From assembly GCF_023822045.1 (NCBI RefSeq), contig NZ_CP084712.1, forward strand, positions 2,170,001 to 2,234,000: a stretch of DNA of 64,000 nucleotides. Reading direction: 5' to 3'. Positions 1-64,000 of the stretch are shown piece by piece; the stretch's first letter is position 1; every line of letters starts with the position of its first letter. The position numbers and the translations under genes were made by a program. Under the pieces are notes generated by a model. The model did not search any database. It had not been told where the DNA came from and saw only the letters and a program-made list of their open reading frames with translations. This DNA is from Sphingopyxis sp. USTB-05. GTDB lineage: Bacteria; Pseudomonadota; Alphaproteobacteria; Sphingomonadales; Sphingomonadaceae.

Positions 1-596
1 GTCCGCACGAGATTGGCCTTGAATGCCAGCGCCGCGCTGTTCGCCTTGTCGAGCTCGATCGCATAGTCGACCGCGTCGCGCGCGCCGAGCACATCGGCGT
101 TGGCGTCGCGAAAGCGCGCGACGTCGACCCATAGCGCCGAATTGCGCGGCAATTCATGCACCGCGCGGTCATAAGCTTCGCGCGCCGCAGTCAGATCGCC
201 ATTGCTCAAATGCACGTCGCCCGCGACCCACGCCGCTTCGCCGATCATCTCGGGAATGACCGGCCCGTCGTCGAGCGTCTGGAGCGCGCGGCTCCCCTCG
301 CCCTGCATTGCATAGGAACGGGCCAGCAACGGACGCAGCGCGGCCTCCTTGGCGCCAGCCTCCAACGCGCCCTTGACCGCCGCTTCGGCCCCCACGCCGT
401 CGCCCAGCCGGATCGCGACGCGCGCCAGTTCGACGCGCTCGGCGATGACCGCCGGATCGCTCGCGATCGCGCTCTGAAGCGCGGCCCGGCGTTCCTCGAG
501 CGCCTTGCGCGGCGCGGCAGACGAACCGCCCCCGCACGCTCCGAGCAGCAGCGCCGCCAGCAGCAGCGCGCCCGTCCAGACGCGGCGCAAATCCAT
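1..596 (-). CDS. prsT: PrsT-like TPR lipoprotein of the PEP-CTERM/XrtA system (3' end beyond window)
   Basis: At least 198 residues are visible and the frame runs off the left edge. The N-terminus is a lipoprotein signal: short basic start, Leu/Ala-rich core, lipobox LLGAC near residue 21, then a Gly/Ser linker. The rest is Ala-rich helical repeat with TPR-like spacing (for example GDLTAAREAYDRAV). Known family: PrsT is the TPR lipoprotein that travels with PrsK and PrsR in exosortase/EPS loci. The ATG at 596 directly follows the prsR stop (TGA 599-597), so the two are translationally coupled and this is the last visible gene of the operon. The role in EPS assembly or export is inferred from family and context. 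Confidence 0.8.
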   Translation of the reverse strand, partial: MDLRRVWTGALLLAALLLGACGGGSSAAPRKALEERRAALQSAIASDPAVIAERVELARVAIRLGDGVGAEAAVKGALEAGAKEAALRPLLARSYAMQGEGSRALQTLDDGPVIPEMIGEAAWVAGDVHLSNGDLTAAREAYDRAVHELPRNSALWVDVARFRDANADVLGARDAVDYAIELDKANSAALAFKANLVR

Positions 597-1973
597 TCAG
601 GCCTGCATCCGATACTGTTTGAGCAGGTCATAGAGCGTCGGGCGACTGATCCCGAGCAGCTTGGCCGCCGCCGAGATATTGCCCTCGCTCTGCGTCATCG
701 CGCGGCGGATCGCGACGCGGTCGGCCGCCTCGCGCGCGCTGCGCAGGTTAAGCCACGCCTCCTCACCCTCATCACCGCCGCCGGCGAGATCGAGATCCTC
801 GCGCATCACCAGCTTGCCGTCGGCCATGATCACCGCGCGCTTGATGCGGTTTTCCAGTTCGCGGACGTTGCCGGGCCAGCGGCCCTCGTCGATCGCCTGC
901 AGCGCGTCGGGGGCAAAGCCGCGCACCCCAGGGTTCATCTCGGGCGCATATTGATGGAGGAAATGCCGCGCGAGCAGCACCGCATCGCCCGGCCGTTCGG
1001 CGAGCGACGGGATTTTCACCACCATCTCGGCGAGGCGGTAGTAAAGATCGTCGCGAAAGCTCTGTTCGGCGATCATCGCGTCAAGATCGCGATGCGTTGC
1101 GCACACGATCCTGGTGTCGACCGCGATCGCCTTCCGCCCGCCGATCCGCTCGATCGTCCGTTCCTGCAGGAAGCGGAGCAACTTGACCTGCAGCGGCAGC
1201 GGAATATCGCCGACCTCGTCGAGGAAGAGCGTGCCGCCATGCGCCAGTTCGATCTTGCCCTCGGTCGTTTTGACCGCCCCGGTGAACGCGCCCTTCTCAT
1301 GCCCGAACAATTCACTTTCGAGCAGATTCTCCGGGATCGCCGCGCAATTGATCGCGACGAACGCTCCGTCGCGCCGCGCGCTCGCCTCATGCAGGCCGCG
1401 CGCAAGCAGTTCTTTGCCGGTGCCGCTCGCACCGAGCAGCATGACGCTGACATCAAGGTTCGCGACACGTTCGATCGTGCGCGTAACCTTCTGCATCTCG
1501 GGCGCGCCGGTAATCATCCCGCCGAGGACGCGATTGTCGCTCGTCCCCTGACTGGCCAACCGCGCATTCTCGACCTCCAACTCGCGCACATGAAAGGCGC
1601 GGCGGACGATCAGCCCCAGTTCGTCGATGTCGATCGGCTTCTTGTAGAAATCCCATGCGCCGCTCGCGATCGCGGTCAACGCGCTCGCGCGCTCGCCATG
1701 TCCCGATACGACGATCACCTTGGTGTCGGGTTTGATCTCCAGAATGGTTTGCAGCGTGCGAAAGCCCTCGCGCGTCCCGTCGGGATCGGGCGGCAGGCCG
1801 AGGTCGAGCGTCACCACATCGGGCTCCTCAGCACGCAGCAACTCGATCGCCGCGTCATGATCGCCCGCGACGAGCACCTGACAATCCTCATACGCCCATT
1901 TGAGCTGAGCCTGCAGCCCCGGATCGTCTTCGATCACCAGCAATTTGCGCAGATTGGCCCCGCTGTCGTTCAT
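597..1973 (-). CDS. prsR: PEP-CTERM-box sigma-54-dependent response regulator PrsR
   Basis: 458 aa NtrC-type regulator. The N-terminal receiver domain (about residues 10-125) carries the acidic pocket and a phospho-acceptor Asp in [11 protein letters not shown]. The central AAA+ domain has Walker [14 protein letters not shown], the sigma-54 contact loop GAFTGA and Walker [10 protein letters not shown]. The C-terminal Fis-type helix-turn-helix includes [20 protein letters not shown]. It is known as the partner of the kinase PrsK, activating sigma-54 promoters of PEP-CTERM protein genes. The start chosen is ATG 1973, because it overlaps the prsK stop as ATGA and begins the receiver domain correctly. 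A longer upstream extension is possible in frame but would lie inside prsK. Confidence 0.93.
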
Positions 1974-4078
1974 TTCGATCCCATTTTCATCACGCGGGCA
2001 TCGCCCCCCATATCCTCGCGCGCATCGGCGAGCGGCAGCCACAATGTGAAGCTGCTCCCCTTGCCCGGCTCGCTTTCGACCTCAATCGCGCCGCCCATCG
2101 CCTGCGCGATCTGCAGCGCTTCGAACGCGCCAAGCCCAAATCCCGAATCCTTCGTCGACACAAAGGGCTTGAAAAGTTCGTCGCGGATGAACTCGCGCGT
2201 CATGCCACAGCCCTGATCGATGACATCAACACGCACCCGCCCTTGCTCGGCCACCGCGATGACCTGCACCGGCGTGTCCGGGTCCGACGCGTCGATCGCA
2301 TTGCTGACGAGATGCTGGACGATCTGCCGGATCGCCCCCGCATCGGCCCATGCGGACAATCCCGCCTGACAGCCGACGAACAACCCACGGCGCGGACGCA
2401 TCTCCGCGGCAATTTCGTTCAGCACCGGCTCGACCAAGGTCCGTCCCGCTTCCGCCGCCGGCCCGCGCTCACGTGGAGACAAACGGACGAGCAGGTCCGA
2501 CAGTCGTCCGGCGGAAATCTTCAGCGTCTCGATCATGTCGGCGCGAAAATCCGGCTTGTCGGCATGACGCTCGGCGTTGCGCGCGAGCAGGCCGATCTGG
2601 CTCGCCAGATTCTTGATGTCGTGCATGATGAAGGCAAAGCGGCGGTTGAATTCGTCGAAACGCCGCGCCTCCGACAAGGCTTGCTGACTCTGCGATTCTG
2701 CAAGATAACTCGCCGCCTGTTGCCCGGCGATGCGCAGCACGTCGAGATCCTCCCAATCGAGCGCGCGCGAAACAGCAGGTCGATGCAAGACGACGACCGC
2801 GATCATCCGCTGGAAATGCAGCACCGGTACCATGACCCATGCGCGCGTGTCCGCGATCAGCCATTCCGGAATGGCGAGGTCAGCCCCTGCCTGCCCCCGC
2901 CGCTCGGCATCGAGGTCGACGATATGCTGTGTTTCCTGCAGCATGAAGGCCGAACGCAGAGAGAGTGTTGCATCCTCACTCCCACGATCCGGCCAGTGCC
3001 ATTGCTCGGCGATACGAAAACCGCTGGCTGCACCCGGCAGCATCAACAGCGCGCCTGGGCTTCCGGTCAGTTCGGCCAGCGCCTTGGCGACGCGGCGATA
3101 CAGATTGCGATCATCCTCGCCGCCGCCTTGTGCCAGCGTCGCCGTGAAACGCATCCATTCGGCGCGATAGTCATAACGATGCTCGAAGAAATGTTTGGAA
3201 ATCATCACCGACAGCCACGCGCGCGAACGCGACGAAGCGAGCATCAGGCCACCGGCACCGATCGCGACGACCAACGAGATCGCCTGCGCCAGTTCGGCAT
3301 AATCGCCGCCGACAACACGCGCGATGGCGCCCGTCAGTGCGATCACGATCAGATAGGCGGCCGCGCCCAGCAAGATCAGCGTGCGGGTGGCGGCGGTACG
3401 CGACAGGCGCATCCGCTCGCGCCCGATATCCAGTGCGGCGACGATATAGACGGGCAGGATCAGCAGCGCGATCGCCGGAAGCAGGGCAATCAGCATTGAT
3501 GCTATTTCGCCGGTCAGTGCGCCGATCAGTTGGACGTTAAGCTCATAGGCCCACAGCATCGCAAAGCCGCCGGCGACCGCCATGACCGGCATCCGTTGGC
3601 CCGCGCTTGCATGGCGCACGCCGCCATCGATGACGAGCAGTCCGCCGATTGCGACGATCAGGGTCGCAAAGATCAGGGTCGGCGCCATCCAGGGCTCAGC
3701 GGCCGCACCTGCCCGCAAATGCGCCGCGGCGCCAAGCAGAAAGGTCAGCACGCAGATCGTCGTGAGCATCCGCAAAATAAGGCGCAGGGGCCGCGAGATC
3801 GGTGCTCGCGGAGACCAGAAGGTCGCACCGATCCAGCCGAGCATTGCGATGTCGCGCAACGCCTGAACGACCAGCGACTGCGACGAGCCCGCTCCGAAAA
3901 GTGCCAGAGCACCGCACCACGATGCCGTCGCCGCAGCCGCCAGCGTCAGCAGGCGTGGCGCCGGCATCAGTGCTGCCATCCGCGAGCGCGATCGCGTCAG
4001 GAGCCAAAGCGTGACACCGGAATAACATGCCAGCGCAAGGGCCGACAGGATCTGGGACAGGCCCGCGAGCGTGCTCAC
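1970..4078 (-). CDS. prsK: PEP-CTERM/XrtA system histidine kinase PrsK
   Basis: 702 aa membrane sensor kinase. The N-terminal third is a row of about nine or ten hydrophobic helices, followed by a GAF-like region, a dimerisation helix with the phospho-acceptor in IMHDIKNLASQ, and an HATPase domain with N-box HLVSNAIDAS, G1 box DQGCGMT and G2 box GFGLGAFEAL. Length and order match the PrsK family (TIGR02916). The start taken is GTG 4078: it lies 2 nt after the upstream stop and has a GGAGGGGG Shine-Dalgarno about 10 nt before it. A GTG at 4102 is possible but would precede that site. It signals to PrsR; the stimulus is unknown. Confidence 0.92.
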   Translation of the reverse strand: MSTLAGLSQILSALALACYSGVTLWLLTRSRSRMAALMPAPRLLTLAAAATASWCGALALFGAGSSQSLVVQALRDIAMLGWIGATFWSPRAPISRPLRLILRMLTTICVLTFLLGAAAHLRAGAAAEPWMAPTLIFATLIVAIGGLLVIDGGVRHASAGQRMPVMAVAGGFAMLWAYELNVQLIGALTGEIASMLIALLPAIALLILPVYIVAALDIGRERMRLSRTAATRTLILLGAAAYLIVIALTGAIARVVGGDYAELAQAISLVVAIGAGGLMLASSRSRAWLSVMISKHFFEHRYDYRAEWMRFTATLAQGGGEDDRNLYRRVAKALAELTGSPGALLMLPGAASGFRIAEQWHWPDRGSEDATLSLRSAFMLQETQHIVDLDAERRGQAGADLAIPEWLIADTRAWVMVPVLHFQRMIAVVVLHRPAVSRALDWEDLDVLRIAGQQAASYLAESQSQQALSEARRFDEFNRRFAFIMHDIKNLASQIGLLARNAERHADKPDFRADMIETLKISAGRLSDLLVRLSPRERGPAAEAGRTLVEPVLNEIAAEMRPRRGLFVGCQAGLSAWADAGAIRQIVQHLVSNAIDASDPDTPVQVIAVAEQGRVRVDVIDQGCGMTREFIRDELFKPFVSTKDSGFGLGAFEALQIAQAMGGAIEVESEPGKGSSFTLWLPLADAREDMGGDARVMKMGSK

Positions 4079-4080
4079 CG

Positions 4081-5469
4081 CTAGCGCGCCCCCTCCGGCC
4101 ACAGCACGACGCGAACCGTCTGGAGCAGGATCAAAAGGTCGAGGAAGGGCGAGTAGTTCTTCGCGTAATAGAGATCATACTCTAGCTTCACGCGCGCATC
4201 CTCGACAGAGGCGCCATAAGGATAGTTGATCTGCGCCCAGCCGGTCAGTCCGGGCTTCACCATGTGGCGTTCGGCATAATAGGGCAGCTTCTTTTCGAGT
4301 TCCTCGACGAAGCTCGGCCGTTCGGGGCGCGGGCCGACAAAGCTCATGTCACCCTTCAGCACGCACCAGGTTTGCGGCAGTTCATCGATACGCAACTTGC
4401 GGATGATGCGGCCCACGCGCGTGACGCGCGGGTCGTTCTCGCTGGCCCACACCGCCTTGCCCGACGCTTCGGCATCGGTACGCATCGAGCGGATCTTGAA
4501 GATGTCATAGGGCTCGCCGAACATCCCGACCCGGGGCTGGCGGTAAAAAACCGGCCCACGACTGTCGAGTATCACGGCGATCCCCGCAACGACGATCAGC
4601 GGCAGGCCGACAACCAGAACCAGCAGGCTGGCAACGATGTCGAACAATCGCTTGCCGACTTTCGAAATCCGCTGTCCTGCCGAAAAGCCGTCGGAAAATA
4701 TCAGCCCGCTCGGGTTGGTCGTCGCCAGATCGACGCGTCCCGTCTCGCGCTCGATGAAGCTCGCGATGTCGTTGACGTGGACGCCCGTCGTCTTGACGCG
4801 CAGCAAGTCGTTCAGCGGCAGCGCATTGCGACGCTCTTCCAGCGCAAGAACGACTTCGCCGGCGCGAAGCGCAACGACATGATCGGACAGATTGGCGATA
4901 TCGTCGCGCGGAACTGCTCCAGCCACCGTCTTTTCCGCGGCGCTCATCGCGATGAAGCCGACCATCTCTAGCCCGCTTCCGGGGGTGTCGGCCAGAGCCG
5001 CCAGCCGAGCCGCACGCGGCCCGGCGCCGAGCACCAATATGCGGCGGCGAAATGCTTCCGTGCCCGACGATTGCGTGAGCGCGAGGCGGATGACGAACAG
5101 GACGGCGATGGCAAAGATCATCGCGTACAGGCTGTTGGCGCGCCACAGCGTCGCCGTCGGCAGCAGGAAACCGAGCACCGAGAGGAAAATCACCCCAAGC
5201 GAAATCGCGGCGAGCAGGCGCGCGGTCGCGAAACGCATCGAGCGCAGCCCTTCGTTGCCGTACATCCCGGTCGCCATCATCGCGAGCGAATTGGCAAGAC
5301 CAAAGGTCAGCAGCGGCAGCCAGCGGCTGACCAGCGGCCCGGCGTCGAAACCCGCCTGATGCGCGTAAAGGTGCCATGCCCCCTCGGCCGATCCGAGCAG
5401 CGCGAAGAATTCGATCAACGCCAGCCATACGACAGCGTGCGGAACATAATGTTTAAACAGCCGAAACAT
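4081..5469 (-). CDS. PEP-CTERM/XrtA-associated polyprenyl-phosphate sugar-1-phosphate transferase (TIGR03013-like)
   Basis: 462 aa. About five N-terminal membrane helices and a nucleotide-binding-like middle region (RRRILVLGAGPRAARL near residue 140) precede the C-terminal bacterial sugar transferase domain. That domain has a membrane helix after KRLFDIVAS and the signature blocks FKIRSMR, RKLRIDELPQ and GDMSFVGPRPERP. Family knowledge: these enzymes load the first sugar phosphate on undecaprenyl phosphate to start EPS repeat-unit synthesis. It is the first gene of the minus-strand operon leading into prsK, prsR and prsT. The sugar transferred cannot be read from sequence. Confidence 0.9.
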   Translation of the reverse strand: MFRLFKHYVPHAVVWLALIEFFALLGSAEGAWHLYAHQAGFDAGPLVSRWLPLLTFGLANSLAMMATGMYGNEGLRSMRFATARLLAAISLGVIFLSVLGFLLPTATLWRANSLYAMIFAIAVLFVIRLALTQSSGTEAFRRRILVLGAGPRAARLAALADTPGSGLEMVGFIAMSAAEKTVAGAVPRDDIANLSDHVVALRAGEVVLALEERRNALPLNDLLRVKTTGVHVNDIASFIERETGRVDLATTNPSGLIFSDGFSAGQRISKVGKRLFDIVASLLVLVVGLPLIVVAGIAVILDSRGPVFYRQPRVGMFGEPYDIFKIRSMRTDAEASGKAVWASENDPRVTRVGRIIRKLRIDELPQTWCVLKGDMSFVGPRPERPSFVEELEKKLPYYAERHMVKPGLTGWAQINYPYGASVEDARVKLEYDLYYAKNYSPFLDLLILLQTVRVVLWPEGAR

Positions 5470-5519
5470 GGGGGACCTTTCGCACTCGATACTATCGCCG
5501 AGGCGTCAACTGTCGGTTA

Positions 5520-5549
5520 ATTTTACACTCGCTATATCGCGAATGACAA
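5520..5549 (-). promoter_or_regulatory. Candidate promoter of the sugar transferase-prsKRT operon
   Basis: On the minus strand TTGTCA (5549-5544) and TAAAAT (5525-5520) are separated by 18 nt, about 50 nt before the sugar transferase start. It is the best sigma-70-like match in the 125-bp divergent gap shared with the guanylyltransferase gene. I did not find a convincing -24/-12 sigma-54 element here. Confidence 0.45.
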
Positions 5550-5594
5550 GGTGACCAGCCGCATTCAACAGGATAGACCGGAGGTATGACGCTG

Positions 5595-6620
5595 ATGATC
5601 CAGCCTGTTATCCTGTGCGGCGGCGCCGGCACGCGCCTTTGGCCCGAATCGCGCGGTACCCGCGCGAAACAATTTCTTCTGCTTCACGGCCAGCGCAGCC
5701 TGTTCCGACAAACCGTGGAGCGCACTCCGGCGGGCGCCAATTTCATGCCGCCCATAATATTGTGCGGCGACGGGCATGTGGCGATGGTCCGCGAACAGAT
5801 GAGCGACCGCGAGGAATCGCTGCTCGTCGAGCCAATGCCGCGCAACACGGCCGCGGCAATTGCACTCGCCGTCGCACGGGCAGACGCCGACACCTTGCTG
5901 CTCGTTATGCCAAGCGATCACGTCATCGCCGATGTTGACGCTTTTCACGCGGCGATCGGCAAGGGCGTGCGGCTCGCGCAACAGGACTGGCTTGTCACCT
6001 TCGGCATCACTCCCGACAGCCCCGAAACCGGCTTCGGCTATATCGCCGCCGGGCGCCCGCTTGGCGAAGATGGTTTTGCGGTCGACAGATTTGTCGAAAA
6101 ACCCCCGCTCGCCGACGCGGAAGCGATGCTCGCAGCCGGCGGATACAGTTGGAATGCCGGGATATTTCTCTTCCGCGCGGCACGGATGCGCGACGCGATG
6201 CTGACGCATTGCCGCCCGATCTTCGAAGCGGCCGACCGGGCCATCGCCGCGGGGATGAACGACGGCGACGCGCTCTACGCCGACGCGATCGAGTTCGCAA
6301 AGGCGCCTTCCGATTCGATCGATTATGCGGTGATGGAAAAGGATGATCGCGTCGCGGTCGTCCCCGTTGCAATGGGCTGGTCCGACCTCGGCTGCTGGCA
6401 CACGATCCACGCGCTCGCCGACAAGGACGATGCCGACAATGCCGTCACCGGCGATGCATTTCTCCACGAAAGCCGCGGCAACCTGGTCCGCGCGGGCGAC
6501 AAGCGCGTCTCGATCCTCGGCATGGACAATATCGCGGTGATCGTCGACGGTGACGACATATTGGTCATCCCACTCGAACGCTCGCAAGAGGTTCGTGCGG
6601 CGGCCAAGGCGCGCGAATAG
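5595..6620 (+). CDS. manC: Mannose-1-phosphate guanylyltransferase
   Basis: 341 aa nucleotidyltransferase. It has the family signature LCGGAGTRLWP with the basic RAKQF that follows, NTAAAIALA, and the catalytic-lobe motif FVEKP; later blocks WNAGIFLF and MGWSDLGCW are typical of GDP-mannose pyrophosphorylases. It converts mannose-1-phosphate and GTP to GDP-mannose. It lacks the C-terminal cupin phosphomannose-isomerase domain of the bifunctional type. The start taken is ATG 5595, 10 nt after GGAGG (5580-5584); the ATG at 5586 is only 1 nt from that site. Divergent from the EPS operon, it probably supplies GDP-mannose to it. Confidence 0.9.
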   Translation: MIQPVILCGGAGTRLWPESRGTRAKQFLLLHGQRSLFRQTVERTPAGANFMPPIILCGDGHVAMVREQMSDREESLLVEPMPRNTAAAIALAVARADADTLLLVMPSDHVIADVDAFHAAIGKGVRLAQQDWLVTFGITPDSPETGFGYIAAGRPLGEDGFAVDRFVEKPPLADAEAMLAAGGYSWNAGIFLFRAARMRDAMLTHCRPIFEAADRAIAAGMNDGDALYADAIEFAKAPSDSIDYAVMEKDDRVAVVPVAMGWSDLGCWHTIHALADKDDADNAVTGDAFLHESRGNLVRAGDKRVSILGMDNIAVIVDGDDILVIPLERSQEVRAAAKARE

Positions 6621-6626
6621 GCGGTC

Positions 6627-7337
6627 ATGGGAGGATTTTCCTGCTTCGCAGAAGCGCCTTTGGGCCTGCTCGATCACGGTCCGGGCGAACTTCGCGATCG
6701 TCATTGCCACGACGATGCCTTTGTCGCGGTCGTGCTTGAGGGCGGCTATCAGGAAGCCGGTGACGAAGGGCGCTGGAACGTCCGTCCGGGCGACGCCCTG
6801 ATCCATCATGCGTTCGAATCGCACCTCGACCGCTTCGAAGCAAAGGGTGCGCGCGTGCTGGTTCTCGCGCTGCCCGCCGAACTCGCTGCGACGCCGGCCG
6901 TGCGCGGCCGCGTCGCGGATCCCGATCGCCTCGTCCGCCTCGCCGAGCGCGACGCCTGTGCCGCATCAGCCCATTTCGCCGAGATGTTCGTCGCCGCCGG
7001 GTCTGCGGCGCTCGACTGGCCCGACCTGCTCGCCGACGATCTTCGCCGCCTCGCACCCTTCACGCTCGCGGACTGGGCCGAGCAGAAAGGCGTCCGCCCC
7101 GAGACACTCAGCCGCGGCTTCCGCGCGGCCTATGGTTGCACACCGAAATCCTATCGCGCCGACGTCCGCGCCCGCGCCGCGCTCGCCGCGGCTCGACTTG
7201 GCAACGAGTCGTTCGCCGACATCGCGCACCGCCTGCATTTCACCGATCAGGCGCATATGACCCATGCGGTCGCGCGGCTGACCGGGGCTAGCCCCGGTTG
7301 GTGGCGGCGACGTCAAATGGATACAAGACAACGCTGA
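6627..7337 (+). CDS. AraC-family transcriptional regulator with cupin sensor
   Basis: 236 aa. The N-terminal half is a small cupin/AraC-binding domain (HCHDDAFVAVVLEGGYQE, then PGDALIHHAFESHLDRF). The C-terminal half is a two-helix-turn-helix AraC domain with FTLADWAEQKGVRPETLSRG and SFADIAHRLHFTDQAHMTHA. It begins 6 nt after the guanylyltransferase stop, so it may be cotranscribed. The inducer and target are not deducible. GC content and codon use look the same as its neighbours. Confidence 0.88.
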   Translation: MGGFSCFAEAPLGLLDHGPGELRDRHCHDDAFVAVVLEGGYQEAGDEGRWNVRPGDALIHHAFESHLDRFEAKGARVLVLALPAELAATPAVRGRVADPDRLVRLAERDACAASAHFAEMFVAAGSAALDWPDLLADDLRRLAPFTLADWAEQKGVRPETLSRGFRAAYGCTPKSYRADVRARAALAAARLGNESFADIAHRLHFTDQAHMTHAVARLTGASPGWWRRRQMDTRQR

Positions 7338-7383
7338 CCCGGCGCCGTTATACTCCACCAATACACACTATGGAGACCTCCCC

Positions 7384-9213
7384 ATGCTCGACCGCCGTAC
7401 CCTGATCGCCGCGCTGGCCGCGACGTCCGCCATTGCAGGCGTCCGCTCGCCCGCCCGCGCCATGCTCGCCGATGCGCAGACGGGCGAAGGCGCAAAACTC
7501 ACTGCGATCTATGAACGCATCTACGACATGCTCGTCGACCAGGACCCCGAATTCGCGACGGCTCTTGGCCTCGACAAGGGTGACAACGCCGCCGCCAAGT
7601 CGAAACTCGCCGACCGCTCGCCGGCGGGGATCAAGCGCGGCCACAATCTTTACCGCACCGGCCTCGCCGAACTCAAAAAGATCGATACTTCAAAGCTATC
7701 GGGCATGGATCTCGTAAATTACGAAACTTTCCGCGGGCCGTGGGAAGATTATGTCAAAGCTTATGATAGCTTCAGCTATGGCCTTCATAGCTGGCCCGAA
7801 CCGCATCCGGTGACACAGCTCAGCGGCTCTTACCGCTCGGTCCCCGACTTCCTGATCAACCAGCACAGCATCGCGAATGCCGCCGATGCCGAGGCGTATC
7901 TGGCGCGCTGTATCGACTTCGCGGTCCAGCTCGATAACGAGACCGGGCGGATCAAGGCCGATCATGCCGCAGGCATCATCCCGCCCGATTTCGTGATCGA
8001 CCGCACGCTCGGCCAGTTCGACCGCATCTGGGCCCCCGCCCCCGGCGCCAACGGCCTGACCACTAACCTGGCGGCAAAGACGAAGGATATTCCCGGCGAC
8101 TGGGCCGCGCGCTGCGCTGCGGTCGTCAAGGACCGCATCTATCCTGCGATGCGCCGACAGGCGGACGAGCTTCGCGCCGTCCGGCCCCGCGCGACGCACG
8201 ACGCCGGCGTGTGGCGTCTGCCCAAGGGCGACGAATATTACGCCTATGCGCTGCGCTTTGCGACGACGACGAGCATGTCGGCGGAGGAGGTCCATAAACT
8301 CGGCCTCGACCGCGTCGCCGAACTCAGCGCGCGCGCCGATGCGATCTTCAAGGCGCAGGGCATGACCAAGGGCACGGTTGCCGAACGCATGCGCGCGCTC
8401 GGCAAGGACCCGCGCTTCCTTTATCCGAACACCGATGCGGGCAAGGAAAAGCTTATCGCCGAGCTCAACGCCCAGATGCAGGCGATCCAGGCGCGCCTGC
8501 CCGAAGCCTTCGGCCGCCTGCCCAAGGCGAAGGTCGAAATCCGCCGCGTCCCCGCGGATATCGAGGATGGCGCGACCGGCGGCTATTACCAGATCCCCGC
8601 GCTCGACGGCTCGCGCCCCGGCGCTTATTACATCAACCTGCGCGATACCGCCGAAAATCCGTCGTGGACGCTGCCGACGCTCACCTATCACGAAGCATCG
8701 CCGGGCCATCATCACCAGATCGCGCTGGCGCAGGAGGCGGAGGGCATTCCGCGCCTTCGCCGCCTGCCCGCCTATTCGGTCTATACAGAGGGCTGGGGCC
8801 TCTATGCCGAGCAGCTCGCCGACGAAATGGGTGTCTATGAAAACGACCCGTGGGGCCGGCTCGGCTATCTGCAAAGCTACATGTTCCGCGCCGCGCGCCT
8901 TGTCGCCGACACCGGGCTTCATCACTATCGCTGGACCCGCGAGAAGGCGATCCAATATTATAACGAGGCGCTCGGTACCCCCGAACCGTCGAATATCACC
9001 GAGATCGAACGCTATTGCGTGTGGCCGGGTCAAGCGACCAGCTACATGGTCGGCCAGACAAGCTGGGTCCGCATCCGTGAGAAGGCCAAGGCGACGCTCG
9101 GCAGCAAATTCGACCTGCGCGGTTTCCACGACACCGCGCTGTCGGCGGGCGCGATGCCGATTTCGGTACTCGAATCGGTAATCGACCGCTGGGTTGCAAC
9201 CCAAAAGGCCTGA
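7384..9213 (+). CDS. DUF885 family exported metallo-hydrolase
   Basis: 609 aa. The N-terminus DRRTLIAALAATSAIAG resembles a twin-arginine or secretory signal, so the enzyme is likely periplasmic. The C-terminal half carries the zincin-like motif HEASPGHHHQ (about residue 435), followed about 30 residues later by EGWGLYAEQLADE, which supplies the usual third ligand region. DUF885 (Pfam 05960) proteins are uncharacterised putative peptidases with this arrangement. The full length matches the family. A single gene with its own strong downstream hairpin; the substrate is unknown. Confidence 0.88.
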   Translation: MLDRRTLIAALAATSAIAGVRSPARAMLADAQTGEGAKLTAIYERIYDMLVDQDPEFATALGLDKGDNAAAKSKLADRSPAGIKRGHNLYRTGLAELKKIDTSKLSGMDLVNYETFRGPWEDYVKAYDSFSYGLHSWPEPHPVTQLSGSYRSVPDFLINQHSIANAADAEAYLARCIDFAVQLDNETGRIKADHAAGIIPPDFVIDRTLGQFDRIWAPAPGANGLTTNLAAKTKDIPGDWAARCAAVVKDRIYPAMRRQADELRAVRPRATHDAGVWRLPKGDEYYAYALRFATTTSMSAEEVHKLGLDRVAELSARADAIFKAQGMTKGTVAERMRALGKDPRFLYPNTDAGKEKLIAELNAQMQAIQARLPEAFGRLPKAKVEIRRVPADIEDGATGGYYQIPALDGSRPGAYYINLRDTAENPSWTLPTLTYHEASPGHHHQIALAQEAEGIPRLRRLPAYSVYTEGWGLYAEQLADEMGVYENDPWGRLGYLQSYMFRAARLVADTGLHHYRWTREKAIQYYNEALGTPEPSNITEIERYCVWPGQATSYMVGQTSWVRIREKAKATLGSKFDLRGFHDTALSAGAMPISVLESVIDRWVATQKA

Positions 9214-9226
9214 CGCCGGAACCGAA

Positions 9227-9260
9227 AAGCCCTTCGCCTGCAAGCGCATGCGAAGGGCTT
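9227..9260. terminator. Bidirectional hairpin between convergent genes
   Basis: AAGCCCTTCGC (9227-9237) pairs perfectly with GCGAAGGGCTT (9250-9260) around a 12-nt loop, 13 nt after the DUF885 stop and 25 nt after the methyltransferase stop. On the minus strand the stem is followed by TTTT. Confidence 0.7.
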
Positions 9261-9285
9261 CTCGCGGCCGATTGCGGGAGGGAGT

Positions 9286-10389
9286 TCAATCGGGCCGGCA
9301 GATAAAATAGCTGTTCATCTGATCGTGCGGCAATTGGTGCACCTCGACGCGGAAGAAGTCCGCGTCGGCCAGCATCGCAAGCGCCAGTTCCTCGCCCCAG
9401 GCGGCACCGAGCCCGACCCCGCCCTGCCCCAGCGACACCGACATGCAATGCATGCACGACACGGTGTAGATGAAGGGCGCGAGCGGGTTGTCGAGGTTGC
9501 CGGCGACATCGGTCGCAGCGTGAATTTCCTGCATCACATAGGTGCCGCCGGGCTTGAGCAGCCGCCGGATGTGCCGCAGCACCACCGCCGGATGCGCCTG
9601 GTCGTGAATCGCGTCGAAGGTAAAGATCAGATCGAACCGCGCCTCACCCTCAAGCAAGGTCGCATCGACGCGCTCGAAACGGACATTGTCCAGCCCGCGC
9701 TCGGCGGCTTCGATCTCGGCCAGCAGCACTGTATCGGCGCACAAGTCATAGCCGGTAAAGCGGCTGTTCGGGAAGCGTTCGGCGAGGCGGATCATCGCCT
9801 TTCCCAGCCCGCAGCCGACGTCGGCGACATCGATCCCCGCCTCGAGCTGGCCAATCGTCCACGGCGCGAGGGGCAAGATCGCATCCTCCAGCGCCGCAAC
9901 GACATTCTGATAGCTGTCCTCGGCCATGCATTCGTGGAAGCGGTCATATTCGCCGTAAGACAGTCCGCCGCCGTTTCTGAAACAGTCGACGATCCGCGTC
10001 TCGACCGCGCCGAGCACCGAAAGATATTGGAAATAGCTGCTCATCGACCCATAGGCAGCGTCGGTTCCAAGGAACGCGCCATGCGCTGCGGGCAGGATAT
10101 ATCTGCCGGTGCCGCGATCTATCGAAACAATCCCGGCGGTCGCCATCGCGCCCAGCCATTCGCGCACATAGCGTTCGTTGAGCCCGGCGCGTGTCGCCAA
10201 CTCGTCGCTGGACAGCGCCCCCCCGCCCTTCATCGCGCTGAACAACCCCGTGCGGTGGCCGATCGCGATCATCAACCCGGCCATACCGTGGTTGACCATC
10301 GCGATCAGTTTCCCTGCGAACGCTTCTTCCTCCGCGCTGAGCGACTCTGATTCAATCACATCGGTCATGAGGTTCACATTGCTGCACAT
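9286..10389 (-). CDS. Class I SAM-dependent methyltransferase with N-terminal winged helix
   Basis: 367 aa. Residues about 25-110 form a winged-helix dimerisation region (LSSDELATRAGLNERYVREWLGAM), as in small-molecule O/C-methyltransferases. The Rossmann domain follows with motif I VADVGCGLGKAMIRLA, an acidic ribose-binding region GYDLCADT and FDLIFTFDAIHDQAHP. ATG 10389 has GGAG 7 nt upstream. It follows a 35-codon gene on the same strand and faces a divergent regulator-hydrolase fusion, so it may be that regulator's target. The substrate is unknown. Two Cys residues near residues 314-317 (VSCMHCMS) are unusual but unexplained. Confidence 0.88.
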   Translation of the reverse strand: MCSNVNLMTDVIESESLSAEEEAFAGKLIAMVNHGMAGLMIAIGHRTGLFSAMKGGGALSSDELATRAGLNERYVREWLGAMATAGIVSIDRGTGRYILPAAHGAFLGTDAAYGSMSSYFQYLSVLGAVETRIVDCFRNGGGLSYGEYDRFHECMAEDSYQNVVAALEDAILPLAPWTIGQLEAGIDVADVGCGLGKAMIRLAERFPNSRFTGYDLCADTVLLAEIEAAERGLDNVRFERVDATLLEGEARFDLIFTFDAIHDQAHPAVVLRHIRRLLKPGGTYVMQEIHAATDVAGNLDNPLAPFIYTVSCMHCMSVSLGQGGVGLGAAWGEELALAMLADADFFRVEVHQLPHDQMNSYFICRPD

Positions 10390-10411
10390 GGCGTTTCTCC
10401 GTCGCCTTGGG

Positions 10412-10519
10412 TCAGATGAAGATCAGATGCGGCATCACCGCAAAGATCAGAAAGGCGAAGCTGAGCGACGCCATTGCGGCGAGGGGTTCGCCATTCAGGG
10501 ATTTGAAGTTACCGTACAT
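10412..10519 (-). CDS. Small single-pass membrane protein (35 aa)
   Basis: A 35-codon frame starting ATG 10519 behind a near-perfect Shine-Dalgarno AAAGGAGG with 7 nt spacing. The protein starts with a short polar stretch (YGNFKSLNGEP) and then has one hydrophobic helix ending at the C-terminus. It ends 22 nt before the methyltransferase start, so the two are probably cotranscribed. I do not recognise the family. The ribosome site and helix make real translation likely. Confidence 0.6.
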   Translation of the reverse strand: MYGNFKSLNGEPLAAMASLSFAFLIFAVMPHLIFI

Positions 10520-10634
10520 TTTTAGCCTCCTTTGTTGGCGAGGCCGGAAATGCCCGCGCGCCGTGTGCGGCAGCGTTTGAGCGAGCGTTGTAATTTGCCG
10601 TGACAGCGTGGAAATTGCGCGGCAGGACGTCTCC

Positions 10635-12014
10635 ATGCGCGGATCGGAGCCCTTTGAGGTCAGGCTGCTCGGCGAGTTCGAGTTGCACCGCGGCGGCACC
10701 CCCGTCGCGCTCCCCGCCTCGCGCAAGACGCGCGCGCTGCTCGCTTATCTGCTGCTCACCGGAAAGCCCGTCCGCCGCGAGCGGCTCTGCGAAATCTTTT
10801 TCGACATTCCCGACGATCCGCGCGCCGCGCTCCGCTGGTCGCTGTCGAAAATCCGCGCTTTGCTTGGCGACGAGGCCGACCTGCTCGCCGCTGACCGCGA
10901 GCGCGTCGCGATCGACGCGTCGGGCTTTTCGTTCGACATCGACCGTCCCGATCCGCTGCGCGCGCTCGAAGTTCCGCTGCCGGGGCTCGAGCTTTCAGGA
11001 CTGGACGAATACAGCCTGTGGCTCGCATCCGAACGCGCGGCGATCGACCGCCGCCGTCGACGCTGCCTTGACGAAGCCTCGCGCAACGCGGTCTGGCCGT
11101 CGGCCGACCGGACGCGCTTCGCCGCCGCCGCCGACGCGCTCGACGACGGCCTGACCTCGGCCGTCGATCGCTCCGATTTTCCGGTGCAGCAAGTGCGCTA
11201 TTGCTTCGCCCCCGACGGCGTCCGCATCGCCTATGCCGTCACCGGCAACGGGCCCCTGCTCGTCAAAACCGCGAACTGGCTCAACCATCTCGAACTCGAC
11301 TGGGGCAGCCCTTTGTGGGGCCGCATGGTCGGCGGCCTGTCCGAACATTTCCGGCTCGTGCGTTACGACGAACGCGGCAACGGGCTATCCGACTGGGACG
11401 TCGGGCCTATCGAATTCGAATCGCTCGTCACCGATCTGGAGGCGGTGGCCGACGCGCTGGAACTAGACCGCTTCCCGCTCTTCGCACTGTCGCAGGGCTG
11501 CGCGGTCGCGATCGAATATACGCGTCGCCACCCTGAACGCGTGTCGCACCTGATCCTGCTCGGCGGCTATGCGACCGGCTGGCGCCACCGCGTCGACGAG
11601 GGTGAGGCCGACGAGCGGGAGGCGGTGATCACCCTCGTCCGCCGCGGCTGGGGCAAGGATACGCCCATCTATCGCCAGATCTTCTCACAAAGCTTCACGC
11701 CGTCGGCGACGCCCGACGAGCTCACATGGTTCAACGATTTCCAGAAACAGACGGTGTCGCCCGACAATGCCGCCGCCTTCCTCGACCTGTTCGGCAATAT
11801 CGACGTGCGCGCGCATCTGGAACATATCGAGGTGCCGACCCTCATCCTCCACGCGCGTGCCGACCAGCGGATCGGTATCGAACAGGCGATCGAACTTGCC
11901 TCCGCCATCCGCGGCGCTTCGCTCGTCACGCTCGACACCGACAATCACATCCTGCGTTCGAACGAGCCCGCGATGGATGTCGTCATCGAACAGATCGTCA
12001 ATTTCCTGAGCTGA
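10635..12014 (+). CDS. Winged-helix (SARP/OmpR-type) regulator fused to an alpha/beta hydrolase
   Basis: 459 aa. Residues about 1-100 look like the N-terminal DNA-binding domain of SARP/BTAD regulators (VRLLGEFELHRGG, KTRALLAYLLLTG, ALRWSLSKIRALLG). A basic linker leads to a complete alpha/beta hydrolase (about 190-459) with nucleophile elbow ALSQGCAVA (GxSxG-like SQGC), an oxyanion-type segment near RYDERGNGLSDW, an acid in HARADQRIG and a terminal His in DTDNHIL. Such fusions are presumed to sense a ligand through the hydrolase fold. ATG 10635 has AGGA 8 nt before it; a GTG at 10608 is an alternative. Divergent from the microprotein-methyltransferase pair. Confidence 0.85.
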   Translation: MRGSEPFEVRLLGEFELHRGGTPVALPASRKTRALLAYLLLTGKPVRRERLCEIFFDIPDDPRAALRWSLSKIRALLGDEADLLAADRERVAIDASGFSFDIDRPDPLRALEVPLPGLELSGLDEYSLWLASERAAIDRRRRRCLDEASRNAVWPSADRTRFAAAADALDDGLTSAVDRSDFPVQQVRYCFAPDGVRIAYAVTGNGPLLVKTANWLNHLELDWGSPLWGRMVGGLSEHFRLVRYDERGNGLSDWDVGPIEFESLVTDLEAVADALELDRFPLFALSQGCAVAIEYTRRHPERVSHLILLGGYATGWRHRVDEGEADEREAVITLVRRGWGKDTPIYRQIFSQSFTPSATPDELTWFNDFQKQTVSPDNAAAFLDLFGNIDVRAHLEHIEVPTLILHARADQRIGIEQAIELASAIRGASLVTLDTDNHILRSNEPAMDVVIEQIVNFLS

Positions 12015-12028
12015 GTGCGTGAAAGACG

Positions 12029-13099
12029 CTAATTCTGAAAGATTGCGGGCGTTCCGGGTTTGACCATCTGCGCCAGACGCGCAGCGTCCCAATTGGTCAG
12101 CCTGACACAGCCGTGGCTCTCCGCGCGCCCGATCGTATGCGGCTCGCTCGTTCCGTGAATGCCATAATGCGGCTTGTTCAGGTCGAGCCACACGACGCCG
12201 ACCGGGCTGTTGGGCCCTGGCTGCAACAGCACCGCTTCCTTGTTGTTGCTGACATCCCAGAACAGCTTGGGATTGTAATGGAAGTCGGGGTTGCGGCTGA
12301 CGCCCTGGATTTTCCATTTGCCGATCGGCAGCGGGTCGCGGCTGCTGCCCATCGTCGCGGGAAATTGCGCCACCAGCTTGTCGGCCTCGTCATAAACTTT
12401 CAGCACGCCTTCCGACTTGTCGACGACGACCTTTGCCGCCGCCGTCTGGTCCGGCGCCACACCAAGCCGTTCGAGCGTGCCGTTCCAGCCGCGCTCGTCC
12501 TTCCCGATATTTGGCACGTCGACGTCGGGAATATTGGGCACACGAAACGGACGCCCCGCGCCGACCAGCGTCGACGGACTGTTGAGCGTCACCAGCATCT
12601 CTGGCGTCGTATGGAAACGTTCGGCGAGCGCCTCGGTCAGGTTTCGATATCCCAGCGCGGGCAATTTGGCCTGCTCGGCCGCGTCTTTCGGAAAGGCCGG
12701 CACGAACGGCCCCTTCGCGAAGCCTGCGGGTATGACGACCATGCGGGTCGCCGGGATCGTCCGCCCATCCTGCAACGCCTTTTCGGTTGCCGCGTCGAGC
12801 TTGCCGCTAGCATCGAGGCCGCGGGATATCTGAAAACCCCGAAGCGCCGCGACATAGGATTGCCCCTCTTTCCCGTCGATTACGCCCGGGGAGAAGCCGA
12901 GATGGTCGAGCAGAACCTGCGCGCGGAGGATCGGCGTTTCGGCGAAAGGGACGGCGTCCGTCTTGGCGTCCTCGAAGCGCAGCGAACCGGTGTTGGCCGC
13001 GTCGCGGGTCGCCGTTTCCTGTTCGGGATCAGCCTTTTCGGGCGCGGCATTGCAGCCGGCGATCAGAAGCAGGCACGGCAGAATGAAGATGTGTTTCAA
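12029..13099 (-). CDS. L,D-transpeptidase lipoprotein with PG-binding domain
   Basis: 356 aa. The YkuD catalytic motif is complete near the C-terminus: HGTSEPHTIGRAESHGCVRL, with catalytic Cys in SHGCVR. Before it lie a peptidoglycan_binding_1 repeat (LGFSPGVIDGKEG, AALRGFQISRGLD) and a LysM-like stretch (LTEALAERFHTTPEMLVTLN). These enzymes form 3-3 cross-links or anchor proteins to peptidoglycan in the periplasm. The start taken is TTG 13099: it has GAGG 7 nt upstream and opens a lipoprotein signal with lipobox IAGC. An ATG at 13180 would overlap the HD-GYP gene and spoil the signal. Confidence 0.88.
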   Translation of the reverse strand: MKHIFILPCLLLIAGCNAAPEKADPEQETATRDAANTGSLRFEDAKTDAVPFAETPILRAQVLLDHLGFSPGVIDGKEGQSYVAALRGFQISRGLDASGKLDAATEKALQDGRTIPATRMVVIPAGFAKGPFVPAFPKDAAEQAKLPALGYRNLTEALAERFHTTPEMLVTLNSPSTLVGAGRPFRVPNIPDVDVPNIGKDERGWNGTLERLGVAPDQTAAAKVVVDKSEGVLKVYDEADKLVAQFPATMGSSRDPLPIGKWKIQGVSRNPDFHYNPKLFWDVSNNKEAVLLQPGPNSPVGVVWLDLNKPHYGIHGTSEPHTIGRAESHGCVRLTNWDAARLAQMVKPGTPAIFQN

Positions 13100-13172
13100 A
13101 TATTTGTCCTCGCAGGTTCGAGAAGGATCAACGATCCTCCGTGCGAAAGGATGCGGGACAGCGGGTGTCGGT

Positions 13173-14492
13173 TCAGCCATCACCTTCTTCGGGCCCGGGC
13201 GCGATCTTTGCCGCCAATATCCGGTGTCGCAACACATCCCAGTCGGGAAAGCGCCAGAAGGTCGGGCTGTCGCGGCCGATGATCCGGGGATGTTCGGCCG
13301 ACGGCGCAATCGCCCGGTCGACGGGATCGATCTCCGCCAGCGCATCACAGTCGAAAAACGCCCGAACGATTACATCCTCGTCGGCTTCGCCCGCACTACC
13401 CACGACGATACCCAGTTCGCCCGTCGACAGCCGGACGAGCGTGCCGACCGCATAGATGCCGAGGCTGTCGGCAAAGCGGTCGAGCAGAGCGGGATCGAAA
13501 TGGCCCCGCCACTTCTGCATTTCGGTCAACGCCTCGCACGGCGTCCATGCCTGTTTGTACGGCCGGTTCGAGGTGACCGCATCATAAACGTCGCAGATCG
13601 CACCCATGCGCGCCGCGAGCGACAATTGCTCGCCCTTCAATCCGCCTGGATAACCCGTGCCGTCGACCTTCTCATGGTGCCGCAGGCAAAGTTCCAGCGC
13701 CAGCTCCGGCGCGCCCTGCGAACTCGCAAGCAGCCTGTGCCCGGCAACCGGATGTCCCCGAACCGCCTGCATTTCGCCTTTCGATAACGCCCCGGGCTTG
13801 TTCAATATCTCGTCCGACACCGCGACCTTGCCGACATCGTGGAGCAGCCCGGCCACTCCCAAATCCTGCACCTGCTGCGCATCCAGTTCCAGGTGGCGCG
13901 CGAAATTGATCATCAGCGCGCAAACCGCGACCGAATGGAGATAGGTATATTGGTCCTTTTCCTTGAGGCGAACGAGATTGATCAGCGCCTTCGCATCGCG
14001 CTCGATCGACGCGCCGATCGAACTTGCGAGGCGCACCATGCGCCTGACCTCGACCGCCCGGCCAAGCCGTGCGCCCTCGAACATGTCGGTCACAGCCCCA
14101 CGCGTCCGGTCGATCACCTGCTTCGCGCGGCGGCATTCGCCGGCATAGCCCCGGCGAGGACGCGGGGCGGCGCGATCTTCAGGATCGCGGGTCGCAAAAG
14201 TCGGTCCGGATCTTGGCTTTAGGGCCTGAACCAGCGGTTTCCCCCACGATCGTGATGGCTTGCGACGCGGGGCGTTTGCGTTCTTGGCCGTTGGCCGATG
14301 CCCGGGCGGAGCGATCCCCCGCTCCGCATCGATCATCAGCGCGTCAATGCCCGAATTGCGAATTCGTTGAAGTTGCTCGGTGGTTTCGACCCGGAAATTA
14401 CTCCGCCAAAAGGGGTGATCGAACCACGACCCTTCAAAGGCGTGGACGAACATGCCGATTTCGACGTCCTGCGGTTCAATTCGTACAAGCAT
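13173..14492 (-). CDS. HD-GYP domain c-di-GMP phosphodiesterase with N-terminal DUF3391
   Basis: 439 aa. The N-terminus matches DUF3391 (IEPQDVEIGMFVHAFEGSWF, then SGIDALMIDAERG). After a basic, low-complexity linker comes the HD-GYP domain with HDVGKV and the diagnostic HHEKVDGTGYPGG. It should hydrolyse cyclic di-GMP. The start taken is ATG 14492, where DUF3391 begins; a start 15 codons upstream is possible. Its position beside cell-wall and EPS genes fits a surface or biofilm role, but no direct link is visible. Confidence 0.9.
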   Translation of the reverse strand: MLVRIEPQDVEIGMFVHAFEGSWFDHPFWRSNFRVETTEQLQRIRNSGIDALMIDAERGIAPPGHRPTAKNANAPRRKPSRSWGKPLVQALKPRSGPTFATRDPEDRAAPRPRRGYAGECRRAKQVIDRTRGAVTDMFEGARLGRAVEVRRMVRLASSIGASIERDAKALINLVRLKEKDQYTYLHSVAVCALMINFARHLELDAQQVQDLGVAGLLHDVGKVAVSDEILNKPGALSKGEMQAVRGHPVAGHRLLASSQGAPELALELCLRHHEKVDGTGYPGGLKGEQLSLAARMGAICDVYDAVTSNRPYKQAWTPCEALTEMQKWRGHFDPALLDRFADSLGIYAVGTLVRLSTGELGIVVGSAGEADEDVIVRAFFDCDALAEIDPVDRAIAPSAEHPRIIGRDSPTFWRFPDWDVLRHRILAAKIAPGPEEGDG

Positions 14493-14587
14493 TTCGGGTC
14501 CCGTTGCGGCCGCCTGATAGACACGCACCTTTCCCAATACGGCACAGCATGTGTCACTTTAAGGGGCCCGGTAGGGAATGGTTAACC

Positions 14588-15976
14588 TTAGTCTCCCGCA
14601 AAATCGAACGCGCTCACTCCGCGTTCGCCCTCGCGGAAGCGCAAGGGACGGCCGAGCGGCGGCATCGATCGCTGGACGCAGCCGGTACGCGTGCAGCGCC
14701 GGCAGCCGAGGCCGATCGGTGTTGCGGGGCTGCGCATCAGGTCGATCCCGCGCGCGGCGATCAGCGGCGCGGCAACCTTGGCATCGACCCCGACACACAC
14801 GGCAAAACGCGCGGGGGTCCCGCTTCCCGTTGCGCCAGGCGCGGCGACCGAGCGCGACTGGGTAAACCAGCGCGATCCGTCCTCCAGTTCGACCAGATCG
14901 GCGACAACTTCGCCCGGGCGCGCGAAGGCCTCATGCACGCCCCACAATGGACAGCGTGCATCGCCGTCGACCAGCGGCGACTGGCTCGCGCCAGCATAGC
15001 GCTTGCTGCCCTGCCCCGCGCGGTCGATGCGCAACATAAAAAAGGGCAGCCCGCGCGCACCCACGCGCTGGAGCGTCGTGAGCCGGTGCGCGACCTGCTC
15101 ATAACCCGCGCCGAAACGCCGCTGGAGCAGCAGCAGATCATATCCCGTCGCGTCACACGCGCGCAGGAAGCGACTGTAAGGCATCATCAGCGCCGCGGCG
15201 AAATATTGGATCAGGTGGCGCTCGAACAGCCGCGCCGCCGCTGCCTCGGCGAACTCAGCGCCTGCCACCAGCGCGTCGATCTCGGTCTTCGCCTCGATCT
15301 GTGCGAGCGTAGCCGCCGCCTGAAAGGTGCGCGAAGCGGGGCGCAGCAACTCGTTCAGCATAAGTTGCCGCGCATGCCAGTCGAGCCAGCGCAGCCGGTC
15401 GGGCATCACGTCCGACGGCAGGATACGAATGCCGAGTTGGTGCCGCGTGCGCAAACGCTCGGAAATCGTCCCATAAAGGTCGGCCCCCGCGAGCCGCAGT
15501 TCGTCGGCCAGTTCCTCGGCGCGCGCGTCGAGGTCGGGGAAATGATTGCGCCATTTTTCAATGGCGCGGCGTACAGCGGCAACTTCGGGCGCATCGCCTT
15601 CACTTTCCGCGCGTCCCTCGGGCGCCACATCGAACAGGCGCGCAAAGGCCGCGGCGGTTGCCGGCGCGGTCTGAAGCCACTCCTCGACCTCCTGCGTCCC
15701 GATCCCCAGGTCGGCGAAACGCGGATCGGCGAGCCGGCGCCGTAGTCCTGCAAGTCCGCCCGGCAGGTCTTCGGCGCCCAGCTTCGCCGCGTCGAAACCA
15801 AAGCGTTCAGCCAGTTTGACGATGACCGTCGCACTCAGCGGCCGCTGCCCATGCTCGATCAGATTGAGATAGCTTGGCGAGATCGCGAGCGCCTCCGCCA
15901 TCGCTGCCTGCGTCATACCCGCCTCACGCCGCACCTTGCGCACCGCCGGCCCCGCAAACACCCGCCGCTCTGCCAT
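14588..15976 (-). CDS. ScfR/RamB-like XRE regulator of short-chain acyl metabolism (DUF2083)
   Basis: 462 aa. An XRE helix-turn-helix (about residues 9-65: VRREAGMTQAAMAEALAIS, SYLNLIEHGQRPLSATVIVKLA) is followed by an IrrE-like central region (FERHLIQYFAAALMMPY) and a C-terminal DUF2083 region with a Cys cluster CRRCTRTGCVQR. Members of this family (ScfR, RamB) control glyoxylate-shunt or propionyl/acetyl-CoA genes. Divergent from aceA with a 137-bp shared gap, so it very likely controls isocitrate lyase. Effector unknown, probably a short-chain acyl-CoA. Confidence 0.9.
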   Translation of the reverse strand: MAERRVFAGPAVRKVRREAGMTQAAMAEALAISPSYLNLIEHGQRPLSATVIVKLAERFGFDAAKLGAEDLPGGLAGLRRRLADPRFADLGIGTQEVEEWLQTAPATAAAFARLFDVAPEGRAESEGDAPEVAAVRRAIEKWRNHFPDLDARAEELADELRLAGADLYGTISERLRTRHQLGIRILPSDVMPDRLRWLDWHARQLMLNELLRPASRTFQAAATLAQIEAKTEIDALVAGAEFAEAAAARLFERHLIQYFAAALMMPYSRFLRACDATGYDLLLLQRRFGAGYEQVAHRLTTLQRVGARGLPFFMLRIDRAGQGSKRYAGASQSPLVDGDARCPLWGVHEAFARPGEVVADLVELEDGSRWFTQSRSVAAPGATGSGTPARFAVCVGVDAKVAAPLIAARGIDLMRSPATPIGLGCRRCTRTGCVQRSMPPLGRPLRFREGERGVSAFDFAGD

Positions 15977-15977
15977 T

Positions 15978-16003
15978 CTGTAACTTTCTTTACTAATTTA
16001 CAG
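15978..16003. promoter_or_regulatory. Inverted repeat between ScfR-like gene and aceA (candidate operator)
   Basis: CTGTAA (15978-15983) and TTACAG (15998-16003) form an inverted repeat with 14 nt between the arms, immediately upstream of the regulator's start codon. A second dyad TATTT-CAC-AAATA lies at 16026-16038 and a TTGACA at 16042-16047, but I cannot place a good -10 for it. The AT-rich character stands out from the GC-rich surroundings. Confidence 0.45.
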
Positions 16004-16113
16004 TATGATTTACACCTATCGGCCATATTTCACAAATATTATTGACAAAGCTTTTCACTTTCCGCGCCACTTTCGCCAACTTCCACCCATCAGCTTCGAA
16101 CAAGGACAAGACG

Positions 16114-17706
16114 ATGGGCTATCAGGAAGACATGGCGCAGGCAGGCCGCCTCATCCGCGATTACGACGGCACCTGGGACGGCATCAGCGGCGAGAGCATC
16201 GCCCGCATGCGCGCCCAGAACAAGTTCCGCACCGGCCTCGACGTCGCCCGCTACACCGCGCGCATCATGCGCGCCGACATGGCCGCCTATGACGCCGACC
16301 CCGCGAACTACACGCAGTCATTGGGCTGCTGGCACGGCTTCATCGCGCAGCAGAAGATGATCTCGATCAAGAAGCATTTCGGCACCGTCAAGGGCCGCTA
16401 CATCTATCTCTCGGGCTGGATGATCGCCGCGCTGCGCAGCGAATTCGGTCCGCTGCCCGACCAGTCGATGCACGAAAAGACCAGCGTTCCGGCGCTGATC
16501 GAGGAAATCTACACCTTCCTCCGCCAGGCTGACGCCCGCGAACTCGGCATGTTGTTCCGTGACCTCGACGCGGCCCGCGCCGAAGGCGACGAGCTCAAGG
16601 CGAAGCAGATCCAGTCGACGATCGACAATCATGAAACGCACGTCGTGCCGATCATCGCCGATATCGATGCGGGCTTCGGCAATGCCGAGGCGACCTATCT
16701 CCTCGCCAAGAAGATGATCGAAGCGGGCGCTTGCGCGCTCCAGATCGAAAATCAGGTCTCTGACGAAAAGCAGTGCGGCCATCAGGACGGCAAGGTCACC
16801 GTGCCGCACGAAGACTTCATCGCGAAGATTCGCGCCTGCCGCTACGCCTTCATGGAACTCGGCGTCGAGGACGGCATCATCGTCACCCGCACCGACAGCC
16901 TCGGCGCTGGCCTCACCAAGCAGATCGCCTTCTCGAAAGAAGCCGGCGACCTTGGCGACCAGTATAACAGCTTCCTCGATTGCGAAGAGGTCGAAGGCGC
17001 GGGCAATCCCGGCGATGTTCTCATCAACCGCGACGGCAAGCTGGTGCGTCCGAAGCGCCTGCCCTCGAACCTCTATCAGTTCCGTTCGGGAACCGGCGAA
17101 GACCGCTGCGTGATGGATTGCATCGCCAGCCTTCAGAACGGCGCCGACCTGCTGTGGATCGAAACCGAAAAGCCGCACATCGAACAGATTGCGGGCATGG
17201 TCGACCGCATCCGCGAAGTCGTCCCCAATGCCAAGCTGGCGTATAACAACTCGCCGAGCTTCAACTGGACGCTAAACTTCCGCCAGCAGGTGTTCGACGC
17301 CTGGGAAAAGGACGGCAAGGACGTCAGCGCCTATGACCGCGCGAAGCTGATGAGCGTCGATTATGACGGCACCGAACTCGGCGACGAAGCCGACAACCGC
17401 ATCCGCACTTTCCAGCGCGATTCGGCGAAGCGGGCGGGCATCTTCCACCACCTGATCACGCTGCCGACCTATCACACCGCGGCGCTGTCGACCGACAATC
17501 TCGCCAAGGAATATTTCGGCGACGAAGCGATGCTGGGTTACGTCAAGGGCGTCCAGCGCGCCGAGATCCGTCAGGGCATTGCCTGCGTGAAGCACCAGAA
17601 TATGTCGGGCAGCGACATCGGCGACGATCATAAGGAATATTTCGCCGGCGAAGCGGCCCTGAAGGCCGCGGGCAAGGACAATACGATGAACCAGTTCGCC
17701 GCGTAA
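16114..17706 (+). CDS. aceA: Isocitrate lyase (long, class of Pseudomonas aeruginosa AceA)
   Basis: 530 aa. It cleaves isocitrate to glyoxylate and succinate, the first step of the glyoxylate bypass. The active-site loop appears as EKQCGHQDGK with catalytic Cys, and substrate-binding segments include PIIADIDAGFGNAEATYLL, IVTRTDS and NNSPSFNW. The approximately 530-residue size and the KQCGH form are those of the longer subfamily, not the 430-residue E. coli type. ATG 16114 follows AAGGAC by about 8 nt and matches the family start MGYQ. It is divergent from the ScfR-like regulator and followed by strong hairpins. Confidence 0.96.
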   Translation: MGYQEDMAQAGRLIRDYDGTWDGISGESIARMRAQNKFRTGLDVARYTARIMRADMAAYDADPANYTQSLGCWHGFIAQQKMISIKKHFGTVKGRYIYLSGWMIAALRSEFGPLPDQSMHEKTSVPALIEEIYTFLRQADARELGMLFRDLDAARAEGDELKAKQIQSTIDNHETHVVPIIADIDAGFGNAEATYLLAKKMIEAGACALQIENQVSDEKQCGHQDGKVTVPHEDFIAKIRACRYAFMELGVEDGIIVTRTDSLGAGLTKQIAFSKEAGDLGDQYNSFLDCEEVEGAGNPGDVLINRDGKLVRPKRLPSNLYQFRSGTGEDRCVMDCIASLQNGADLLWIETEKPHIEQIAGMVDRIREVVPNAKLAYNNSPSFNWTLNFRQQVFDAWEKDGKDVSAYDRAKLMSVDYDGTELGDEADNRIRTFQRDSAKRAGIFHHLITLPTYHTAALSTDNLAKEYFGDEAMLGYVKGVQRAEIRQGIACVKHQNMSGSDIGDDHKEYFAGEAALKAAGKDNTMNQFAA

Positions 17707-17714
17707 ACAAGTTA

Positions 17715-17785
17715 GACGCGGGGGCCCGTTGCAACCCCCGCGTCGCCCATCTTGGCACGGGGGTCAGCGACCCGACCCCCGTGCC
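17715..17785 (+). terminator. Two tandem perfect GC-rich hairpins after aceA
   Basis: GACGCGGGGG (17715-17724) pairs with CCCCCGCGTC (17735-17744). Then GGCACGGGGGTC (17754-17765) pairs with GACCCCCGTGCC (17774-17785). Neither is followed by a U tract, so they may act as mRNA 3' stabilisers or pausing sites ahead of the real terminator at 17813. Confidence 0.55.
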
Positions 17786-17812
17786 TCCCGAGCTTTCCTG
17801 GGGAGGAAAGCC

Positions 17813-17851
17813 TGTCCGTCGGAAGCCCTTGCGCTTCCGGCGGACATTTTT
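17813..17851 (+). terminator. Rho-independent terminator of aceA
   Basis: TGTCCGTCGGAAGC (17813-17826) pairs with GCTTCCGGCGGACA (17833-17846), one G:U pair, and TTTTTATT follows. It overlaps the end of terC on the opposite strand. Confidence 0.85.
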
Positions 17852-18836
17852 ATTCCGGGAGCGCCCCTTCATCCTGACGCGTTTTGATCAGCGACCAGAT
17901 CACGCCGCCCGCGATCAGCGCGACGGTCACGCCAAGGCTGACCAACGGCGGGAACTTCGCGCCGCCAAGCACGAAGTCGGCGACAAAGATCTTCGATCCG
18001 ATGAAGACAAGCACCAGCGCCAGCGCATATTTCAGATAGTGGAAACGGTGCACCATCGCCGAAAGGGCAAAGTAGAGCGCGCGCAGGCCAAGGATCGCCA
18101 TGATATTCGACGTGTAGACGATGAAGGTGTCGGTCGTGATCGCGAAGATCGCCGGCACACTATCGACCGCGAAAACAAGGTCGGCGAGATTGATCACAAC
18201 GAGCGCAAGGAACAGCGGGGTCGCGGCAAGCACGATCTTGCCAGTCTTCGTATCGGGCACACGCACGAAGAATTTCTCGCCGTGCAGCTCATCGGTGATG
18301 GGCATCCGACGCGACAGCCATTTGACGACGGGATTACCCGCAACGTCCATCGGCTTTTCACTCGCGAACAGCATCTTCACGCCGGTAAACACCAGGAAGG
18401 CTGCGAAGATATAGAGCACCCAGCCATATTCGGTGACGAGCGCCGCGCCGCCCGCGATCATGATACCGCGCAACACGATCACCGCGACAATGCCCCACAG
18501 CAATGCGCGATATTGGTAACGCGGCGGGATCGCAAAGGTGGTGAAGATCAACGAGATGACGAAGATATTGTCGATCGACAACGCCTTCTCGATGAAGAAG
18601 CCGGTATAATATTGCAGGCCCGCCTCGCCGCCCTTTGCGGCCCAGACCCACGCGCCGAACGCGGTCGCGATACCGATGTAGAGCGCCGACAGCTTCAGGC
18701 TCTCGCCGATCCCCATCTCCTTGTTCTCCTTGTTGAGGATGCCAAGGTCGAAGGCGGTGAGCGCAATGACGAGTGCGAGGAACGACAGCCAGAACCAGGC
18801 CGGGGTGCCCAGCCAGTCGGCAAACAGAAATTCCAT
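17850..18836 (-). CDS. TerC family (Alx/YceF-type) integral membrane protein
   Basis: 328 aa with about eight or nine membrane helices. Family hallmarks are the acidic helix residues in FFIEKALSIDNIFVISLIF and LVVINLADLVFAVDSVPA, which line a metal-binding site in TerC/Alx proteins. Known members act in manganese export or tellurite tolerance. It follows the DUF465 gene by 67 nt on the same strand, and the pair shares a long structured leader, the usual setting of metal-responsive riboswitches for this family. The metal specificity is inferred, not shown. Confidence 0.9.
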   Translation of the reverse strand: MEFLFADWLGTPAWFWLSFLALVIALTAFDLGILNKENKEMGIGESLKLSALYIGIATAFGAWVWAAKGGEAGLQYYTGFFIEKALSIDNIFVISLIFTTFAIPPRYQYRALLWGIVAVIVLRGIMIAGGAALVTEYGWVLYIFAAFLVFTGVKMLFASEKPMDVAGNPVVKWLSRRMPITDELHGEKFFVRVPDTKTGKIVLAATPLFLALVVINLADLVFAVDSVPAIFAITTDTFIVYTSNIMAILGLRALYFALSAMVHRFHYLKYALALVLVFIGSKIFVADFVLGGAKFPPLVSLGVTVALIAGGVIWSLIKTRQDEGALPE

Positions 18837-18859
18837 GTTCTTTTCCCTGGATATGCTGG

Positions 18860-18883
18860 GGGCGCCGCCTCTCGGCAGCGCCC
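18860..18883 (-). other. Intercistronic hairpin with GNRA tetraloop
   Basis: Between the DUF465 and terC genes the minus-strand RNA forms GGGCGCTGCC-GAGA-GGCGGCGCCC, ten pairs with one U:G and a GAGA loop. No U tract follows. It may tune the relative expression of the two genes. Confidence 0.5.
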
Positions 18884-18903
18884 TGGATCGTCATTTTGTG
18901 GGA

Positions 18904-19098
18904 CTAGCGGGCGAGCGCCGGGCGCAGCGCAGGCCGCATCGTCAGCGCCGCAAGCCGTTCCTTCACCACAAGCTTCAGCGTTTTCAGGCGCAGCAAGCGG
19001 AACGGGTCGGCGCCGCGGCGACGCACCTCGCGACGTTCGGCATCGTCGAGCTGGCGATGCAACACGGTCAGGCGATAAAGATTGGGATTCAAAGTCAT
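18904..19098 (-). CDS. DUF465 (YdcH) family small protein
   Basis: 64 aa. It carries the DUF465 pattern: an initial LYRLTVLHRQLDDAE helix followed by DPFRLLRLKTLKLVVKERLAAL, as in the YdcH family of 60-80 residue helical hairpins. ATG 19098 has AGGAGG 7 nt upstream. It is the first gene of the transcript leading into terC. Family function is unknown; the link to TerC is from position only. Confidence 0.85.
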   Translation of the reverse strand: MTLNPNLYRLTVLHRQLDDAERREVRRRGADPFRLLRLKTLKLVVKERLAALTMRPALRPALAR

Positions 19099-19128
19099 AC
19101 AGGGCCTCCTGATCAATAAAATCAAGCA

Positions 19129-19198
19129 GGTGACGCCGATGCCGGGACCCCGGGAAACAGGGGGGAGATAGGGCCAGAGCATCGGAGTCACCCGATGC
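19129..19198 (-). promoter_or_regulatory. Structured 5' leader of DUF465-terC with alternative pairing (riboswitch-like)
   Basis: In the minus-strand RNA a central CCGATGC (19185-19179) can pair with an earlier GCATCGG (19198-19192) as a 7-bp hairpin, or, as part of a 14-nt arm (19192-19179), with a later arm (19142-19129) at 13 of 14 positions. The two structures exclude each other. The later arm ends about 30 nt before the DUF465 start codon. The leader is about 155 nt long from the candidate promoter. TerC genes are often under the yybP-ykoY manganese riboswitch; I could not match that consensus by eye. Confidence 0.5.
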
Positions 19199-19262
19199 GG
19201 TCCGACATCACGTGGCGGGAAATATCCCGCCGACGCCAGAGGGGCCCGGCCCGCATAACGTC

Positions 19263-19291
19263 TATTTAGGGTGCCGCGACACCGCTTGCAA
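19263..19291 (-). promoter_or_regulatory. Promoter of the DUF465-terC transcript
   Basis: Minus strand TTGCAA (19291-19286) and TAAATA (19268-19263) with exactly 17 nt between them. This would start RNA near 19256 and leave a leader of about 155 nt before the DUF465 start. Confidence 0.6.
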
Positions 19292-19340
19292 GTCCCCCCG
19301 CCTACCGCCACGCTGCAAGCGACGCAGGAGGAGGGTTCGA

Positions 19341-20108
19341 ATGAGCGTGCTTGTCGAAAAGGATGGTCCGGTCACGATCATCACCATCGACCGCCCGGCG
19401 CGTCGCAACGCAGTCGATCCCGATACTGCGGTCGCCCTGCGCAAAGCCTTTACCGCCTTCGCCGCCGACAAGGATGCGCGGGCCGCGATCCTGACCGGGA
19501 GCGAGGGGCATTTCTGCGCCGGTTTCGACCTCAATGCCGTCGGGGCGTCTCGCTATGATCCCGATGGTCCGGGCCCGATGGGGCCGACACGGATGCTGCT
19601 CGAAAAGCCCGTGATCGCTGCCGTCGAGGGCCATGCCGTCGCCGGCGGGCTAGAGCTGGCGCTCTGGTGCGACCTCCGCGTCGCTGGGGCCAGCGCGGTG
19701 TTCGGCGTCTATTGCCGCCGTTGGGGCGTGCCACTGATCGATGGCGGCACCGTGCGCTTGCCGCGCATTGTCGGACAGGGCCGCGCGCTCGACATGATCC
19801 TGACCGGACGCCCGGTTGCCGCGGACGAGGCGCAACGCATCGGCCTCGCCGACCGGGTCGTTCCCGATGGCGAAGCGCTTATCGCCGCGATCGAACTGGC
19901 GAAACAGGTCGCCGCCTTCCCGCAAATCTGCATGAACAGCGACCGGCTCAGCGCCTATCGACAGTGGGACTTCGATATCGAAAGCGCGCTTGCACACGAA
20001 GCGCGCGCCGGCGTCGTCCCGCTACGCGAAGGCGCGGCGGCGGGCGCCAAACGTTTTACCGAAGGCACGGGCCGCGGCGGAAGTTTCGCCGCCTTCAAGG
20101 GGGAATGA
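19341..20108 (+). CDS. Crotonase / enoyl-CoA hydratase family protein
   Basis: 255 aa single-domain crotonase fold. The oxyanion-hole regions are GHFCAGFDLNAVG and EGHAVAGGLELALWCDLRVA; the latter holds the conserved GG pair. Family members hydrate enoyl-CoA or catalyse related acyl-CoA chemistry; the precise reaction is not clear. ATG 19341 is preceded by GGAGGAGGG. The stop (TGA 20106-20108) overlaps an ATG, and the next gene starts 2 nt later, so the two form an operon. It is divergent from DUF465-terC. Confidence 0.9.
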   Translation: MSVLVEKDGPVTIITIDRPARRNAVDPDTAVALRKAFTAFAADKDARAAILTGSEGHFCAGFDLNAVGASRYDPDGPGPMGPTRMLLEKPVIAAVEGHAVAGGLELALWCDLRVAGASAVFGVYCRRWGVPLIDGGTVRLPRIVGQGRALDMILTGRPVAADEAQRIGLADRVVPDGEALIAAIELAKQVAAFPQICMNSDRLSAYRQWDFDIESALAHEARAGVVPLREGAAAGAKRFTEGTGRGGSFAAFKGE

Positions 20109-20110
20109 CG

Positions 20111-20989
20111 ATGAAGACTTGGATTGCCGCCGCGCTGCTCGCGCTGCCCCTACCCGCCGTGGCAGGAGCCCCCGATATCCCGGCCGCCATCTATACCGAC
20201 CCACCCGCCGACAAAGCGCATCCTGCGGCGATGGAGGTCGTCCATATCCCCAGCGGAAAGGTCGCTATCAACGCCGTCGTCTATGTCGCCGCGGGCGCAG
20301 GCCCGCACCCGACCGTCGTCCTCTGCCACGGCCTTCCCGGCAATGAAAAGAGCCTCGACCTGGCACAGGCGATGCGCCGCGCGGGCTGGACCGTCATCAC
20401 CTTCAATTATCGCGGCTCGTGGGGCAGCCCAGGCGACTATCGCTTTGCGCAGAATCTGGAAGATGCCGATGCGGTGCTCGCCTTTGCGCGCGATCCAGCC
20501 AATGCTGCCAAGTTGCGCATCGACGCAAAACGGCTCGTCATCATGGGTCACAGCATGGGCGGCTGGGTCACCGCGCTCACGGCCGCGCACGACAAACAGC
20601 TACTCGGCGCCGCGATGATTTCGGCAGGCAATATGGGCTGGCTCGGAAAATTGCCGCGCGAGCAGGCGATTAAGGCGTTGCGCACCAACGGCATGGAGGC
20701 TCTCGCCGGGACGACGCCCGAACTCATGGCGGACGAACTCATCGCCAATGCCGACCGCTTCGACTTCGTGAAGGCCGCACCCCAGCTTACAGGGAGCAAT
20801 CTGTTCGTCCTCACCTCCGACGATGGCCTCGCTCCGATGAGCAATGCGCTTTCGGCCGCGATTGCCAAAGCTGGCGGGGCCGGAGTGAAGTCAGTGCATG
20901 TCGGGACCGACCATAGCTGGTCTGACGCACGCATCCGCCTGCAAACCGAGATATTGAACTGGCTGATGACGCTGACGCCCGTAAAGTGA
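20111..20989 (+). CDS. Exported alpha/beta hydrolase
   Basis: 292 aa with a clear signal peptide (MKTWIAAALLALPLPAVAGA), so probably periplasmic. Nucleophile elbow GHSMGGW (about residue 144), oxyanion region CHGLPGNE, and a terminal acid/His pair TSDDGLAP ... GTDHSW. It belongs with the dienelactone-hydrolase/COG1073-like esterases. The ATG at 20111 has AAGGGGG 7 nt upstream; ATG 20105 is an in-frame alternative. It follows the crotonase with no gap. Substrate unknown. Confidence 0.85.
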   Translation: MKTWIAAALLALPLPAVAGAPDIPAAIYTDPPADKAHPAAMEVVHIPSGKVAINAVVYVAAGAGPHPTVVLCHGLPGNEKSLDLAQAMRRAGWTVITFNYRGSWGSPGDYRFAQNLEDADAVLAFARDPANAAKLRIDAKRLVIMGHSMGGWVTALTAAHDKQLLGAAMISAGNMGWLGKLPREQAIKALRTNGMEALAGTTPELMADELIANADRFDFVKAAPQLTGSNLFVLTSDDGLAPMSNALSAAIAKAGGAGVKSVHVGTDHSWSDARIRLQTEILNWLMTLTPVK

Positions 20990-21400
20990 ACTAACCGCCG
21001 CCGGGCGGCATCTTCGTCGGGCGCAGAATGGCGACTTCCGGTCGATTTTAGCCATCGCCTTCGGATTTCCACGGAATGGCGGCCATGGGGTGGGGAGCTG
21101 TCGCTGCCCTCTTTGGACATCGCCGGCTGGATCCGGATCGGATCGGCGCAAAGGCCGCGCAATATTCCAAAGTTCAGGAAAGTTCAGCCCTATGAGCGCC
21201 CCGATTTGCAAGTCGCGGCGTGCCGAATATGCGCGGTACGTCCGATCCTGGTCGCACGCGCAATCAGGCAGCGATCGCCTGTTTGTTCACCGAATGAAAG
21301 AGCCGGATGAAGGCTAACACAGCCGGATAATGTAGGAAAGACCTATTTGAAGGCGATGTCTGTTTTGGGGTTGGGGAGCGGACGTTGCTTCTTTAATCCT

Positions 21401-21495
21401 TCGTCATCCCGGACTTGATCCGGGATCCCGCTTGAAGCCGAAGTCAGTGAGTGCGTCAAAAAAAGCGGGATCCCGGATCAAGTCCGGGGTGACGA
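21401..21495. repeat. Large inverted repeat, sphingomonad REP-like element
   Basis: A 33-nt arm at 21401-21433 and its reverse complement at 21463-21495 agree at 32 of 33 positions, with a 29-nt loop. Each arm contains GGACTTGATCCGGGATCC, itself partly palindromic. Elements of this type are dispersed in sphingomonad genomes. Confidence 0.8.
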
Positions 21496-21582
21496 GGATA
21501 GAGAAGTCCGCAACCGGTCATTAACGGCCGCCTCACCTCGCGCGCCCTTCCCTCTTGCACTCGCCCCCCAAATGAGTCACAT

Positions 21583-21600
21583 CTTTACGTGAACGTAAAG
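21583..21600. promoter_or_regulatory. Perfect palindrome CTTTACGT-GA-ACGTAAAG upstream of crotonase
   Basis: An 18-bp dyad 30 nt before the start of the crotonase gene at 21630. It resembles operators of MerR-type LiuR-like regulators of acyl-CoA genes, which are built on TTTACGTnnACGTAAA; that likeness is from memory and no such regulator gene is in this window. Confidence 0.55.
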
Positions 21601-21629
21601 GTAAAGCACCCGCGAGAGGATTCTTCCCC

Positions 21630-22433
21630 ATGACCCTTCCGACCTTCGACACGATCAAGCTCGAAATCGCCGACAATGTCGCAACGATCACGCTGAACCG
21701 CCCCGAGCGGCTCAATTCGATGCCGCCGGCGATGGCCGACGACATTCGCGAAGCGCTCGATCATCTGCCAAGCCTCGGCGCGCGCGCGTTGTTGATCACT
21801 GGCGAAGGGCGCGGTTTCTGTTCGGGCGCCGACCTCGCCGGCGACCGGTCGGCGGGCGGGGCCGTCAGCGGCGGCGCACGGAGCCGCAACGCGCTGCGTG
21901 GTCATTATAACCCGATGCTGCTCGCGCTCGCGAACCTAGACATTCCCGTTATCGTTGCGGTCAACGGCCCGGCCGCGGGCGTCGGATGCAGCTTTGCACT
22001 GTCGGGCGACTTCACGATTGCGGGCAAGAGCGCCTATTTCCTTCAGGCCTTCGTCAACATCGGCCTTGTCCCCGACGGCGGCTCATCCTGGTTGCTGCCG
22101 CGCCTGATCGGCGTGCCGCGCGCGCTGCAGATGATGATGCTGGGTGAGAAGATTTCAGCCGATCAGGCGGCCGACTGGGGCATGATCTATAAGAGCGTCG
22201 AGGACGCCGATCTTTTGGCAGAGGCCAAGGCGCTGGCCACGCGCCTCGCGAACGGTCCGACGATCGCGCTCGGCACGATGCGCAAGGTGTTGCGCGACGG
22301 GCTGACGCAGGATTTTGCGACGACGCTCGATGCCGAAGCCAAGGGCCAGTTCATCGCAGGCGGCACCGCCGATGCAATGGAAGGCATCATGGCGTTCCAG
22401 CAGAAGCGCAAGAGCGAGTTCAAGGGGAAGTAG
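21630..22433 (+). CDS. Enoyl-CoA hydratase/isomerase family protein (PaaG-like)
   Basis: 267 aa crotonase. Oxyanion-hole segments are GRGFCSGADLAGD and NGPAAGVGCSFALSGD, and the following FVNIGLVPDGGSSWLLPRLIG has the Asp typical of PaaG-type isomerases (2-(1,2-epoxyphenyl)acetyl-CoA isomerase). The usual glutamate of true hydratases is not evident, so isomerase activity is possible. A GAGAGGA site lies 9 nt before ATG 21630. It stands alone, with a palindromic operator in front and a REP-like repeat behind. Confidence 0.88.
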   Translation: MTLPTFDTIKLEIADNVATITLNRPERLNSMPPAMADDIREALDHLPSLGARALLITGEGRGFCSGADLAGDRSAGGAVSGGARSRNALRGHYNPMLLALANLDIPVIVAVNGPAAGVGCSFALSGDFTIAGKSAYFLQAFVNIGLVPDGGSSWLLPRLIGVPRALQMMMLGEKISADQAADWGMIYKSVEDADLLAEAKALATRLANGPTIALGTMRKVLRDGLTQDFATTLDAEAKGQFIAGGTADAMEGIMAFQQKRKSEFKGK

Positions 22434-22445
22434 CCCCACCCTTTC

Positions 22446-22527
22446 CCGTTCGTGTCGAGCGAAGTCGAGACACCCCGCAGGCTTACAAAAGGTCGAGGGG
22501 CATCTCGACTTCGCTCGATGCGAACGG
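22446..22527. repeat. Inverted repeat of two small palindromes (REP-like pair)
   Basis: Arms 22446-22476 and 22497-22527 are inverted copies at 27 of 31 positions. Each arm carries its own hairpin: GTGTCGA...TCGAGACAC in the left arm, GCATC...GATGC ends in the right. The differences between arms keep the ends of each small hairpin paired. This is the layout of a REP doublet. Confidence 0.75.
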
Positions 22528-22542
22528 TTTGGTTATCCTTAC

Positions 22543-23145
22543 CTACTCCGCCGCTTCCTCGACCATCACCTTTTTGTAGATGCTCGTGCGCGGGTAGGAG
22601 CAGAGGCGCATCACCATCGGCTCGAAAAATTCCAGCGGTTCGCTGTCATAATCGGGGTCGAACGCCGGCGCGTCATATTTCTCGCAGAATTCGGCGCACG
22701 CAGCATAATGCGGGCTATCCTTGAACTGGTCGCGCATGTCGCGGTCGAGCCCGAGGTAATGGAAGAAATAATGGCCCTGGAACACGCCGTGGTGCTGGAC
22801 GATCCACAGATTTTCCTCTGACAGGAAGGGCTTGAGGATCGCGGCGGCGACGTCGGGATGATTGAACGCGCCGAGCGTATCGCCGATGTCATGGAGCAGC
22901 GCCATCACGACATATTCCTCGTCGCGGCCGTCGCGGTGCGCCCTGGTCGCGGTCTGCAGGCAATGTTCGAGCCGGTCGACCGGAAAGCCGCCATAATCGC
23001 CGCCGAGCAGTTTCAGATGGTCGAGGATGCGCTTGCCATTGTTCGGCGCGAACTCCTTCTGCTCGCGCGCGATAATGTCCCAATCTTTCTGCGTCCCGTC
23101 GATCATCGACCGGAAAGTGGCGTGATCGTGCGTCATCTCGTTCAT
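22543..23145 (-). CDS. HD domain protein, possible MIOX/PhnZ-like diiron oxygenase
   Basis: 200 aa. Metal-ligand candidates are H in LEHCLQTATRAHRDG, the HD pair in ALLHDIGDTLGAFNH, and HH in WIVQHHGVFQGHYF. The spacing of a first His, an HD and a later HH recalls HD-type mixed-valence diiron oxygenases (MIOX, PhnZ) as well as simple phosphohydrolases. The abundance of aromatic residues in the C-terminal half also fits the former. No neighbours indicate a substrate. The reaction is undetermined. Confidence 0.75.
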   Translation of the reverse strand: MNEMTHDHATFRSMIDGTQKDWDIIAREQKEFAPNNGKRILDHLKLLGGDYGGFPVDRLEHCLQTATRAHRDGRDEEYVVMALLHDIGDTLGAFNHPDVAAAILKPFLSEENLWIVQHHGVFQGHYFFHYLGLDRDMRDQFKDSPHYAACAEFCEKYDAPAFDPDYDSEPLEFFEPMVMRLCSYPRTSIYKKVMVEEAAE

Positions 23146-23178
23146 GGCAGCCTCTCCTATTTTGAGAGGCAGCCTATC

Positions 23179-23895
23179 CTATTCGTTGTTATTTGCAACG
23201 TTATAGGTCTTGACCTCAGCCTGCGTCAGGCAACGGCGCGTCGACTTGTCCTCCGCATTCGCCAGCGCTTTTTGCTGATACATCACCTCGGTCAGCAACT
23301 TGCGCGATACACCCATGCGGATCAGAAAATCATTGTCCTCGCTCGCGAGCAGCGCGGCGTCCTGCTCGATATCGCCGATCAGTTCTTTGGTAGCGTCGGT
23401 GCCCATAGCCACGCTCATGTCGATCGCGCTACGGTCGCCGGTGCGCGTGAACATATGGACGATGAAAAGCCCGCCCGGATCGATCACGCGCGGCTGACCG
23501 CCCATGAAGATGAAATTGCACGCGCTGAAACAGGCCCAGCCCGCCGGGATACGCGTCGTCAGCCCGAAGTTCGAACGGATGATCCGCCCCGCGGCGTTAC
23601 CCGCACGCGCGTCTCCACCCGGCGAGCGCAGCCACACTTCGCTGACGTCCGAATTGGCGGCGAGCGCCGCCTTGAGCCGATCGGGCAGCCCCGCATCGAT
23701 CCGCCCCTCGGCGAGCAGGACCTTGCCGTTCTTATTGGCGACGGGGGTCAGTTTCATCGTCGCGTTCGCCGACCAGTCAGGGGTCAGCGGGCAAGTCGGG
23801 TTCGCGGGGTCCATCGCGGGCTTGGCAGCACCGGTCAGACAGGCGATCAGGCCGGCCGCCGCAGCGATACGTAAGGTTTTACGCGGCAAGGACAT
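23179..23895 (-). CDS. Exported ClpP/crotonase-fold protein (COG3904-like)
   Basis: 238 aa with an N-terminal signal (LRIAAAAGLIACLTGAA). The central part has the ClpP-like order: LRSPGGDARAGNAAGRII, then GWACFSACNFIFMGG with Ser at the position of the ClpP nucleophile, then FIVHMF with a His. This matches predicted periplasmic ClpP-like proteins. Whether it is an active serine peptidase is unknown. The start codon lies inside the end of the upstream gene (17-nt overlap), so the two are cotranscribed. Confidence 0.75.
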   Translation of the reverse strand: MSLPRKTLRIAAAAGLIACLTGAAKPAMDPANPTCPLTPDWSANATMKLTPVANKNGKVLLAEGRIDAGLPDRLKAALAANSDVSEVWLRSPGGDARAGNAAGRIIRSNFGLTTRIPAGWACFSACNFIFMGGQPRVIDPGGLFIVHMFTRTGDRSAIDMSVAMGTDATKELIGDIEQDAALLASEDNDFLIRMGVSRKLLTEVMYQQKALANAEDKSTRRCLTQAEVKTYNVANNNE

Positions 23896-24439
23896 AACGC
23901 GCCTGTCCAGGCCCCTTGCACATCCGTTTCGATACGCGTGTTTCTTCGCCTTCGACGATGATGATGTCGGTGACGTTCATGCACTGAGTACCATCGGCCA
24001 GTTCGTTCTTCGCCGCAACGGTCGACGATCCGCTGACATTCTCGCGCGTTTCGCTGGTCCAGTTCGCGGTCGCGCCGACTTCTTCGCCGCGTGTCACCTC
24101 TTCGGTCGCGGCCGCCGCCTGGACCTGTTCGGCGGGGTCGAGGCGACAGGCGATCGCGTCGGTGAGCGTGCCGCTGACCTCCGAAATCGGCACATAGCTG
24201 TAGACGCCGGCCTTGCTCGCCGCGTCGCCCACCGCATCGTTGATTACATTGCCCAGGATATTGCGCCCGATGCTGTTGCCCTTCTTGCCCTTGGGACAGC
24301 CGCCACTCTTGTCTTCGCTGGGCTTCGGCGCCGGAGTCGTCACCTTGCGCAGCAGGCTACCGAACTGCGCCTGTGCGGGAGCGACAGCGAGCAGACACGC
24401 CGCAAAAACCGCGGGAGTCGCCAATATTTTACGCATCAT
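23879..24439 (-). CDS. Exported hypothetical protein
   Basis: 186 aa. The start MMRKILATPAVFAACLLAV with cleavage around AQAQ gives a clear signal peptide; a longer in-frame start exists at 24526 but would bury it. The mature part has a small Gly/Ala-rich segment (GRNILGNVINDAVGDAAS), then a domain with three conserved-looking Cys (ACRL, TQCMN, RMCKG), loosely like outer-membrane surface-antigen proteins. I cannot name the family. It overlaps and probably pairs with the ClpP-like gene. Confidence 0.7.
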   Translation of the reverse strand: MMRKILATPAVFAACLLAVAPAQAQFGSLLRKVTTPAPKPSEDKSGGCPKGKKGNSIGRNILGNVINDAVGDAASKAGVYSYVPISEVSGTLTDAIACRLDPAEQVQAAAATEEVTRGEEVGATANWTSETRENVSGSSTVAAKNELADGTQCMNVTDIIIVEGEETRVSKRMCKGPGQARYVLAA

Positions 24440-24589
24440 CCAGTCCACCCTTGTCGCGCCCGATGCCGGGCTACCATGCGACCTTTTATAGGGGCGGTTC
24501 ATGCCACCCGCTGTGATTTTCATCAACTCTGCAACTTATGTCATCCAGACAGGTTGAATTAAGCCTGAATATGTCACAGTAACGCCGCC

Positions 24590-25036
24590 ATGCTCTCGCA
24601 AAAGACCCGCTACACGATCCGCGCGTTCCAGCACCTTGCCGACCATTGGGGCAAGGGGCAGGTGCAGCTTGCTGATATTGCGGATGCGCAGAATATTCCG
24701 CCCAAATTCCTGACCGTGATCCTGTCGGAAATGGCACGCGAGGGCCTGCTCATTTCACAGCGTGGGCGCGACGGCGGCTACCAACTCGCCCTCCCCCCGA
24801 TCGACATCAGCTATGGCGACCTGGTCCGGCTGACGCGCGGATCGCTTGCGCTTGTTCCCTGCGCCGCACGCAACGCGCACGAACATTGCAAGAATTGCCT
24901 GCCCGAGGCCGAATGCCGGCTGCGCAGCCTGATGCTGAAGGTTCGCGACGACACGGCGTCGATCCTCGATCGCATCACGCTGGCCGACCCGATCGCGCTG
25001 GAACCCGTATTCGAAAAGGATGAGGCGGCGGAATAG
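24590..25036 (+). CDS. Rrf2 family transcriptional regulator
   Basis: 148 aa. The winged helix is typical (YTIRAFQHLADHWGKGQVQL, IPPKFLTVILSEMAREGLLISQRGRDGGYQLA). Four Cys follow in VPCAARNAHEHCKNCLPEAEC; three of these could bind an iron-sulfur cluster, as in IscR and NsrR. Target and effector are unknown. It has its own 150-bp upstream gap, shared with the divergent exported protein gene, and a 13-bp hairpin behind. Confidence 0.9.
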   Translation: MLSQKTRYTIRAFQHLADHWGKGQVQLADIADAQNIPPKFLTVILSEMAREGLLISQRGRDGGYQLALPPIDISYGDLVRLTRGSLALVPCAARNAHEHCKNCLPEAECRLRSLMLKVRDDTASILDRITLADPIALEPVFEKDEAAE

Positions 25037-25065
25037 CCGCCGGCGCTTGCGCCGCACATGCCGAA

Positions 25066-25098
25066 CCGGCCGGTTCCCGCAAGGTGGGAACCGGCCGG
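25066..25098. terminator. Perfect 13-bp hairpin after the Rrf2 gene
   Basis: CCGGCCGGTTCCC (25066-25078) and GGGAACCGGCCGG (25086-25098) flank a 7-nt loop. No U tract follows on the plus strand. It lies between two convergent genes. Confidence 0.55.
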
Positions 25099-25176
25099 AC
25101 GGCAGATCTGGTCAGGGCGCGCGGGTGCCGGGATCGGCCCTTCCAGTCCCGCTTGTTCGTCTTGCGATACGGGGCG

Positions 25177-25380
25177 TCAGTAGCCGCCCTTCTTTTCATT
25201 GCCATGTGCGGCCTTGGCGGGATGCGCGCGAACCGCACGCTTCGACGTTGCGGCGGTCGTCGTCTTTGCGGCCACGGCCGGTTTGGCGGGCTTGGCGGTG
25301 GCAGTCGAGGCGAAGACCGGGGCGGTGATCATCATCGTCGATGCAAGGCCAAGGCCGACCAGGGTACGAAAGCGTGCCAT
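25177..25380 (-). CDS. Small exported Ala/Lys-rich protein
   Basis: 67 aa. Signal peptide MARFRTLVGLGLASTMMI ending at VFAS, then a mature part of about 45 residues that is almost all Ala, Lys, Thr and His (for example AVRAHPAKAAHGNEKKGG). ATG 25380 has GGAG about 9 nt upstream. Low complexity prevents family assignment. A 15-bp hairpin (25430-25444 with 25467-25481) lies just upstream. Confidence 0.65.
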   Translation of the reverse strand: MARFRTLVGLGLASTMMITAPVFASTATAKPAKPAVAAKTTTAATSKRAVRAHPAKAAHGNEKKGGY

Positions 25381-25429
25381 ATTCTTCACTCCATAGATCC
25401 GCGGGAAAGCGGATGCGGCGAACCGGGAT

Positions 25430-25481
25430 GTCCAGGCGGGGACCCGGCGAGAGGTTTCAGGGGGAAGGTCCCCGCTTGGAC
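25430..25481. repeat. 15-bp inverted repeat
   Basis: GTCCAGGCGGGGACC (25430-25444) pairs with GGTCCCCGCTTGGAC (25467-25481) with one G:U. It lies between the small exported protein and the virJ-like gene and could serve as a leader structure of the former. Confidence 0.5.
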
Positions 25482-25610
25482 GTCCTCCTTCTAACTCCCG
25501 CGATCCAACCGGCGCATGGCCGCGACATGACAATATCGTAATCCACGCGTCAGCTTCCCGACGCGCGCAGAAGCCTATTGTTGTTCCCTGACACGAAGGG
25601 ACCGAGCGCG

Positions 25611-26354
25611 ATGACGACAGGGCGCAAGACAAATCGCACAGGAAGACGGCTGCTGATCCTGACGCTCGCCTCGTTGGTCGCAGCGTCGGCATATTATCTG
25701 TACGCGGGCTATTATAACGGCCCGCTGTTCCGCGACATGCCGTCCGTAAGCGCGGGCTCGGCACGGCCCGCAATCGTCATGCTGTCGGGCGACATGGGTA
25801 ACCGCACAGGCATGACGCCGAAGATCGCGGCGCGACTGCACGCACGCGGCTATGCGGTCGTCACGGTCAATTCGCTGACCTATTTCTCCCCGCGCAGGAC
25901 GGCCCAGGACGCCGCGCGGCTGATCCGTACCGCGATGGCGCGGGCGATGAAGATCGGGAACACGGGGCGTGTCATATTGATCGGCCAATCGTTCGGCGCC
26001 GACATGCTGCACGCGGGCCTTGCACAATTTCCTGCTGTCGACCGCCGGCCGATCCGGGCGGTCATATTGATCGTGCCGGGCGAGGATATCATCTTCCGCG
26101 CCTCGCCGATCGAGCTCGCCGGCCTCGAGATTCCCGACCAGCGCGCCTTGCCGACCGCATCGCGTTTGGACTGGGTGCCCGTGACATGCGTCCATGGTGC
26201 CGAGGAAGCGGGAAGCCTGTGCCCCGAATTACAGATGCCGAACGTACGCCGGGTCACCCTGCCCGGCGGACACACGTTGAAATCCGACGACCGCGCGCTC
26301 GAAGCCGCGATCCTGCCCGGTATCGGCGGCGCGCAATCAGCAAGGAGCGAATGA
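25611..26354 (+). CDS. virJ: AcvB/VirJ family periplasmic hydrolase
   Basis: 247 aa. A signal/anchor helix (RLLILTLASLVAASAYYLYA) is followed by one VirJ domain: LSGDMGNRTG, nucleophile region LIGQSFGADML (GxSFGAD, typical of VirJ/AcvB) and terminal GGHTLKSD with the catalytic His. AcvB of rhizobia and agrobacteria hydrolyses lysyl-phosphatidylglycerol and is encoded with the lysyl-PG synthase LpiA. Here the same pairing occurs, with mprF two genes downstream. The protein has one domain, as VirJ, not the two-domain AcvB. ATG 25611 is chosen; an upstream start at 25578 is possible. Confidence 0.82.
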   Translation: MTTGRKTNRTGRRLLILTLASLVAASAYYLYAGYYNGPLFRDMPSVSAGSARPAIVMLSGDMGNRTGMTPKIAARLHARGYAVVTVNSLTYFSPRRTAQDAARLIRTAMARAMKIGNTGRVILIGQSFGADMLHAGLAQFPAVDRRPIRAVILIVPGEDIIFRASPIELAGLEIPDQRALPTASRLDWVPVTCVHGAEEAGSLCPELQMPNVRRVTLPGGHTLKSDDRALEAAILPGIGGAQSARSE

Positions 26355-26355
26355 G

Positions 26356-26751
26356 ATGAGGGCCTTGGCCATGGCATTGCTATTGATCGCAAGCAGCGGC
26401 GCCGATGCGGCGACGCCAGCGACGCCGATCGGACTCTGGCAAAACCCCAAGGGCACGCTGATCGTGCAAACGCGGCGTTGCGGACAGCTTTTGTGCGGCA
26501 ACATCGTGTGGGCCGGCCCCAAGGCGCTCGCCGATGCACGCGAAGCGGGGGTGAACGCCCTCGTCGGCACCGAATTGCTCAGCGACTATCACGCGAGCGG
26601 CGCGGGTCGCTGGACGGGCCGGGTCTATGTGCCCGACCAGGGGCGTCATTTCTATTCGACGATCGAGCTCCGCACGCCCGACAGCCTGCGCATATCGGGT
26701 TGCATCCTCGGCGGGCTGATCTGCAAGCGACAGGATTGGATCCGCAAATGA
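26356..26751 (+). CDS. DUF2147 domain exported protein
   Basis: 131 aa with a signal peptide (ALAMALLLIASSGADA). The DUF2147 pattern is present: GLWQNPKGTLIVQ, CGQLLCGNIVW, then GRVYVPDQGRHFYSTI and the closing SGCILGGLICKRQDW. DUF2147 proteins are small periplasmic beta-barrel-like proteins of unknown role. It starts 1 nt after the virJ-like stop behind AAGGAG, and its stop overlaps the mprF start (ATGA), so it is part of the same operon. Confidence 0.88.
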   Translation: MRALAMALLLIASSGADAATPATPIGLWQNPKGTLIVQTRRCGQLLCGNIVWAGPKALADAREAGVNALVGTELLSDYHASGAGRWTGRVYVPDQGRHFYSTIELRTPDSLRISGCILGGLICKRQDWIRK

Positions 26752-29405
26752 CATTGCCCGAAAACGCCATGGAATGGGCACGTCGCAACAAGCGCTCCCT
26801 GTCGATCGGCACGGCGCTGATCGTCGCGGCGCTCGGCTTCACCGGTTTGTTCAGGCTGCTGCATTCGGTTCGACCGCACGAAATCCGGCGCGCCTTCGAT
26901 GCACTGTCCGCAGGCCAGATTGTCGCCGCGCTGCTGCTGACCGCCGCGAGCTATGCGATGCTGACGCTCTATGACCGCTTTGCCCTGCAGACCATCAACC
27001 GACCCCTACCCTGGCGCACCTGGGCGCTCGCATCTTTTACCAGCTATACGCTCAGCCATAATCTTGGGCTCGCGCTGCTCACCGGCGGGTCCGCGCGTTA
27101 CCGCATCTATCGCGCCGCGGGCCTCAGCGGGGGCGAAGTCGGCAGCGTCATTGCCCTGGCAAGCTTCAGTTTCTGGAACGGCGTCATCCTTCTTGCCGGT
27201 CTCGCCGCCGCGACGAGCGCGCAGATCATGCCCTTCTTCGACTGGGGCCTCTCTCTTCACTGGCTCCACCTCGTCGGGCTGGCCGTGCTGACCCTGTGCC
27301 TCATGCCACTGCTGCTGCGGCATTTCGGTCTGAAAGCGATCGAGATCGGCGGATGGCGGACGCCGCTGCCCGGCGCGAGGCGCAGCGCCGCGATGACCGC
27401 CGTCGCCGCGATCGATCTTGCCGCGGCGAGCGCGGCGCTGTTCGTCCTCCTGCCGACCCCGGATCCCGCCACCTATCCGCTATTCTTCCTCGGCTATGCG
27501 CTCGCCATTATCGCGGCGTTGATCAGCCATGTCCCCGGCGGGCTCGGCGTGTTCGAAGCGGTCGTGATCGCGGCGGTCCCCGGCGACAAGGCGGAACTGC
27601 TGGCCGCCCTGCTCGCCTATCGCATCATCTATTACCTGCTCCCGCTGCTGCTCGCCGCCCTGTTCCTGGCCTGGCACGAGGGCAAGCGCTGGCACCGTCC
27701 TGCTCGCGAGATGGCCCAAGCCGGCCAGTCCCTGCTCCGCGAGCTCGCACCATCGCTCCTCGCCGCGCTGGTATTCGCCAGCGGACTTATCCTGCTGCTG
27801 TCGGGAGCAACCCCCGCCGAAGCCGCCCGCATGCACGAACTGCGGCATTTCCTGCCGCTGCCCTTTGTCGAGGCGTCGCATATCGCCGCCAGCCTGTCGG
27901 GAACTTTGCTCCTGTTCCTAGCGCCCGGATTGCTGCGCCGCCTCGACGGCGCCTTCGTTGCGACACGTGCCCTGCTCATCGCCGCGATCCTCTTCTCGCT
28001 CACCAAGGGCGGCGATTATGAAGAAGCGCTGATCCTGTCGGCGATATGCGCGGCGCTCCAGTGGAGTCGGCCGGCCTTTTATCGCACGACCTCACTGCTC
28101 GACGCGCCGCTGTCGACCGGGTGGATCGTTGCCGCGCTCACCGCGGTCATGGCGTCGACCTTCGCTGGATTTTTCGCCTATAAGCATGTGGCCTATACGA
28201 GCAGCCTGTGGTGGCAATTCACACTCAACGGCGATGCACCGCGCTTCCTGCGCACGCTGTTCGGCATTGCAGTGCTCGTCACCGGACTTGCCCTATGGCG
28301 CCTGTTCGCGCCATCCCCTCGCCCGGACCGAGAGCAAGATGTTGCATATGATGCACTCGTCCCGGCGCTGGCGGTGACCGATCGCACCGACGCCTTTCTT
28401 GCCTATACCGGCGACAAGCATTTTCTGCTGGCCGAAGAAGGCGACGCTTTCCTGATGTACCGGATACAGGGCGCGAACTGGATCGTGATGGGCGATCCAG
28501 TCGGCCCCGAGCAACGCTGGCCCGACCTGCTCTGGCGATTGCGCGAACGCGCCGACGCGGCCCAAGGCCGGGTTCTGCTGTATCAGATCAGCGCCGACTG
28601 CCTGCCGCTGGCGATCGACCTCGGTCTATCGATCGTCAAATATGGCGAGGAAGCCCGGGTCGACCTCGCCGCTTTCTCGCTCGTCGGTCCGCATGCAAAG
28701 GCCCTGCGTCATGCAGAGCGCCGGGCGGTTCAGGCGGGCGCCACCTTCGACATCATCGCCGCAGCCGACATTCCGCACCATCTTCCCGAGCTGGAGGCTG
28801 TATCGAGCGACTGGCTCGACGCGAAAAAGCAGCGCGAAAAGGCGTTCAGCCTCGGCAGTTTCGATGCGGATTACATGCGGAATTTCCCATGTGCCATCGT
28901 GCGCATCGAAGGACGCATCATCGCCTTCGCCAACATCCTGGCGACGCCCAACCGCGAAGAGATTTCGGTCGACTTGATGCGGCATGCCCGCGACATTCCC
29001 TATGGCGTGATGGATTTCCTGTTCCTTCGCCTGATCGGATATGCGCAGACCGAAGCCTATCGGTGGTTCACCCTCGGGATCGCGCCCTTGTCGGGAATCG
29101 AGGGCCGCAGGCTCGCGCCCATTTGGGCACGCGGCGCCTCATTCCTGTTCCGTCATGGCAAGAGCCTCTACGGGTTCGAGGGGCTGCGAAGCTACAAGGC
29201 CAAATTCGCGACGCACTGGGAACCGCGCTATATCGCGGCGCCGCGCGGCATGGCCTTTGCCCTTGGCATCGCCGCGGTGCATAATATCGTCTCGCGCCCG
29301 GCCGCGAAAAAGCGGCAGCCAGCGGTCGGCATCAAGGACATCAGCCTTCATCTTCGCCAAGCGGCCGAGAATGGGTATAAGGCCGCACCGGCGATGCGCC
29401 GCTAG
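26748..29405 (+). CDS. mprF: Bifunctional lysylphosphatidylglycerol flippase/synthetase MprF (LpiA)
   Basis: 885 aa. The N-terminal two thirds is a long series of membrane helices (about 14), the first part being the flippase domain (TSYTLSHNLGLALLTGGSARYRIY, SHVPGGLGVFEAV). The C-terminal soluble DUF2156/GNAT-like synthetase domain follows (about residue 545 on: LAYTGDKHFLLAEEGDAF, GDPVGPEQRW, RWFTLGIAPLSG). It uses Lys-tRNA to aminoacylate phosphatidylglycerol and flips the product, lowering membrane negative charge. ATG 26748 overlaps the upstream stop. A two-component system starts 16 nt after its stop. Confidence 0.94.
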   Translation: MTLPENAMEWARRNKRSLSIGTALIVAALGFTGLFRLLHSVRPHEIRRAFDALSAGQIVAALLLTAASYAMLTLYDRFALQTINRPLPWRTWALASFTSYTLSHNLGLALLTGGSARYRIYRAAGLSGGEVGSVIALASFSFWNGVILLAGLAAATSAQIMPFFDWGLSLHWLHLVGLAVLTLCLMPLLLRHFGLKAIEIGGWRTPLPGARRSAAMTAVAAIDLAAASAALFVLLPTPDPATYPLFFLGYALAIIAALISHVPGGLGVFEAVVIAAVPGDKAELLAALLAYRIIYYLLPLLLAALFLAWHEGKRWHRPAREMAQAGQSLLRELAPSLLAALVFASGLILLLSGATPAEAARMHELRHFLPLPFVEASHIAASLSGTLLLFLAPGLLRRLDGAFVATRALLIAAILFSLTKGGDYEEALILSAICAALQWSRPAFYRTTSLLDAPLSTGWIVAALTAVMASTFAGFFAYKHVAYTSSLWWQFTLNGDAPRFLRTLFGIAVLVTGLALWRLFAPSPRPDREQDVAYDALVPALAVTDRTDAFLAYTGDKHFLLAEEGDAFLMYRIQGANWIVMGDPVGPEQRWPDLLWRLRERADAAQGRVLLYQISADCLPLAIDLGLSIVKYGEEARVDLAAFSLVGPHAKALRHAERRAVQAGATFDIIAAADIPHHLPELEAVSSDWLDAKKQREKAFSLGSFDADYMRNFPCAIVRIEGRIIAFANILATPNREEISVDLMRHARDIPYGVMDFLFLRLIGYAQTEAYRWFTLGIAPLSGIEGRRLAPIWARGASFLFRHGKSLYGFEGLRSYKAKFATHWEPRYIAAPRGMAFALGIAAVHNIVSRPAAKKRQPAVGIKDISLHLRQAAENGYKAAPAMRR

Positions 29406-29421
29406 CGTGGGAATCGCCGCA

Positions 29422-30108
29422 ATGTCCCGAAAGATATTGGTGATCGAGGACGACCGCACGACGGCGGACTTCATCTGCAAGAGCCTGACAGGCGAAGGAT
29501 TCGTCGTCGATCATGCCGCGGACGGGCGCGACGGCCTGTTTCACGCGACGGGCGGCGGCTATGACGCGATCGTTCTCGACCGTATGCTCCCCGGCATGGA
29601 TGGCATGGCGGTGCTCGCCGCGATGCGCGCGGCGCAAATCGCGACCCCGGTGATCATACTCTCATCGCTCGGCGCGGTCGACGCGCGGGTCGAAGGATTG
29701 ACCTCGGGCGCAAATGATTATCTCAACAAACCATTCGCCTTTTCCGAACTGCTCGCGCGCTTGCAACTGCTGATGGCGCGTCCGTCGGGCGGGACGGCAG
29801 TTGAAACGGTTCTGGCGTGCGAGGACCTGGAGATGAATCTCCTCAACCGCCGCGTGACGCGCGCCGGAAAGCGCATCGACCTGCAGCCGCGCGAGTTCCG
29901 GCTGCTCGAATATCTGCTGCGCCACAAGGATCAGGTCGTGACGCGGACGATGATGCTGGAAGGTGTCTGGGAATATCACTTCGATCCCGGCACCAACGTC
30001 GTCGACGTCCATGTGAGCCGTCTTCGCCGCAAGGTCGACGACGGTTTCGACAAGCCGCTGGTCCACACCATCCGCGGCGCAGGCTATATGCTCGGCAATT
30101 CGGATTAG
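29422..30108 (+). CDS. OmpR/PhoB-family response regulator
   Basis: 228 aa. The receiver domain has the acidic pair in LVIEDDRTTADF, phospho-acceptor Asp in IVLDRMLPGMDG and Lys in YLNKPFAFSE. The C-terminal winged helix is complete (LQPREFRLLEYLLRHKDQVVTRTMM, DVHVSRLRRKVD). It begins 16 nt after mprF and ends 5 nt before the kinase gene, so the pair is in the mprF operon and may regulate it. The stimulus could be acid or cationic peptides by analogy with lpiA; this is inference. Confidence 0.92.
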   Translation: MSRKILVIEDDRTTADFICKSLTGEGFVVDHAADGRDGLFHATGGGYDAIVLDRMLPGMDGMAVLAAMRAAQIATPVIILSSLGAVDARVEGLTSGANDYLNKPFAFSELLARLQLLMARPSGGTAVETVLACEDLEMNLLNRRVTRAGKRIDLQPREFRLLEYLLRHKDQVVTRTMMLEGVWEYHFDPGTNVVDVHVSRLRRKVDDGFDKPLVHTIRGAGYMLGNSD

Positions 30109-30113
30109 GCCGC

Positions 30114-31499
30114 GTGGCGCGAGGGAAATTCAACAGCACGATCGTCCGCCTGACCCTGATGCTCGTCCTCGCGCAGGTCGCGGCGCTCGCGCTCGGCCTG
30201 ACGGTCATTCACCGCTTCACATCGGCGACGATCCTTGCCGATGCGCGCACTGCGGCCGAAGTGGCGCGCGATGACCTGGTCGGCGAATATCGTCAGCAGG
30301 GTTTGAAAGGCCTTGTCGAGGCAATCGACTATCGCCTGAAAGTCCGCGACGACCGCAACTTCATCATATTGCTGAAGGGCCCCGACGGACGGCGGATTGC
30401 GGGCAATATCCGCGAATGGCCGGCCACGATCGCCGATACGGCCGCGTGGCGGCAAATCAGCCTGTACGACGAAGGCACAGCCGCCGCGAAACCGATGGGC
30501 GTGGTGGCGACGAGGCTTTCGGGCGGCGAGGCCCTGCTGACCGGCGAGACCCTGGAAGCGCAGCACCAGCTTGCCGACGCCAGCGAGGCGGCCTTTCTCT
30601 ATGCACTGGCGGTCGGCGTCGTGATTGCCGGACTGATGGCGGCTTTCGTCGCGTGGATATTGGCGCGCCGGATCGACGTCTTTTCCAATGCCGCCGCGGA
30701 GTTTGTCGGCGGCCGGCTCGACACGCGTGTCAGGCATGACGAAACCGGCGATGCGTTCGACCGGTTGGCGGTTTCGATCAACGCGATGTTCGGTCGTATC
30801 GCGGGGCTGGTGCGCGAACTTCGCATGGTCACTGATTCGATGGCGCACGACCTGCGCTCACCCGTTGCGCGTATGAAGGCGCGGCTCGAACAGGGGCTTG
30901 GACGAACAGACGATGCGGAAGCTCGCCTGGCAATCGGAGCGGCAATCGACGAAGCCGATGCGCTGCACAGCCTGCTCGACACAGCGCTTGAAATCAGCCG
31001 CGCCGAGGCCGGGATCGGCCGCGACCAGTTCACCGATTTCCTCCTGCTCCCGCTCCTCGACAATATGGCCGAAGTATACGGACCGCTCGCCGAGGATGGC
31101 GGATTCACGATCATCGTCGATGCCCCGCCGGAGTTGCGGGTTCGTGCGCATCGCGACCTGCTCGTGCGCGCGCTTTCGAACCTCGTCGACAATGCGCTCA
31201 AATATGCCGCCGGTGGGTCGGCAATCCGGATCGAGGCACGTGATGCCGGAAACGGCGCGATCAGCCTCGCGGTCGCCGACGACGGCCCCGGCCTCACCGA
31301 AAACCAGATCGCCGAAGCGGTGCAGCGTTTCGTCCGCCTCGACCCCGCGCGCGGCGGGACCGGTGCAGGGCTGGGCCTGTCGCTCGTCGAAACCATCGCA
31401 CATCTGCACGGGGGCACGATGCAACTCGATGCCCGGGACCCCCACGGGCTGCTTGTCCGCCTGAACTTGCCGGTCGCTGCGGGGGGCCGGACGCCCTAG
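30114..31499 (+). CDS. Two-component sensor histidine kinase
   Basis: 461 aa. Two membrane helices (about residues 12-34 and 163-186) bracket a periplasmic sensor region of about 130 residues. A HAMP domain, the H-box DSMAHDLRSPVARMKARLE, N-box NLVDNALKYAAGG, G1 DDGPGLT and G2 GTGAGLGLSLVETI follow. The GTG start at 30114 lies 5 nt after the regulator's stop. Its stop codon overlaps that of the converging gene. Cognate to the regulator at 29422. Confidence 0.9.
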   Translation: MARGKFNSTIVRLTLMLVLAQVAALALGLTVIHRFTSATILADARTAAEVARDDLVGEYRQQGLKGLVEAIDYRLKVRDDRNFIILLKGPDGRRIAGNIREWPATIADTAAWRQISLYDEGTAAAKPMGVVATRLSGGEALLTGETLEAQHQLADASEAAFLYALAVGVVIAGLMAAFVAWILARRIDVFSNAAAEFVGGRLDTRVRHDETGDAFDRLAVSINAMFGRIAGLVRELRMVTDSMAHDLRSPVARMKARLEQGLGRTDDAEARLAIGAAIDEADALHSLLDTALEISRAEAGIGRDQFTDFLLLPLLDNMAEVYGPLAEDGGFTIIVDAPPELRVRAHRDLLVRALSNLVDNALKYAAGGSAIRIEARDAGNGAISLAVADDGPGLTENQIAEAVQRFVRLDPARGGTGAGLGLSLVETIAHLHGGTMQLDARDPHGLLVRLNLPVAAGGRTP

Positions 31500-31891
31500 A
31501 TATGGACGGCATAGGTGATGACGAAACAGGCGATCGTCATCAGCAACATCGCCGCGATAAAGGCGGCGTCCGCGAGTTGCTCAAGCCGGTGGAGCCGCCG
31601 CGACGAATTCAGCCGCAAAGCGAAATAGGAAGACAACATCGCGGTCAGGAAAAGCAGCGCATCGATCGACAACAGGTCGTCGGCAAATGTCGTCTGTCGC
31701 GCAACGCTGATCGTGACCTGCAAGATGCCGATCCCCGTAAGGCAGACCCCGACCATCGCGGCGGCGATCGGACAGATCAGCCGGCAGGTGCGCTCGTCGA
31801 GTTCGGATCTGGAGATCGGCAGCGACACATCTTTTTTCCCATCGCACGACTGGCTGCATATCGGACACCGGATTGCCGAAGCATGGCCCAC
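31496..31891 (-). CDS. Small integral membrane protein, hypothetical
   Basis: Up to 131 aa from GTG 31891; a GTG at 31828 (110 aa) is an equal candidate. It has three hydrophobic helices (ICPIAAAMVGVCLTGIGILQ, ALLFLTAMLSSYFALRL, AAFIAAMLLMTIACFVI) with a basic loop RLNSSRRLHRLEQL before the last. The long form begins with a CPICSQSC cluster. No family is recognised. Its TAG (31498-31496) overlaps the kinase's TAG in the shared CTAG. Confidence 0.6.
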   Translation of the reverse strand: MGHASAIRCPICSQSCDGKKDVSLPISRSELDERTCRLICPIAAAMVGVCLTGIGILQVTISVARQTTFADDLLSIDALLFLTAMLSSYFALRLNSSRRLHRLEQLADAAFIAAMLLMTIACFVITYAVHI

Positions 31892-31909
31892 CGATTACGC
31901 GCGCGTAAT

Positions 31910-32578
31910 TCAGTCCCCTTCGCCCAGCATATAGTCCGCGACGCTGTGGGAATGGCTGGCCTGATAGGCGTTGCGGCCCCGGTTCATGTGCGTGAGGTTG
32001 AATTTCCGCACGGCACGCAAGGCGCGGGGGTTCGAAAGGAAGCGGCGGATCGAGGGGCCGCCGCGGACCCTGACGCCGAAAATATCAGCCCCACGCGGAA
32101 AAAAATGCCCGATATCTTCGGGCGCCTCGACGCATTGCTCGAGAAAGTCGTCGTCCAGATGCTCCTGCAAAACCGATCCGTCGCGCGTGAAGTCAGAGAG
32201 GTGGACGATGAACCTTGAACGAATATCCGCGCCGTCGGCATAGAGGGTGAAAAGTTCCATCCAGCTTGCGTTGACGCGGACCAGCGGCTTGTCGGAGGTC
32301 GACGGCAAGCACGAAACCGACCAGTAATTGCGCTCGGTCAGGCGCGGCAACGGAATGCAGCTCTGGCCGTAGAGTGCGAGGATTTCCAGAACCTCCTGAG
32401 CCTGCGGGCGCGTAAGCAGCTTTTGAAAGCGCGCAGCATATCTGAGCCGTTGTTCGAAGGACTCGGTGCGCTCGGCGGCATCGGGCGGGTCGCCCCGACC
32501 GTCCAGCCAGTCGCGCTGTTGCTCGGAATCCAGAAACTGGCGCAGCCCTTTGGGGCTCCGGCGGGATGTCATGCTCAT
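31910..32578 (-). CDS. Hypothetical protein
   Basis: 222 aa from ATG 32578 (an ATG at 32572 is also possible). It has no signal or membrane segment. The composition is natural for a soluble protein, with a central beta-rich section (ERNYWSVSCLPSTSDKPLVR, SWMELFTLYADGADIRSRF) and a basic C-terminal part (RALRAVRKFNLTHMNRGRNA). I do not recognise the family. It is divergent from the TonB receptor gene but separated from the Fur-like site by 155 nt. Confidence 0.65.
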   Translation of the reverse strand: MSMTSRRSPKGLRQFLDSEQQRDWLDGRGDPPDAAERTESFEQRLRYAARFQKLLTRPQAQEVLEILALYGQSCIPLPRLTERNYWSVSCLPSTSDKPLVRVNASWMELFTLYADGADIRSRFIVHLSDFTRDGSVLQEHLDDDFLEQCVEAPEDIGHFFPRGADIFGVRVRGGPSIRRFLSNPRALRAVRKFNLTHMNRGRNAYQASHSHSVADYMLGEGD

Positions 32579-32733
32579 CGCGTGACATTGAGCGACGCGC
32601 CGCCGGTCATCAATAGGTGAATGGCGGCTCGCCACCTAGGCTGTAAGCAAACCGCCCGCGGCAGCGGCTTTGGACATTTGCCCGATTCCCCGCCTTAGAG
32701 TCCGCGGCTCGAACGGCGAAGCGCGTGGGATTT

Positions 32734-32752
32734 ATTGACATTGGTTCTCAAT
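32734..32752 (+). promoter_or_regulatory. Fur-box-like dyad over a -35 element upstream of the TonB receptor
   Basis: ATTGA-N9-TCAAT with internal CATTGGTTC, placed 43 nt before the receptor start. It overlaps TTGACA (32735-32740). The site resembles alphaproteobacterial Fur boxes of the TTGnnAnTnnTTCTCAA type and fits the iron-related gene pair it precedes. Confidence 0.55.
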
Positions 32753-32794
32753 AGCGATTAGGGCGCCCCCACTATCCACATTTCGGGGGCCTCC

Positions 32795-34849
32795 ATGACA
32801 ATTCGCACTACGATCCTGACCGCCGGCACGGCCATGCTCGCGCTGGCCAGCCACACCGCACAAGCACAGGAGAGCGAAGCCCCCGGCGATATCGTCGTCG
32901 TCGGCGCACTGACCGACGTTGAGATCGACCGCGAGGAAATCGAGGTCCTCCAAGCGAACGACCTCGCCGACCTGTTCCGCGGCGTTCCGTCGGTGTCAGT
33001 CGGCGGCGGCGTCGGGCTCGCGCAGAAAATCTATGTCCGCGGGCTTGAGGATTCGCTGCTCAACGTCACCATCGACGGCGCGCCGCAGCGCGGCACGTTG
33101 TTCCATCATATCGGCCGTGTGACGGTCGAGCCCGAAATCCTGGAAACCGTGGACGTCCAGGCCGGCCCGGGCGAAGCGACCGCGGGCTTCGGCGCGGTCG
33201 GCGGTGCGATCCGGTTCCGCACCCGCAACGCCGTCGACATGCTGCAGGACGGCCGCGACATCGGCGGCATCGCCAAGGCAGGCTGGTTCAGCAACGACGG
33301 ATACAAGCTCAGCGGTACCGTCTATGGCCGCATCGCGGGCGACATCGGAATCCTCGCCTCCTATGTCCATGTGAACCGCGATCCGTATAAAGATGGCGAC
33401 GGCGTGCGCCAACTCGCAACGGGCGCCGAGCAGAATCTCGGCTTCGTCAAAGTGGGTGGTGAACTGGGCGGCGGCCACCGCGTCACCGCAAGCTATGAAC
33501 AGCGTCGCGAGAAAGGCCGTTTCGGTCAGCGCCCTAACTGGCCGGTGCTCGCCGGCGACCGCTTGTTCGAAGCCAAAGGCAAGCGTCAGACCGCCATCCT
33601 GAACTATGGTTTCGAGGGCGACAGCGGCGTCGGCATCGAGGCGACCGGCTATTGGACACGAACAAATTTCTCGCAGGACCGCTTCGACCGCTGGGGTCTC
33701 TATGGTGCCGAGATCGAAACCTATGGTTTCGACGTACGCGCGAAACTTGCCGTCGCGAACCACGACATCACCGTTGGTGCCGAGCATCGCCGCGACCGCG
33801 TGACGAGCGAATATCTCGCCGACCCCGCGATGTGGCAGCCATGGGCGTGGGATCCCAATATCGGCAGCTTCACCGAAAAGGGCTCGCTGATGGGCGTCTA
33901 TGTCCAGGACCATTGGCGCGTCGCCGACCCACTGCTGATCAGCTTTGGCGCGCGTTACGATGCGTATGACCTCGACCAGAAGACCTATCGCACCGGCACC
34001 AAGAGCGACGGGCTCAGCTTCAATGTCGGCGCCGAGTTCGAAATCGTCCCTGGCCTCAGCCTGAATGCCGGTTTCGCCGAGGCGTTCCGCGGCAAGGAAA
34101 TCGGCGACGCCTTCACGCTCGAAAAGCGTCCCGGCCGCCTGTCGCTGTCGCCGACGCTGCGGCCCGAACGCGTCGACAACCTGGAGGGCGGCGTGAAATA
34201 TGACCTCGGCGGCTTCACTGCATCGGCAGTCTATTACGAGATGACGATCAAGAACGTCATCCTCGACCAGCTCGGCCGCGATGCATCGAAGCCGATCCAG
34301 GACGCGGTCTATTACGAAAATGTCGGCGAGTTCAAATCGAAGGGCGTCGAACTTCGCGCCGGCTATCGCACCGGGCCGTTCAGCATCGACGCCTATTACA
34401 ACCATTATGATTCGCGTCTGAACGGCAACCGGATCGAGGGGTATGAACATATCGCGCTGGGCAATTCGATGGGCGACAATTGGGCGGTGACCGCCGGTTT
34501 CCAGCCGAGCGATTATTTCAATTTCCGCGCCAGCCTGACGCGCTATGAGGATCTCAACAATATCGAGGTGCTGTTCCGCGAAGTGCAGCTCTATCCAGGC
34601 GATATTTCGGAGACGCAGTTCATCGACAAGCCCGGTTATACGACGGTCGACCTGTTCGGCAGCTGGCGCCCGTTCGGGACCGACCGGTTCGAATTGCAGG
34701 CGGCGGTCTATAACCTGTTCGACAAGCGCTATATCGCGCACGCCAGCGTCGCCGATTACGGCCAGCTCGGCCTCCCCGACTATGCGATCGTGTCGGGCCT
34801 GCCCGAACCCGGCCGCAACGTCCGCCTCACCGCATCCGTCCGCTTCTGA
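32795..34849 (+). CDS. TonB-dependent outer-membrane receptor
   Basis: 684 aa. Signal peptide to about residue 25 (AMLALASHTAQAQ), plug domain with DLFRGVPSVSVGGG and the GAVGGAIRFRT motif, then a beta-barrel ending in aromatic F (TASVRF). It lacks the long N-terminal signalling extension of FecA-type receptors. A Fur-like site upstream and a PepSY membrane protein directly downstream suggest iron-chelate uptake. The ligand is unknown. Confidence 0.9.
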   Translation: MTIRTTILTAGTAMLALASHTAQAQESEAPGDIVVVGALTDVEIDREEIEVLQANDLADLFRGVPSVSVGGGVGLAQKIYVRGLEDSLLNVTIDGAPQRGTLFHHIGRVTVEPEILETVDVQAGPGEATAGFGAVGGAIRFRTRNAVDMLQDGRDIGGIAKAGWFSNDGYKLSGTVYGRIAGDIGILASYVHVNRDPYKDGDGVRQLATGAEQNLGFVKVGGELGGGHRVTASYEQRREKGRFGQRPNWPVLAGDRLFEAKGKRQTAILNYGFEGDSGVGIEATGYWTRTNFSQDRFDRWGLYGAEIETYGFDVRAKLAVANHDITVGAEHRRDRVTSEYLADPAMWQPWAWDPNIGSFTEKGSLMGVYVQDHWRVADPLLISFGARYDAYDLDQKTYRTGTKSDGLSFNVGAEFEIVPGLSLNAGFAEAFRGKEIGDAFTLEKRPGRLSLSPTLRPERVDNLEGGVKYDLGGFTASAVYYEMTIKNVILDQLGRDASKPIQDAVYYENVGEFKSKGVELRAGYRTGPFSIDAYYNHYDSRLNGNRIEGYEHIALGNSMGDNWAVTAGFQPSDYFNFRASLTRYEDLNNIEVLFREVQLYPGDISETQFIDKPGYTTVDLFGSWRPFGTDRFELQAAVYNLFDKRYIAHASVADYGQLGLPDYAIVSGLPEPGRNVRLTASVRF

Positions 34850-35976
34850 TGGCGCGCGCGGCTGTCCGTCGGCGGCCGCGCCACGCCCTCAAGCTGTGGC
34901 ACCGCTGGTTCGGCCTGATCGCCGCGCTTTGGCTGGCGCTGCTGGCTGCGACCGGTATCGCGGTCACTTTCTATGACGAGCTCGACAGCGCGCTGAATGC
35001 CGACTGGCGGACGGTGCCCGCGTCGGACAAGGCTGCGCCCATCGACCTTGCCGTAAAGGCGGCCGAGCGCGCGCTGCCCGGCTTTGCGCCGAACATGATC
35101 GAACTGCCGGGCCATGCCGGCGACAGCCTGTGGATGATGGGCCGCGCGCCCGTCGACGGGGCGCCGCGCCCGATACAGGTCTTCGCCGACCCCCGCGACG
35201 GATCAATCCTCGGCTGGCGCGAAAGCGGCGCGATCAAATTCGACCGGCGGCATGCGATGGACATCGTTTATGGCCTTCACATCGACCTGCTCGCGGGACC
35301 GTGGATGATGTGGTTTTTCGGGCTCGTCTCGCTGCTGTGGGTGATCGATCACGTCGTCGCGGTCGCCCTCTCCTTTCCGAAGGGCATGCACTGGCTGCGC
35401 GCCTTTCGCACCGGGGGGAGGCGCGGCAGCCTGAAGCGCCTGTTCCACTCGCACCGCGCATGGGGGCTCTGGTTCCTGCCAGTGACGCTGGTGCTCGCCG
35501 TTACGGGCGTCACGCTGGCATGGCCCGACGACAGCCGCGAGGCCGTCGCCCTTGTCTCGCCGATCACCGGACGGCTGCATGAAAGCATGGCCGATGTCCC
35601 AGAGATCCCGCCAGCGATCGACGTCGATATCGCGATCGGACGTGTCGTCGGCAAAAGCGGCGAGCCGGTACATAGCGTCCGCCTCTTCCCCGATCATGGC
35701 GTGTATGCCGTCCGCACATTCGACGCGCGCGACCGCGACGATCAGGGGCGGCTCTGGACCTATGTGGCGATGGATGACGGGCGGATCGTCGGCACGCGCC
35801 ACGACAATGGCGTAACCGCGGGCGACCAATTCTTCGCCTGGCAATATCCGCTCCATTCGGGAAAGGCTTTTGGCCTTGCTGGCCGCCTTTTGATCCTCGC
35901 CGGCGGCGTCGTGACGCTGTGGCTCTGTCTCAGCGGCCTAAAACTCTGGTGGCGCCGGCAGCGGCAATTGCTCTGA
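34849..35976 (+). CDS. PepSY-associated TM helix protein (PiuB-like)
   Basis: 375 aa with four membrane helices: one near residue 20-40 (LIAALWLALLAATGIAVTFY), two central (MMWFFGLVSLLWVIDHVV and LWFLPVTLVLAVTGVTLAW) and one C-terminal. Two periplasmic PepSY-like regions lie between them. It has conserved His in LKLWHRWFGL and LHIDLLAGP, as in PiuB/iron-uptake factors thought to reduce or process ferric chelates. The ATG overlaps the receptor's TGA by 1 nt, so it is coupled to it. Confidence 0.87.
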   Translation: MARAAVRRRPRHALKLWHRWFGLIAALWLALLAATGIAVTFYDELDSALNADWRTVPASDKAAPIDLAVKAAERALPGFAPNMIELPGHAGDSLWMMGRAPVDGAPRPIQVFADPRDGSILGWRESGAIKFDRRHAMDIVYGLHIDLLAGPWMMWFFGLVSLLWVIDHVVAVALSFPKGMHWLRAFRTGGRRGSLKRLFHSHRAWGLWFLPVTLVLAVTGVTLAWPDDSREAVALVSPITGRLHESMADVPEIPPAIDVDIAIGRVVGKSGEPVHSVRLFPDHGVYAVRTFDARDRDDQGRLWTYVAMDDGRIVGTRHDNGVTAGDQFFAWQYPLHSGKAFGLAGRLLILAGGVVTLWLCLSGLKLWWRRQRQLL

Positions 35977-36446
35977 ATGCCGTTTCGTCCGCAGTTGGCC
36001 ATAGCGGTCGGCAGCTTCAGAGGGCGAAACCGAAGAAGCGGACATTCGCGTTGCGATTTGGAGCTGTGGCCGAATGCGACCAATCCAAATCATTCTACAT
36101 TCGGCGGGTGCAGATCCGCCACCGACAGACGCGGACGTCGAAGCGCCGCAGGTCTGATAATGCGGTGCCATATGAACGTTCGACCGACATCAGGCGGCCG
36201 CGCGGTTCGCGGCAATGCCAATCGCATCCGGCTCCTCGATGATCGCACCTTCCCATGTGGCCCGGAGGCCTGTGCCCCCTTCTCTGGTGACGTTCGCTGA
36301 CGCGCCCTTGAGGCCTTGCGCAGAATGCTTTGAAGGTTTCCGCCCGACGCTATACGGGGACCGGATTGGTTGCTTCCATTGCATCGCGCTCGGCTTCCGC
36401 GCCCGGCCGTTCGTATAAAGGCAGATCGCCAGGATTTTGAATTACA
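35977..36446. other. 470-bp region without a supported gene
   Basis: Short frames on both strands exist but none has a ribosome site or recognisable domain. The best are a 67-codon plus frame (36215-36418) with two CxxC pairs and a 64-codon minus frame (36384-36190). It may hold remnants of a lost gene. No repeat or promoter was evident. Confidence 0.5.
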
Positions 36447-37277
36447 ATGAATTATCGCCATTCCTTCCATGCTGGCAACAGCGCCGACGTCGTAAAGCAC
36501 AGCCTGCTGATTGCCCTAGTGCGGGCCTTGCAGCAAAAACCGGGCGCGCTGACCCTGATCGACACCCATGCCGGTTGCGGGCTGTATGACCTTGGCGGCG
36601 ACGAGGCCCGACGCACCGGCGAGGCCACACAGGGCGTGGTGCGGGCCTTTGCCGACGCGAACCCCTTGCTGGACGACTACCGCGCCGCCGTACGGACGGT
36701 GAATGCGGTGGCCGAGCCTCGCTTCTACCCCGGATCGCCGCGATTTCTGGCGCAGCTTCTGCGTCCGCAGGATTTTCTGATCCTGAACGAGAAACATCCC
36801 GACGACGCTTATGCCCTGCGCGGCGCGATGCGCGACACATCCGCCGCCGTGCATCAGCGCGACGCCTACGAGCTTTGGCTGGCGATGTTGCCGCCCCGCA
36901 CCGCGCGCGGCGTGGTGGTCGTCGACCCGCCGTATGAGCAGACCGATGAACGCGCACGTATCACCGCCACCCTCGCAGCGGCCCACCGCAAATGGGCGCA
37001 TGGCGTGACGGTGGTCTGGTATCCGTTGAAAGACCGCTCCACGCATACGCGTTGGAAGCAGCAGTTACGCAAGCTCGGCATCCCGAAATTTCTGGTGGTG
37101 GAGCATTGGTTGTACGACAGTGATCAGCCAGACATCTATAACGGCGCGGGCCTCTTTATCATCAACCCGCCCTACGCCTTCACCCAGGCGCTGCCGCCTC
37201 TGCTGGAAGCCCTGCGCGCGGCGCTGGCGCCGGAGGGGCATAGGGGAGCGATCACCACCGATTGGTTGGGCGATTAA
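36447..37277 (+). CDS. rlmJ: 23S rRNA (adenine(2030)-N6)-methyltransferase RlmJ
   Basis: 276 aa. The protein opens with the family start MNYRHSFHAGNSADVVKHS; the methyltransferase motif IV DPPYEQ is present, as is the later INPPYAF. RlmJ methylates A2030 of 23S rRNA. Length and order match the E. coli family fully. It stands alone between two stretches without real genes, in a region that also holds a pseudogene, which suggests an acquired or relocated gene; codon use looks a little less GC-extreme than around it, judged by eye. Confidence 0.95.
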   Translation: MNYRHSFHAGNSADVVKHSLLIALVRALQQKPGALTLIDTHAGCGLYDLGGDEARRTGEATQGVVRAFADANPLLDDYRAAVRTVNAVAEPRFYPGSPRFLAQLLRPQDFLILNEKHPDDAYALRGAMRDTSAAVHQRDAYELWLAMLPPRTARGVVVVDPPYEQTDERARITATLAAAHRKWAHGVTVVWYPLKDRSTHTRWKQQLRKLGIPKFLVVEHWLYDSDQPDIYNGAGLFIINPPYAFTQALPPLLEALRAALAPEGHRGAITTDWLGD

Positions 37278-37403
37278 AATAGGCCCTCAACTTCTTCTTC
37301 TCGCAGAGGAGACATTGCCGGGCTTCAGCTTGCAAAGAAATTTGGTCACGCTGAAATTGGAACACGGCTTTCACGCTGGATGCCAATGCTCCAGACGATT
37401 GGC

Positions 37404-37724
37404 TTAGTCGCCGTTGGCATCAACCATGAAGACCGTCGGCTTGCCGCGAGAAGCCGGGTCCCATCCCGCCGACAATGCCGCTCGCACCCCTCGCGAGGCT
37501 ATCGCATCGTTGATGTGCGAACGCCCTTTCGGCAATCCTTTCAACAGGCGCCTTGGCGTCGGAAATTCCAGCACGGCTTCGCGTGGCATATCTCTCTGGC
37601 GCAAGGCGACCGTCATGCCCTTCCAGCCTTCGGAAGAGGACAGTTGGGGCTCACTCAGGAGTTCCCAGTCATATTTGACACCATCGAGTTCGACGGTGCC
37701 ACCGCGGCCGTGCATGTGAAGCAT
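37404..37724 (-). CDS. Conserved-looking small hypothetical protein
   Basis: 106 aa, soluble. It contains a possible compact beta domain (TVELDGVKYDWELLSEPQ) and an RRLLKGLPKGRSH segment, with a charged C-terminus. ATG 37724 has AAGGG 7 nt upstream. No recognised family. It is orphaned between rlmJ and the pseudogene. Confidence 0.65.
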   Translation of the reverse strand: MLHMHGRGGTVELDGVKYDWELLSEPQLSSSEGWKGMTVALRQRDMPREAVLEFPTPRRLLKGLPKGRSHINDAIASRGVRAALSAGWDPASRGKPTVFMVDANGD

Positions 37725-37921
37725 AGGATGCCCTTAGCATGTTAGGCGCGGCGCTCCAGTCGGTTCATATCATCGGCTACCGGAATGTTTAGCGGCCGAG
37801 ACTGCGCCGCTCTCCTGGAGATGGCCCACAGGCTGGCCTCGGCGCGCATGTCCTCCAGCGTGCTTGTCCTTCAGATTCCAGCCTTTAAGGATGAGGGAGC
37901 CGCACATCCGGGGGGAAGTTT

Positions 37922-38280
37922 ATGCGACGTCGCATCTATGCTTTGATCACTCTGTCGATCCTCGGCGCGGCGCCCGCGCGCGCCGAACGATGGCATTATG
38001 CTTAAAACGAAGGGCTGTGGCAGGTCTTCTATGACAAGGACAGCCCTCGCGATACCGGCAATGGCGTCAATTGGGTCGATGTCTTCGCCCGCTCGAAAAC
38101 GGGCGCATCATTCTTGCCCGGCACACCGGGCCCTATGGAGACATTCAGAGTGCCTGGAAGCAATTCAGGATCGCGGGTTTTGCGAACCGCGACGTCAATT
38201 TGATGATCCCTGCGGACACCGGCTATTTCCATGATCAGCTTTCGAAAGCCTATGAACTCTATGACCAGCTCTGCGTCTGA
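37922..38280 (+). pseudogene. Broken gene for a small exported protein (nonsense codon plus frameshift)
   Basis: The frame from ATG 37922 encodes a signal peptide (IYALITLSILGAAPARA) and reaches RWHYA before a TAA at 38003-38005. The same frame then continues sensibly as NEGLWQVFYDKDSPRDTGNG to about 38093. From there the sensible reading shifts frame near the A run at 38093-38100 and continues as NGRIILARHTGPYGDIQSAW to the stop at 38278-38280. Restoring one base at each place gives one protein of about 118 residues. Two independent lesions argue for a decayed gene rather than sequencing error. Confidence 0.75.
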
Positions 38281-38292
38281 CCGAACATTTCC

Positions 38293-38784
38293 ATGATGAG
38301 CGCAGCCACCTTCGCCATCGTTCCGGCTTTTCTCCGCTTCGATGTCGGCGCAGTCGGCCTGGAAATGGGCGGTGCGCACGGCGACTATGCACGTCTGGAA
38401 CGATGCATCGTAGCTCCCCTGCTCGCGATTAGCGGCCAGCCCATCACAAGCTCGGCGGGCAACCTCGGTGCGCTGAAAGGCAGACTGCTTGTTGTCGACG
38501 CAGAAGACGGAAACGTCGAGTGGAATGGCAGCATCCGGCGCAGCGCGATTTCGAACTTTGCCTCCGATGCGGCAGATTATGTCGTGCACATCGACCTGAC
38601 CACGTTGGCCTTCGACCGGCTCGCCCAGCTGATGACGATCGGCAGGACTCTGTCCGGCCTGTCCCTCGATTTCCAGAATATCGACGGACCGCTGAACGAC
38701 GATCCGCTCGACCGACCGATCCCTTGGGACGACGTCCAATACCCTCACGTCGCCCTGACCAACTTCACGTTGCGCTGGACTTAG
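38293..38784 (+). CDS. Hypothetical protein
   Basis: 163 aa, acidic and Leu-rich, no signal peptide. The C-terminal half looks natural (ISNFASDAADYVVHIDLTTL, SLDFQNIDGPLNDDPLD). There is no clear ribosome site before ATG 38293, and the start may be the remnant of a longer gene. A long minus-strand frame covers the same DNA but has a less protein-like composition. No family recognised. Confidence 0.4.
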   Translation: MMSAATFAIVPAFLRFDVGAVGLEMGGAHGDYARLERCIVAPLLAISGQPITSSAGNLGALKGRLLVVDAEDGNVEWNGSIRRSAISNFASDAADYVVHIDLTTLAFDRLAQLMTIGRTLSGLSLDFQNIDGPLNDDPLDRPIPWDDVQYPHVALTNFTLRWT

Positions 38785-38965
38785 CCTCTGGAATGGCCGG
38801 TTGCGGAGCGGCGGCTTTTGGGCCTTGGCAAGGTAAGGAGCGGCCCTCCGGGTCGATCAAGTCATCCGAGCCCCCACCTCAATGCCGGCGTGAAAGCCGC
38901 GTCAGTGTCACCAACCAATCCCCCCCTGAACCTGGCCAAGCAACTCATATTCATCAAGGGAATGG

Positions 38966-40006
38966 CTAGTTTGGCGTCAGGATCATCTTGAGAGCGCCGC
39001 CATCGCGCGCATCGAACAGCGCATAGGCTTCGGCTCCTTGGCTCAACGGCATGCGATGGCTGACATATTTCTCGGGCTTCAATCGTCCTGATTGTACCAG
39101 CGGGAACAGGGTCGGCAGTTCTTCGGGAACCGAGCAGGTGCCCGCGCGGAAGGTCAGGCCGGCGGCAAAGAAGCGTTCGAGCGGGAAGGCATAGCGGCGC
39201 GACTGCTGCACCCCGATCACCGACACCGTTCCGCGCGCGCGGACAAGGCGCAGCGCAAGATCGACCGTCTCGTCGCGCCCGACGACCTCGATCGCACAGT
39301 CGAGCTTACGGCCTTTGGTGGCCTCGCGGATCGTCTCGACCGCTTCCCTCGGATGCAGCGCGATAGCGCCCGCTTCTTCGGCAAGCGCGCGACGTTCAGC
39401 TATGGGGTCGATCGCATAGACGACATGCGCGCCCATGACGAACGCGCTTTCAACCGCCATCAGGCCGATCGGACCAAGACCGATCACCGCCACGCTGCTG
39501 CCCGGGACGATGTCGGCATTTCGCGCGCCAAACCAGGCGGTGGCGAGCGCGTCGGTCATCAATAGCGCCTGTTCCTCCGACACGCCGTCGGGGATCAGCA
39601 CCGCATTGGCGTCGGCAGCGGGTACGCGCACCGCCTCCGCCTGCGACCCCTGCAGCTTTGCCGAAAGACCGTAGCAGGAGCCCATGCCATATTCGCAGAG
39701 ATTGACGATCCCGGCGAGGCACCACCGGCACGATCCGCAACCGACCGCCGCCGGGATCATGACCTTGTCGCCAACCTTCAGCCGCGACACGCCGCGCCCG
39801 GTCTCGACAACCTCGCCCACCGCCTCGTGCCCGACACAGAAGCCGACGTCCTCTGAAAAGCCGTGGCCGTGATAGATGTGCAGGTCGCTGCCGCATATCG
39901 CGCAGGCGGTGACCTTGACGATCGCGTCGCGATCCGACTGCGGCGTTGGGTCATCCATGCTTTCGTACCGGATGTCGTGTGAGCCGTAATAGCGAAGGGC
40001 TTTCAT
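38966..40006 (-). CDS. Zinc-dependent alcohol dehydrogenase (MDR superfamily)
   Basis: 346 aa. Catalytic zinc region ACAICGSDLHIYHGHG and GHEAVGEVV; structural zinc loop with four Cys in CGSCRWCLAGIVNLC; nucleotide-binding GLGPIGLMAVE. Such enzymes oxidise secondary alcohols or polyols with NAD(P). It is the last gene of the APH-kinase/SDR/acyl-CoA-dehydrogenase operon, so it likely acts on an intermediate of the same catabolic route. Confidence 0.9.
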   Translation of the reverse strand: MKALRYYGSHDIRYESMDDPTPQSDRDAIVKVTACAICGSDLHIYHGHGFSEDVGFCVGHEAVGEVVETGRGVSRLKVGDKVMIPAAVGCGSCRWCLAGIVNLCEYGMGSCYGLSAKLQGSQAEAVRVPAADANAVLIPDGVSEEQALLMTDALATAWFGARNADIVPGSSVAVIGLGPIGLMAVESAFVMGAHVVYAIDPIAERRALAEEAGAIALHPREAVETIREATKGRKLDCAIEVVGRDETVDLALRLVRARGTVSVIGVQQSRRYAFPLERFFAAGLTFRAGTCSVPEELPTLFPLVQSGRLKPEKYVSHRMPLSQGAEAYALFDARDGGALKMILTPN

Positions 40007-40027
40007 GATCTTGGCTTCCCTTCCCGC

Positions 40028-41254
40028 TCAGCGCCGGTTCGCGGCAACATATTCGGCGATCTTTTGTTTGCCGAGCTGCGACATGTGCACTTCTTCGGGG
40101 CCGTCGGTGAGGCGGACGTAGCGATTGAGCGTGAAGAAGTAAGCGACCGGCGTATCCTCGCTGACCCCCATGCCGCCATGCGCCTGAATCGCGCGGTCGG
40201 ACACGGTCTGCGCCATCGTCGGCGCGACGACCTTGATCGCGGCGATCAGATCCTTCGCCTGCTTGTTTCCAAATCGGTCCATCGCGTCGGCGGCCTTGAG
40301 CGTCAGCAACCGCGCCATTTCGACCTCGCAAAAGCTTTTCGCGACGTCCTGACGGATGCTGCTCTGGTCGGCCAGCTTCTTGCCGAAGGCGACGCGGCTG
40401 TCGACGCGCCGCGCCATATATTCAAGCGCGCGCTGTGCCTGCCCGATCGAGCGCATACAGTGGTGGATGCGCCCCGGCCCGAGGCGCCCCTGCGCGATCT
40501 CGAACCCGCGGCCCTCGCCAAGGATCAGATTTTCCTTCGGTACGCGGACATTATCGAAGCGCAGTTCGGACTCGCCGCCGGGCGAGTTATGCGATCCGAA
40601 TACCGTCTGGTGGCGGACCACCGTCACCCCCGGCGTGTCGCGCGGAACGAGAATCTGCGAATGCTGCGCATGGCGCGGCGCATCGAAATCGGTCTTGCCC
40701 ATCACGATGAAGATGTCGCAGCGCGGGTGCATCGCGTTCGATATCCACCATTTGCGGCCGTTGATGACATAATCGTCGCCGTCGGGGATGATCGACAGTT
40801 CGAGGTTGGTCGCGTCGGACGATGCGACCTGCGGCTCGGTCATCACATAGGCCGAACGGATTTCGCCATTCAGCAGCGGCTTCAACCATTTCTCCTGCTG
40901 CTCGGGTGATCCGAATTTCGCGAGCACCTCCATATTGCCCGTGTCGGGCGCCGAGCAATTAAACACCTGGCTCGACCAGGGCACACGTCCGAAAATCTCG
41001 GCCAGCGGCGCATATTCGAGGTTGGTGAGCCCCGGCGACAACTCGCCATATTCGTGCGGCAGGAACAGGTTCCACAGCCCCTGTTCGCGCGCCTTTGCCT
41101 TCAGCGCCTCCATCCCCGGCCATTCCTGCCAGCGATTATCCTGGTCATGAACGAAGTCGTAATAAGCCTGCTCGTTCGGATAGATATGCTCGTCCATGAA
41201 GGCTTCGATCTGCGCGATAAGCCCGGCGACCTTGTCGCCATATTCGAAATTCAT
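40028..41254 (-). CDS. Acyl-CoA dehydrogenase (ACAD10/11-like)
   Basis: 408 aa. Typical blocks: [20 protein letters not shown] for FAD and substrate contact, [20 protein letters not shown], and [19 protein letters not shown] near the C-terminus. It introduces a double bond in an acyl-CoA using FAD. ATG 41254 has GAAAGG about 8 nt upstream. It lies two genes downstream of an APH-like kinase; the same pair forms the fused ACAD10/11 proteins, which handle 4-hydroxyacyl-CoAs. Confidence 0.93.
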
Positions 41255-41268
41255 CTGTTTGCCTTTCG

Positions 41269-42006
41269 TTAGAGGGAGAGCCCGCCATCGACGATGAGTG
41301 TGTGGCCGGTGACATAGGAAGCGAGCGGCGAGGCAAGGAAGATCGCGGCGCCCGCCATGTCCTCGGGCGTACCCATTCGCCGCTGCGGGATGTGGGCGAG
41401 CGTGCCTTGCAGCCGCTCGGGGTTCTGCGTCGTGACCTTGGTCAATTTCGTATCGACCAACCCCGGCGCCAGCCCGTTGACGCGGATGCCGTCGGCGGCG
41501 AACGCCTGCCCCAGCGTCTTGGTCAGGCTGATCGCGCCAGCCTTCGACGCGGCATAGGCGGGGTTGCCAATATTCGCCTTCAGCCCGGAGATCGAGCTGA
41601 CGATGACGATTGAGCCGCCCGCGTCGGCGAGCTGCGCACGGAACTTGCGCGAGATATGCATCAGACTGTCGAGATTGACCGCCATGACGCGATCCCAACC
41701 CTCGCGCTCGAACTCGCCGCGGCGATAGACGACCGTGCCCTGACAAAGGATCAGCACGTCGAGCCCGTCGAAGGGCAATGCTGCCACCTGGATCGCATCG
41801 GGATCTCCGACATCGACGCAGGTGTAACCGAGCCCACCGAGGTCCGATCCGTCCGCCGGGTCGTAATCGGTCGCCGCGGCACGGGTGCCCCAGACATGCA
41901 CCTCGGCGCCCCGATCGCGAAAGCCGTGCGCGACACCATTGCCGATGCCGCTCGATCCGCCGACGACCAGCACCCGCCGGCCAGTGAAATCGGTATCGTC
42001 TTTCAT
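41269..42006 (-). CDS. Short-chain dehydrogenase/reductase
   Basis: 245 aa classical SDR. Cofactor motif [11 protein letters not shown], catalytic Ser in IVIVSSISG and YAASKAG with the catalytic Tyr and Lys. The usual NNAG is replaced by LCQGTVV, an atypical form. ATG 42006 has AAGGA with 6 nt spacing; ATGs at 42009 and 42012 are too near the site. It sits between the kinase and the acyl-CoA dehydrogenase and probably oxidises a hydroxyl intermediate. Confidence 0.9.
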
Positions 42007-42016
42007 CATCATTCCT

Positions 42017-43045
42017 TCAGCTGATGCGGCGCAGCGCGCGGTCGAACAGGTCGAGCGTGTGGGCGTGGAGGCGGTCGCCGGTTTCTTTCGGAGCCTTGCC
42101 GGCAGAGGCCCGTGCGTGCGTGCCCTCCAGGATGATCCCGAGCTTGTAGCAGGCGAGCACGACGTACCAGTCGAGTGCGGCAAGGTCGCGGCCGCTGACT
42201 GCGGCATAGTGCGCGACGAGCGCATCGGGGGTCGCAAATCCCTCCCAAGGCGTGATCGCGACGTCGGTCGCGCGAGGCGTGTCTCCTTCGGGCCAGGTTG
42301 CAAGCAGCCAGCCGAGGTCGAGCAAGGGGTCGCCGATCGTGCTTAGTTCCCAATCGACCACCGCCGCCAGATCACCGCTGTCGGGGCGGACCATGACATT
42401 GGCGAGATGGAAATCGCCATGGATGATGCCGGGACGGAAGTCCGCCGGGCGATGCGCATCGAGCCAATCGGCGACGCGCTCGACGCCCGGGATGGCGGCG
42501 GGACCGGGCCAGCCGGGAAGGTCGGCATAGCTGGCAAGCTGCGCCTTCCAACGCCCGACCTGCCGTTCGAGATAATTGTCGGGCTTGCCAAAGCCGTCGA
42601 GCCCGACCGCGCGATAGTCGATGGCGCCGAGCGCGGCGATCGCCTCGACCATCGACAGGCCGATGCGGTGGCGGACCGCCGCATCGGTCGCATGCAGCGC
42701 AGGCAATCCCTGCGTCGGGTTGAAACCTTCCACAGGCTCCATCAGGTAAAAGGCGACGCCCAGCACATCCTCTTCGTCGCACGCCGCAACGAGGCGGGGG
42801 TGCGGGACCGCGGCGCCGCGGAGCGCCGCGAGCACGCGCGCCTCGCGCCGCATCGTCTCGTTCGAATTGGGGCGCGGCACCGGCGGCGGGCGGCGGAGCA
42901 CATAGTCCGCATCGCCGCGGCGAAAGCGCATCAGGATATTCTGGGTACCGCCCGACAGCAGTCGCGCGTCCAGGATCGACCCGACACCGATCCCCTCTCC
43001 ATCCATCCAGCGTTCAAGCGCCGCAAGATCGACATTTTCCACCAA
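42017..43045 (-). CDS. APH-type phosphotransferase family protein (ACAD10/11 kinase-like)
   Basis: 342 aa. Kinase-like fold with LSGGTQNILMRFRRG, YVLRRPPP, catalytic loop IIHGDFHLANVMV and DWELSTIGDPLLDLGWLLA with the metal-binding Asp. It resembles the N-terminal kinase domain of ACAD10/11, which phosphorylates 4-hydroxyacyl-CoA. That activity would explain the acyl-CoA dehydrogenase two genes on. First gene of the operon, divergent from a TetR gene across a palindrome. Confidence 0.88.
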   Translation of the reverse strand: MVENVDLAALERWMDGEGIGVGSILDARLLSGGTQNILMRFRRGDADYVLRRPPPVPRPNSNETMRREARVLAALRGAAVPHPRLVAACDEEDVLGVAFYLMEPVEGFNPTQGLPALHATDAAVRHRIGLSMVEAIAALGAIDYRAVGLDGFGKPDNYLERQVGRWKAQLASYADLPGWPGPAAIPGVERVADWLDAHRPADFRPGIIHGDFHLANVMVRPDSGDLAAVVDWELSTIGDPLLDLGWLLATWPEGDTPRATDVAITPWEGFATPDALVAHYAAVSGRDLAALDWYVVLACYKLGIILEGTHARASAGKAPKETGDRLHAHTLDLFDRALRRIS

Positions 43046-43065
43046 TCATTGCCCTATCGATGATT

Positions 43066-43083
43066 CATCCATCCAGATGGATG
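43066..43083. promoter_or_regulatory. Perfect 18-bp palindrome, likely TetR operator
   Basis: CATCCATC-CA-GATGGATG lies between the divergent kinase (start 43045) and TetR (start 43120) genes. Position and symmetry fit an operator controlling both. Confidence 0.7.
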
Positions 43084-43119
43084 GTATTGACGGGCCTGGA
43101 TGTCAATGGCATTTGCCCG

Positions 43120-43758
43120 ATGATGAAGGCGAAAAATGATCCGTTACCTTTGGCTTCGGTTACGCTGATGAAATCAGTCGCGTTGCGGCTTTTTGCCGAA
43201 CGCGGAATCGACGGCGTTACCTTGCGACAAATTGCTGAAGCGCTGGGGAGCCGGAATCATTCCGCGCTGACCTATCATTTCGGCTCCAAGGAAGCGCTGA
43301 TTCGCGAATTGATCGTCGATGGCGCGATGGAGATCGACATCCGTCGGAACGCCGCGCTCGACCGCGCGAATGCGGCGGGCGGGCCCCATAGCGTCCTCGA
43401 GGTCATGGAGATACTCGTCGAAACGTCGATCGATCCCGATCCGCCGGCGTGGGGAGAATGCTACAACCGCTTTGTCGTGGGGCTGCAAGTATCGAACCGT
43501 GCATTGTTCATGAACGCGCTCGCGGGACGCTGGAACTCGGGTTATCAACGCTGCCTCGATGCCGTGCGAACGCTGAAGCCCGATGTCGCCCCGGACATAT
43601 TGAACCAGCGGCTTGTATTCATGGGCGGCGCGATCAGCGGAATATTGGCGGGACGCGAAACCGAACTCGCCGACAAGTCCCGAGATCATCCGATGTGGTC
43701 GCATCCACAGACACTGCATCGCGTGGCGGAGGCTCTTGCGGCAATTATTGACGGCTGA
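43120..43758 (+). CDS. TetR/AcrR family transcriptional regulator
   Basis: 212 aa. The N-terminal helix-turn-helix is VTLRQIAEALGSRNHSALTY followed by HFGSKEALIREL. The rest is helical ligand-binding domain. The ATG at 43120 starts 36 nt after the palindrome; a GTG/ATG upstream would read through it. It probably represses the divergent catabolic operon, with a CoA thioester as effector by analogy. It converges on the acyl-CoA ligase gene with 8 nt between stops. Confidence 0.9.
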   Translation: MMKAKNDPLPLASVTLMKSVALRLFAERGIDGVTLRQIAEALGSRNHSALTYHFGSKEALIRELIVDGAMEIDIRRNAALDRANAAGGPHSVLEVMEILVETSIDPDPPAWGECYNRFVVGLQVSNRALFMNALAGRWNSGYQRCLDAVRTLKPDVAPDILNQRLVFMGGAISGILAGRETELADKSRDHPMWSHPQTLHRVAEALAAIIDG

Positions 43759-43766
43759 TCGCCCTT

Positions 43767-45263
43767 TCAGGCGCGCAGCCCGGCCTTCAATATCTTGCCT
43801 GCCGCCGACAGCGGCAAAGCGCTGCGGAACTCGACCGTCCGCGGACATTTATAAGCCGCAAGCGTGGCGCGCGCATGTGCGATGATATCACCGGCGTCCA
43901 ATGCCAGCCCGGGTTTCGGGACAATCACCGCATGAACACGCTCGCCCCAGCGCGCATCGGGTAGTCCGACCACGGCGCATTGCGACACGGCCGGATGATC
44001 GGCGAGCACAGCTTCGACCTCGACCGAATAGACATTCTCGCCGCCGGTAATGATCATGTCCTTCAGCCGATCGACGATATGGATATAGCCATCCTTGTCC
44101 ATCCGACCGACATCGCCGGTGTGCATCCAGCCGCCGCGCAGCGCCTCGATGGTTTCGTCGGGCCGGTTCCAATAGCCGGTCATCACCGCTTCGCCGCGCG
44201 CGACGATCTCGCCGATTTCGCCGACCGGCACTTCCTTGTCGTTGGCATCGACGATGCGTGCCTCGATCGCCATCACCGCGCGTCCGGCGGAGCGAAGCCG
44301 CGCTGGATCGCGGTGGTCGGCAGGCTTCAGCAGCGAAATCGAGCCCGAGGTTTCGGTCATGCCATAGCCCTGCACGAAACCGACGCGCGGCATCGCGGCG
44401 ATGGCGCGATCCATCAGCGCGGGCGGCATTGGGGCGGCGCCATAATAGATGCGCTCGACACTCGTCAGGTCATGCTCGCCGAAGCGCGGGTGATCGAGCA
44501 CCGCCTGGAGCATCGTTGGAACGAGGAAGATATCGGTGACGCCCTGCCCCGCAATCGCCGCCATCACCGCCTCGGCCTCAAAGGCGGGCAGGAAGACGTG
44601 CCGCCCACCACCGAGCAGGCACGCGAGAAAGCCAGAGATCGCGCCAACATGAAATAGCGGCGCGGTATGCAGCATGCAGGCGCCCGGCGCGGCGTCGCCG
44701 GCGCCGGCAAGGCACAGCGCATAGGCCATCAACCCCCGGTGCGAAAGCATCACGCCCTTCGACCGTCCGGTCGTCCCGCCGGTGTAGAGGATCATCGCGA
44801 GGTCGTCGCCGTGGCGTAAATGCTCGTCGGCTTCGTCTGCCGCTGCGATCAATTGCTCGAATACCGGGCCGGCCAAAACGACTTCGCGTAGCCCGAGTGC
44901 TTCGCGGCGGATGTCGGTCAGCATCGAACGGAAACCCGGATCGACGATCAGCACGGTCGCCCCGCAATCCGAAAGTGCATAGGCGATCTCGCTTGCCGTC
45001 CAGCGCGTGTTGAGCGGACAGGCGACTGCCCCTGCCCACAGGCTGCCGAACAGGAAGTCGACGAACAGGTCGCCGTTGGGTGCGAGGAGCGCGACGCGGT
45101 CGCCCGGCTTGACGCCCAGCGCGGCAAGCGCGCCGGCGACGCGGCCGGTGCGTGACGCGACTTCGGACCATGTGCGTTGCCGCCCGCCATCGACCGTCGC
45201 GATCCGGCCTGACGTCTCTCGGGCCGCGCGGTGCAGCGCTTGGGTGATCGCGAGGCCGGTCAT
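43767..45263 (-). CDS. Acyl-CoA synthetase / AMP-dependent ligase
   Basis: 498 aa adenylate-forming enzyme. Core motifs are MILYTGGTTGRSKGVMLSH, YGMTETSGSISLL, HTGDVGRMDKDGYIHIVDR and the terminal Lys region (LPLSAAGKILK). It activates a carboxylic acid with ATP and CoA. The start overlaps the membrane-protein stop (ATGA, 45260-45263). It is the last gene of the operon that begins with the TonB receptor, and its acid is presumably made by the hydrolase and dehydrogenases upstream. Confidence 0.92.
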   Translation of the reverse strand: MTGLAITQALHRAARETSGRIATVDGGRQRTWSEVASRTGRVAGALAALGVKPGDRVALLAPNGDLFVDFLFGSLWAGAVACPLNTRWTASEIAYALSDCGATVLIVDPGFRSMLTDIRREALGLREVVLAGPVFEQLIAAADEADEHLRHGDDLAMILYTGGTTGRSKGVMLSHRGLMAYALCLAGAGDAAPGACMLHTAPLFHVGAISGFLACLLGGGRHVFLPAFEAEAVMAAIAGQGVTDIFLVPTMLQAVLDHPRFGEHDLTSVERIYYGAAPMPPALMDRAIAAMPRVGFVQGYGMTETSGSISLLKPADHRDPARLRSAGRAVMAIEARIVDANDKEVPVGEIGEIVARGEAVMTGYWNRPDETIEALRGGWMHTGDVGRMDKDGYIHIVDRLKDMIITGGENVYSVEVEAVLADHPAVSQCAVVGLPDARWGERVHAVIVPKPGLALDAGDIIAHARATLAAYKCPRTVEFRSALPLSAAGKILKAGLRA

Positions 45264-45772
45264 GCGAGCGCCGCCGACCGCCGCGCCATCACGATGCGTC
45301 CGGCGGTCACGATGCCGCCGAAGTAAAGCGTCGCTGCGACGATCGCCGCCATGACATGCGCGAAGCTCTCGCCCGACTGCAGCAGCGGCGCGGCCATTAC
45401 GGTCAGATAAAGCATATAGGGCCGGTTGATCAGCAACGGCAGCCAGCCTCGAAGCTGGAAATAGATCGCCGCGACGATCAGCCCGAGCACCGGCAGGGCG
45501 CCGGCCAGGCCGCCATGGACCGCGCCATATTGCAGCAGCCACGCCGTCGCCGTCCCGCCGCACGCTCCGACGAGCAAGGGCAGCAGCGCCTTGCCCTCGA
45601 CCAAATCGACGCTGCCCCAATACCAGAGCAACAGGAAACCGCCGTAGAGCGGCGTAAGCCCGAGCAGGAAGCCGAGAGCGATGAAACCCGCGATGAGCAC
45701 CACCACTCCGCCGGTGACGACTGCTGCCATCCCGCCGGCCATCGCCGGGGCAGGTTCATCGCTCATCGCCAC
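45260..45772 (-). CDS. Integral membrane protein of unknown function
   Basis: 170 aa with about five membrane helices (VVTGGVVVLIAGFIALGFLL, LYGGFLLLWYWGSVD, LPLLVGACGGTATAWLLQ, ALPVLGLIVAAIYF, VMAAIVAATLYFGGI). No recognised family. Start ATG 45772 overlaps the dehydrogenase stop; ATG 45766 is an alternative. Its stop overlaps the ligase start. Being inside a catabolic operon, it could be a transporter or permease subunit, but that is a guess. Confidence 0.75.
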   Translation of the reverse strand: MAMSDEPAPAMAGGMAAVVTGGVVVLIAGFIALGFLLGLTPLYGGFLLLWYWGSVDLVEGKALLPLLVGACGGTATAWLLQYGAVHGGLAGALPVLGLIVAAIYFQLRGWLPLLINRPYMLYLTVMAAPLLQSGESFAHVMAAIVAATLYFGGIVTAGRIVMARRSAALA

Positions 45773-46854
45773 GGCTCCACGACGATCTTCACCTGATCGC
45801 CCGGCGAGGCGAGGCGTTCGAAAGCCGCAGGCGCATCGGCCAGCCCGACCTGATCCGTCAGGAACGCCGATCCATCGATCGCTCCTTCACCAAGCGCGTG
45901 CAGCGTGTCGGCGAATTCATCGGGTGAATAAGCCCAGACGAAGCTGAAACGCATCTGCTTGTTGATTCCAAGCACCGGCAGGATGCGATCATCCTCCATG
46001 CACGCGCCGACCACGACAATATGCGCGAGCGGCGGTGCCTGTTCGAGCAGATTTTGCAGCATCCCCGGCACGCCAACGCATTCGAAGACGATCGCATCGC
46101 GCATCGACCTGCCCGATAGCTGCGCCATCCCGAAGGAAGCCAGAGTTGAGGGGACGTCGAGCGCCTCCCATTGGTCGTGCGGCGATGTCGCGGCGGGATC
46201 GACGACGATGTCAGCGCCCAGCTTTTCAGCGCGCGCACGGCGCGCGGGCGAGAAATCGGCGGCGATGATGGGGCCGATGCCACGGCGTTTCAGGGCAACG
46301 ATCACCGCAAGCCCGATCGGGCCGCAGCCGATCACCATCGCAACGCTGCCCTGCCCCGGATTGGCGACCGCGACGGCATGGGTGCCCACGGACAGCGGCT
46401 CGGTGAGCGCGGCAATTTCGGACGGAAGGCCGTTCGGCACGGGTAGCAGGAGCGCCTCGGTGAGCACGACACGCTCGGCGAGCGCGCCGCGGTAGCGAGT
46501 CGAAAAGCCGATCAGTTCGGCGCCGAGCGGCCCGAAGGCAAAGGGCGTCGAGACGACGCGCGTTCCTGATGCAAAACGCTTTTCGGTCCCTGGCCCATGA
46601 TCCAGGATCTCGGCGCAGAATTCATGACCCAGCACCAGATCCTGCGACGGGTCGATCGTATCAGGCGCGCCGCAGCGGCGGCCGATCTCGACGCCATGTT
46701 CCAGATGATGGACGGCGTGCAGGTCCGATCCGCATATGCCGCAGGCGAGCGTTTTCGCAACCACCTGCCCCGCCTCCGGCACGACATCGGGAACGTCGGT
46801 TACGGTCAGCGCAGCGCCGCGGCGGACCGCCGCGCGCATCGTGGCACCGCTCAT
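45763..46854 (-). CDS. Zinc-binding alcohol dehydrogenase family protein
   Basis: 363 aa MDR protein. The catalytic zinc site is present (ACGICGSDLHAV, VLGHEFCAEI) and so is the nucleotide motif GCGPIGLAVIV. The four-Cys structural zinc loop is missing. ATG 46854 overlaps the cupin stop. It probably oxidises an alcohol intermediate. A second dehydrogenase of the same superfamily is encoded at 38966; the two are quite different in sequence. Confidence 0.88.
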   Translation of the reverse strand: MSGATMRAAVRRGAALTVTDVPDVVPEAGQVVAKTLACGICGSDLHAVHHLEHGVEIGRRCGAPDTIDPSQDLVLGHEFCAEILDHGPGTEKRFASGTRVVSTPFAFGPLGAELIGFSTRYRGALAERVVLTEALLLPVPNGLPSEIAALTEPLSVGTHAVAVANPGQGSVAMVIGCGPIGLAVIVALKRRGIGPIIAADFSPARRARAEKLGADIVVDPAATSPHDQWEALDVPSTLASFGMAQLSGRSMRDAIVFECVGVPGMLQNLLEQAPPLAHIVVVGACMEDDRILPVLGINKQMRFSFVWAYSPDEFADTLHALGEGAIDGSAFLTDQVGLADAPAAFERLASPGDQVKIVVEPWR

Positions 46855-47369
46855 TTGGTACCTGCGAGTTCGGTCGGCTTGCGCTGGCCTTCCCAGCCCG
46901 GTTTTTCCTTGCGCAGGCCGTCGACAATCTTGTCCCAAAAGGCAGCCGTATTGCCCCGGAAGCGGATATCGAACGCGTCGGCGGTACGAAATTCGAGAAC
47001 CTCGACGCCCTCAGGCCCGGGCTTGTAGGTATAGGGGACGTCGGTGCCGACATAGAAACCGTCGCCAGGGCCAAGCACTTCGGTGCCAAGCTTTAGCGAG
47101 CCCGCGATGATATAATAGAGGCAGTCGGCGTTGTGGCTATGCAGCGGCAGCGGGAAGCCGCTCTTGAACCACGCATAGGTCAGGCTCATCCCCGGCATCG
47201 AAAAGAGCAGCCGCACCTCGTTGCCGTCGTCGGCCCCCTCGGCGGTCGCGCGGACGATACCGTCCTCGATCACCGGCGTTATCCCCGAATATTCCATGCA
47301 CGAGGTTTCGCTGTACGGCGGTGCATCGGCGGCGCGATAGACCTCAAAACTCGGTTTCCTGGCAGTCAT
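46851..47369 (-). CDS. Cupin domain protein
   Basis: 172 aa single cupin. The two cupin motifs are PLPLHSHNADCLYYIIAGSL (metal-binding HxH and E-like position) and PGDGFYVGTDVPYTYKPGP. The Glu of motif 1 is not evident, so a metal enzyme is plausible but not certain. It begins 13 nt from the SDR stop and its own stop overlaps the dehydrogenase start. Role within the catabolic pathway unknown: ring cleavage, isomerisation or sensing. Confidence 0.85.
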   Translation of the reverse strand: MTARKPSFEVYRAADAPPYSETSCMEYSGITPVIEDGIVRATAEGADDGNEVRLLFSMPGMSLTYAWFKSGFPLPLHSHNADCLYYIIAGSLKLGTEVLGPGDGFYVGTDVPYTYKPGPEGVEVLEFRTADAFDIRFRGNTAAFWDKIVDGLRKEKPGWEGQRKPTELAGTK

Positions 47370-47381
47370 CGTCTTATCCTT

Positions 47382-48176
47382 TCACGCTTCTTGGGCGGCA
47401 GCAGCCATGACGTCGCGCAGGTCCGGCTGCCCCGTATGTGCGGTAAGGCCGCCGTCGACGGGGATCGACGCACCGGTGACGCCGCTGGCATCGTCTGAGG
47501 CGAGGAACAGCGCGACCGATGCAATCTCCTCCGGACGCGCGAAGCGGCCCGACGGCACGATCCTTTCCCATTCGGCGCGCAGCCCTTCGATCGCGTCGAC
47601 GCCGCTTGTCAGCAGCGGGGTATCGACCGGGCCGGGGCAGATCGCGTTGGCGCGGATATTGTCGCGCGCATGGTCGATCGCGAGGCAGCGGGTGTAGTTG
47701 ATCACCCCGGCCTTCGCTGCGTTGTAAGCCGTGAAGCCATAGTCGGCTGCCATGCCCGATGCCGAGGCGGTGTTGACGATCGCCCCGCCCCCGCGCGCCT
47801 TCAGATGCGGGATGATGGCACGGCAGGCGTAGAAGACTGCGTCGAGATTTACGGCGATGCAGCGCCGCCACTGCTCGATGTCCATATCGGGAGTCAGCCC
47901 GAAATTGCCGACCCCGGCATTATTGAAGAGGATGTCGATCCCGCCGAAGCGCTCGACCGTCTTCTCGGCGAGCGGATCGAAGGCCTCGGCATCGGCAACG
48001 TCGACCAGTTCGCAAGCCGCCTGCGGGCCGAGTTCGGCCGCGAACACCGCTGCCCGTTCGACGTCGAGTTCGGCGATCATCACAGATCCGCCTTCCGCGA
48101 CGAAGCGACGCACAAATGCCGCCCCGATACCGGATGCGCCGCCAGTGACGATCGCGGCCTTGCCTGCAAATCTCAT
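47382..48176 (-). CDS. Short-chain dehydrogenase/reductase
   Basis: 264 aa classical SDR with GGASGIGAAFV, DILFNNAGVGNFG, a Ser in VNTASASG and catalytic YNAAKAG. Start ATG 48176 overlaps the hydrolase stop as ATGA. In this operon it likely oxidises a hydroxyl produced by the hydrolase or other upstream step. NAD(H) preference is suggested by the acidic AELDVERA after strand 2. Confidence 0.92.
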   Translation of the reverse strand: MRFAGKAAIVTGGASGIGAAFVRRFVAEGGSVMIAELDVERAAVFAAELGPQAACELVDVADAEAFDPLAEKTVERFGGIDILFNNAGVGNFGLTPDMDIEQWRRCIAVNLDAVFYACRAIIPHLKARGGGAIVNTASASGMAADYGFTAYNAAKAGVINYTRCLAIDHARDNIRANAICPGPVDTPLLTSGVDAIEGLRAEWERIVPSGRFARPEEIASVALFLASDDASGVTGASIPVDGGLTAHTGQPDLRDVMAAAAQEA

Positions 48177-49159
48177 TGCGTCTGTCCTTCTTTCTCTTGA
48201 TGCAGCCAGGCCAAAAGCGCTGCCGTTACCGCCTCGGGCCGCTCTTGCTGTGTCCAATGCCCGCAACCCTCGAGAAGGATCGCATCGGACAGGTTAGGTA
48301 CTTGGGCCCGCATCGCTGCGATCATGTCGAGGCCGGGCAGCATTGACAGCACAAGGTCGCGCGTGCCGCCGATATAGAGCGCCGGCTGATCGATCACCCT
48401 TCCGCGCCATGGCTCCAGATAGGCGACATCGCGGTGCTGGTTGCGATAACGGTTGAGCGGCCCGCGCAGACCGCTCGCGCGAAACTCGGTGGTCAGATAC
48501 GCGATGTCCGCATCGGGCAGCCACGCGGGAAAGGGATCGGGATCGGGTAATCCGTCGAGCAGGCGGGAATCGGCGGACCGCTCGTCGCCCAAACCGTCGG
48601 GAGCTTCCCCCGCCAGCCAGAAATAGAAACGGCGGATAAAGCCGTCGAGGTCAGCCTCCGCTTCCGCTTCCGCGATACCGGGCGTCTGGAAATAGTCCTG
48701 ATAGAAAAAGCGTCCCCGATCCGAATAGACGGGCTTTAGGGCATCTATCAAAGCGACCTCGGCGACGCCGATGAACGGCACCGACAGCGCAGCGACCGCG
48801 CTGACCCGGTCGGGGTGCAGCAGCGCAGTATGCCAGACCAGATACGCACCCCAGTCATGACCGATCAAAATGCCGGGCCGGCCTTCGCCCATTGCATCCA
48901 CGACGCCCGCGATATCGGCCGTCATGCTTTCCAGATCATAGGATTCGACGGCATCCGGCTTGTCGCTGCCCCCGTATCCGCGGCAATCGATGGCGCATAC
49001 ACGGTAGCCCGCCGCCGCGATCGGTCCGATCTGGTGCCGCCAGGCCGCCCAGCTTTCGGGAAAGCCATGCACAAGCACCACCAACGGCCCTTCGCCGGTT
49101 ATCGCCGCGCGCAGGTTGATGCCGTTGGTGGCTATCATGTGGAAGGCGGGTTGGATCAC
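48173..49159 (-). CDS. Alpha/beta hydrolase, epoxide hydrolase/dehalogenase group
   Basis: 328 aa. Oxyanion motif VLVHGFPESWAAWRHQI, nucleophile elbow LIGHDWGAYL (Asp nucleophile, as in epoxide hydrolases and haloalkane dehalogenases) and terminal GCGHWTQQE. The Asp nucleophile and the HGFPE motif favour an epoxide hydrolase. GTG 49159 overlaps the receptor's stop (GTGA) and gives the normal spacing to TNGI seen in the family; an ATG at 49138 is the alternative. It follows the TonB receptor directly. Confidence 0.88.
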   Translation of the reverse strand: MIQPAFHMIATNGINLRAAITGEGPLVVLVHGFPESWAAWRHQIGPIAAAGYRVCAIDCRGYGGSDKPDAVESYDLESMTADIAGVVDAMGEGRPGILIGHDWGAYLVWHTALLHPDRVSAVAALSVPFIGVAEVALIDALKPVYSDRGRFFYQDYFQTPGIAEAEAEADLDGFIRRFYFWLAGEAPDGLGDERSADSRLLDGLPDPDPFPAWLPDADIAYLTTEFRASGLRGPLNRYRNQHRDVAYLEPWRGRVIDQPALYIGGTRDLVLSMLPGLDMIAAMRAQVPNLSDAILLEGCGHWTQQERPEAVTAALLAWLHQEKEGQTQ

Positions 49160-51468
49160 AGACGCCAACCGACCGAGATGCCATAGGTCGCGGGGCGGCC
49201 CGCCATGCGCCATGCGGTGTCGGCCTGGAAGGTAGAGTTCCAGTAATATTCGTTGAAGATGTTGCGCCCCCAAAGCTGGACGCGCAACTTGCCGTCCTCG
49301 GTCTCGACACCCGCGCGCACGTCGACAAGCGTCCGGGCGTTTATCCGCAGGATCGCGGGATCGCCGAAGGTCGAGTTGGTCGCGCTGTTGTAGTTGACGT
49401 TGGTGCCGATCACAGCGTTCCAGCGATCGCTGACGGGCCATTTATACTGGACGTCGGCGGTCGCCTGCCACTTCGGGGTGAACGGGAATGCCGAACCTTC
49501 GTAATCGGCGAAGACTCCGGTGCCGTTATAGCCCGTGAATTCGTCGATGCGGCTCTTCACATAGGTGCCTGACAGGTTCGCCGTCAGCCCCTGCACCGGC
49601 CGCCAGTCGATCGCCGCCTCGACACCATAGATGTGCGAGGTGGGGATGTTGACGAGCCGTTCGAGCAGCCCGAAGATCGGGTCGAGAATGCGGCCGCGGA
49701 CCTGCTTGTCCGAATAATCGTAGTAGAAGCCCGCGGCATTGAACTGCAGCGTGCGATCAGCGAGCGGCAGTTTGAACCCGGCTTCATAGGCGAGCAACGA
49801 TTCCTGCGTCGCAGGCAGGAATCCGGTGAAGGACGATGCCGGCACCGTCGGGAACCCGCCCGCTTTCCACCCGCGGGAGATGTTCGCATAGACGATCGCG
49901 CGGTTGTCGAACGTATAGGTCAGCCCGCCACGCCATGAGATATTATCCTGCTTTAGTTCATCGACGACCAGCGAAGGCTGGAATGCGGGACTGAAGGTCA
50001 GGCAGCCGCCGGCCGGGATCGGCGTGATCGGCGGCGCGCCGGTGAACAATTCGGTCAGCACGTTGAAGCTCAAATAGGTCGTGCCGTCGCCATCATAGCC
50101 GCAGCCGTTGAAACTGCGCTCGTTGCGCGTGTAGCGGATGCCGCCCTGCGCGGTGAGGTTCGGCGTCAGATCATATTCGAGATTCGCATAGCCCGCATAA
50201 GTGGTCACCTTCTGATTGGTAAACACCGCCGATACGGTCAGGATCGGCAGGCCGGGGATGATGACGTTGCTGCTGAGATCGTTCGTGAAGAGGATCTGCT
50301 GCTCGCCTGCCTTATCGTGCGAATAATTGGCGCCGAGAATCCAGCGCGCGTCGCCGCTGGTGCCGGTCAGCCGCAGTTCCTGGAAGAAGCTCTTCACATT
50401 GCCCGGCGTATAGCTGTCGAGCTGGCGCCACTGCGTCGCGTCGAGATCCTGCGTCGCGTCCGTGTTGAATTCGATCCATGAGGTGATCGACGTCAGGCGA
50501 ACATCGTCCGACACGTCGAGATCGGCGCGCAGCGAGGCCTGGTAGAAATCATCGTCGCGGCGCATCGGGGTCTGCGCCGACCAGTTGGCGGCACGCGCAT
50601 TCTCCGGCGCCAGCGGCGTCGCGAGCACATAGGGATAGGCGCCGGCCGGGTTATAGGGCGTGTGCGCGGTCAGCTGCGGCGCCTGCACGTCCGACTTGTC
50701 GCGCCACCCGTTGAGGTTAAGCGTGAATTCGAGCGTGTCGGTCGGGTTCCAGACAACGAGCGCGCGCCCCGCGATGCGGCGGGCGCTGCCCAGCTTGTCG
50801 TTCCGCGTGTAATTCTGCTGCCAGGCTCCGCCTTGGTCGACCCGCGCGCTCAGGCGCACACCGAGTGTGTCAGTCAGCGGCGCACTGACAAAGCCCGACA
50901 GTTCGAACGCGTTGAAACGGCCGAAACTCGCATCAGCCCCGGCCTCGAATTCGCTGCCTGGTTTGGCGGATATATAGTTGATCGCGCCGCCGGTCGCGTT
51001 CTGGCCGTAGAGCGTGCCCTGCGGCCCTTTCAGCACCTCGACGCGCGACAGGTCGAGCGCGGCGCCCTGCGTCAGGATCGCGAAAGGCAGCGGCACTTCG
51101 TCGACATAGACGCTGACTGCGGGCGACGCCGCGAGCGTCGATTCGTAGAAGCCGACGCCGCGTATCGTATAGACCGGGGTTGCGATCTGACTCTGGGTAA
51201 AGGTCAGACCGGGAACGATCTTGGCGAGGTCGGCAACGGTGCTGATGCCCTGCGCGGTGAGTTGGTCGCCGCCGATGGCGGTGATCGACATCGGGACCGA
51301 GTTCAGCGACTGTTCGCGGCGCTGCGCGGTGACGATGATTTCGCTTGCATTTTCGGCCGTCGTTTCGGCGCTGTCCGCCTCCGCCGTCTGTGCCACTACC
51401 GGGGTAGCAATTACAGATCCGGCAAAAGCCACGCCTGCCAACAGGCGCGCCGCAAGTCCCTTGGGCAT
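49156..51468 (-). CDS. TonB-dependent receptor of the catabolic operon
   Basis: 770 aa. Signal peptide (ARLLAGVAFAGSVIATPVVAQ), then the TonB-box-like IIVTAQRREQSL, a plug domain (VEVLKGPQGTLYGQNATGGAINYI) and a barrel of about 22 strands ending in VGWRL. These large FecA/CirA-type receptors are abundant in sphingomonads and import aromatic, terpenoid or steroid substrates rather than iron. It is the first gene of the catabolic operon, so it probably imports its substrate. ATG 51468 follows GGAGAG. Confidence 0.93.
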   Translation of the reverse strand: MPKGLAARLLAGVAFAGSVIATPVVAQTAEADSAETTAENASEIIVTAQRREQSLNSVPMSITAIGGDQLTAQGISTVADLAKIVPGLTFTQSQIATPVYTIRGVGFYESTLAASPAVSVYVDEVPLPFAILTQGAALDLSRVEVLKGPQGTLYGQNATGGAINYISAKPGSEFEAGADASFGRFNAFELSGFVSAPLTDTLGVRLSARVDQGGAWQQNYTRNDKLGSARRIAGRALVVWNPTDTLEFTLNLNGWRDKSDVQAPQLTAHTPYNPAGAYPYVLATPLAPENARAANWSAQTPMRRDDDFYQASLRADLDVSDDVRLTSITSWIEFNTDATQDLDATQWRQLDSYTPGNVKSFFQELRLTGTSGDARWILGANYSHDKAGEQQILFTNDLSSNVIIPGLPILTVSAVFTNQKVTTYAGYANLEYDLTPNLTAQGGIRYTRNERSFNGCGYDGDGTTYLSFNVLTELFTGAPPITPIPAGGCLTFSPAFQPSLVVDELKQDNISWRGGLTYTFDNRAIVYANISRGWKAGGFPTVPASSFTGFLPATQESLLAYEAGFKLPLADRTLQFNAAGFYYDYSDKQVRGRILDPIFGLLERLVNIPTSHIYGVEAAIDWRPVQGLTANLSGTYVKSRIDEFTGYNGTGVFADYEGSAFPFTPKWQATADVQYKWPVSDRWNAVIGTNVNYNSATNSTFGDPAILRINARTLVDVRAGVETEDGKLRVQLWGRNIFNEYYWNSTFQADTAWRMAGRPATYGISVGWRL

Positions 51469-51485
51469 CTCTCTCTCCTTTTTGG

Positions 51486-51509
51486 AGTCGGCTTATCTGG
51501 TTGCCGACT
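51486..51509 (-). other. Leader hairpin just upstream of the TonB receptor ribosome site
   Basis: AGTCGGC (51486-51492) and GCCGACT (51503-51509) form a 7-bp stem in the RNA. Directly after it, CTCC can pair with GGAG of the Shine-Dalgarno (CTCC-AAAAA-GGAG). The two pairings share bases, so the first stem may keep the ribosome site free. Confidence 0.45.
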
Positions 51510-51538
51510 TTCCTTCAGGAAATCAGATTGCCCAAAAC

Positions 51539-51554
51539 TAGTCAAGTACGACTA
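51539..51554. promoter_or_regulatory. Inverted repeat TAGTC-N6-GACTA upstream of the TonB receptor
   Basis: A 16-bp dyad with 5-bp arms in the 103-bp gap between the TetR gene and the receptor gene. On the minus strand it contains TTGACT, a possible -35. It is the natural operator candidate for the adjacent TetR protein. Confidence 0.5.
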
Positions 51555-51571
51555 ATCAAGTTTGCCTATTT

Positions 51572-52225
51572 TTATTTTTCGCGGCCCCTTGCCGCAAGAT
51601 TGGCGCAAAACCGACGGTGTCGTTCCTTCATCCGTTCGATCGCGGCGATGATCATCGGACGCGACTGGTTCACGCTATTCTCGATGATCAGCCCGCGCAC
51701 GCTCGCGATCAGCAGCCAGCCGTGCGGAACCAGCGCCTCGGCATCGGCGAAGCCCGCCTCCCGTGCGAGCTTGATGAACTCGTCGTGGATCTCCTGTTCG
51801 ACCCTGCTTGTGACCGGCTGCAATCCGTCGAGCAGTTCGCGATCCCAACGCGCCGCCAGCAGGATATCAGTCAACGCAAGCCCCTCAGGCTGCGAATGCG
51901 TTTCCCAAGAGATGCGCGCATAGTCGGACAATCGCTCGAACGGATCTTCGATTGCCTCGGCCATGCTGCGGGCCGCTTCCATGACGCCGCGCATCGCTCG
52001 CTCGGCGGTCGCCACCATTAACGCCACGCGGTTGGGGAACTGGTGAAGTACCGAGCCGCGGCTCAGCGCGGCCTCGGCCATAACATGCTCGATCGTGGTC
52101 GCAGTAAAACCCGCGCGCACGATGCATTTGATCGTCGCGTCGAGGATTTTTTCCCGCGTGTCGATGCCGCGTCGCGTCATTCGGCGCGACCGACCGGCAA
52201 CAGGAATAGAAGTCACATCGCTCAT
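51572..52225 (-). CDS. TetR/AcrR family regulator of the catabolic operon
   Basis: 217 aa. DNA-binding region TATTIEHVMAEAALSRGSVL followed by HQFPNRVALMV. Its length and helical C-terminus are normal. It lies upstream of the TonB receptor on the same strand and may regulate it through the dyad at 51539. No signal for the effector. The operon may be autoregulated. Confidence 0.9.
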   Translation of the reverse strand: MSDVTSIPVAGRSRRMTRRGIDTREKILDATIKCIVRAGFTATTIEHVMAEAALSRGSVLHQFPNRVALMVATAERAMRGVMEAARSMAEAIEDPFERLSDYARISWETHSQPEGLALTDILLAARWDRELLDGLQPVTSRVEQEIHDEFIKLAREAGFADAEALVPHGWLLIASVRGLIIENSVNQSRPMIIAAIERMKERHRRFCANLAARGREK

Positions 52226-52455
52226 AGGACCATTTGGCTGCGCAGCGTCAAAACGTCAAACTCGGTCGATGTCTGTCAGACGAACATTCCGGACTGGCCT
52301 TTAGCTGGCCGTCCGCTTTCCCATAGGATCAGCGAAAGCGAAGATCGCTGACCGCTCAGCCGTCGCCGCCGCATCGAACGCATATCGGCCGCACCCAGCT
52401 ATCGGGAGTGTGCCAATAGCTTGCCCGGCTTCGGCGTGCTCGATAAGGAGGTCCG

Positions 52456-52482
52456 ATGAAATCGGCCCCCTGTACCATCTAA
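52456..52482 (+). CDS. Eight-codon leader reading frame upstream of catB
   Basis: ATG 52456 lies 4 nt after AAGGAGG (52445-52451) and the frame reads MKSAPCTI then TAA. It is 118 nt before the catB start. Inducible chloramphenicol-resistance genes (cat-86, cmlA) are known to have such leader peptides for translational attenuation. The initiation region 52451-52466 is complementary to 52579-52594. Translation itself is inferred. Confidence 0.5.
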
Positions 52483-52578
52483 CCGCCTCCCGCACGAAGA
52501 TGTGTGGAGTAACGAAGGCGCGCCGATCCGGCCGCGCCTGCGGATGTTGCACGGCTTGAACAGCCGCCGGCGCACAGA

Positions 52579-52594
52579 GCCGGTTTCATCGGAC
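52579..52594 (+). promoter_or_regulatory. Sequence complementary to the leader ORF start, ending 6 nt before catB
   Basis: GCCGGTTTCATCGGAC (52579-52594) pairs with GTCCGATGAAATCGGC (52451-52466) across all 16 positions, one of them G:U. The stem would cover the leader's start codon and the GGA that is the only Shine-Dalgarno-like triplet before catB. A short hairpin GGCGCG/CGCGCC (52517-52538) lies within the loop. Confidence 0.5.
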
Positions 52595-52600
52595 GATTTC

Positions 52601-53224
52601 ATGACCAATTATTTCGATAGCCCCTTCAAGGGGATCACGCTCGACAAACAAGTCACGCATCCCAATATCCGCGTGGGTCGATACAGCTATTATTCGGGCT
52701 ATTATCACGGCCATAGCTTCGACGATTGCGCCCGCTTTCTTCTCCCCGACGACGATGCAGACAAGCTTGTCATCGGCAGTTTCTGTTCAATCGGGTCGGG
52801 CGCCGCCTTTATCATGGCGGGCAATCAGGGACACCGGAACGACTGGATCAGCACATTTCCCTTTTTCTGGATGCCGGAGGTGCCTGCATTCGAAGATGCG
52901 CTCAACGGCTTCACTGCTGCGGGCGACACAGTGATTGGCAACGACGTCTGGATCGGCTCCGAAGCCATCGTCATGCCGGGGGTCACCATCGGGGACGGCG
53001 CCGTCATCGGCACTCGAGCCGTCGTGACGCGCGACGTCGCGCCTTATACGATTGTCGGAGGAAATCCTGCGCGTCCGATCCGAAAGCGTTTCAGTGACGA
53101 AGACATCCTCCGGCTCGCCGAGATGCAATGGTGGAACTGGTCCGATGAGGATCTCAAGAGCGCTATGACATTGCTGACCGCTGGCAACGTCGAAAGCCTC
53201 TATAAGCACTTTTCTGCGAAGTAA
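52601..53224 (+). CDS. catB: CatB-type (xenobiotic, hexapeptide) chloramphenicol O-acetyltransferase homologue
   Basis: 207 aa. It begins [11 protein letters not shown] and carries [11 protein letters not shown] with the catalytic His of the type B family, followed by left-handed beta-helix repeats ([34 protein letters not shown]) and [13 protein letters not shown]. Type B enzymes acetylate chloramphenicol using acetyl-CoA. Size and start match the family closely. A GTG upstream at 52502 would add 33 residues absent in the family. The actual substrate may be different in a soil or water sphingomonad. It lies near a tRNA gene. Confidence 0.88.
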
Positions 53225-53584
53225 CTGCCGATGAACGACAAGGGTGGAAATGGGTCGACCCGTTTCCACCCACCCCCCGGCCGTGACTGGCCGAAACTTG
53301 CCTGGACGCAGAACAAACAGCTTCAAGCCAGCGCGATCAATGGCGAACTGTCGGCAAGGTCCCAAGCTCCGGCATCCACAATAGAGCTTGAACGAACGTC
53401 GGCTTTCACGAAAGCAATAGAAGCAGATGTCGCCTCAAACTGCACATCGGCGCGATTTTCGAGAATCAAGGCGGACTTCAGATAGAAGGCAGGCCGATCT
53501 CAAAAGACACTTAAATCAAAGCGTTGGGATAAAGGTGGGATTTTCCACAGAAAATCTAGCTACATCATTGATATAGCGAGGAAA
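53225..53584. other. 360-bp gap between catB and tRNA-Ala
   Basis: An 84-codon frame (53231-53485) begins 6 nt after catB but has no ribosome site and a non-protein-like composition. GATTTTC-CACA-GAAAATC (53539-53556) is a small AT-rich hairpin, possibly a terminator for the tRNA read leftward. I found no attC-like site or direct repeat. Confidence 0.5.
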
Positions 53585-53660
53585 TGGTGGAGCCTAGCGG
53601 GATCGAACCGCTGACCTCCTGCATGCCATGCAGGCGCTCTCCCAGCTGAGCTAAGGCCCC
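53585..53660 (-). tRNA. tRNA-Ala (anticodon GGC)
   Basis: 76 nt including the encoded CCA. Acceptor stem GGGGCCT/AGGCTCC with one G:U, D-loop AGCTGGGA, anticodon stem CCTGC/GCAGG around loop ATGGCAT with GGC at positions 34-36, T-arm GCGGTTCGATCCCGC. Confidence 0.97.
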
Positions 53661-53791
53661 GTACCATTTCATCGTGCCGCCCTGGCCAATCATGTTGGCT
53701 GCGACCGGGACGCCGCCTTTAGCAGCGCCGTCGGGTGATGCAAGGGGCCAAATGCATCTTGCGATGCCTTTTTGACCCCCCGCTCAGAAAA

Positions 53792-54115
53792 TCAGGTTTC
53801 GACGTCGTCGTCGTCCGCGGTCGCGACGCCCAGATCGTCGTCGCCGCCGAGGTCGACGTCATTGTCGGGAGAATCGCTATCCTCGTCGACATCGACGTCC
53901 AGATCCAGATCCTCGTCGACGCCTTCTTCCTTGACGACCTTACCGGGCTTTTCGATCTGCTCGAACGGCATCGGCTGCTTCGATTTCAGAACCGATTCCG
54001 GAATCCAGTTGTAACCGCAATTGATGCAGTTGATCGGATCATCCTTGGTCAAATCATAGAATCGGGTTGCGCATTTCGGGCAGCTACGCTTCGTGCCCCA
54101 TTCAGCCTTGATCAT
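53792..54115 (-). CDS. FYDLN-acid domain protein (TIGR02300)
   Basis: 107 aa. The N-terminal zinc ribbon has CPKCATRFYDLTKDDP and CINCGYNW, the defining FYDLN and CxxC pairs of this alphaproteobacterial family. The C-terminal third is a long run of Asp/Glu (DEDLDLDVDVDEDSD). Function unknown; it is found widely near the aroA-cmk-rpsA cluster, as here. ATG 54115 has GAGG 7 nt upstream. Divergent from aroA. Confidence 0.93.
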   Translation of the reverse strand: MIKAEWGTKRSCPKCATRFYDLTKDDPINCINCGYNWIPESVLKSKQPMPFEQIEKPGKVVKEEGVDEDLDLDVDVDEDSDSPDNDVDLGGDDDLGVATADDDDVET

Positions 54116-54239
54116 ATATGCCTCGTAACCCTTTGGAACAGGATAAAAATATCGGAAGAGCGACGGAATTTGAATAGCTATCCGTCAAATCGGCGTGCGC
54201 CTTGCCAGATTGCAAGGCCGCTGTCAAAAGCCGCACGCC

Positions 54240-55580
54240 ATGACCGATCAAACCGCCACGCCGCGCAGCTTTTCTGCTTCCGTTCCGCTTAAAGGTAGGA
54301 TCGCGATTCCGGGTGACAAGAGCATCTCGCACCGCTCGTTGATGCTGTCGGCGCTCGCAGTCGGCGAAAGCCGCGTCACCGGCTTGCTCGAAGGGCATGA
54401 CGTGCTCGCCACCGCCGCCGCGATGCGCGCGATGGGGGCGACGATCGAACGCCGGGACGACGGCGAATGGCGCATTCATGGCGTCGGCGTCGGCGGGCTC
54501 CTTCAACCTCGGGAAGCTCTCGACATGGGGAACAGCGGCACCTCGACCCGCCTGCTCATGGGCCTTGTCGCGAGCCATCCGATCACCACGACCTTTATTG
54601 GCGACGCCAGTCTGTCCGGCCGCCCGATGGGCCGCGTCATCGACCCGCTTTCGCAGATGGGCGCCGACATCAGCGCTTCGCCGGGCGCCAAAGGGACCAA
54701 GACTCTGCCGCTGATGGTACGCGGCCTCGCGCCCGCCATCCCCCTTTCCTATCGCCTCCCCGTCGCCTCGGCGCAGGTGAAGAGCGCGATCCTGCTCGCG
54801 GGTCTCAACACGCCGGGGATCACCGAAGTGATCGAACCCGTGCCCACGCGCGACCATAGTGAACGCATGCTGCGCGGCTTCGGGGCCGAGCTGACGGTCG
54901 AGTTGGGCGGCAACGGTACGCGCCATATCCGCATTCGCGGCGAGGCCGAACTTAAACCGCAGACGATCGTCGTCCCCGGCGACCCCTCGTCCGCGGCATT
55001 TTTCATCGTCGCCGCGCTCGTCGTCCCCGGTTCGGATGTCCTCATTGCCAATGTCGGTCTTAATCCCACACGCGCAGGTCTGGTCGAAGTCCTGCGGCAG
55101 ATGGGCGGCGACATCGAACTTGTCGATGCGCGCGAAGTCGGCGGCGAACCCGTCGCCGACCTTCGCGTTCGATACAGCAGCCTCAAGGGCATCGAGGTCG
55201 ATCCCGCGGTCGCGCCAAGCATGATCGACGAATTTCCGATCCTCTTCGTCGCCGCAGCGCTCGCCCAAGGCCGCACGGTTACCACGGGGCTCGACGAACT
55301 GCGCGTCAAGGAAAGCGACCGCATTGCCGTAATGGCCACGGGCCTCAAGGCGATCGGAGCGCGCGTCGAAGAGACCGAGGACGGACTGATCATCGACGGC
55401 ACGGGCGGCGACCCGCTGCCCGGCGGCGCGACCATCGCGGGCCATCTCGACCACCGTATCTGCATGAGCTTCGCGATCGCGGGCCTCGTCAGCAAGGCAG
55501 CCGTGACGATCGACGACATCGCCCCGGTAGCGACCAGCTTCCCCAATTTCGAGGAACTGCTGGCCGGACTCCAGCAATGA
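54240..55580 (+). CDS. aroA: 3-phosphoshikimate 1-carboxyvinyltransferase (EPSP synthase, class II type)
   Basis: 446 aa. It transfers enolpyruvyl to shikimate-3-phosphate. Signature blocks are [18 protein letters not shown], the second site [47 protein letters not shown] and [13 protein letters not shown]. The general sequence is like the class II (CP4-type) enzymes. At the position where CP4 has Ala (GNAATGCR) this enzyme has Gly (GNSGTSTR), as in glyphosate-sensitive enzymes. Start ATG 54240; stop overlaps cmk. Confidence 0.96.
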
Positions 55581-56206
55581 TCATCGCAGTCGATGGCCCC
55601 ACCGCGTCGGGCAAGGGCACACTCGCGCGCCAGCTTGCCGAACATTTCGGCTTGCCCGTACTCGACACCGGGCTCCTTTATCGCGCGGTCGGTTACCAGA
55701 CGCAGCTGAACCATGGTGATGCAGACAGTGCCGCCGATGCTTTGGCTGCCTGCGACTTCCCCGACAGCCTGCTGGACGATCCCGCGCTGCGCTTCGAAAC
55801 CACCGGCGGGCTCGCCAGCCGCGTGTCGGTCCACCCACAGGTCCGCGCCGCGCTGTTCGAACGGCAGGTCGAATTCGCGAACCAGCCCGGCGGCGCAGTG
55901 CTCGACGGCCGCGACATCGGCACGGTGATTGCGCCGCACGCCGACGCCAAGCTGTTCGTCACCGCCAGCCCCGAAGAACGCGCGCGGCGCCGCCATGCCG
56001 AGATGGTGGGGCGCGGCGTTACCGTAAGCTTCGAAGCCGTACTCGCCGACGTTCACGCCCGTGACGCGCGCGATACCGGCCGCGCCGACGCGCCGCTGAT
56101 GCGCGCGCCGGACGCCATGCTGCTCGACAACACGGACATGGACCGGGACGCAGCACTCGCCGCCGCCATCGCTTTCATCGAGGAGCGCCGCAAGGCGCGC
56201 GGCTGA
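55577..56206 (+). CDS. cmk: Cytidylate kinase
   Basis: 209 aa P-loop kinase. Walker [24 protein letters not shown]-binding [13 protein letters not shown], the NMP region [20 protein letters not shown] and the lid [13 protein letters not shown]. It phosphorylates CMP and dCMP. The start overlaps the aroA stop as ATGA, and rpsA follows, the standard aroA-cmk-rpsA order in alphaproteobacteria. Confidence 0.97.
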
Positions 56207-56221
56207 GACCGGCTTTCCACC

Positions 56222-56250
56222 TTGCTTTTAAGGGGGGTGCGCACTATACG
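56222..56250 (+). promoter_or_regulatory. Promoter of rpsA
   Basis: TTGCTT (56222-56227) and TATACG (56245-56250) with exactly 17 nt between, shortly after cmk. RNA would start near 56257, leaving a leader of about 225 nt before rpsA. Confidence 0.65.
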
Positions 56251-56315
56251 CGCGCCGTCCGACGGGCATTTTGCCGGTCGAGGCACGGACAAACCGCCGC
56301 TCTTACCCGAGCGTC

Positions 56316-56454
56316 GGGCGCGATGGAGCTGATCCGTCGCGCCCCTTTTGCTTTGCCCCTGCCTTGTCCTGCCAAAGGTTCGAAGGATGTCTTGCCTCGC
56401 ATCCGGCGGGCAGGACGGATCGGCCACAAGACCAGCGGAACCAACCGCTTGGCC
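56316..56454 (+). promoter_or_regulatory. Structured rpsA leader (three hairpins)
   Basis: GGGCGCGA (56316-56323) pairs with TCGCGCCC (56337-56344), followed by CTTTTGCTTT like a weak terminator. TCCTGCC (56367-56373) pairs with GGCAGGA (56409-56415). AGCGG/CCGCT (56434-56449) is nested in GGCC/GGCC (56422-56454). S1 is known to autoregulate its own translation in E. coli, so the leader may be the target. Confidence 0.45.
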
Positions 56455-56482
56455 GGAACAAATGAAGTAAGGAAAACACTCT

Positions 56483-58195
56483 ATGGCCTCTACGGCTTTT
56501 CCGTCGCGCGACGATTTCGCCGCGATGCTCGACGAATCGCTGGGTGGTGCTGATGGCGGCTTTGAAGGCCGCGTCGTCAAGGGCACCGTGACCGCGATCG
56601 AAAACGACCTGGCAGTGATCGACATTGGTTTGAAGAGCGAAGGCCGCGTGCCGCTTCGCGAATTCGCCATGCCGGGCCAGAAGGCCGACATCAACGTCGG
56701 TGACGAAGTCGAAGTCTATGTCGACCGCGTCGAAAACGCCAATGGCGAAACCATGCTGTCCCGCGATCGCGCCCGCCGCGAAGCCGCCTGGGACCGCCTG
56801 GAAGAAGAATTCAACAAGGAAGCACGCGTCGAAGGCGTCATCTTTGGCCGCGTCAAGGGCGGCTTCACCGTCGACCTCGGCGGCGCCGTTGCGTTCCTTC
56901 CGGGTTCGCAGGTCGACATCCGCCCCGTGCGCGACGTTGGCCCGCTCATGGACCTGCCGCAGCCCTTCCAGATCCTCAAGATGGATCGCCGCCGCGGCAA
57001 TATCGTCGTCTCGCGTCGCGCCATCCTCGAGGAAACGCGCGCCGAACAGCGTTCGGGCCTGATCCAGAACCTCGAAGAAGGCCAGATCATCGAAGGCGCA
57101 GTCAAGAACATCACCGATTACGGTGCGTTCGTCGACCTCGGCGGCATCGACGGCCTGCTCCATGTCACCGACATGAGCTACAAGCGCGTCAACCACCCGA
57201 GCGAAGTCATCAACATCGGTGACACCGTCCGCGTCCAGATCATCCGCATCAACCGCGACACGCAGCGCATCAGCCTTGGCATGAAGCAGCTCGAAAGCGA
57301 TCCGTGGGAAGGCGTCGCCGCCAAGTACCCCGTCGGTGCGAAGCTCTCGGGCACTGTCACGAACATCACCGACTACGGCGCGTTCGTCGAACTCGAAGCG
57401 GGCATCGAAGGCCTGGTCCACGTCAGCGAAATGTCGTGGGTCAAGAAGAACGTCCACCCGGGCAAGATCGTTTCGACCAGCCAGGAAGTCGACGTCATCG
57501 TCCTCGAAGTCGACAGCGACAAGCGCCGCATTTCGCTCGGCCTCAAGCAGGCCCAGTCGAACCCCTGGGGTGCTTTCGCTGAAGCTCACCCGGTCGGCTC
57601 GGTCGTCGAAGGCGAAGTCAAGAACGCGACCGAATTCGGTCTGTTCGTCGGCCTGCCGGGCGACGTCGACGGCATGGTTCACATGTCGGACATCGCTTGG
57701 GGCATCTCGGGCGAAGAAGCGCTGCACCTCCACCGCAAGGGCGAGGCCGTGCAGGTCGTCGTTCTCGACGTCGACGTCGAGAAGGAACGCATCAGCCTCG
57801 GCATCAAGCAGCTTGAAAAGGGTGCTCCGGCCGTTGGTGGCGGTACCGCTGCCGTCGGTTCGCTGAAGAAGAACGACGTCGTCACCGTCTCGGTCCTCGA
57901 AGTTCGCGACAACGGCCTCGAAGTTCAGGCTGGCGAAGATGGCGCCACCGGCTTCATCAAGCGCGCCGATCTTGGCCGCGATCGCGACGAACAGCGCGCC
58001 GAACGTTACCAGGTCGGTCAGAAGTTCGATGCGATGGTCATCGGCTTCGACCGTTCGAAAAAGCCGAACTTCTCGGTCAAGGCGATGCAGATCGCCGAAG
58101 AGAAGGAAGCGGTTGCTCAGTACGGTTCGTCGGACTCGGGTGCGTCGCTCGGCGACATCCTCGGCGAAGCGCTGAAGGCCGGCAAGAAGGATTAA
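56483..58195 (+). CDS. rpsA: 30S ribosomal protein S1
   Basis: 570 aa with six S1 domains in a row, seen as repeats such as GTVTAIENDLAVIDIGLKSEG, GAVKNITDYGAFVDLGGIDG and GTVTNITDYGAFVELEAGIEG. It helps the ribosome bind mRNA with weak or structured initiation regions. TAAGGA lies about 10 nt before ATG 56483. Codon choice is strongly biased (GAAGTCGAC-like, high GC3), as for a highly expressed gene. A strong terminator follows. Confidence 0.97.
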   Translation: MASTAFPSRDDFAAMLDESLGGADGGFEGRVVKGTVTAIENDLAVIDIGLKSEGRVPLREFAMPGQKADINVGDEVEVYVDRVENANGETMLSRDRARREAAWDRLEEEFNKEARVEGVIFGRVKGGFTVDLGGAVAFLPGSQVDIRPVRDVGPLMDLPQPFQILKMDRRRGNIVVSRRAILEETRAEQRSGLIQNLEEGQIIEGAVKNITDYGAFVDLGGIDGLLHVTDMSYKRVNHPSEVINIGDTVRVQIIRINRDTQRISLGMKQLESDPWEGVAAKYPVGAKLSGTVTNITDYGAFVELEAGIEGLVHVSEMSWVKKNVHPGKIVSTSQEVDVIVLEVDSDKRRISLGLKQAQSNPWGAFAEAHPVGSVVEGEVKNATEFGLFVGLPGDVDGMVHMSDIAWGISGEEALHLHRKGEAVQVVVLDVDVEKERISLGIKQLEKGAPAVGGGTAAVGSLKKNDVVTVSVLEVRDNGLEVQAGEDGATGFIKRADLGRDRDEQRAERYQVGQKFDAMVIGFDRSKKPNFSVKAMQIAEEKEAVAQYGSSDSGASLGDILGEALKAGKKD

Positions 58196-58226
58196 TTTCC
58201 TCTTCCCTCGCTCACGCGAAACAAAA

Positions 58227-58258
58227 GGCCCGCAGAGTGTCCCTCTGCGGGCCTTTTT
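58227..58258 (+). terminator. Rho-independent terminator of rpsA
   Basis: GGCCCGCAGAG (58227-58237), TGTCC loop, CTCTGCGGGCC (58243-58253) and TTTTTCTTT after it. Confidence 0.92.
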
Positions 58259-58398
58259 CTTTCGGTGATATATTTTGACCGGACAGTGATTCGTGATACC
58301 TTCTGCGCGCGTTGGGAGGGGTCTCGCGCACAATGGACCGGCAACGACCGGAACTGCTTCGGCAGGAAATGCGTGGCTATACATAATAGGGGAAGCAG

Positions 58399-58677
58399 AT
58401 GATCCGGTCAGAACTGGTTCAGAAGATCGCGAGCGAAAACAGCGATTTGCGGCTAGAGGAAGTCGAGCGCATCGTTGACACATTCTTCGATTCCATCGTC
58501 GATCAGCTCGCCTCGGGCGGGCGTGTCGAACTGCGTGGCTTCGGCGCCTTCTCCACCCGATCGCGCGAGTCGCGCGTCGGACGCAATCCCCGAACAGGGG
58601 CCTCCGTCGATGTGAAGGCGAAGAGCGTGCCCTATTTCAAACCGGGCAAGGAAATGCGCGAACGCCTGAACGGCTGA
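58399..58677 (+). CDS. ihfB: Integration host factor subunit beta
   Basis: 92 aa HU/IHF family protein. It has [11 protein letters not shown], the helical dimer part, [27 protein letters not shown] with the beta arm, and [18 protein letters not shown]. Binds and bends DNA. Located after rpsA, as in many proteobacteria. A TATACAT motif at about 58378 may be its -10. A half REP-like hairpin lies after the gene. Confidence 0.95.
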
Positions 58678-58702
58678 ATTTTCCGCATTTGCTAGCTGTC
58701 AT

Positions 58703-58718
58703 TCCGGCGCAGGCCGGA
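58703..58718. repeat. Short REP-like half element
   Basis: TCCGG (58703-58707) pairs with CCGGA (58714-58718) within GTCATTCCGGCGCAGGCCGG, a motif typical of sphingomonad repeat elements. No partner arm is nearby, so it is a solo copy. Confidence 0.45.
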
Positions 58719-58828
58719 TTCTCGTCGGCGCGTCAATAGAATGCCATGAGATCGTGTTTCGGAGCCACGTGCCTTCCGAACACCCTGCGCCGTGATGACG
58801 AAGTCGGTAAAGTCTATGGACTGCCGGC

Positions 58829-59596
58829 TCAGTTCTTAAGCCGGTATCCCGTCCGGAACATCCAGAAAATCACACCGAGGCACAGCGCCAGGAACAGCGC
58901 GACCGCGCTCATGCTGACTTCGATCCCGACGTCGCCCTTGCCGAAGAAGGTCCAGCGGAACCCGCTGATCAGATAGACGACGGGATTGAACAGCGTGATC
59001 GTCCGCCAGGCGGCAGGCAGCATGTCGAGCGAGTAAAAAGCGCCGCCCAGAAAGGTGAGCGGATAGATGACCAGCATCGGGATCACCTGAAGCTGCTCGA
59101 AGCTTTGCGCCCAGATGCCGATGATGAAGCCGAACAGGCAGAATGTCACCGCCATCAGGATCATGAAGGCGACCATCAGCAGCGGGTGCGCGACCTGCAC
59201 GTCGACGAAAAGGTGCGCGGTCGCAAAGATGATCGAGCCGATGACCACCGACTTGGTCGCCGCGGCGCCGACATAGGCGATGACCGTCTCCAGCGGCGAC
59301 AGCGGCGCCGACAGCATTTCGTAGATCGTCCCCGTCCATTTGGGCATATAGATGCCGAACGAGGCGTTGCTGATGCTCTCGGTGAACATCGTGAGCATCA
59401 TCAGCCCAGGCACGATGAACGCGCCATAGGGGACATTGCTGACCTCGGTCATCCGGCTGCCGATCGCCGATCCGAAGACGACGAAATAGAGCGCGGTGGT
59501 GATCACCGGCAACATCAGGCTGGTCCAGAAGGTGCGGCCGAAGCGCGCCATTTCAAAGGCATAGATTGCGCGCACACCGCGCCAGTTCGCGGTCAT
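58829..59596 (-). CDS. ABC-2 type transporter permease
   Basis: 255 aa, six helices. The start region [20 protein letters not shown] and [20 protein letters not shown] are typical of the YadH/NodJ-type permeases. The ATG overlaps the ATPase stop as ATGA, so the two form one exporter. Substrate unknown; relatives include efflux pumps and capsular or lipid exporters. Confidence 0.9.
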
Positions 59597-60540
59597 GCGG
59601 CTTCTCCCTTCGCACCGTTCGAATCATGCACCAGCCCGACGAAAATATCCTCGAGCGAGCTTTGGCGCGTGTGCAGATCCTTGAACTGAACGCCGATGTC
59701 GGTCATCCGCCTGAGCAACGAAGGCACCCCCGTCGCCTCGGCGCGGCTGTCGAATTCATACACCAGCTCATTGCCGTCGCCCGTCAGTTCGAGCTTCCAC
59801 TGCGCCAGCTCTTCGGGGATCGCCGCGAGCGGTTCGACAAGGTTGAGCGTCAGCGTCTTACGCCCCAGCTTCTTGATCAGTTCGTCCTTCTGTTCGACGA
59901 GGATCAGCCGCCCGCCGGTGATCACACCGACGCGGTCAGCCATTTCCTCGGCCTCCTCGATATAGTGCGTCGTGAGGATGATCGTGACGCCGCGTTCGCG
60001 AAGCCCGCGCACCATGTTCCACATATCGCGGCGAAGCTCGACGTCGACGCCCGCGGTCGGTTCGTCGAGGAACAGGATTTCGGGCTCGTGTGACAGCGCC
60101 TTCGCGATCATCACGCGGCGCTTCATCCCGCCCGACAATTCCATGATCTTCGCCGAGCGCTTGTCCCACAGCGACAGATCGCGCAGCAATTGCTCGATGA
60201 ACGCCGGATCCTTGGGCTTGCCGAACAGCCCGCGCGAGAAGCTGACGGTCGCCATCACACTCTCGAACGCGTCGGTGTGCAATTCCTGCGGCACCAGCCC
60301 GATCATCGTCCGCGCCGCGCGATAGCCCTGGGCATGGTCGTGCCCGCCGACGATCACCGTCCCGCTGCTCGCCGTCACGATCCCGCAAACGATGCTGATC
60401 AGCGTCGTCTTCCCCGCACCGTTCGGCCCGAGCAGCGCGAAAATCTCGCCCTTGTTGATCGTCAGGTCGACATCGCTCAGCGCCTTGTGACCGCTTTTAT
60501 ATGTTTTTCCGAGACCGGAAATTTCGAGGACTGGAGTCAT
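59593..60540 (-). CDS. ABC transporter ATP-binding protein (YadG-like)
   Basis: 315 aa. Walker [15 protein letters not shown], signature [15 protein letters not shown], Walker [13 protein letters not shown] and H-loop [13 protein letters not shown]. The C-terminal 90 residues are a DUF4162-like regulatory tail. It pairs with the permease directly downstream. No membrane fusion partner is nearby. Confidence 0.92.
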
Positions 60541-60631
60541 GGCACGGCATCTAGCCGAGCCACAGCATGGCGTGAAGCGTCAAACATCGCTTGACCTCCA
60601 TCGGTCCATCGGCTTGACCGGCGTCGGTCAC

Positions 60632-60717
60632 GCGGACGTGGCGAAATCGGTAGACGCAGCAGACTTAAAATCTGCCATCCTCTGGGTATGCGGGTTCAAG
60701 TCCCGCCGTCCGCACCA
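60632..60717 (+). tRNA. tRNA-Leu (anticodon TAA)
   Basis: 86 nt including CCA. Acceptor stem GCGGACG/CGTCCGC, long class II variable arm (CATCCTCTGGGTATG), anticodon stem-loop CAGACTTAAAATCTG with TAA, T-arm GCGGGTTCAAGTCCCGC. Confidence 0.97.
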
Positions 60718-60819
60718 GACAGAAATCGGAAGTGACCCCCGCCACCTTATTTGGTCGGCGGATAATCGGCCGATATAGGGCATGGCCTTGCGCCGCGCCC
60801 CGTCCTAGGGTGCTGCGCA

Positions 60820-62313
60820 ATGCCTTTCGTCCGTCCCGCCGCCGCCCTGCTGCTCGCCGCATCCGCCCCGTTCGCGCTGACCGGCTGCGGCTTGTTCGGC
60901 GAACGCGGCCCGGTCAAGATCGCCGCAATCGGCACGCTCAATCCCTCCGCGACCCCGCTCAATGGCGAGCTGTCTTCCGCCAATGCCGCGCTGCTCGATG
61001 CGACATCGCAGGGCCTCGTCAGCTATGACGGCGAAGGCCAGATCGACACCGGCCTCGCAGATCGCTGGACCGTAACGACCGACGGGCGCAGCTATATCTT
61101 CCGCCTGCGCGAGGCCAAATGGACGAATGGTCGCAAGGTGACGGCCGAGGATGTCGCCGCGATCCTGCGGTCCTATCTGGCTCCCGCGAGCCGGCATGTG
61201 CTGAAGAACGACTTTCCCGAGGTCGATACGATCAAGGCGATGACCGATACCGTCATCGAAATCCGCCTTGCAGTGCCGCAGCCCGCGATCCTCGAACTGC
61301 TCGCGCAGCCCTCGATGGCGATCGTCAACAAGGGCATGGGTTGGGGCCCGATGCGCGCGCGCAAGATCGGCCGCGCAGTGCTGCTTTCGCCCGTTCCCGA
61401 TCCACTTGCCGAAGACCCCGAGGCGGCCGAAGCAGCCGCAAACGACCCCGCCGCCTCGATCGAACTCACCGGCACCTCGCCCGCCGGGGCGCTTGCGCGG
61501 TTCAAGAATGGCTATGCCGACGGTGTCGTCGGCGGCCGCTTTTCGACCCTGCCCTATTTCGCCGCGTCGAACATCGGCCGATCGCGCCTGGTCGTCGACC
61601 CGGTCCCCGGCCTGTTCGGTCTGTCGTTCGTTCGCGCCGAAGGCTTCCTTGCGACCGACGCCAACCGCGACGCGCTGGTCCGCGCAATTCGTCGCGAGCG
61701 ATTGATCGAAGCTTTCGGGCTCGCCGAATGGCAACCGCAGGTCACGCTCCGCCCGGCACTTTATGCACGCGATGGCGGCCCCGCACCACTCGTGCCCGCC
61801 TGGGCAGAATATGACGAGGCCTCGCGGATCGCGCAGGCAAAGCGCGCCGTCGACGCCTGGCGCGCCGCCGGGCGTGCGATCGAGCCGCTGCGCATCGCGG
61901 TTCCCGACACCCCCGGCGGTCGCATCCTTTTTGCTTATGTGTCGGCCGACTTTAAGGCGGTCGGTGTGCCAAGTCAGCGCGTCGCGATGGCGGCAACCGC
62001 CGACCTCCGGCTCATCGACGAAGTTGCGCCGAACGACGATGCGCTGTGGGCGCTGCGCCGCCTGTCGTGCCGCCGCGATACGCTCTGCAACCGGGAGGCG
62101 CAGGAGCTGATCGACCAGGCGACGGTCAATATCGACGCCGGCCAGCGTCGGGTTCAGGTTAGCGAGGCCGAAGCGGTGCTCGGACGCTATGCCCCTTTCA
62201 TTCCGCTCGCGACTCCGCTGCGTTGGTCTGTCGCGTCCCAGCGCCTGACGGGCCTCCGCGCAAATGGCCGCGCGCAGCACCCATTGAATCATGTGATCGC
62301 CTTACCTAACTAA
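60820..62313 (+). CDS. ABC transporter substrate-binding lipoprotein (peptide/nickel family 5)
   Basis: 497 aa. Lipoprotein signal with LTGCGLFG near residue 23. The SBP_bac_5 fold is seen in LVSYDGEGQIDTGLADRW, SYIFRLREAKWTNGRKVTAEDV and the later FVRAEGFLATDANRDALVRAI. No permease or ATPase genes are near, so it is an orphan binding protein, or works with transporters elsewhere. The middle has an Ala/Glu-rich insertion (EDPEAAEAAANDPAAS). Likely ligand is an oligopeptide. Confidence 0.85.
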   Translation: MPFVRPAAALLLAASAPFALTGCGLFGERGPVKIAAIGTLNPSATPLNGELSSANAALLDATSQGLVSYDGEGQIDTGLADRWTVTTDGRSYIFRLREAKWTNGRKVTAEDVAAILRSYLAPASRHVLKNDFPEVDTIKAMTDTVIEIRLAVPQPAILELLAQPSMAIVNKGMGWGPMRARKIGRAVLLSPVPDPLAEDPEAAEAAANDPAASIELTGTSPAGALARFKNGYADGVVGGRFSTLPYFAASNIGRSRLVVDPVPGLFGLSFVRAEGFLATDANRDALVRAIRRERLIEAFGLAEWQPQVTLRPALYARDGGPAPLVPAWAEYDEASRIAQAKRAVDAWRAAGRAIEPLRIAVPDTPGGRILFAYVSADFKAVGVPSQRVAMAATADLRLIDEVAPNDDALWALRRLSCRRDTLCNREAQELIDQATVNIDAGQRRVQVSEAEAVLGRYAPFIPLATPLRWSVASQRLTGLRANGRAQHPLNHVIALPN

Positions 62314-62355
62314 TACAGCGGCGCTGCAAGTTCGAGCGCTTTTGAAAGGACCCCG

Positions 62356-62778
62356 ATGGCCCCTTCGACCCCGAATCCCGATGCGCTTTTCGACGCGCTG
62401 ATTTCCAATCGCAACGATCCGGCTGCGCTGCGCAAGCGCGTCGAGACACTGGAAATCCTGCTGGAACGCAGCTTCGTCATTCCCGGCATCAACCGCCCCG
62501 TCGGCCTCGATGCAATCGTTGGGCTCGTCCCTGTCGTCGGCGATGTGATCGCGGCGACAATGGGCGCCTATCTGATCTGGGAAGCGCGCAACCTCGGCAT
62601 GCCGAAATGGAAGGTCTGGCGCATGGTCGGCAATCTGGGCGTCGATACCGCACTCGGCGCGGTCCCGGTCGTCGGCGACGCGTTCGACTTCTTCTTCCGC
62701 TCGAACACGCGCAATCTCAAGATCATCAAGAAACATCTCGACAAGCATCACCCCGGTACGATCATCATCGACCAATAG
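62356..62778 (+). CDS. DUF4112 domain protein
   Basis: 140 aa. The DUF4112 pattern is complete: LLERSFVIPGINRPVGLDAI, GLVPVVGDVIAATMGAYLIW, MVGNLGVDTALGAVPVVGDA and FDFFFRSNTRNLKII. Two short hydrophobic segments suggest membrane association. Function unknown. Confidence 0.92.
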   Translation: MAPSTPNPDALFDALISNRNDPAALRKRVETLEILLERSFVIPGINRPVGLDAIVGLVPVVGDVIAATMGAYLIWEARNLGMPKWKVWRMVGNLGVDTALGAVPVVGDAFDFFFRSNTRNLKIIKKHLDKHHPGTIIIDQ

Positions 62779-62852
62779 GCGATGCGCCTTCTTCCCTTGG
62801 GGTGTTCAATGCTGCTAACACAGCGCCGCCACACCCCAGGGGAGACTATTGA

Positions 62853-64000
62853 ATGATCCGCGCCAGCCTTGCCGCGCTTGCCCTAAGCTGTTCGATAACC
62901 GCCGTTGCGACCGCCGCGCCGCAAGACAAGGACCCGTATCTCTGGCTTGAAGATATCGAGGGCGCGAAGGCGCTGGACTGGGTCAAAAAGGAAAATGCGG
63001 CAACCGACAAGCTGATCACCGGTCGCCCGGGTTTCGAGGCCGACCGCAAGCGTGCGCGCGAAATCCTCGACGACGACCGCCAGATCGCCGAGCCGGGCGA
63101 AGTGATGGGCGACATGATCACCAATTTCTGGCGCGACGCAAACAATCCACGCGGCATCTGGCGCCAGAGTCCGCTCGATGCCTATCTCGCGGGCAAGCCC
63201 GTCTGGACGACGCTCATCGACGTCGACGCGCTCGGCAAAGCGGAGAAACAGAGCTGGGTCTGGCATGGCGCCGACTGCCTTGCGCCGGATTACAAGCGCT
63301 GCCTCGTCTCGGTCAGTCCCGGCGGCACCGACGCCGACGTGGTTCGCGAATGGGACCGCACGACAAAAAGCTTCGTCGGCGGCGGCTTCACGCTGCCGCA
63401 GGCAAAGAGCAGCGTGACATGGGAGGACGCCGACACCCTGCTCGTCGCGACCGATTATGGTCCGGGCAGCATGACCGCTTCGGGCTATCCGCGCATCGTC
63501 AAACGCTGGAAGCGCGGCACCCCGCTCGCGTCGGCGGCGACGGTAGCCGAGGGCGAGCAGGAAGATGTCGGAATGAACGTCTTCGCACTTGTCGACGGCG
63601 GCAAGCGCTGGCCGATGATCAGCCGCGGCAAGACCTTCTACACCACCGATTACCTGATCCGCGGCCTTGGCGGTGACAGCTATCATTCGACGATCATTCC
63701 CGACACCGCCAGCCTTCGCGATGTGCTCGGCGGACAGGCAATCGTCTTTCTAAACAAGGATTTCGGGACCGGCTTTCCCGCGGGCTCGCTGATTTCGCTG
63801 TCGCTCGAGGACATGGCGGCGGACCGGCAGGTGCCGATCATTCCGGTGATGGCGCCGACGAAGGCTCAGGCGATCGAGGATGTCTCGGCGACCGACAATA
63901 TCCTTTGGGTCAAGGCGCTCGACCATGTGGAGGGCAAGCTCTTCGCGCTGCGCCGCGACCCGAAGACCGGCAGTTGGAGTCAGAAGGAGGTTCCGCTCGC
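62853..64000 (+). CDS. S9 family prolyl oligopeptidase-like peptidase (3' end beyond window)
   Basis: The first 382 codons are present. Signal peptide (ASLAALALSCSITAVATAA), then the DPYLWLEDIEGAKALDWVKK block that opens prolyl oligopeptidase-type proteins, then beta-propeller-like repeats (ADTLLVATDYGPGSMTASGY, GTGFPAGSLISLSLEDMA). The Ser/Asp/His catalytic domain lies outside the window. Likely periplasmic. GGGGAGA stands 8 nt before ATG 62853. Confidence 0.88.
   Translation, partial: MIRASLAALALSCSITAVATAAPQDKDPYLWLEDIEGAKALDWVKKENAATDKLITGRPGFEADRKRAREILDDDRQIAEPGEVMGDMITNFWRDANNPRGIWRQSPLDAYLAGKPVWTTLIDVDALGKAEKQSWVWHGADCLAPDYKRCLVSVSPGGTDADVVREWDRTTKSFVGGGFTLPQAKSSVTWEDADTLLVATDYGPGSMTASGYPRIVKRWKRGTPLASAATVAEGEQEDVGMNVFALVDGGKRWPMISRGKTFYTTDYLIRGLGGDSYHSTIIPDTASLRDVLGGQAIVFLNKDFGTGFPAGSLISLSLEDMAADRQVPIIPVMAPTKAQAIEDVSATDNILWVKALDHVEGKLFALRRDPKTGSWSQKEVPL

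Follow-up and report, generated by a model that had tools for sequence, protein, structure and literature searches.

That chloramphenicol can relieve translational attenuation is textbook knowledge, with most known cases on plasmids of Gram-positive bacteria. In the inducible catA genes of Gram-positive bacteria (catA86 and the cat genes of pC194/pC221), a short local hairpin lies over the cat ribosome site. A gene of another kind, cmlA, is an efflux gene. According to the available text of PMC8876359, the principle is that a ribosome stalled by chloramphenicol on a short leader frees a masked ribosome site, and such attenuation is also found on an integron cassette: in cmlA of the Tn1696 integron, stalling on a 9-aa leader peptide opens the downstream start in Gram-negative hosts, and this gene is carried by a mobile cassette, its 5' region having a strong Shine-Dalgarno site. 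Arrest by chloramphenicol is described as most efficient when the penultimate residue of the nascent chain is Ala, and less so with Ser or Thr (PMC8987054), and accessible parts of two reports agree that Ala, Ser or Thr at position -1 favours arrest (PMC8987054, PMC12121999). The E. coli toiL uORF (topAI) senses ribosome-targeting antibiotics and relieves the translational repression of the next gene, although, as far as the available text of that report goes, it is not induced by chloramphenicol, for which its authors offer the lack of Ala/Ser/Thr codons as a possible explanation (PMC12121999). In the Alphaproteobacteria, the leader peptide of Sinorhizobium meliloti trpL (rnTrpL) is described as translated from an mRNA that starts with the AUG (PMC10117765), as we infer for many of the leaders studied here, although trpL is a tryptophan attenuator that also acts in trans and not an antibiotic-stall sensor for a downstream gene.

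Here we analyzed catB of Sphingopyxis sp. USTB-05 in a window of 64,000 nucleotides, together with the corresponding loci of other bacteria. A first-pass annotation had proposed that ribosomes stalled by chloramphenicol on a leader peptide open a long-range helix and switch catB on. Comparison among loci supports the core of this reading and changes its details regarding the arm and the leader start. We consider it likely that catB is controlled by chloramphenicol-dependent translational attenuation.

As far as sequence can tell, the catB leader shares the features of the classical cat attenuators. Like catA86 and the pC194/pC221 cat genes, it combines a short leader and a helix over the ribosome site with a stall, here predicted, that would free the site. 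It differs in its enzyme, which is of the unrelated CatB/xenobiotic acetyltransferase type, in its leader sequence, in its long-range pairing (the arms are ~80-130 nt apart), in the probable leaderless start of many leaders, which would have no Shine-Dalgarno site, and in its hosts, the Alphaproteobacteria. In the proposed model, it shares with cmlA the drug, a leader peptide, the opening of a downstream start by a stall and Gram-negative hosts. In contrast to cmlA, the gene concerned here encodes an acetyltransferase, is chromosomal in the focal genome and has a different leader; the leader precedes catB and not cmlA, in a genome assembled as a single 4.68 Mb contig, and is probably not of the integron-cassette type.

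The focal catB gene and its leader

The focal gene (52601-53224, forward strand, as are all features below unless stated) encodes a type B chloramphenicol O-acetyltransferase of 207 aa. The product scores 387.7 bits against the NCBIfam model NF000490 (chloram_CatB, cut-off 350) and, judged from this match, is a bona fide CatB, which bears out the homology proposed earlier. By sequence, its closest solved structures are CatB8 (8j40) and the xenobiotic acetyltransferase 1xat. The Shine-Dalgarno-like motif AAGGAGG (52445-52451, anti-SD pairing -11.7 kcal/mol) and the eight-codon leader frame MKSAPCTI (52456-52482; ATG AAA TCG GCC CCC TGT ACC ATC TAA) are present upstream as first annotated, and a GGA lies at 52591-52593, 7 nt before the catB ATG. 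An Rfam scan of the focal region returned a single sub-threshold match (17.5 bits, 80 needed), and a scan of eight catB loci returned two matches, neither of them over the leader. A tRNA gene lies downstream of catB on the minus strand (window ~53588-53660; Rfam RF00005, L001 2488-2560).

The long-range helix claimed for this locus was also recovered. Its 5' arm, GTCCGATGAAATCGGC (52451-52466), takes in the leader start together with codons 1-3 and the larger part of codon 4, and forms 16 pairs, including one G:U, with the 3' arm GCCGGTTTCATCGGAC (52579-52594), 112 nt away; the leader start codon and the GGA before catB both fall inside the arms, as proposed. A perfect helix of 16 pairs (G:U allowed) occurred in none of 1000 dinucleotide shuffles of the focal region, and one of 15 pairs occurred in a single shuffle. 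The comparison with shuffled controls that the annotation had suggested gave a clear difference: the 171-nt focal region folds at -73.1 kcal/mol versus -55.9 (sd 4.4) for 200 dinucleotide shuffles (z -3.92), one of which folded as well.

Spread of the leader among catB loci

A related leader, MK[S/A]A[D/P/H][C/R/S]T..., with codon-like conservation precedes catB as a short frame in 88 of 106 loci, nearly all of them alphaproteobacterial; the 106 include the named loci, which are the best 80 of 580 candidates. Repeats are among the 88 (L111 and L127 stem from one record, and others are probable), and a cut at 85% identity left 54 non-redundant loci.

In the family sample, 29 of 397 genomes encode a protein matching the focal CatB at E 1e-30 or better. 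Sixteen of these matches are close CatB proteins (69-100% identity), and each of the 16 has a related frame starting 145-163 nt upstream. The 13 loci of more distant acetyltransferases from the same search (L017-L029) have no MK-type leader; their best leader scores range from 8 to 22, with three of the 13 reaching at least 20 with unrelated peptides. Within the genus, CatB occurs in 11 of 80 genomes and the leader frame in all 11 (L001 and L012 among them). The class sample yielded matches in 4 of 385 genomes including the focal one, and the three new loci (L043-L045) lack the leader; they passed the leader score with an unrelated peptide and were counted as misses. These three come from three genomes of one genus, where the CatB relative is read from a TTG start and may be under different control.

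Among the named loci (best 80 of 580), the leader criterion was passed by 66 of 80, and by 65 of the 69 that are alphaproteobacterial by record title and taxonomy, a count that includes L065, titled only Proteobacteria. L054 has the same frame with a CTG start and L114 a degenerate form; no recognizable leader was found in the alphaproteobacterial L080, L123 and L043-L045. Nor did any of the ten loci from Xenorhabdus, Photorhabdus, Moellerella, Pseudomonas, Corallococcus and Nannocystis pass (seven gammaproteobacterial and three myxobacterial loci among the best 80 of 580). The 66th passing locus (L122) has a Rhodobacterales-type leader and catB in a record titled Enemella evansiae (JAFKDC010000021.1). 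Enemella is an actinobacterium, and the locus may reflect a misassigned contig or a transfer.

Plasmid loci carry the leader in six of seven cases, including a betaproteobacterial one from Achromobacter; the integron cassette gene catB3 (L132) has none. On the Achromobacter ruhlandii plasmid p138R (L129), the leader MKSADCTI, of alphaproteobacterial type, lies 138 nt before catB at 3001, the plasmid is typed as mobilizable and a transposase gene is nearby. Together these features suggest that gene and switch were transferred jointly.

Within the pattern searches made, the leader looks specific to catB. The DNA pattern ATGAARNNNGCNNNNTGYACNAYCT has 13 matches in the 397 family genomes, 12 before catB and one with an in-frame stop, and the reversed pattern has none. 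A related pattern, applied to the class sample for other target genes, matched in 5 of 385 genomes, and these matches were judged to be chance: four fall within open frames of 156-930 codons and the fifth within a frame of 47 codons, and none is in a genome with a class-sample CatB match. The class pattern is a partial test: leaders with Pro at residue 5 fall outside it, the focal one included (0 matches in the focal genome).

The leader finder is permissive. In a control that also allowed CTG starts, 9 of 108 reversed or reverse-complemented stretches reached a score of 20, the lowest score among the 54 real leaders; 47 of the 54 reach 24, and the highest control score was 26. The claim of a leader therefore rests on position, residue pattern and nucleotide conservation and not on the score.

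The first-pass annotation had regarded a chromosomal sphingomonad example as new; this locus is not an isolated case, given the related leader before most of the alphaproteobacterial catB genes examined. We recognized no paper describing this catB leader in the open-licence literature searched, and an earlier description may exist elsewhere. The original paper on A. tumefaciens catB is reportedly that of Tennigkeit and Matzura (1991, Gene).

Peptide conservation and the predicted stall

Across the 54 loci, conservation rises abruptly to a high level at the start codon of the leader. In codons 2-4 it is mostly confined to the first two positions, and in codons 6-9 it extends to the third, as if selection acted on the peptide in the first part and on RNA pairing after it. 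Residue 2 is Lys in 51 of 54 loci. Residue 4 is Ala, Thr or Ser in all 88 leaders (78, 7 and 3; in the non-redundant set Ala 47, Thr 5 and Ser 2 of 54). At residue 5, D, P and H predominate, and 53 of 54 leaders have C, R or S at residue 6. Residue 4 and the context rule for arrest together predict a stall with codon 5 in the P site. In the focal leader the P-site codon would be codon 5 (52468-52470) and Ala4 would occupy position -1, so that the leader encodes the stall context of a cat attenuator.

Some leaders (L006-L010, L073 and L111) end where the longer ones (L002-L005) read Cys (TGC). The short MKSADCTI* can be compared with the longer MKAADCTICIAFPRR, and in some cases what follows the stop retains a partial likeness to that peptide, as though the short leaders had been cut back from an older, longer one.

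Pairing of the leader with the catB start region

In most loci, the leader RNA from codon 6 onward is complementary to the catB start region. In sphingomonads TGTACC faces GGTAC(A), in many Rhodobacterales CGAACC...CTGAAT faces ATTCAGA.GGTTTG, and in other loci CTGCATC faces GATGCAG. Leader positions +12 to +45 pair better with the catB start region of their own locus than with swapped ones (mean -21.7 versus -17.6 kcal/mol over 54 loci; z -8.4, 0 of 10000 permutations), and codons 6-10 alone give z -8.4. Computed in this way, the ribosome site of the resistance gene would be sequestered by leader RNA, as in cat attenuators. When the loci were grouped by catB divergence into 16 clusters (threshold 0.22), the matching persisted (z -6.1, 0 of 10000); thresholds of 0.26 and 0.30 were uninformative because they put all loci in one cluster. 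The start arm alone showed no significant matching over the 54 loci (z -1.6, 615 of 10000). Three control regions gave z -2.5 (75 of 10000), +1.5 and +0.8, or -1.5, +1.0 and +0.4 by clusters; the mildly better value is that of the region upstream of the leader itself.

In the Rhodobacterales-type alignment, the register of the pairing is clear (80% of cells paired versus 19-44% when slid). Its covariation score was reached in 35 of 500 shuffles and its percentage paired in 63 of 500, this covariation being weak because the leader arm hardly varies. A hairpin directly after the leader (52487-52509 in the focal sequence) shows many two-sided changes in alignment A3 (columns 34-58, 13 sequences including the focal one), and a matching hairpin in alignment A2 (columns 33-54, 24 other sequences) likewise keeps its pairing through such changes. 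It would begin roughly where a ribosome stalled at codon 5 has its leading edge. Long-range pairs in A3 were not counted because some start regions were, by eye, misplaced by a base.

The focal locus departs from the common arrangement. Its start arm pairs at -30.6 kcal/mol with its own catB start region, the best of 54 catB start regions, and its leader from codon 5 onward reaches only -15.6 kcal/mol (rank 18 of 54). By this comparison, the masking arm is shifted to the start of the leader, which makes the start-arm helix a local variant; inspection of relatives turned up no helix of the 16-pair form. Start-arm helices of 9 to 11 pairs occur in L015, L016, L138 and L143; of the two genus loci that by eye most resemble the focal one, L138 has such a helix of 9 pairs and L145 has none of that kind. 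A design with the helix on the leader's own start, as first proposed, thus holds for the focal locus, whereas relatives mostly pair through codons 6-10. The annotation had named missing conservation of the arms in relatives as a refutation. The literal 16-pair arms are indeed not conserved there, but their function, the pairing of leader RNA with the catB start region, is.

Predicted effect of a stalled ribosome

We computed the cost of opening the catB start region with the footprint of a ribosome stalled at codon 5 masked. The mean cost fell from 10.06 to 5.28 kcal/mol, versus 9.82 with a control mask, and a drop of 3 kcal/mol or more was found in 37 of 54 loci with the stall mask and in 2 of 54 with the control mask. 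For the focal locus the cost fell from 14.7 to 5.5 kcal/mol (control mask 18.6). Opening under the stall-footprint mask is therefore found in most loci, not in all. In the genus, computed with 6 nt upstream of the AUG, the drop reaches 3 kcal/mol in 6 of 11 loci. Hardly any switch is predicted for L145 (4.1 to 3.7 kcal/mol), which has the same leader peptide as the focal locus. For L012 and L143 the reduction in cost is larger with the control mask than with the stall mask, and for L146 the control mask comes close to the effect of the stall mask.

The 5' end of the leader mRNA

A possible promoter zone (52421-52449) lies just upstream of the focal leader and overlaps AAGGAGG; it comprises a TTG that begins 35 nt ahead of the AUG and a weak element resembling a -10 box. 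The -10-like candidates, GATAAG (52442-52447) or TAAGGA (52444-52449), match poorly, and a strict sigma-70 consensus scan of 52200-52650 found nothing. Across loci, a TTG starts at -38 to -34 from the leader start codon in 39 of 54 cases (control windows of equal width have one in no more than 10 of 54), and YAT or TANNNT peaks at -12 (20 of 54). Of the 40 loci with a long spacer (leader start at least 136 nt ahead of catB, the spacing type of the focal locus), 36 have the TTG at this position, and these 40 long-spacer leaders show no Shine-Dalgarno signal (anti-SD -1.8 kcal/mol versus -2.5 in the control window). Given the -35/-10 position and the missing Shine-Dalgarno signal, most long-spacer leaders would lie at the very 5' end of their mRNA. 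The 14 short-spacer loci have the TTG in place in 3 cases and a Shine-Dalgarno-like signal (-5.0 versus -2.9 in the control), with an anti-SD energy of -4 or better in 8 of 14 versus 5 of 14 in the control window. A Shine-Dalgarno site of -4 or better precedes 6 of 7 leaders with GTG or TTG starts and 13 of 81 with ATG starts (repeats included).

AAGGAGG stands where relatives have their -10 box, so many leaders are probably leaderless. Its use as the leader's ribosome site is favored by the motif and its pairing energy; most relatives of the focal type have a -35/-10 pair there that would place the transcript start close to the leader AUG, and no Shine-Dalgarno signal. The focal motif lies within the promoter zone, and it may or may not serve as a Shine-Dalgarno site or be part of the transcript.

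Mechanism and alternatives

We propose that, without the drug, leader RNA would pair with the catB ribosome site and keep catB off. At a low dose of chloramphenicol, a ribosome would stall on the leader after five residues (here MKSAP), holding codon 5 in its P site and codon 6 in its A site, with Ala4 at -1. This ribosome would cover the leader arm and free the catB ribosome site, and CatB would be made. Computation established the leader and its conservation, the A/T/S at residue 4 and the pairing matched within loci. Stalling at this codon, induction of catB in this strain and control at translation are what we infer. In A. fabrum, catB is described in the available part of PMC12288460 as induced by chloramphenicol, and the leader is present in the Agrobacterium relative L117.

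That induction is given as relative gene expression, which a change in transcription or mRNA stability could also produce, for example if a stall on the leader relieved Rho termination without any masking of the ribosome site. The covarying hairpin after the leader would suit such a mechanism, and uORF-dependent transcription attenuation is described for duf1127 of S. meliloti (PMC12218461, available text). We nevertheless regard it as unlikely: no intrinsic-terminator-like site was found in 52200-52650, and a pure transcription mechanism does not need the within-locus match between leader and catB start region. The two modes of control can coexist. It is more improbable still that the TetR-family gene encoded head-to-head with catB (51572-52225, minus strand), 375 nt from it, regulates catB transcription and that the leader and helix are incidental. 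Searches with tblastn (E 1e-3) found no relative of this TetR in the flanks, at most 1.5-3 kb long, of 111 other catB-region loci, and most of these loci keep the leader, the conservation of which regulation by TetR would leave unexplained.

An alternative that we take more seriously, while leaning against it, is that the leader is real and the 16-pair helix partly fortuitous, with a transcript starting at the leader AUG and another fold acting in its place, such as a helix of 9 pairs between CGATTTCAT (52594-52602, covering part of the catB start codon) and ATGAAATCG (52456-52464). The -35/-10 position in relatives speaks for this, and when the 5' end is set precisely at the AUG, a mean pair probability of 0.94 is computed for the 9-pair helix and one of 0.03 for the rest of the 16-pair helix. 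However, two more upstream nucleotides lower the 9-pair helix to 0.02 and raise the 16-pair helix to 0.97 (0.95-0.997 with 2 to 20 extra nucleotides), and the focal -10 is a poor match. In these models the two helices are mutually exclusive and the catB start region is hidden by either, so this alternative is compatible with translational attenuation.

Translational attenuation thus remains our preferred reading: the leader is real and widely conserved, and, judging from the sequences, it most likely operates as the classical cat attenuators do. More tentatively, and with the balance slightly against it, these loci might represent an old alphaproteobacterial chloramphenicol sensor, in which a single leader-peptide family evolves together with the ribosome site of catB and, except in the Rhodobacterales type, is translated from a leaderless mRNA starting at the leader AUG. 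If so, a drug-stalling attenuator would operate on Shine-Dalgarno-free translation, and its masking arm could shift away from codons 6-10, in the focal strain as far as the start codon.

The aligned leaders form a natural set of dozens of predicted stall contexts (A/T/S at -1, with D, P or H as the usual P-site residue) on which the context rule can be tested, and, if they are leaderless, they would test whether such mRNAs support drug-dependent stalling. The leader offers a mechanism for the catB induction reported in Agrobacterium. Attenuation of catB would be shared by many Alphaproteobacteria, chromosomal in the focal genome and also plasmid-borne in others, which suggests long exposure to phenicols in soil and water.
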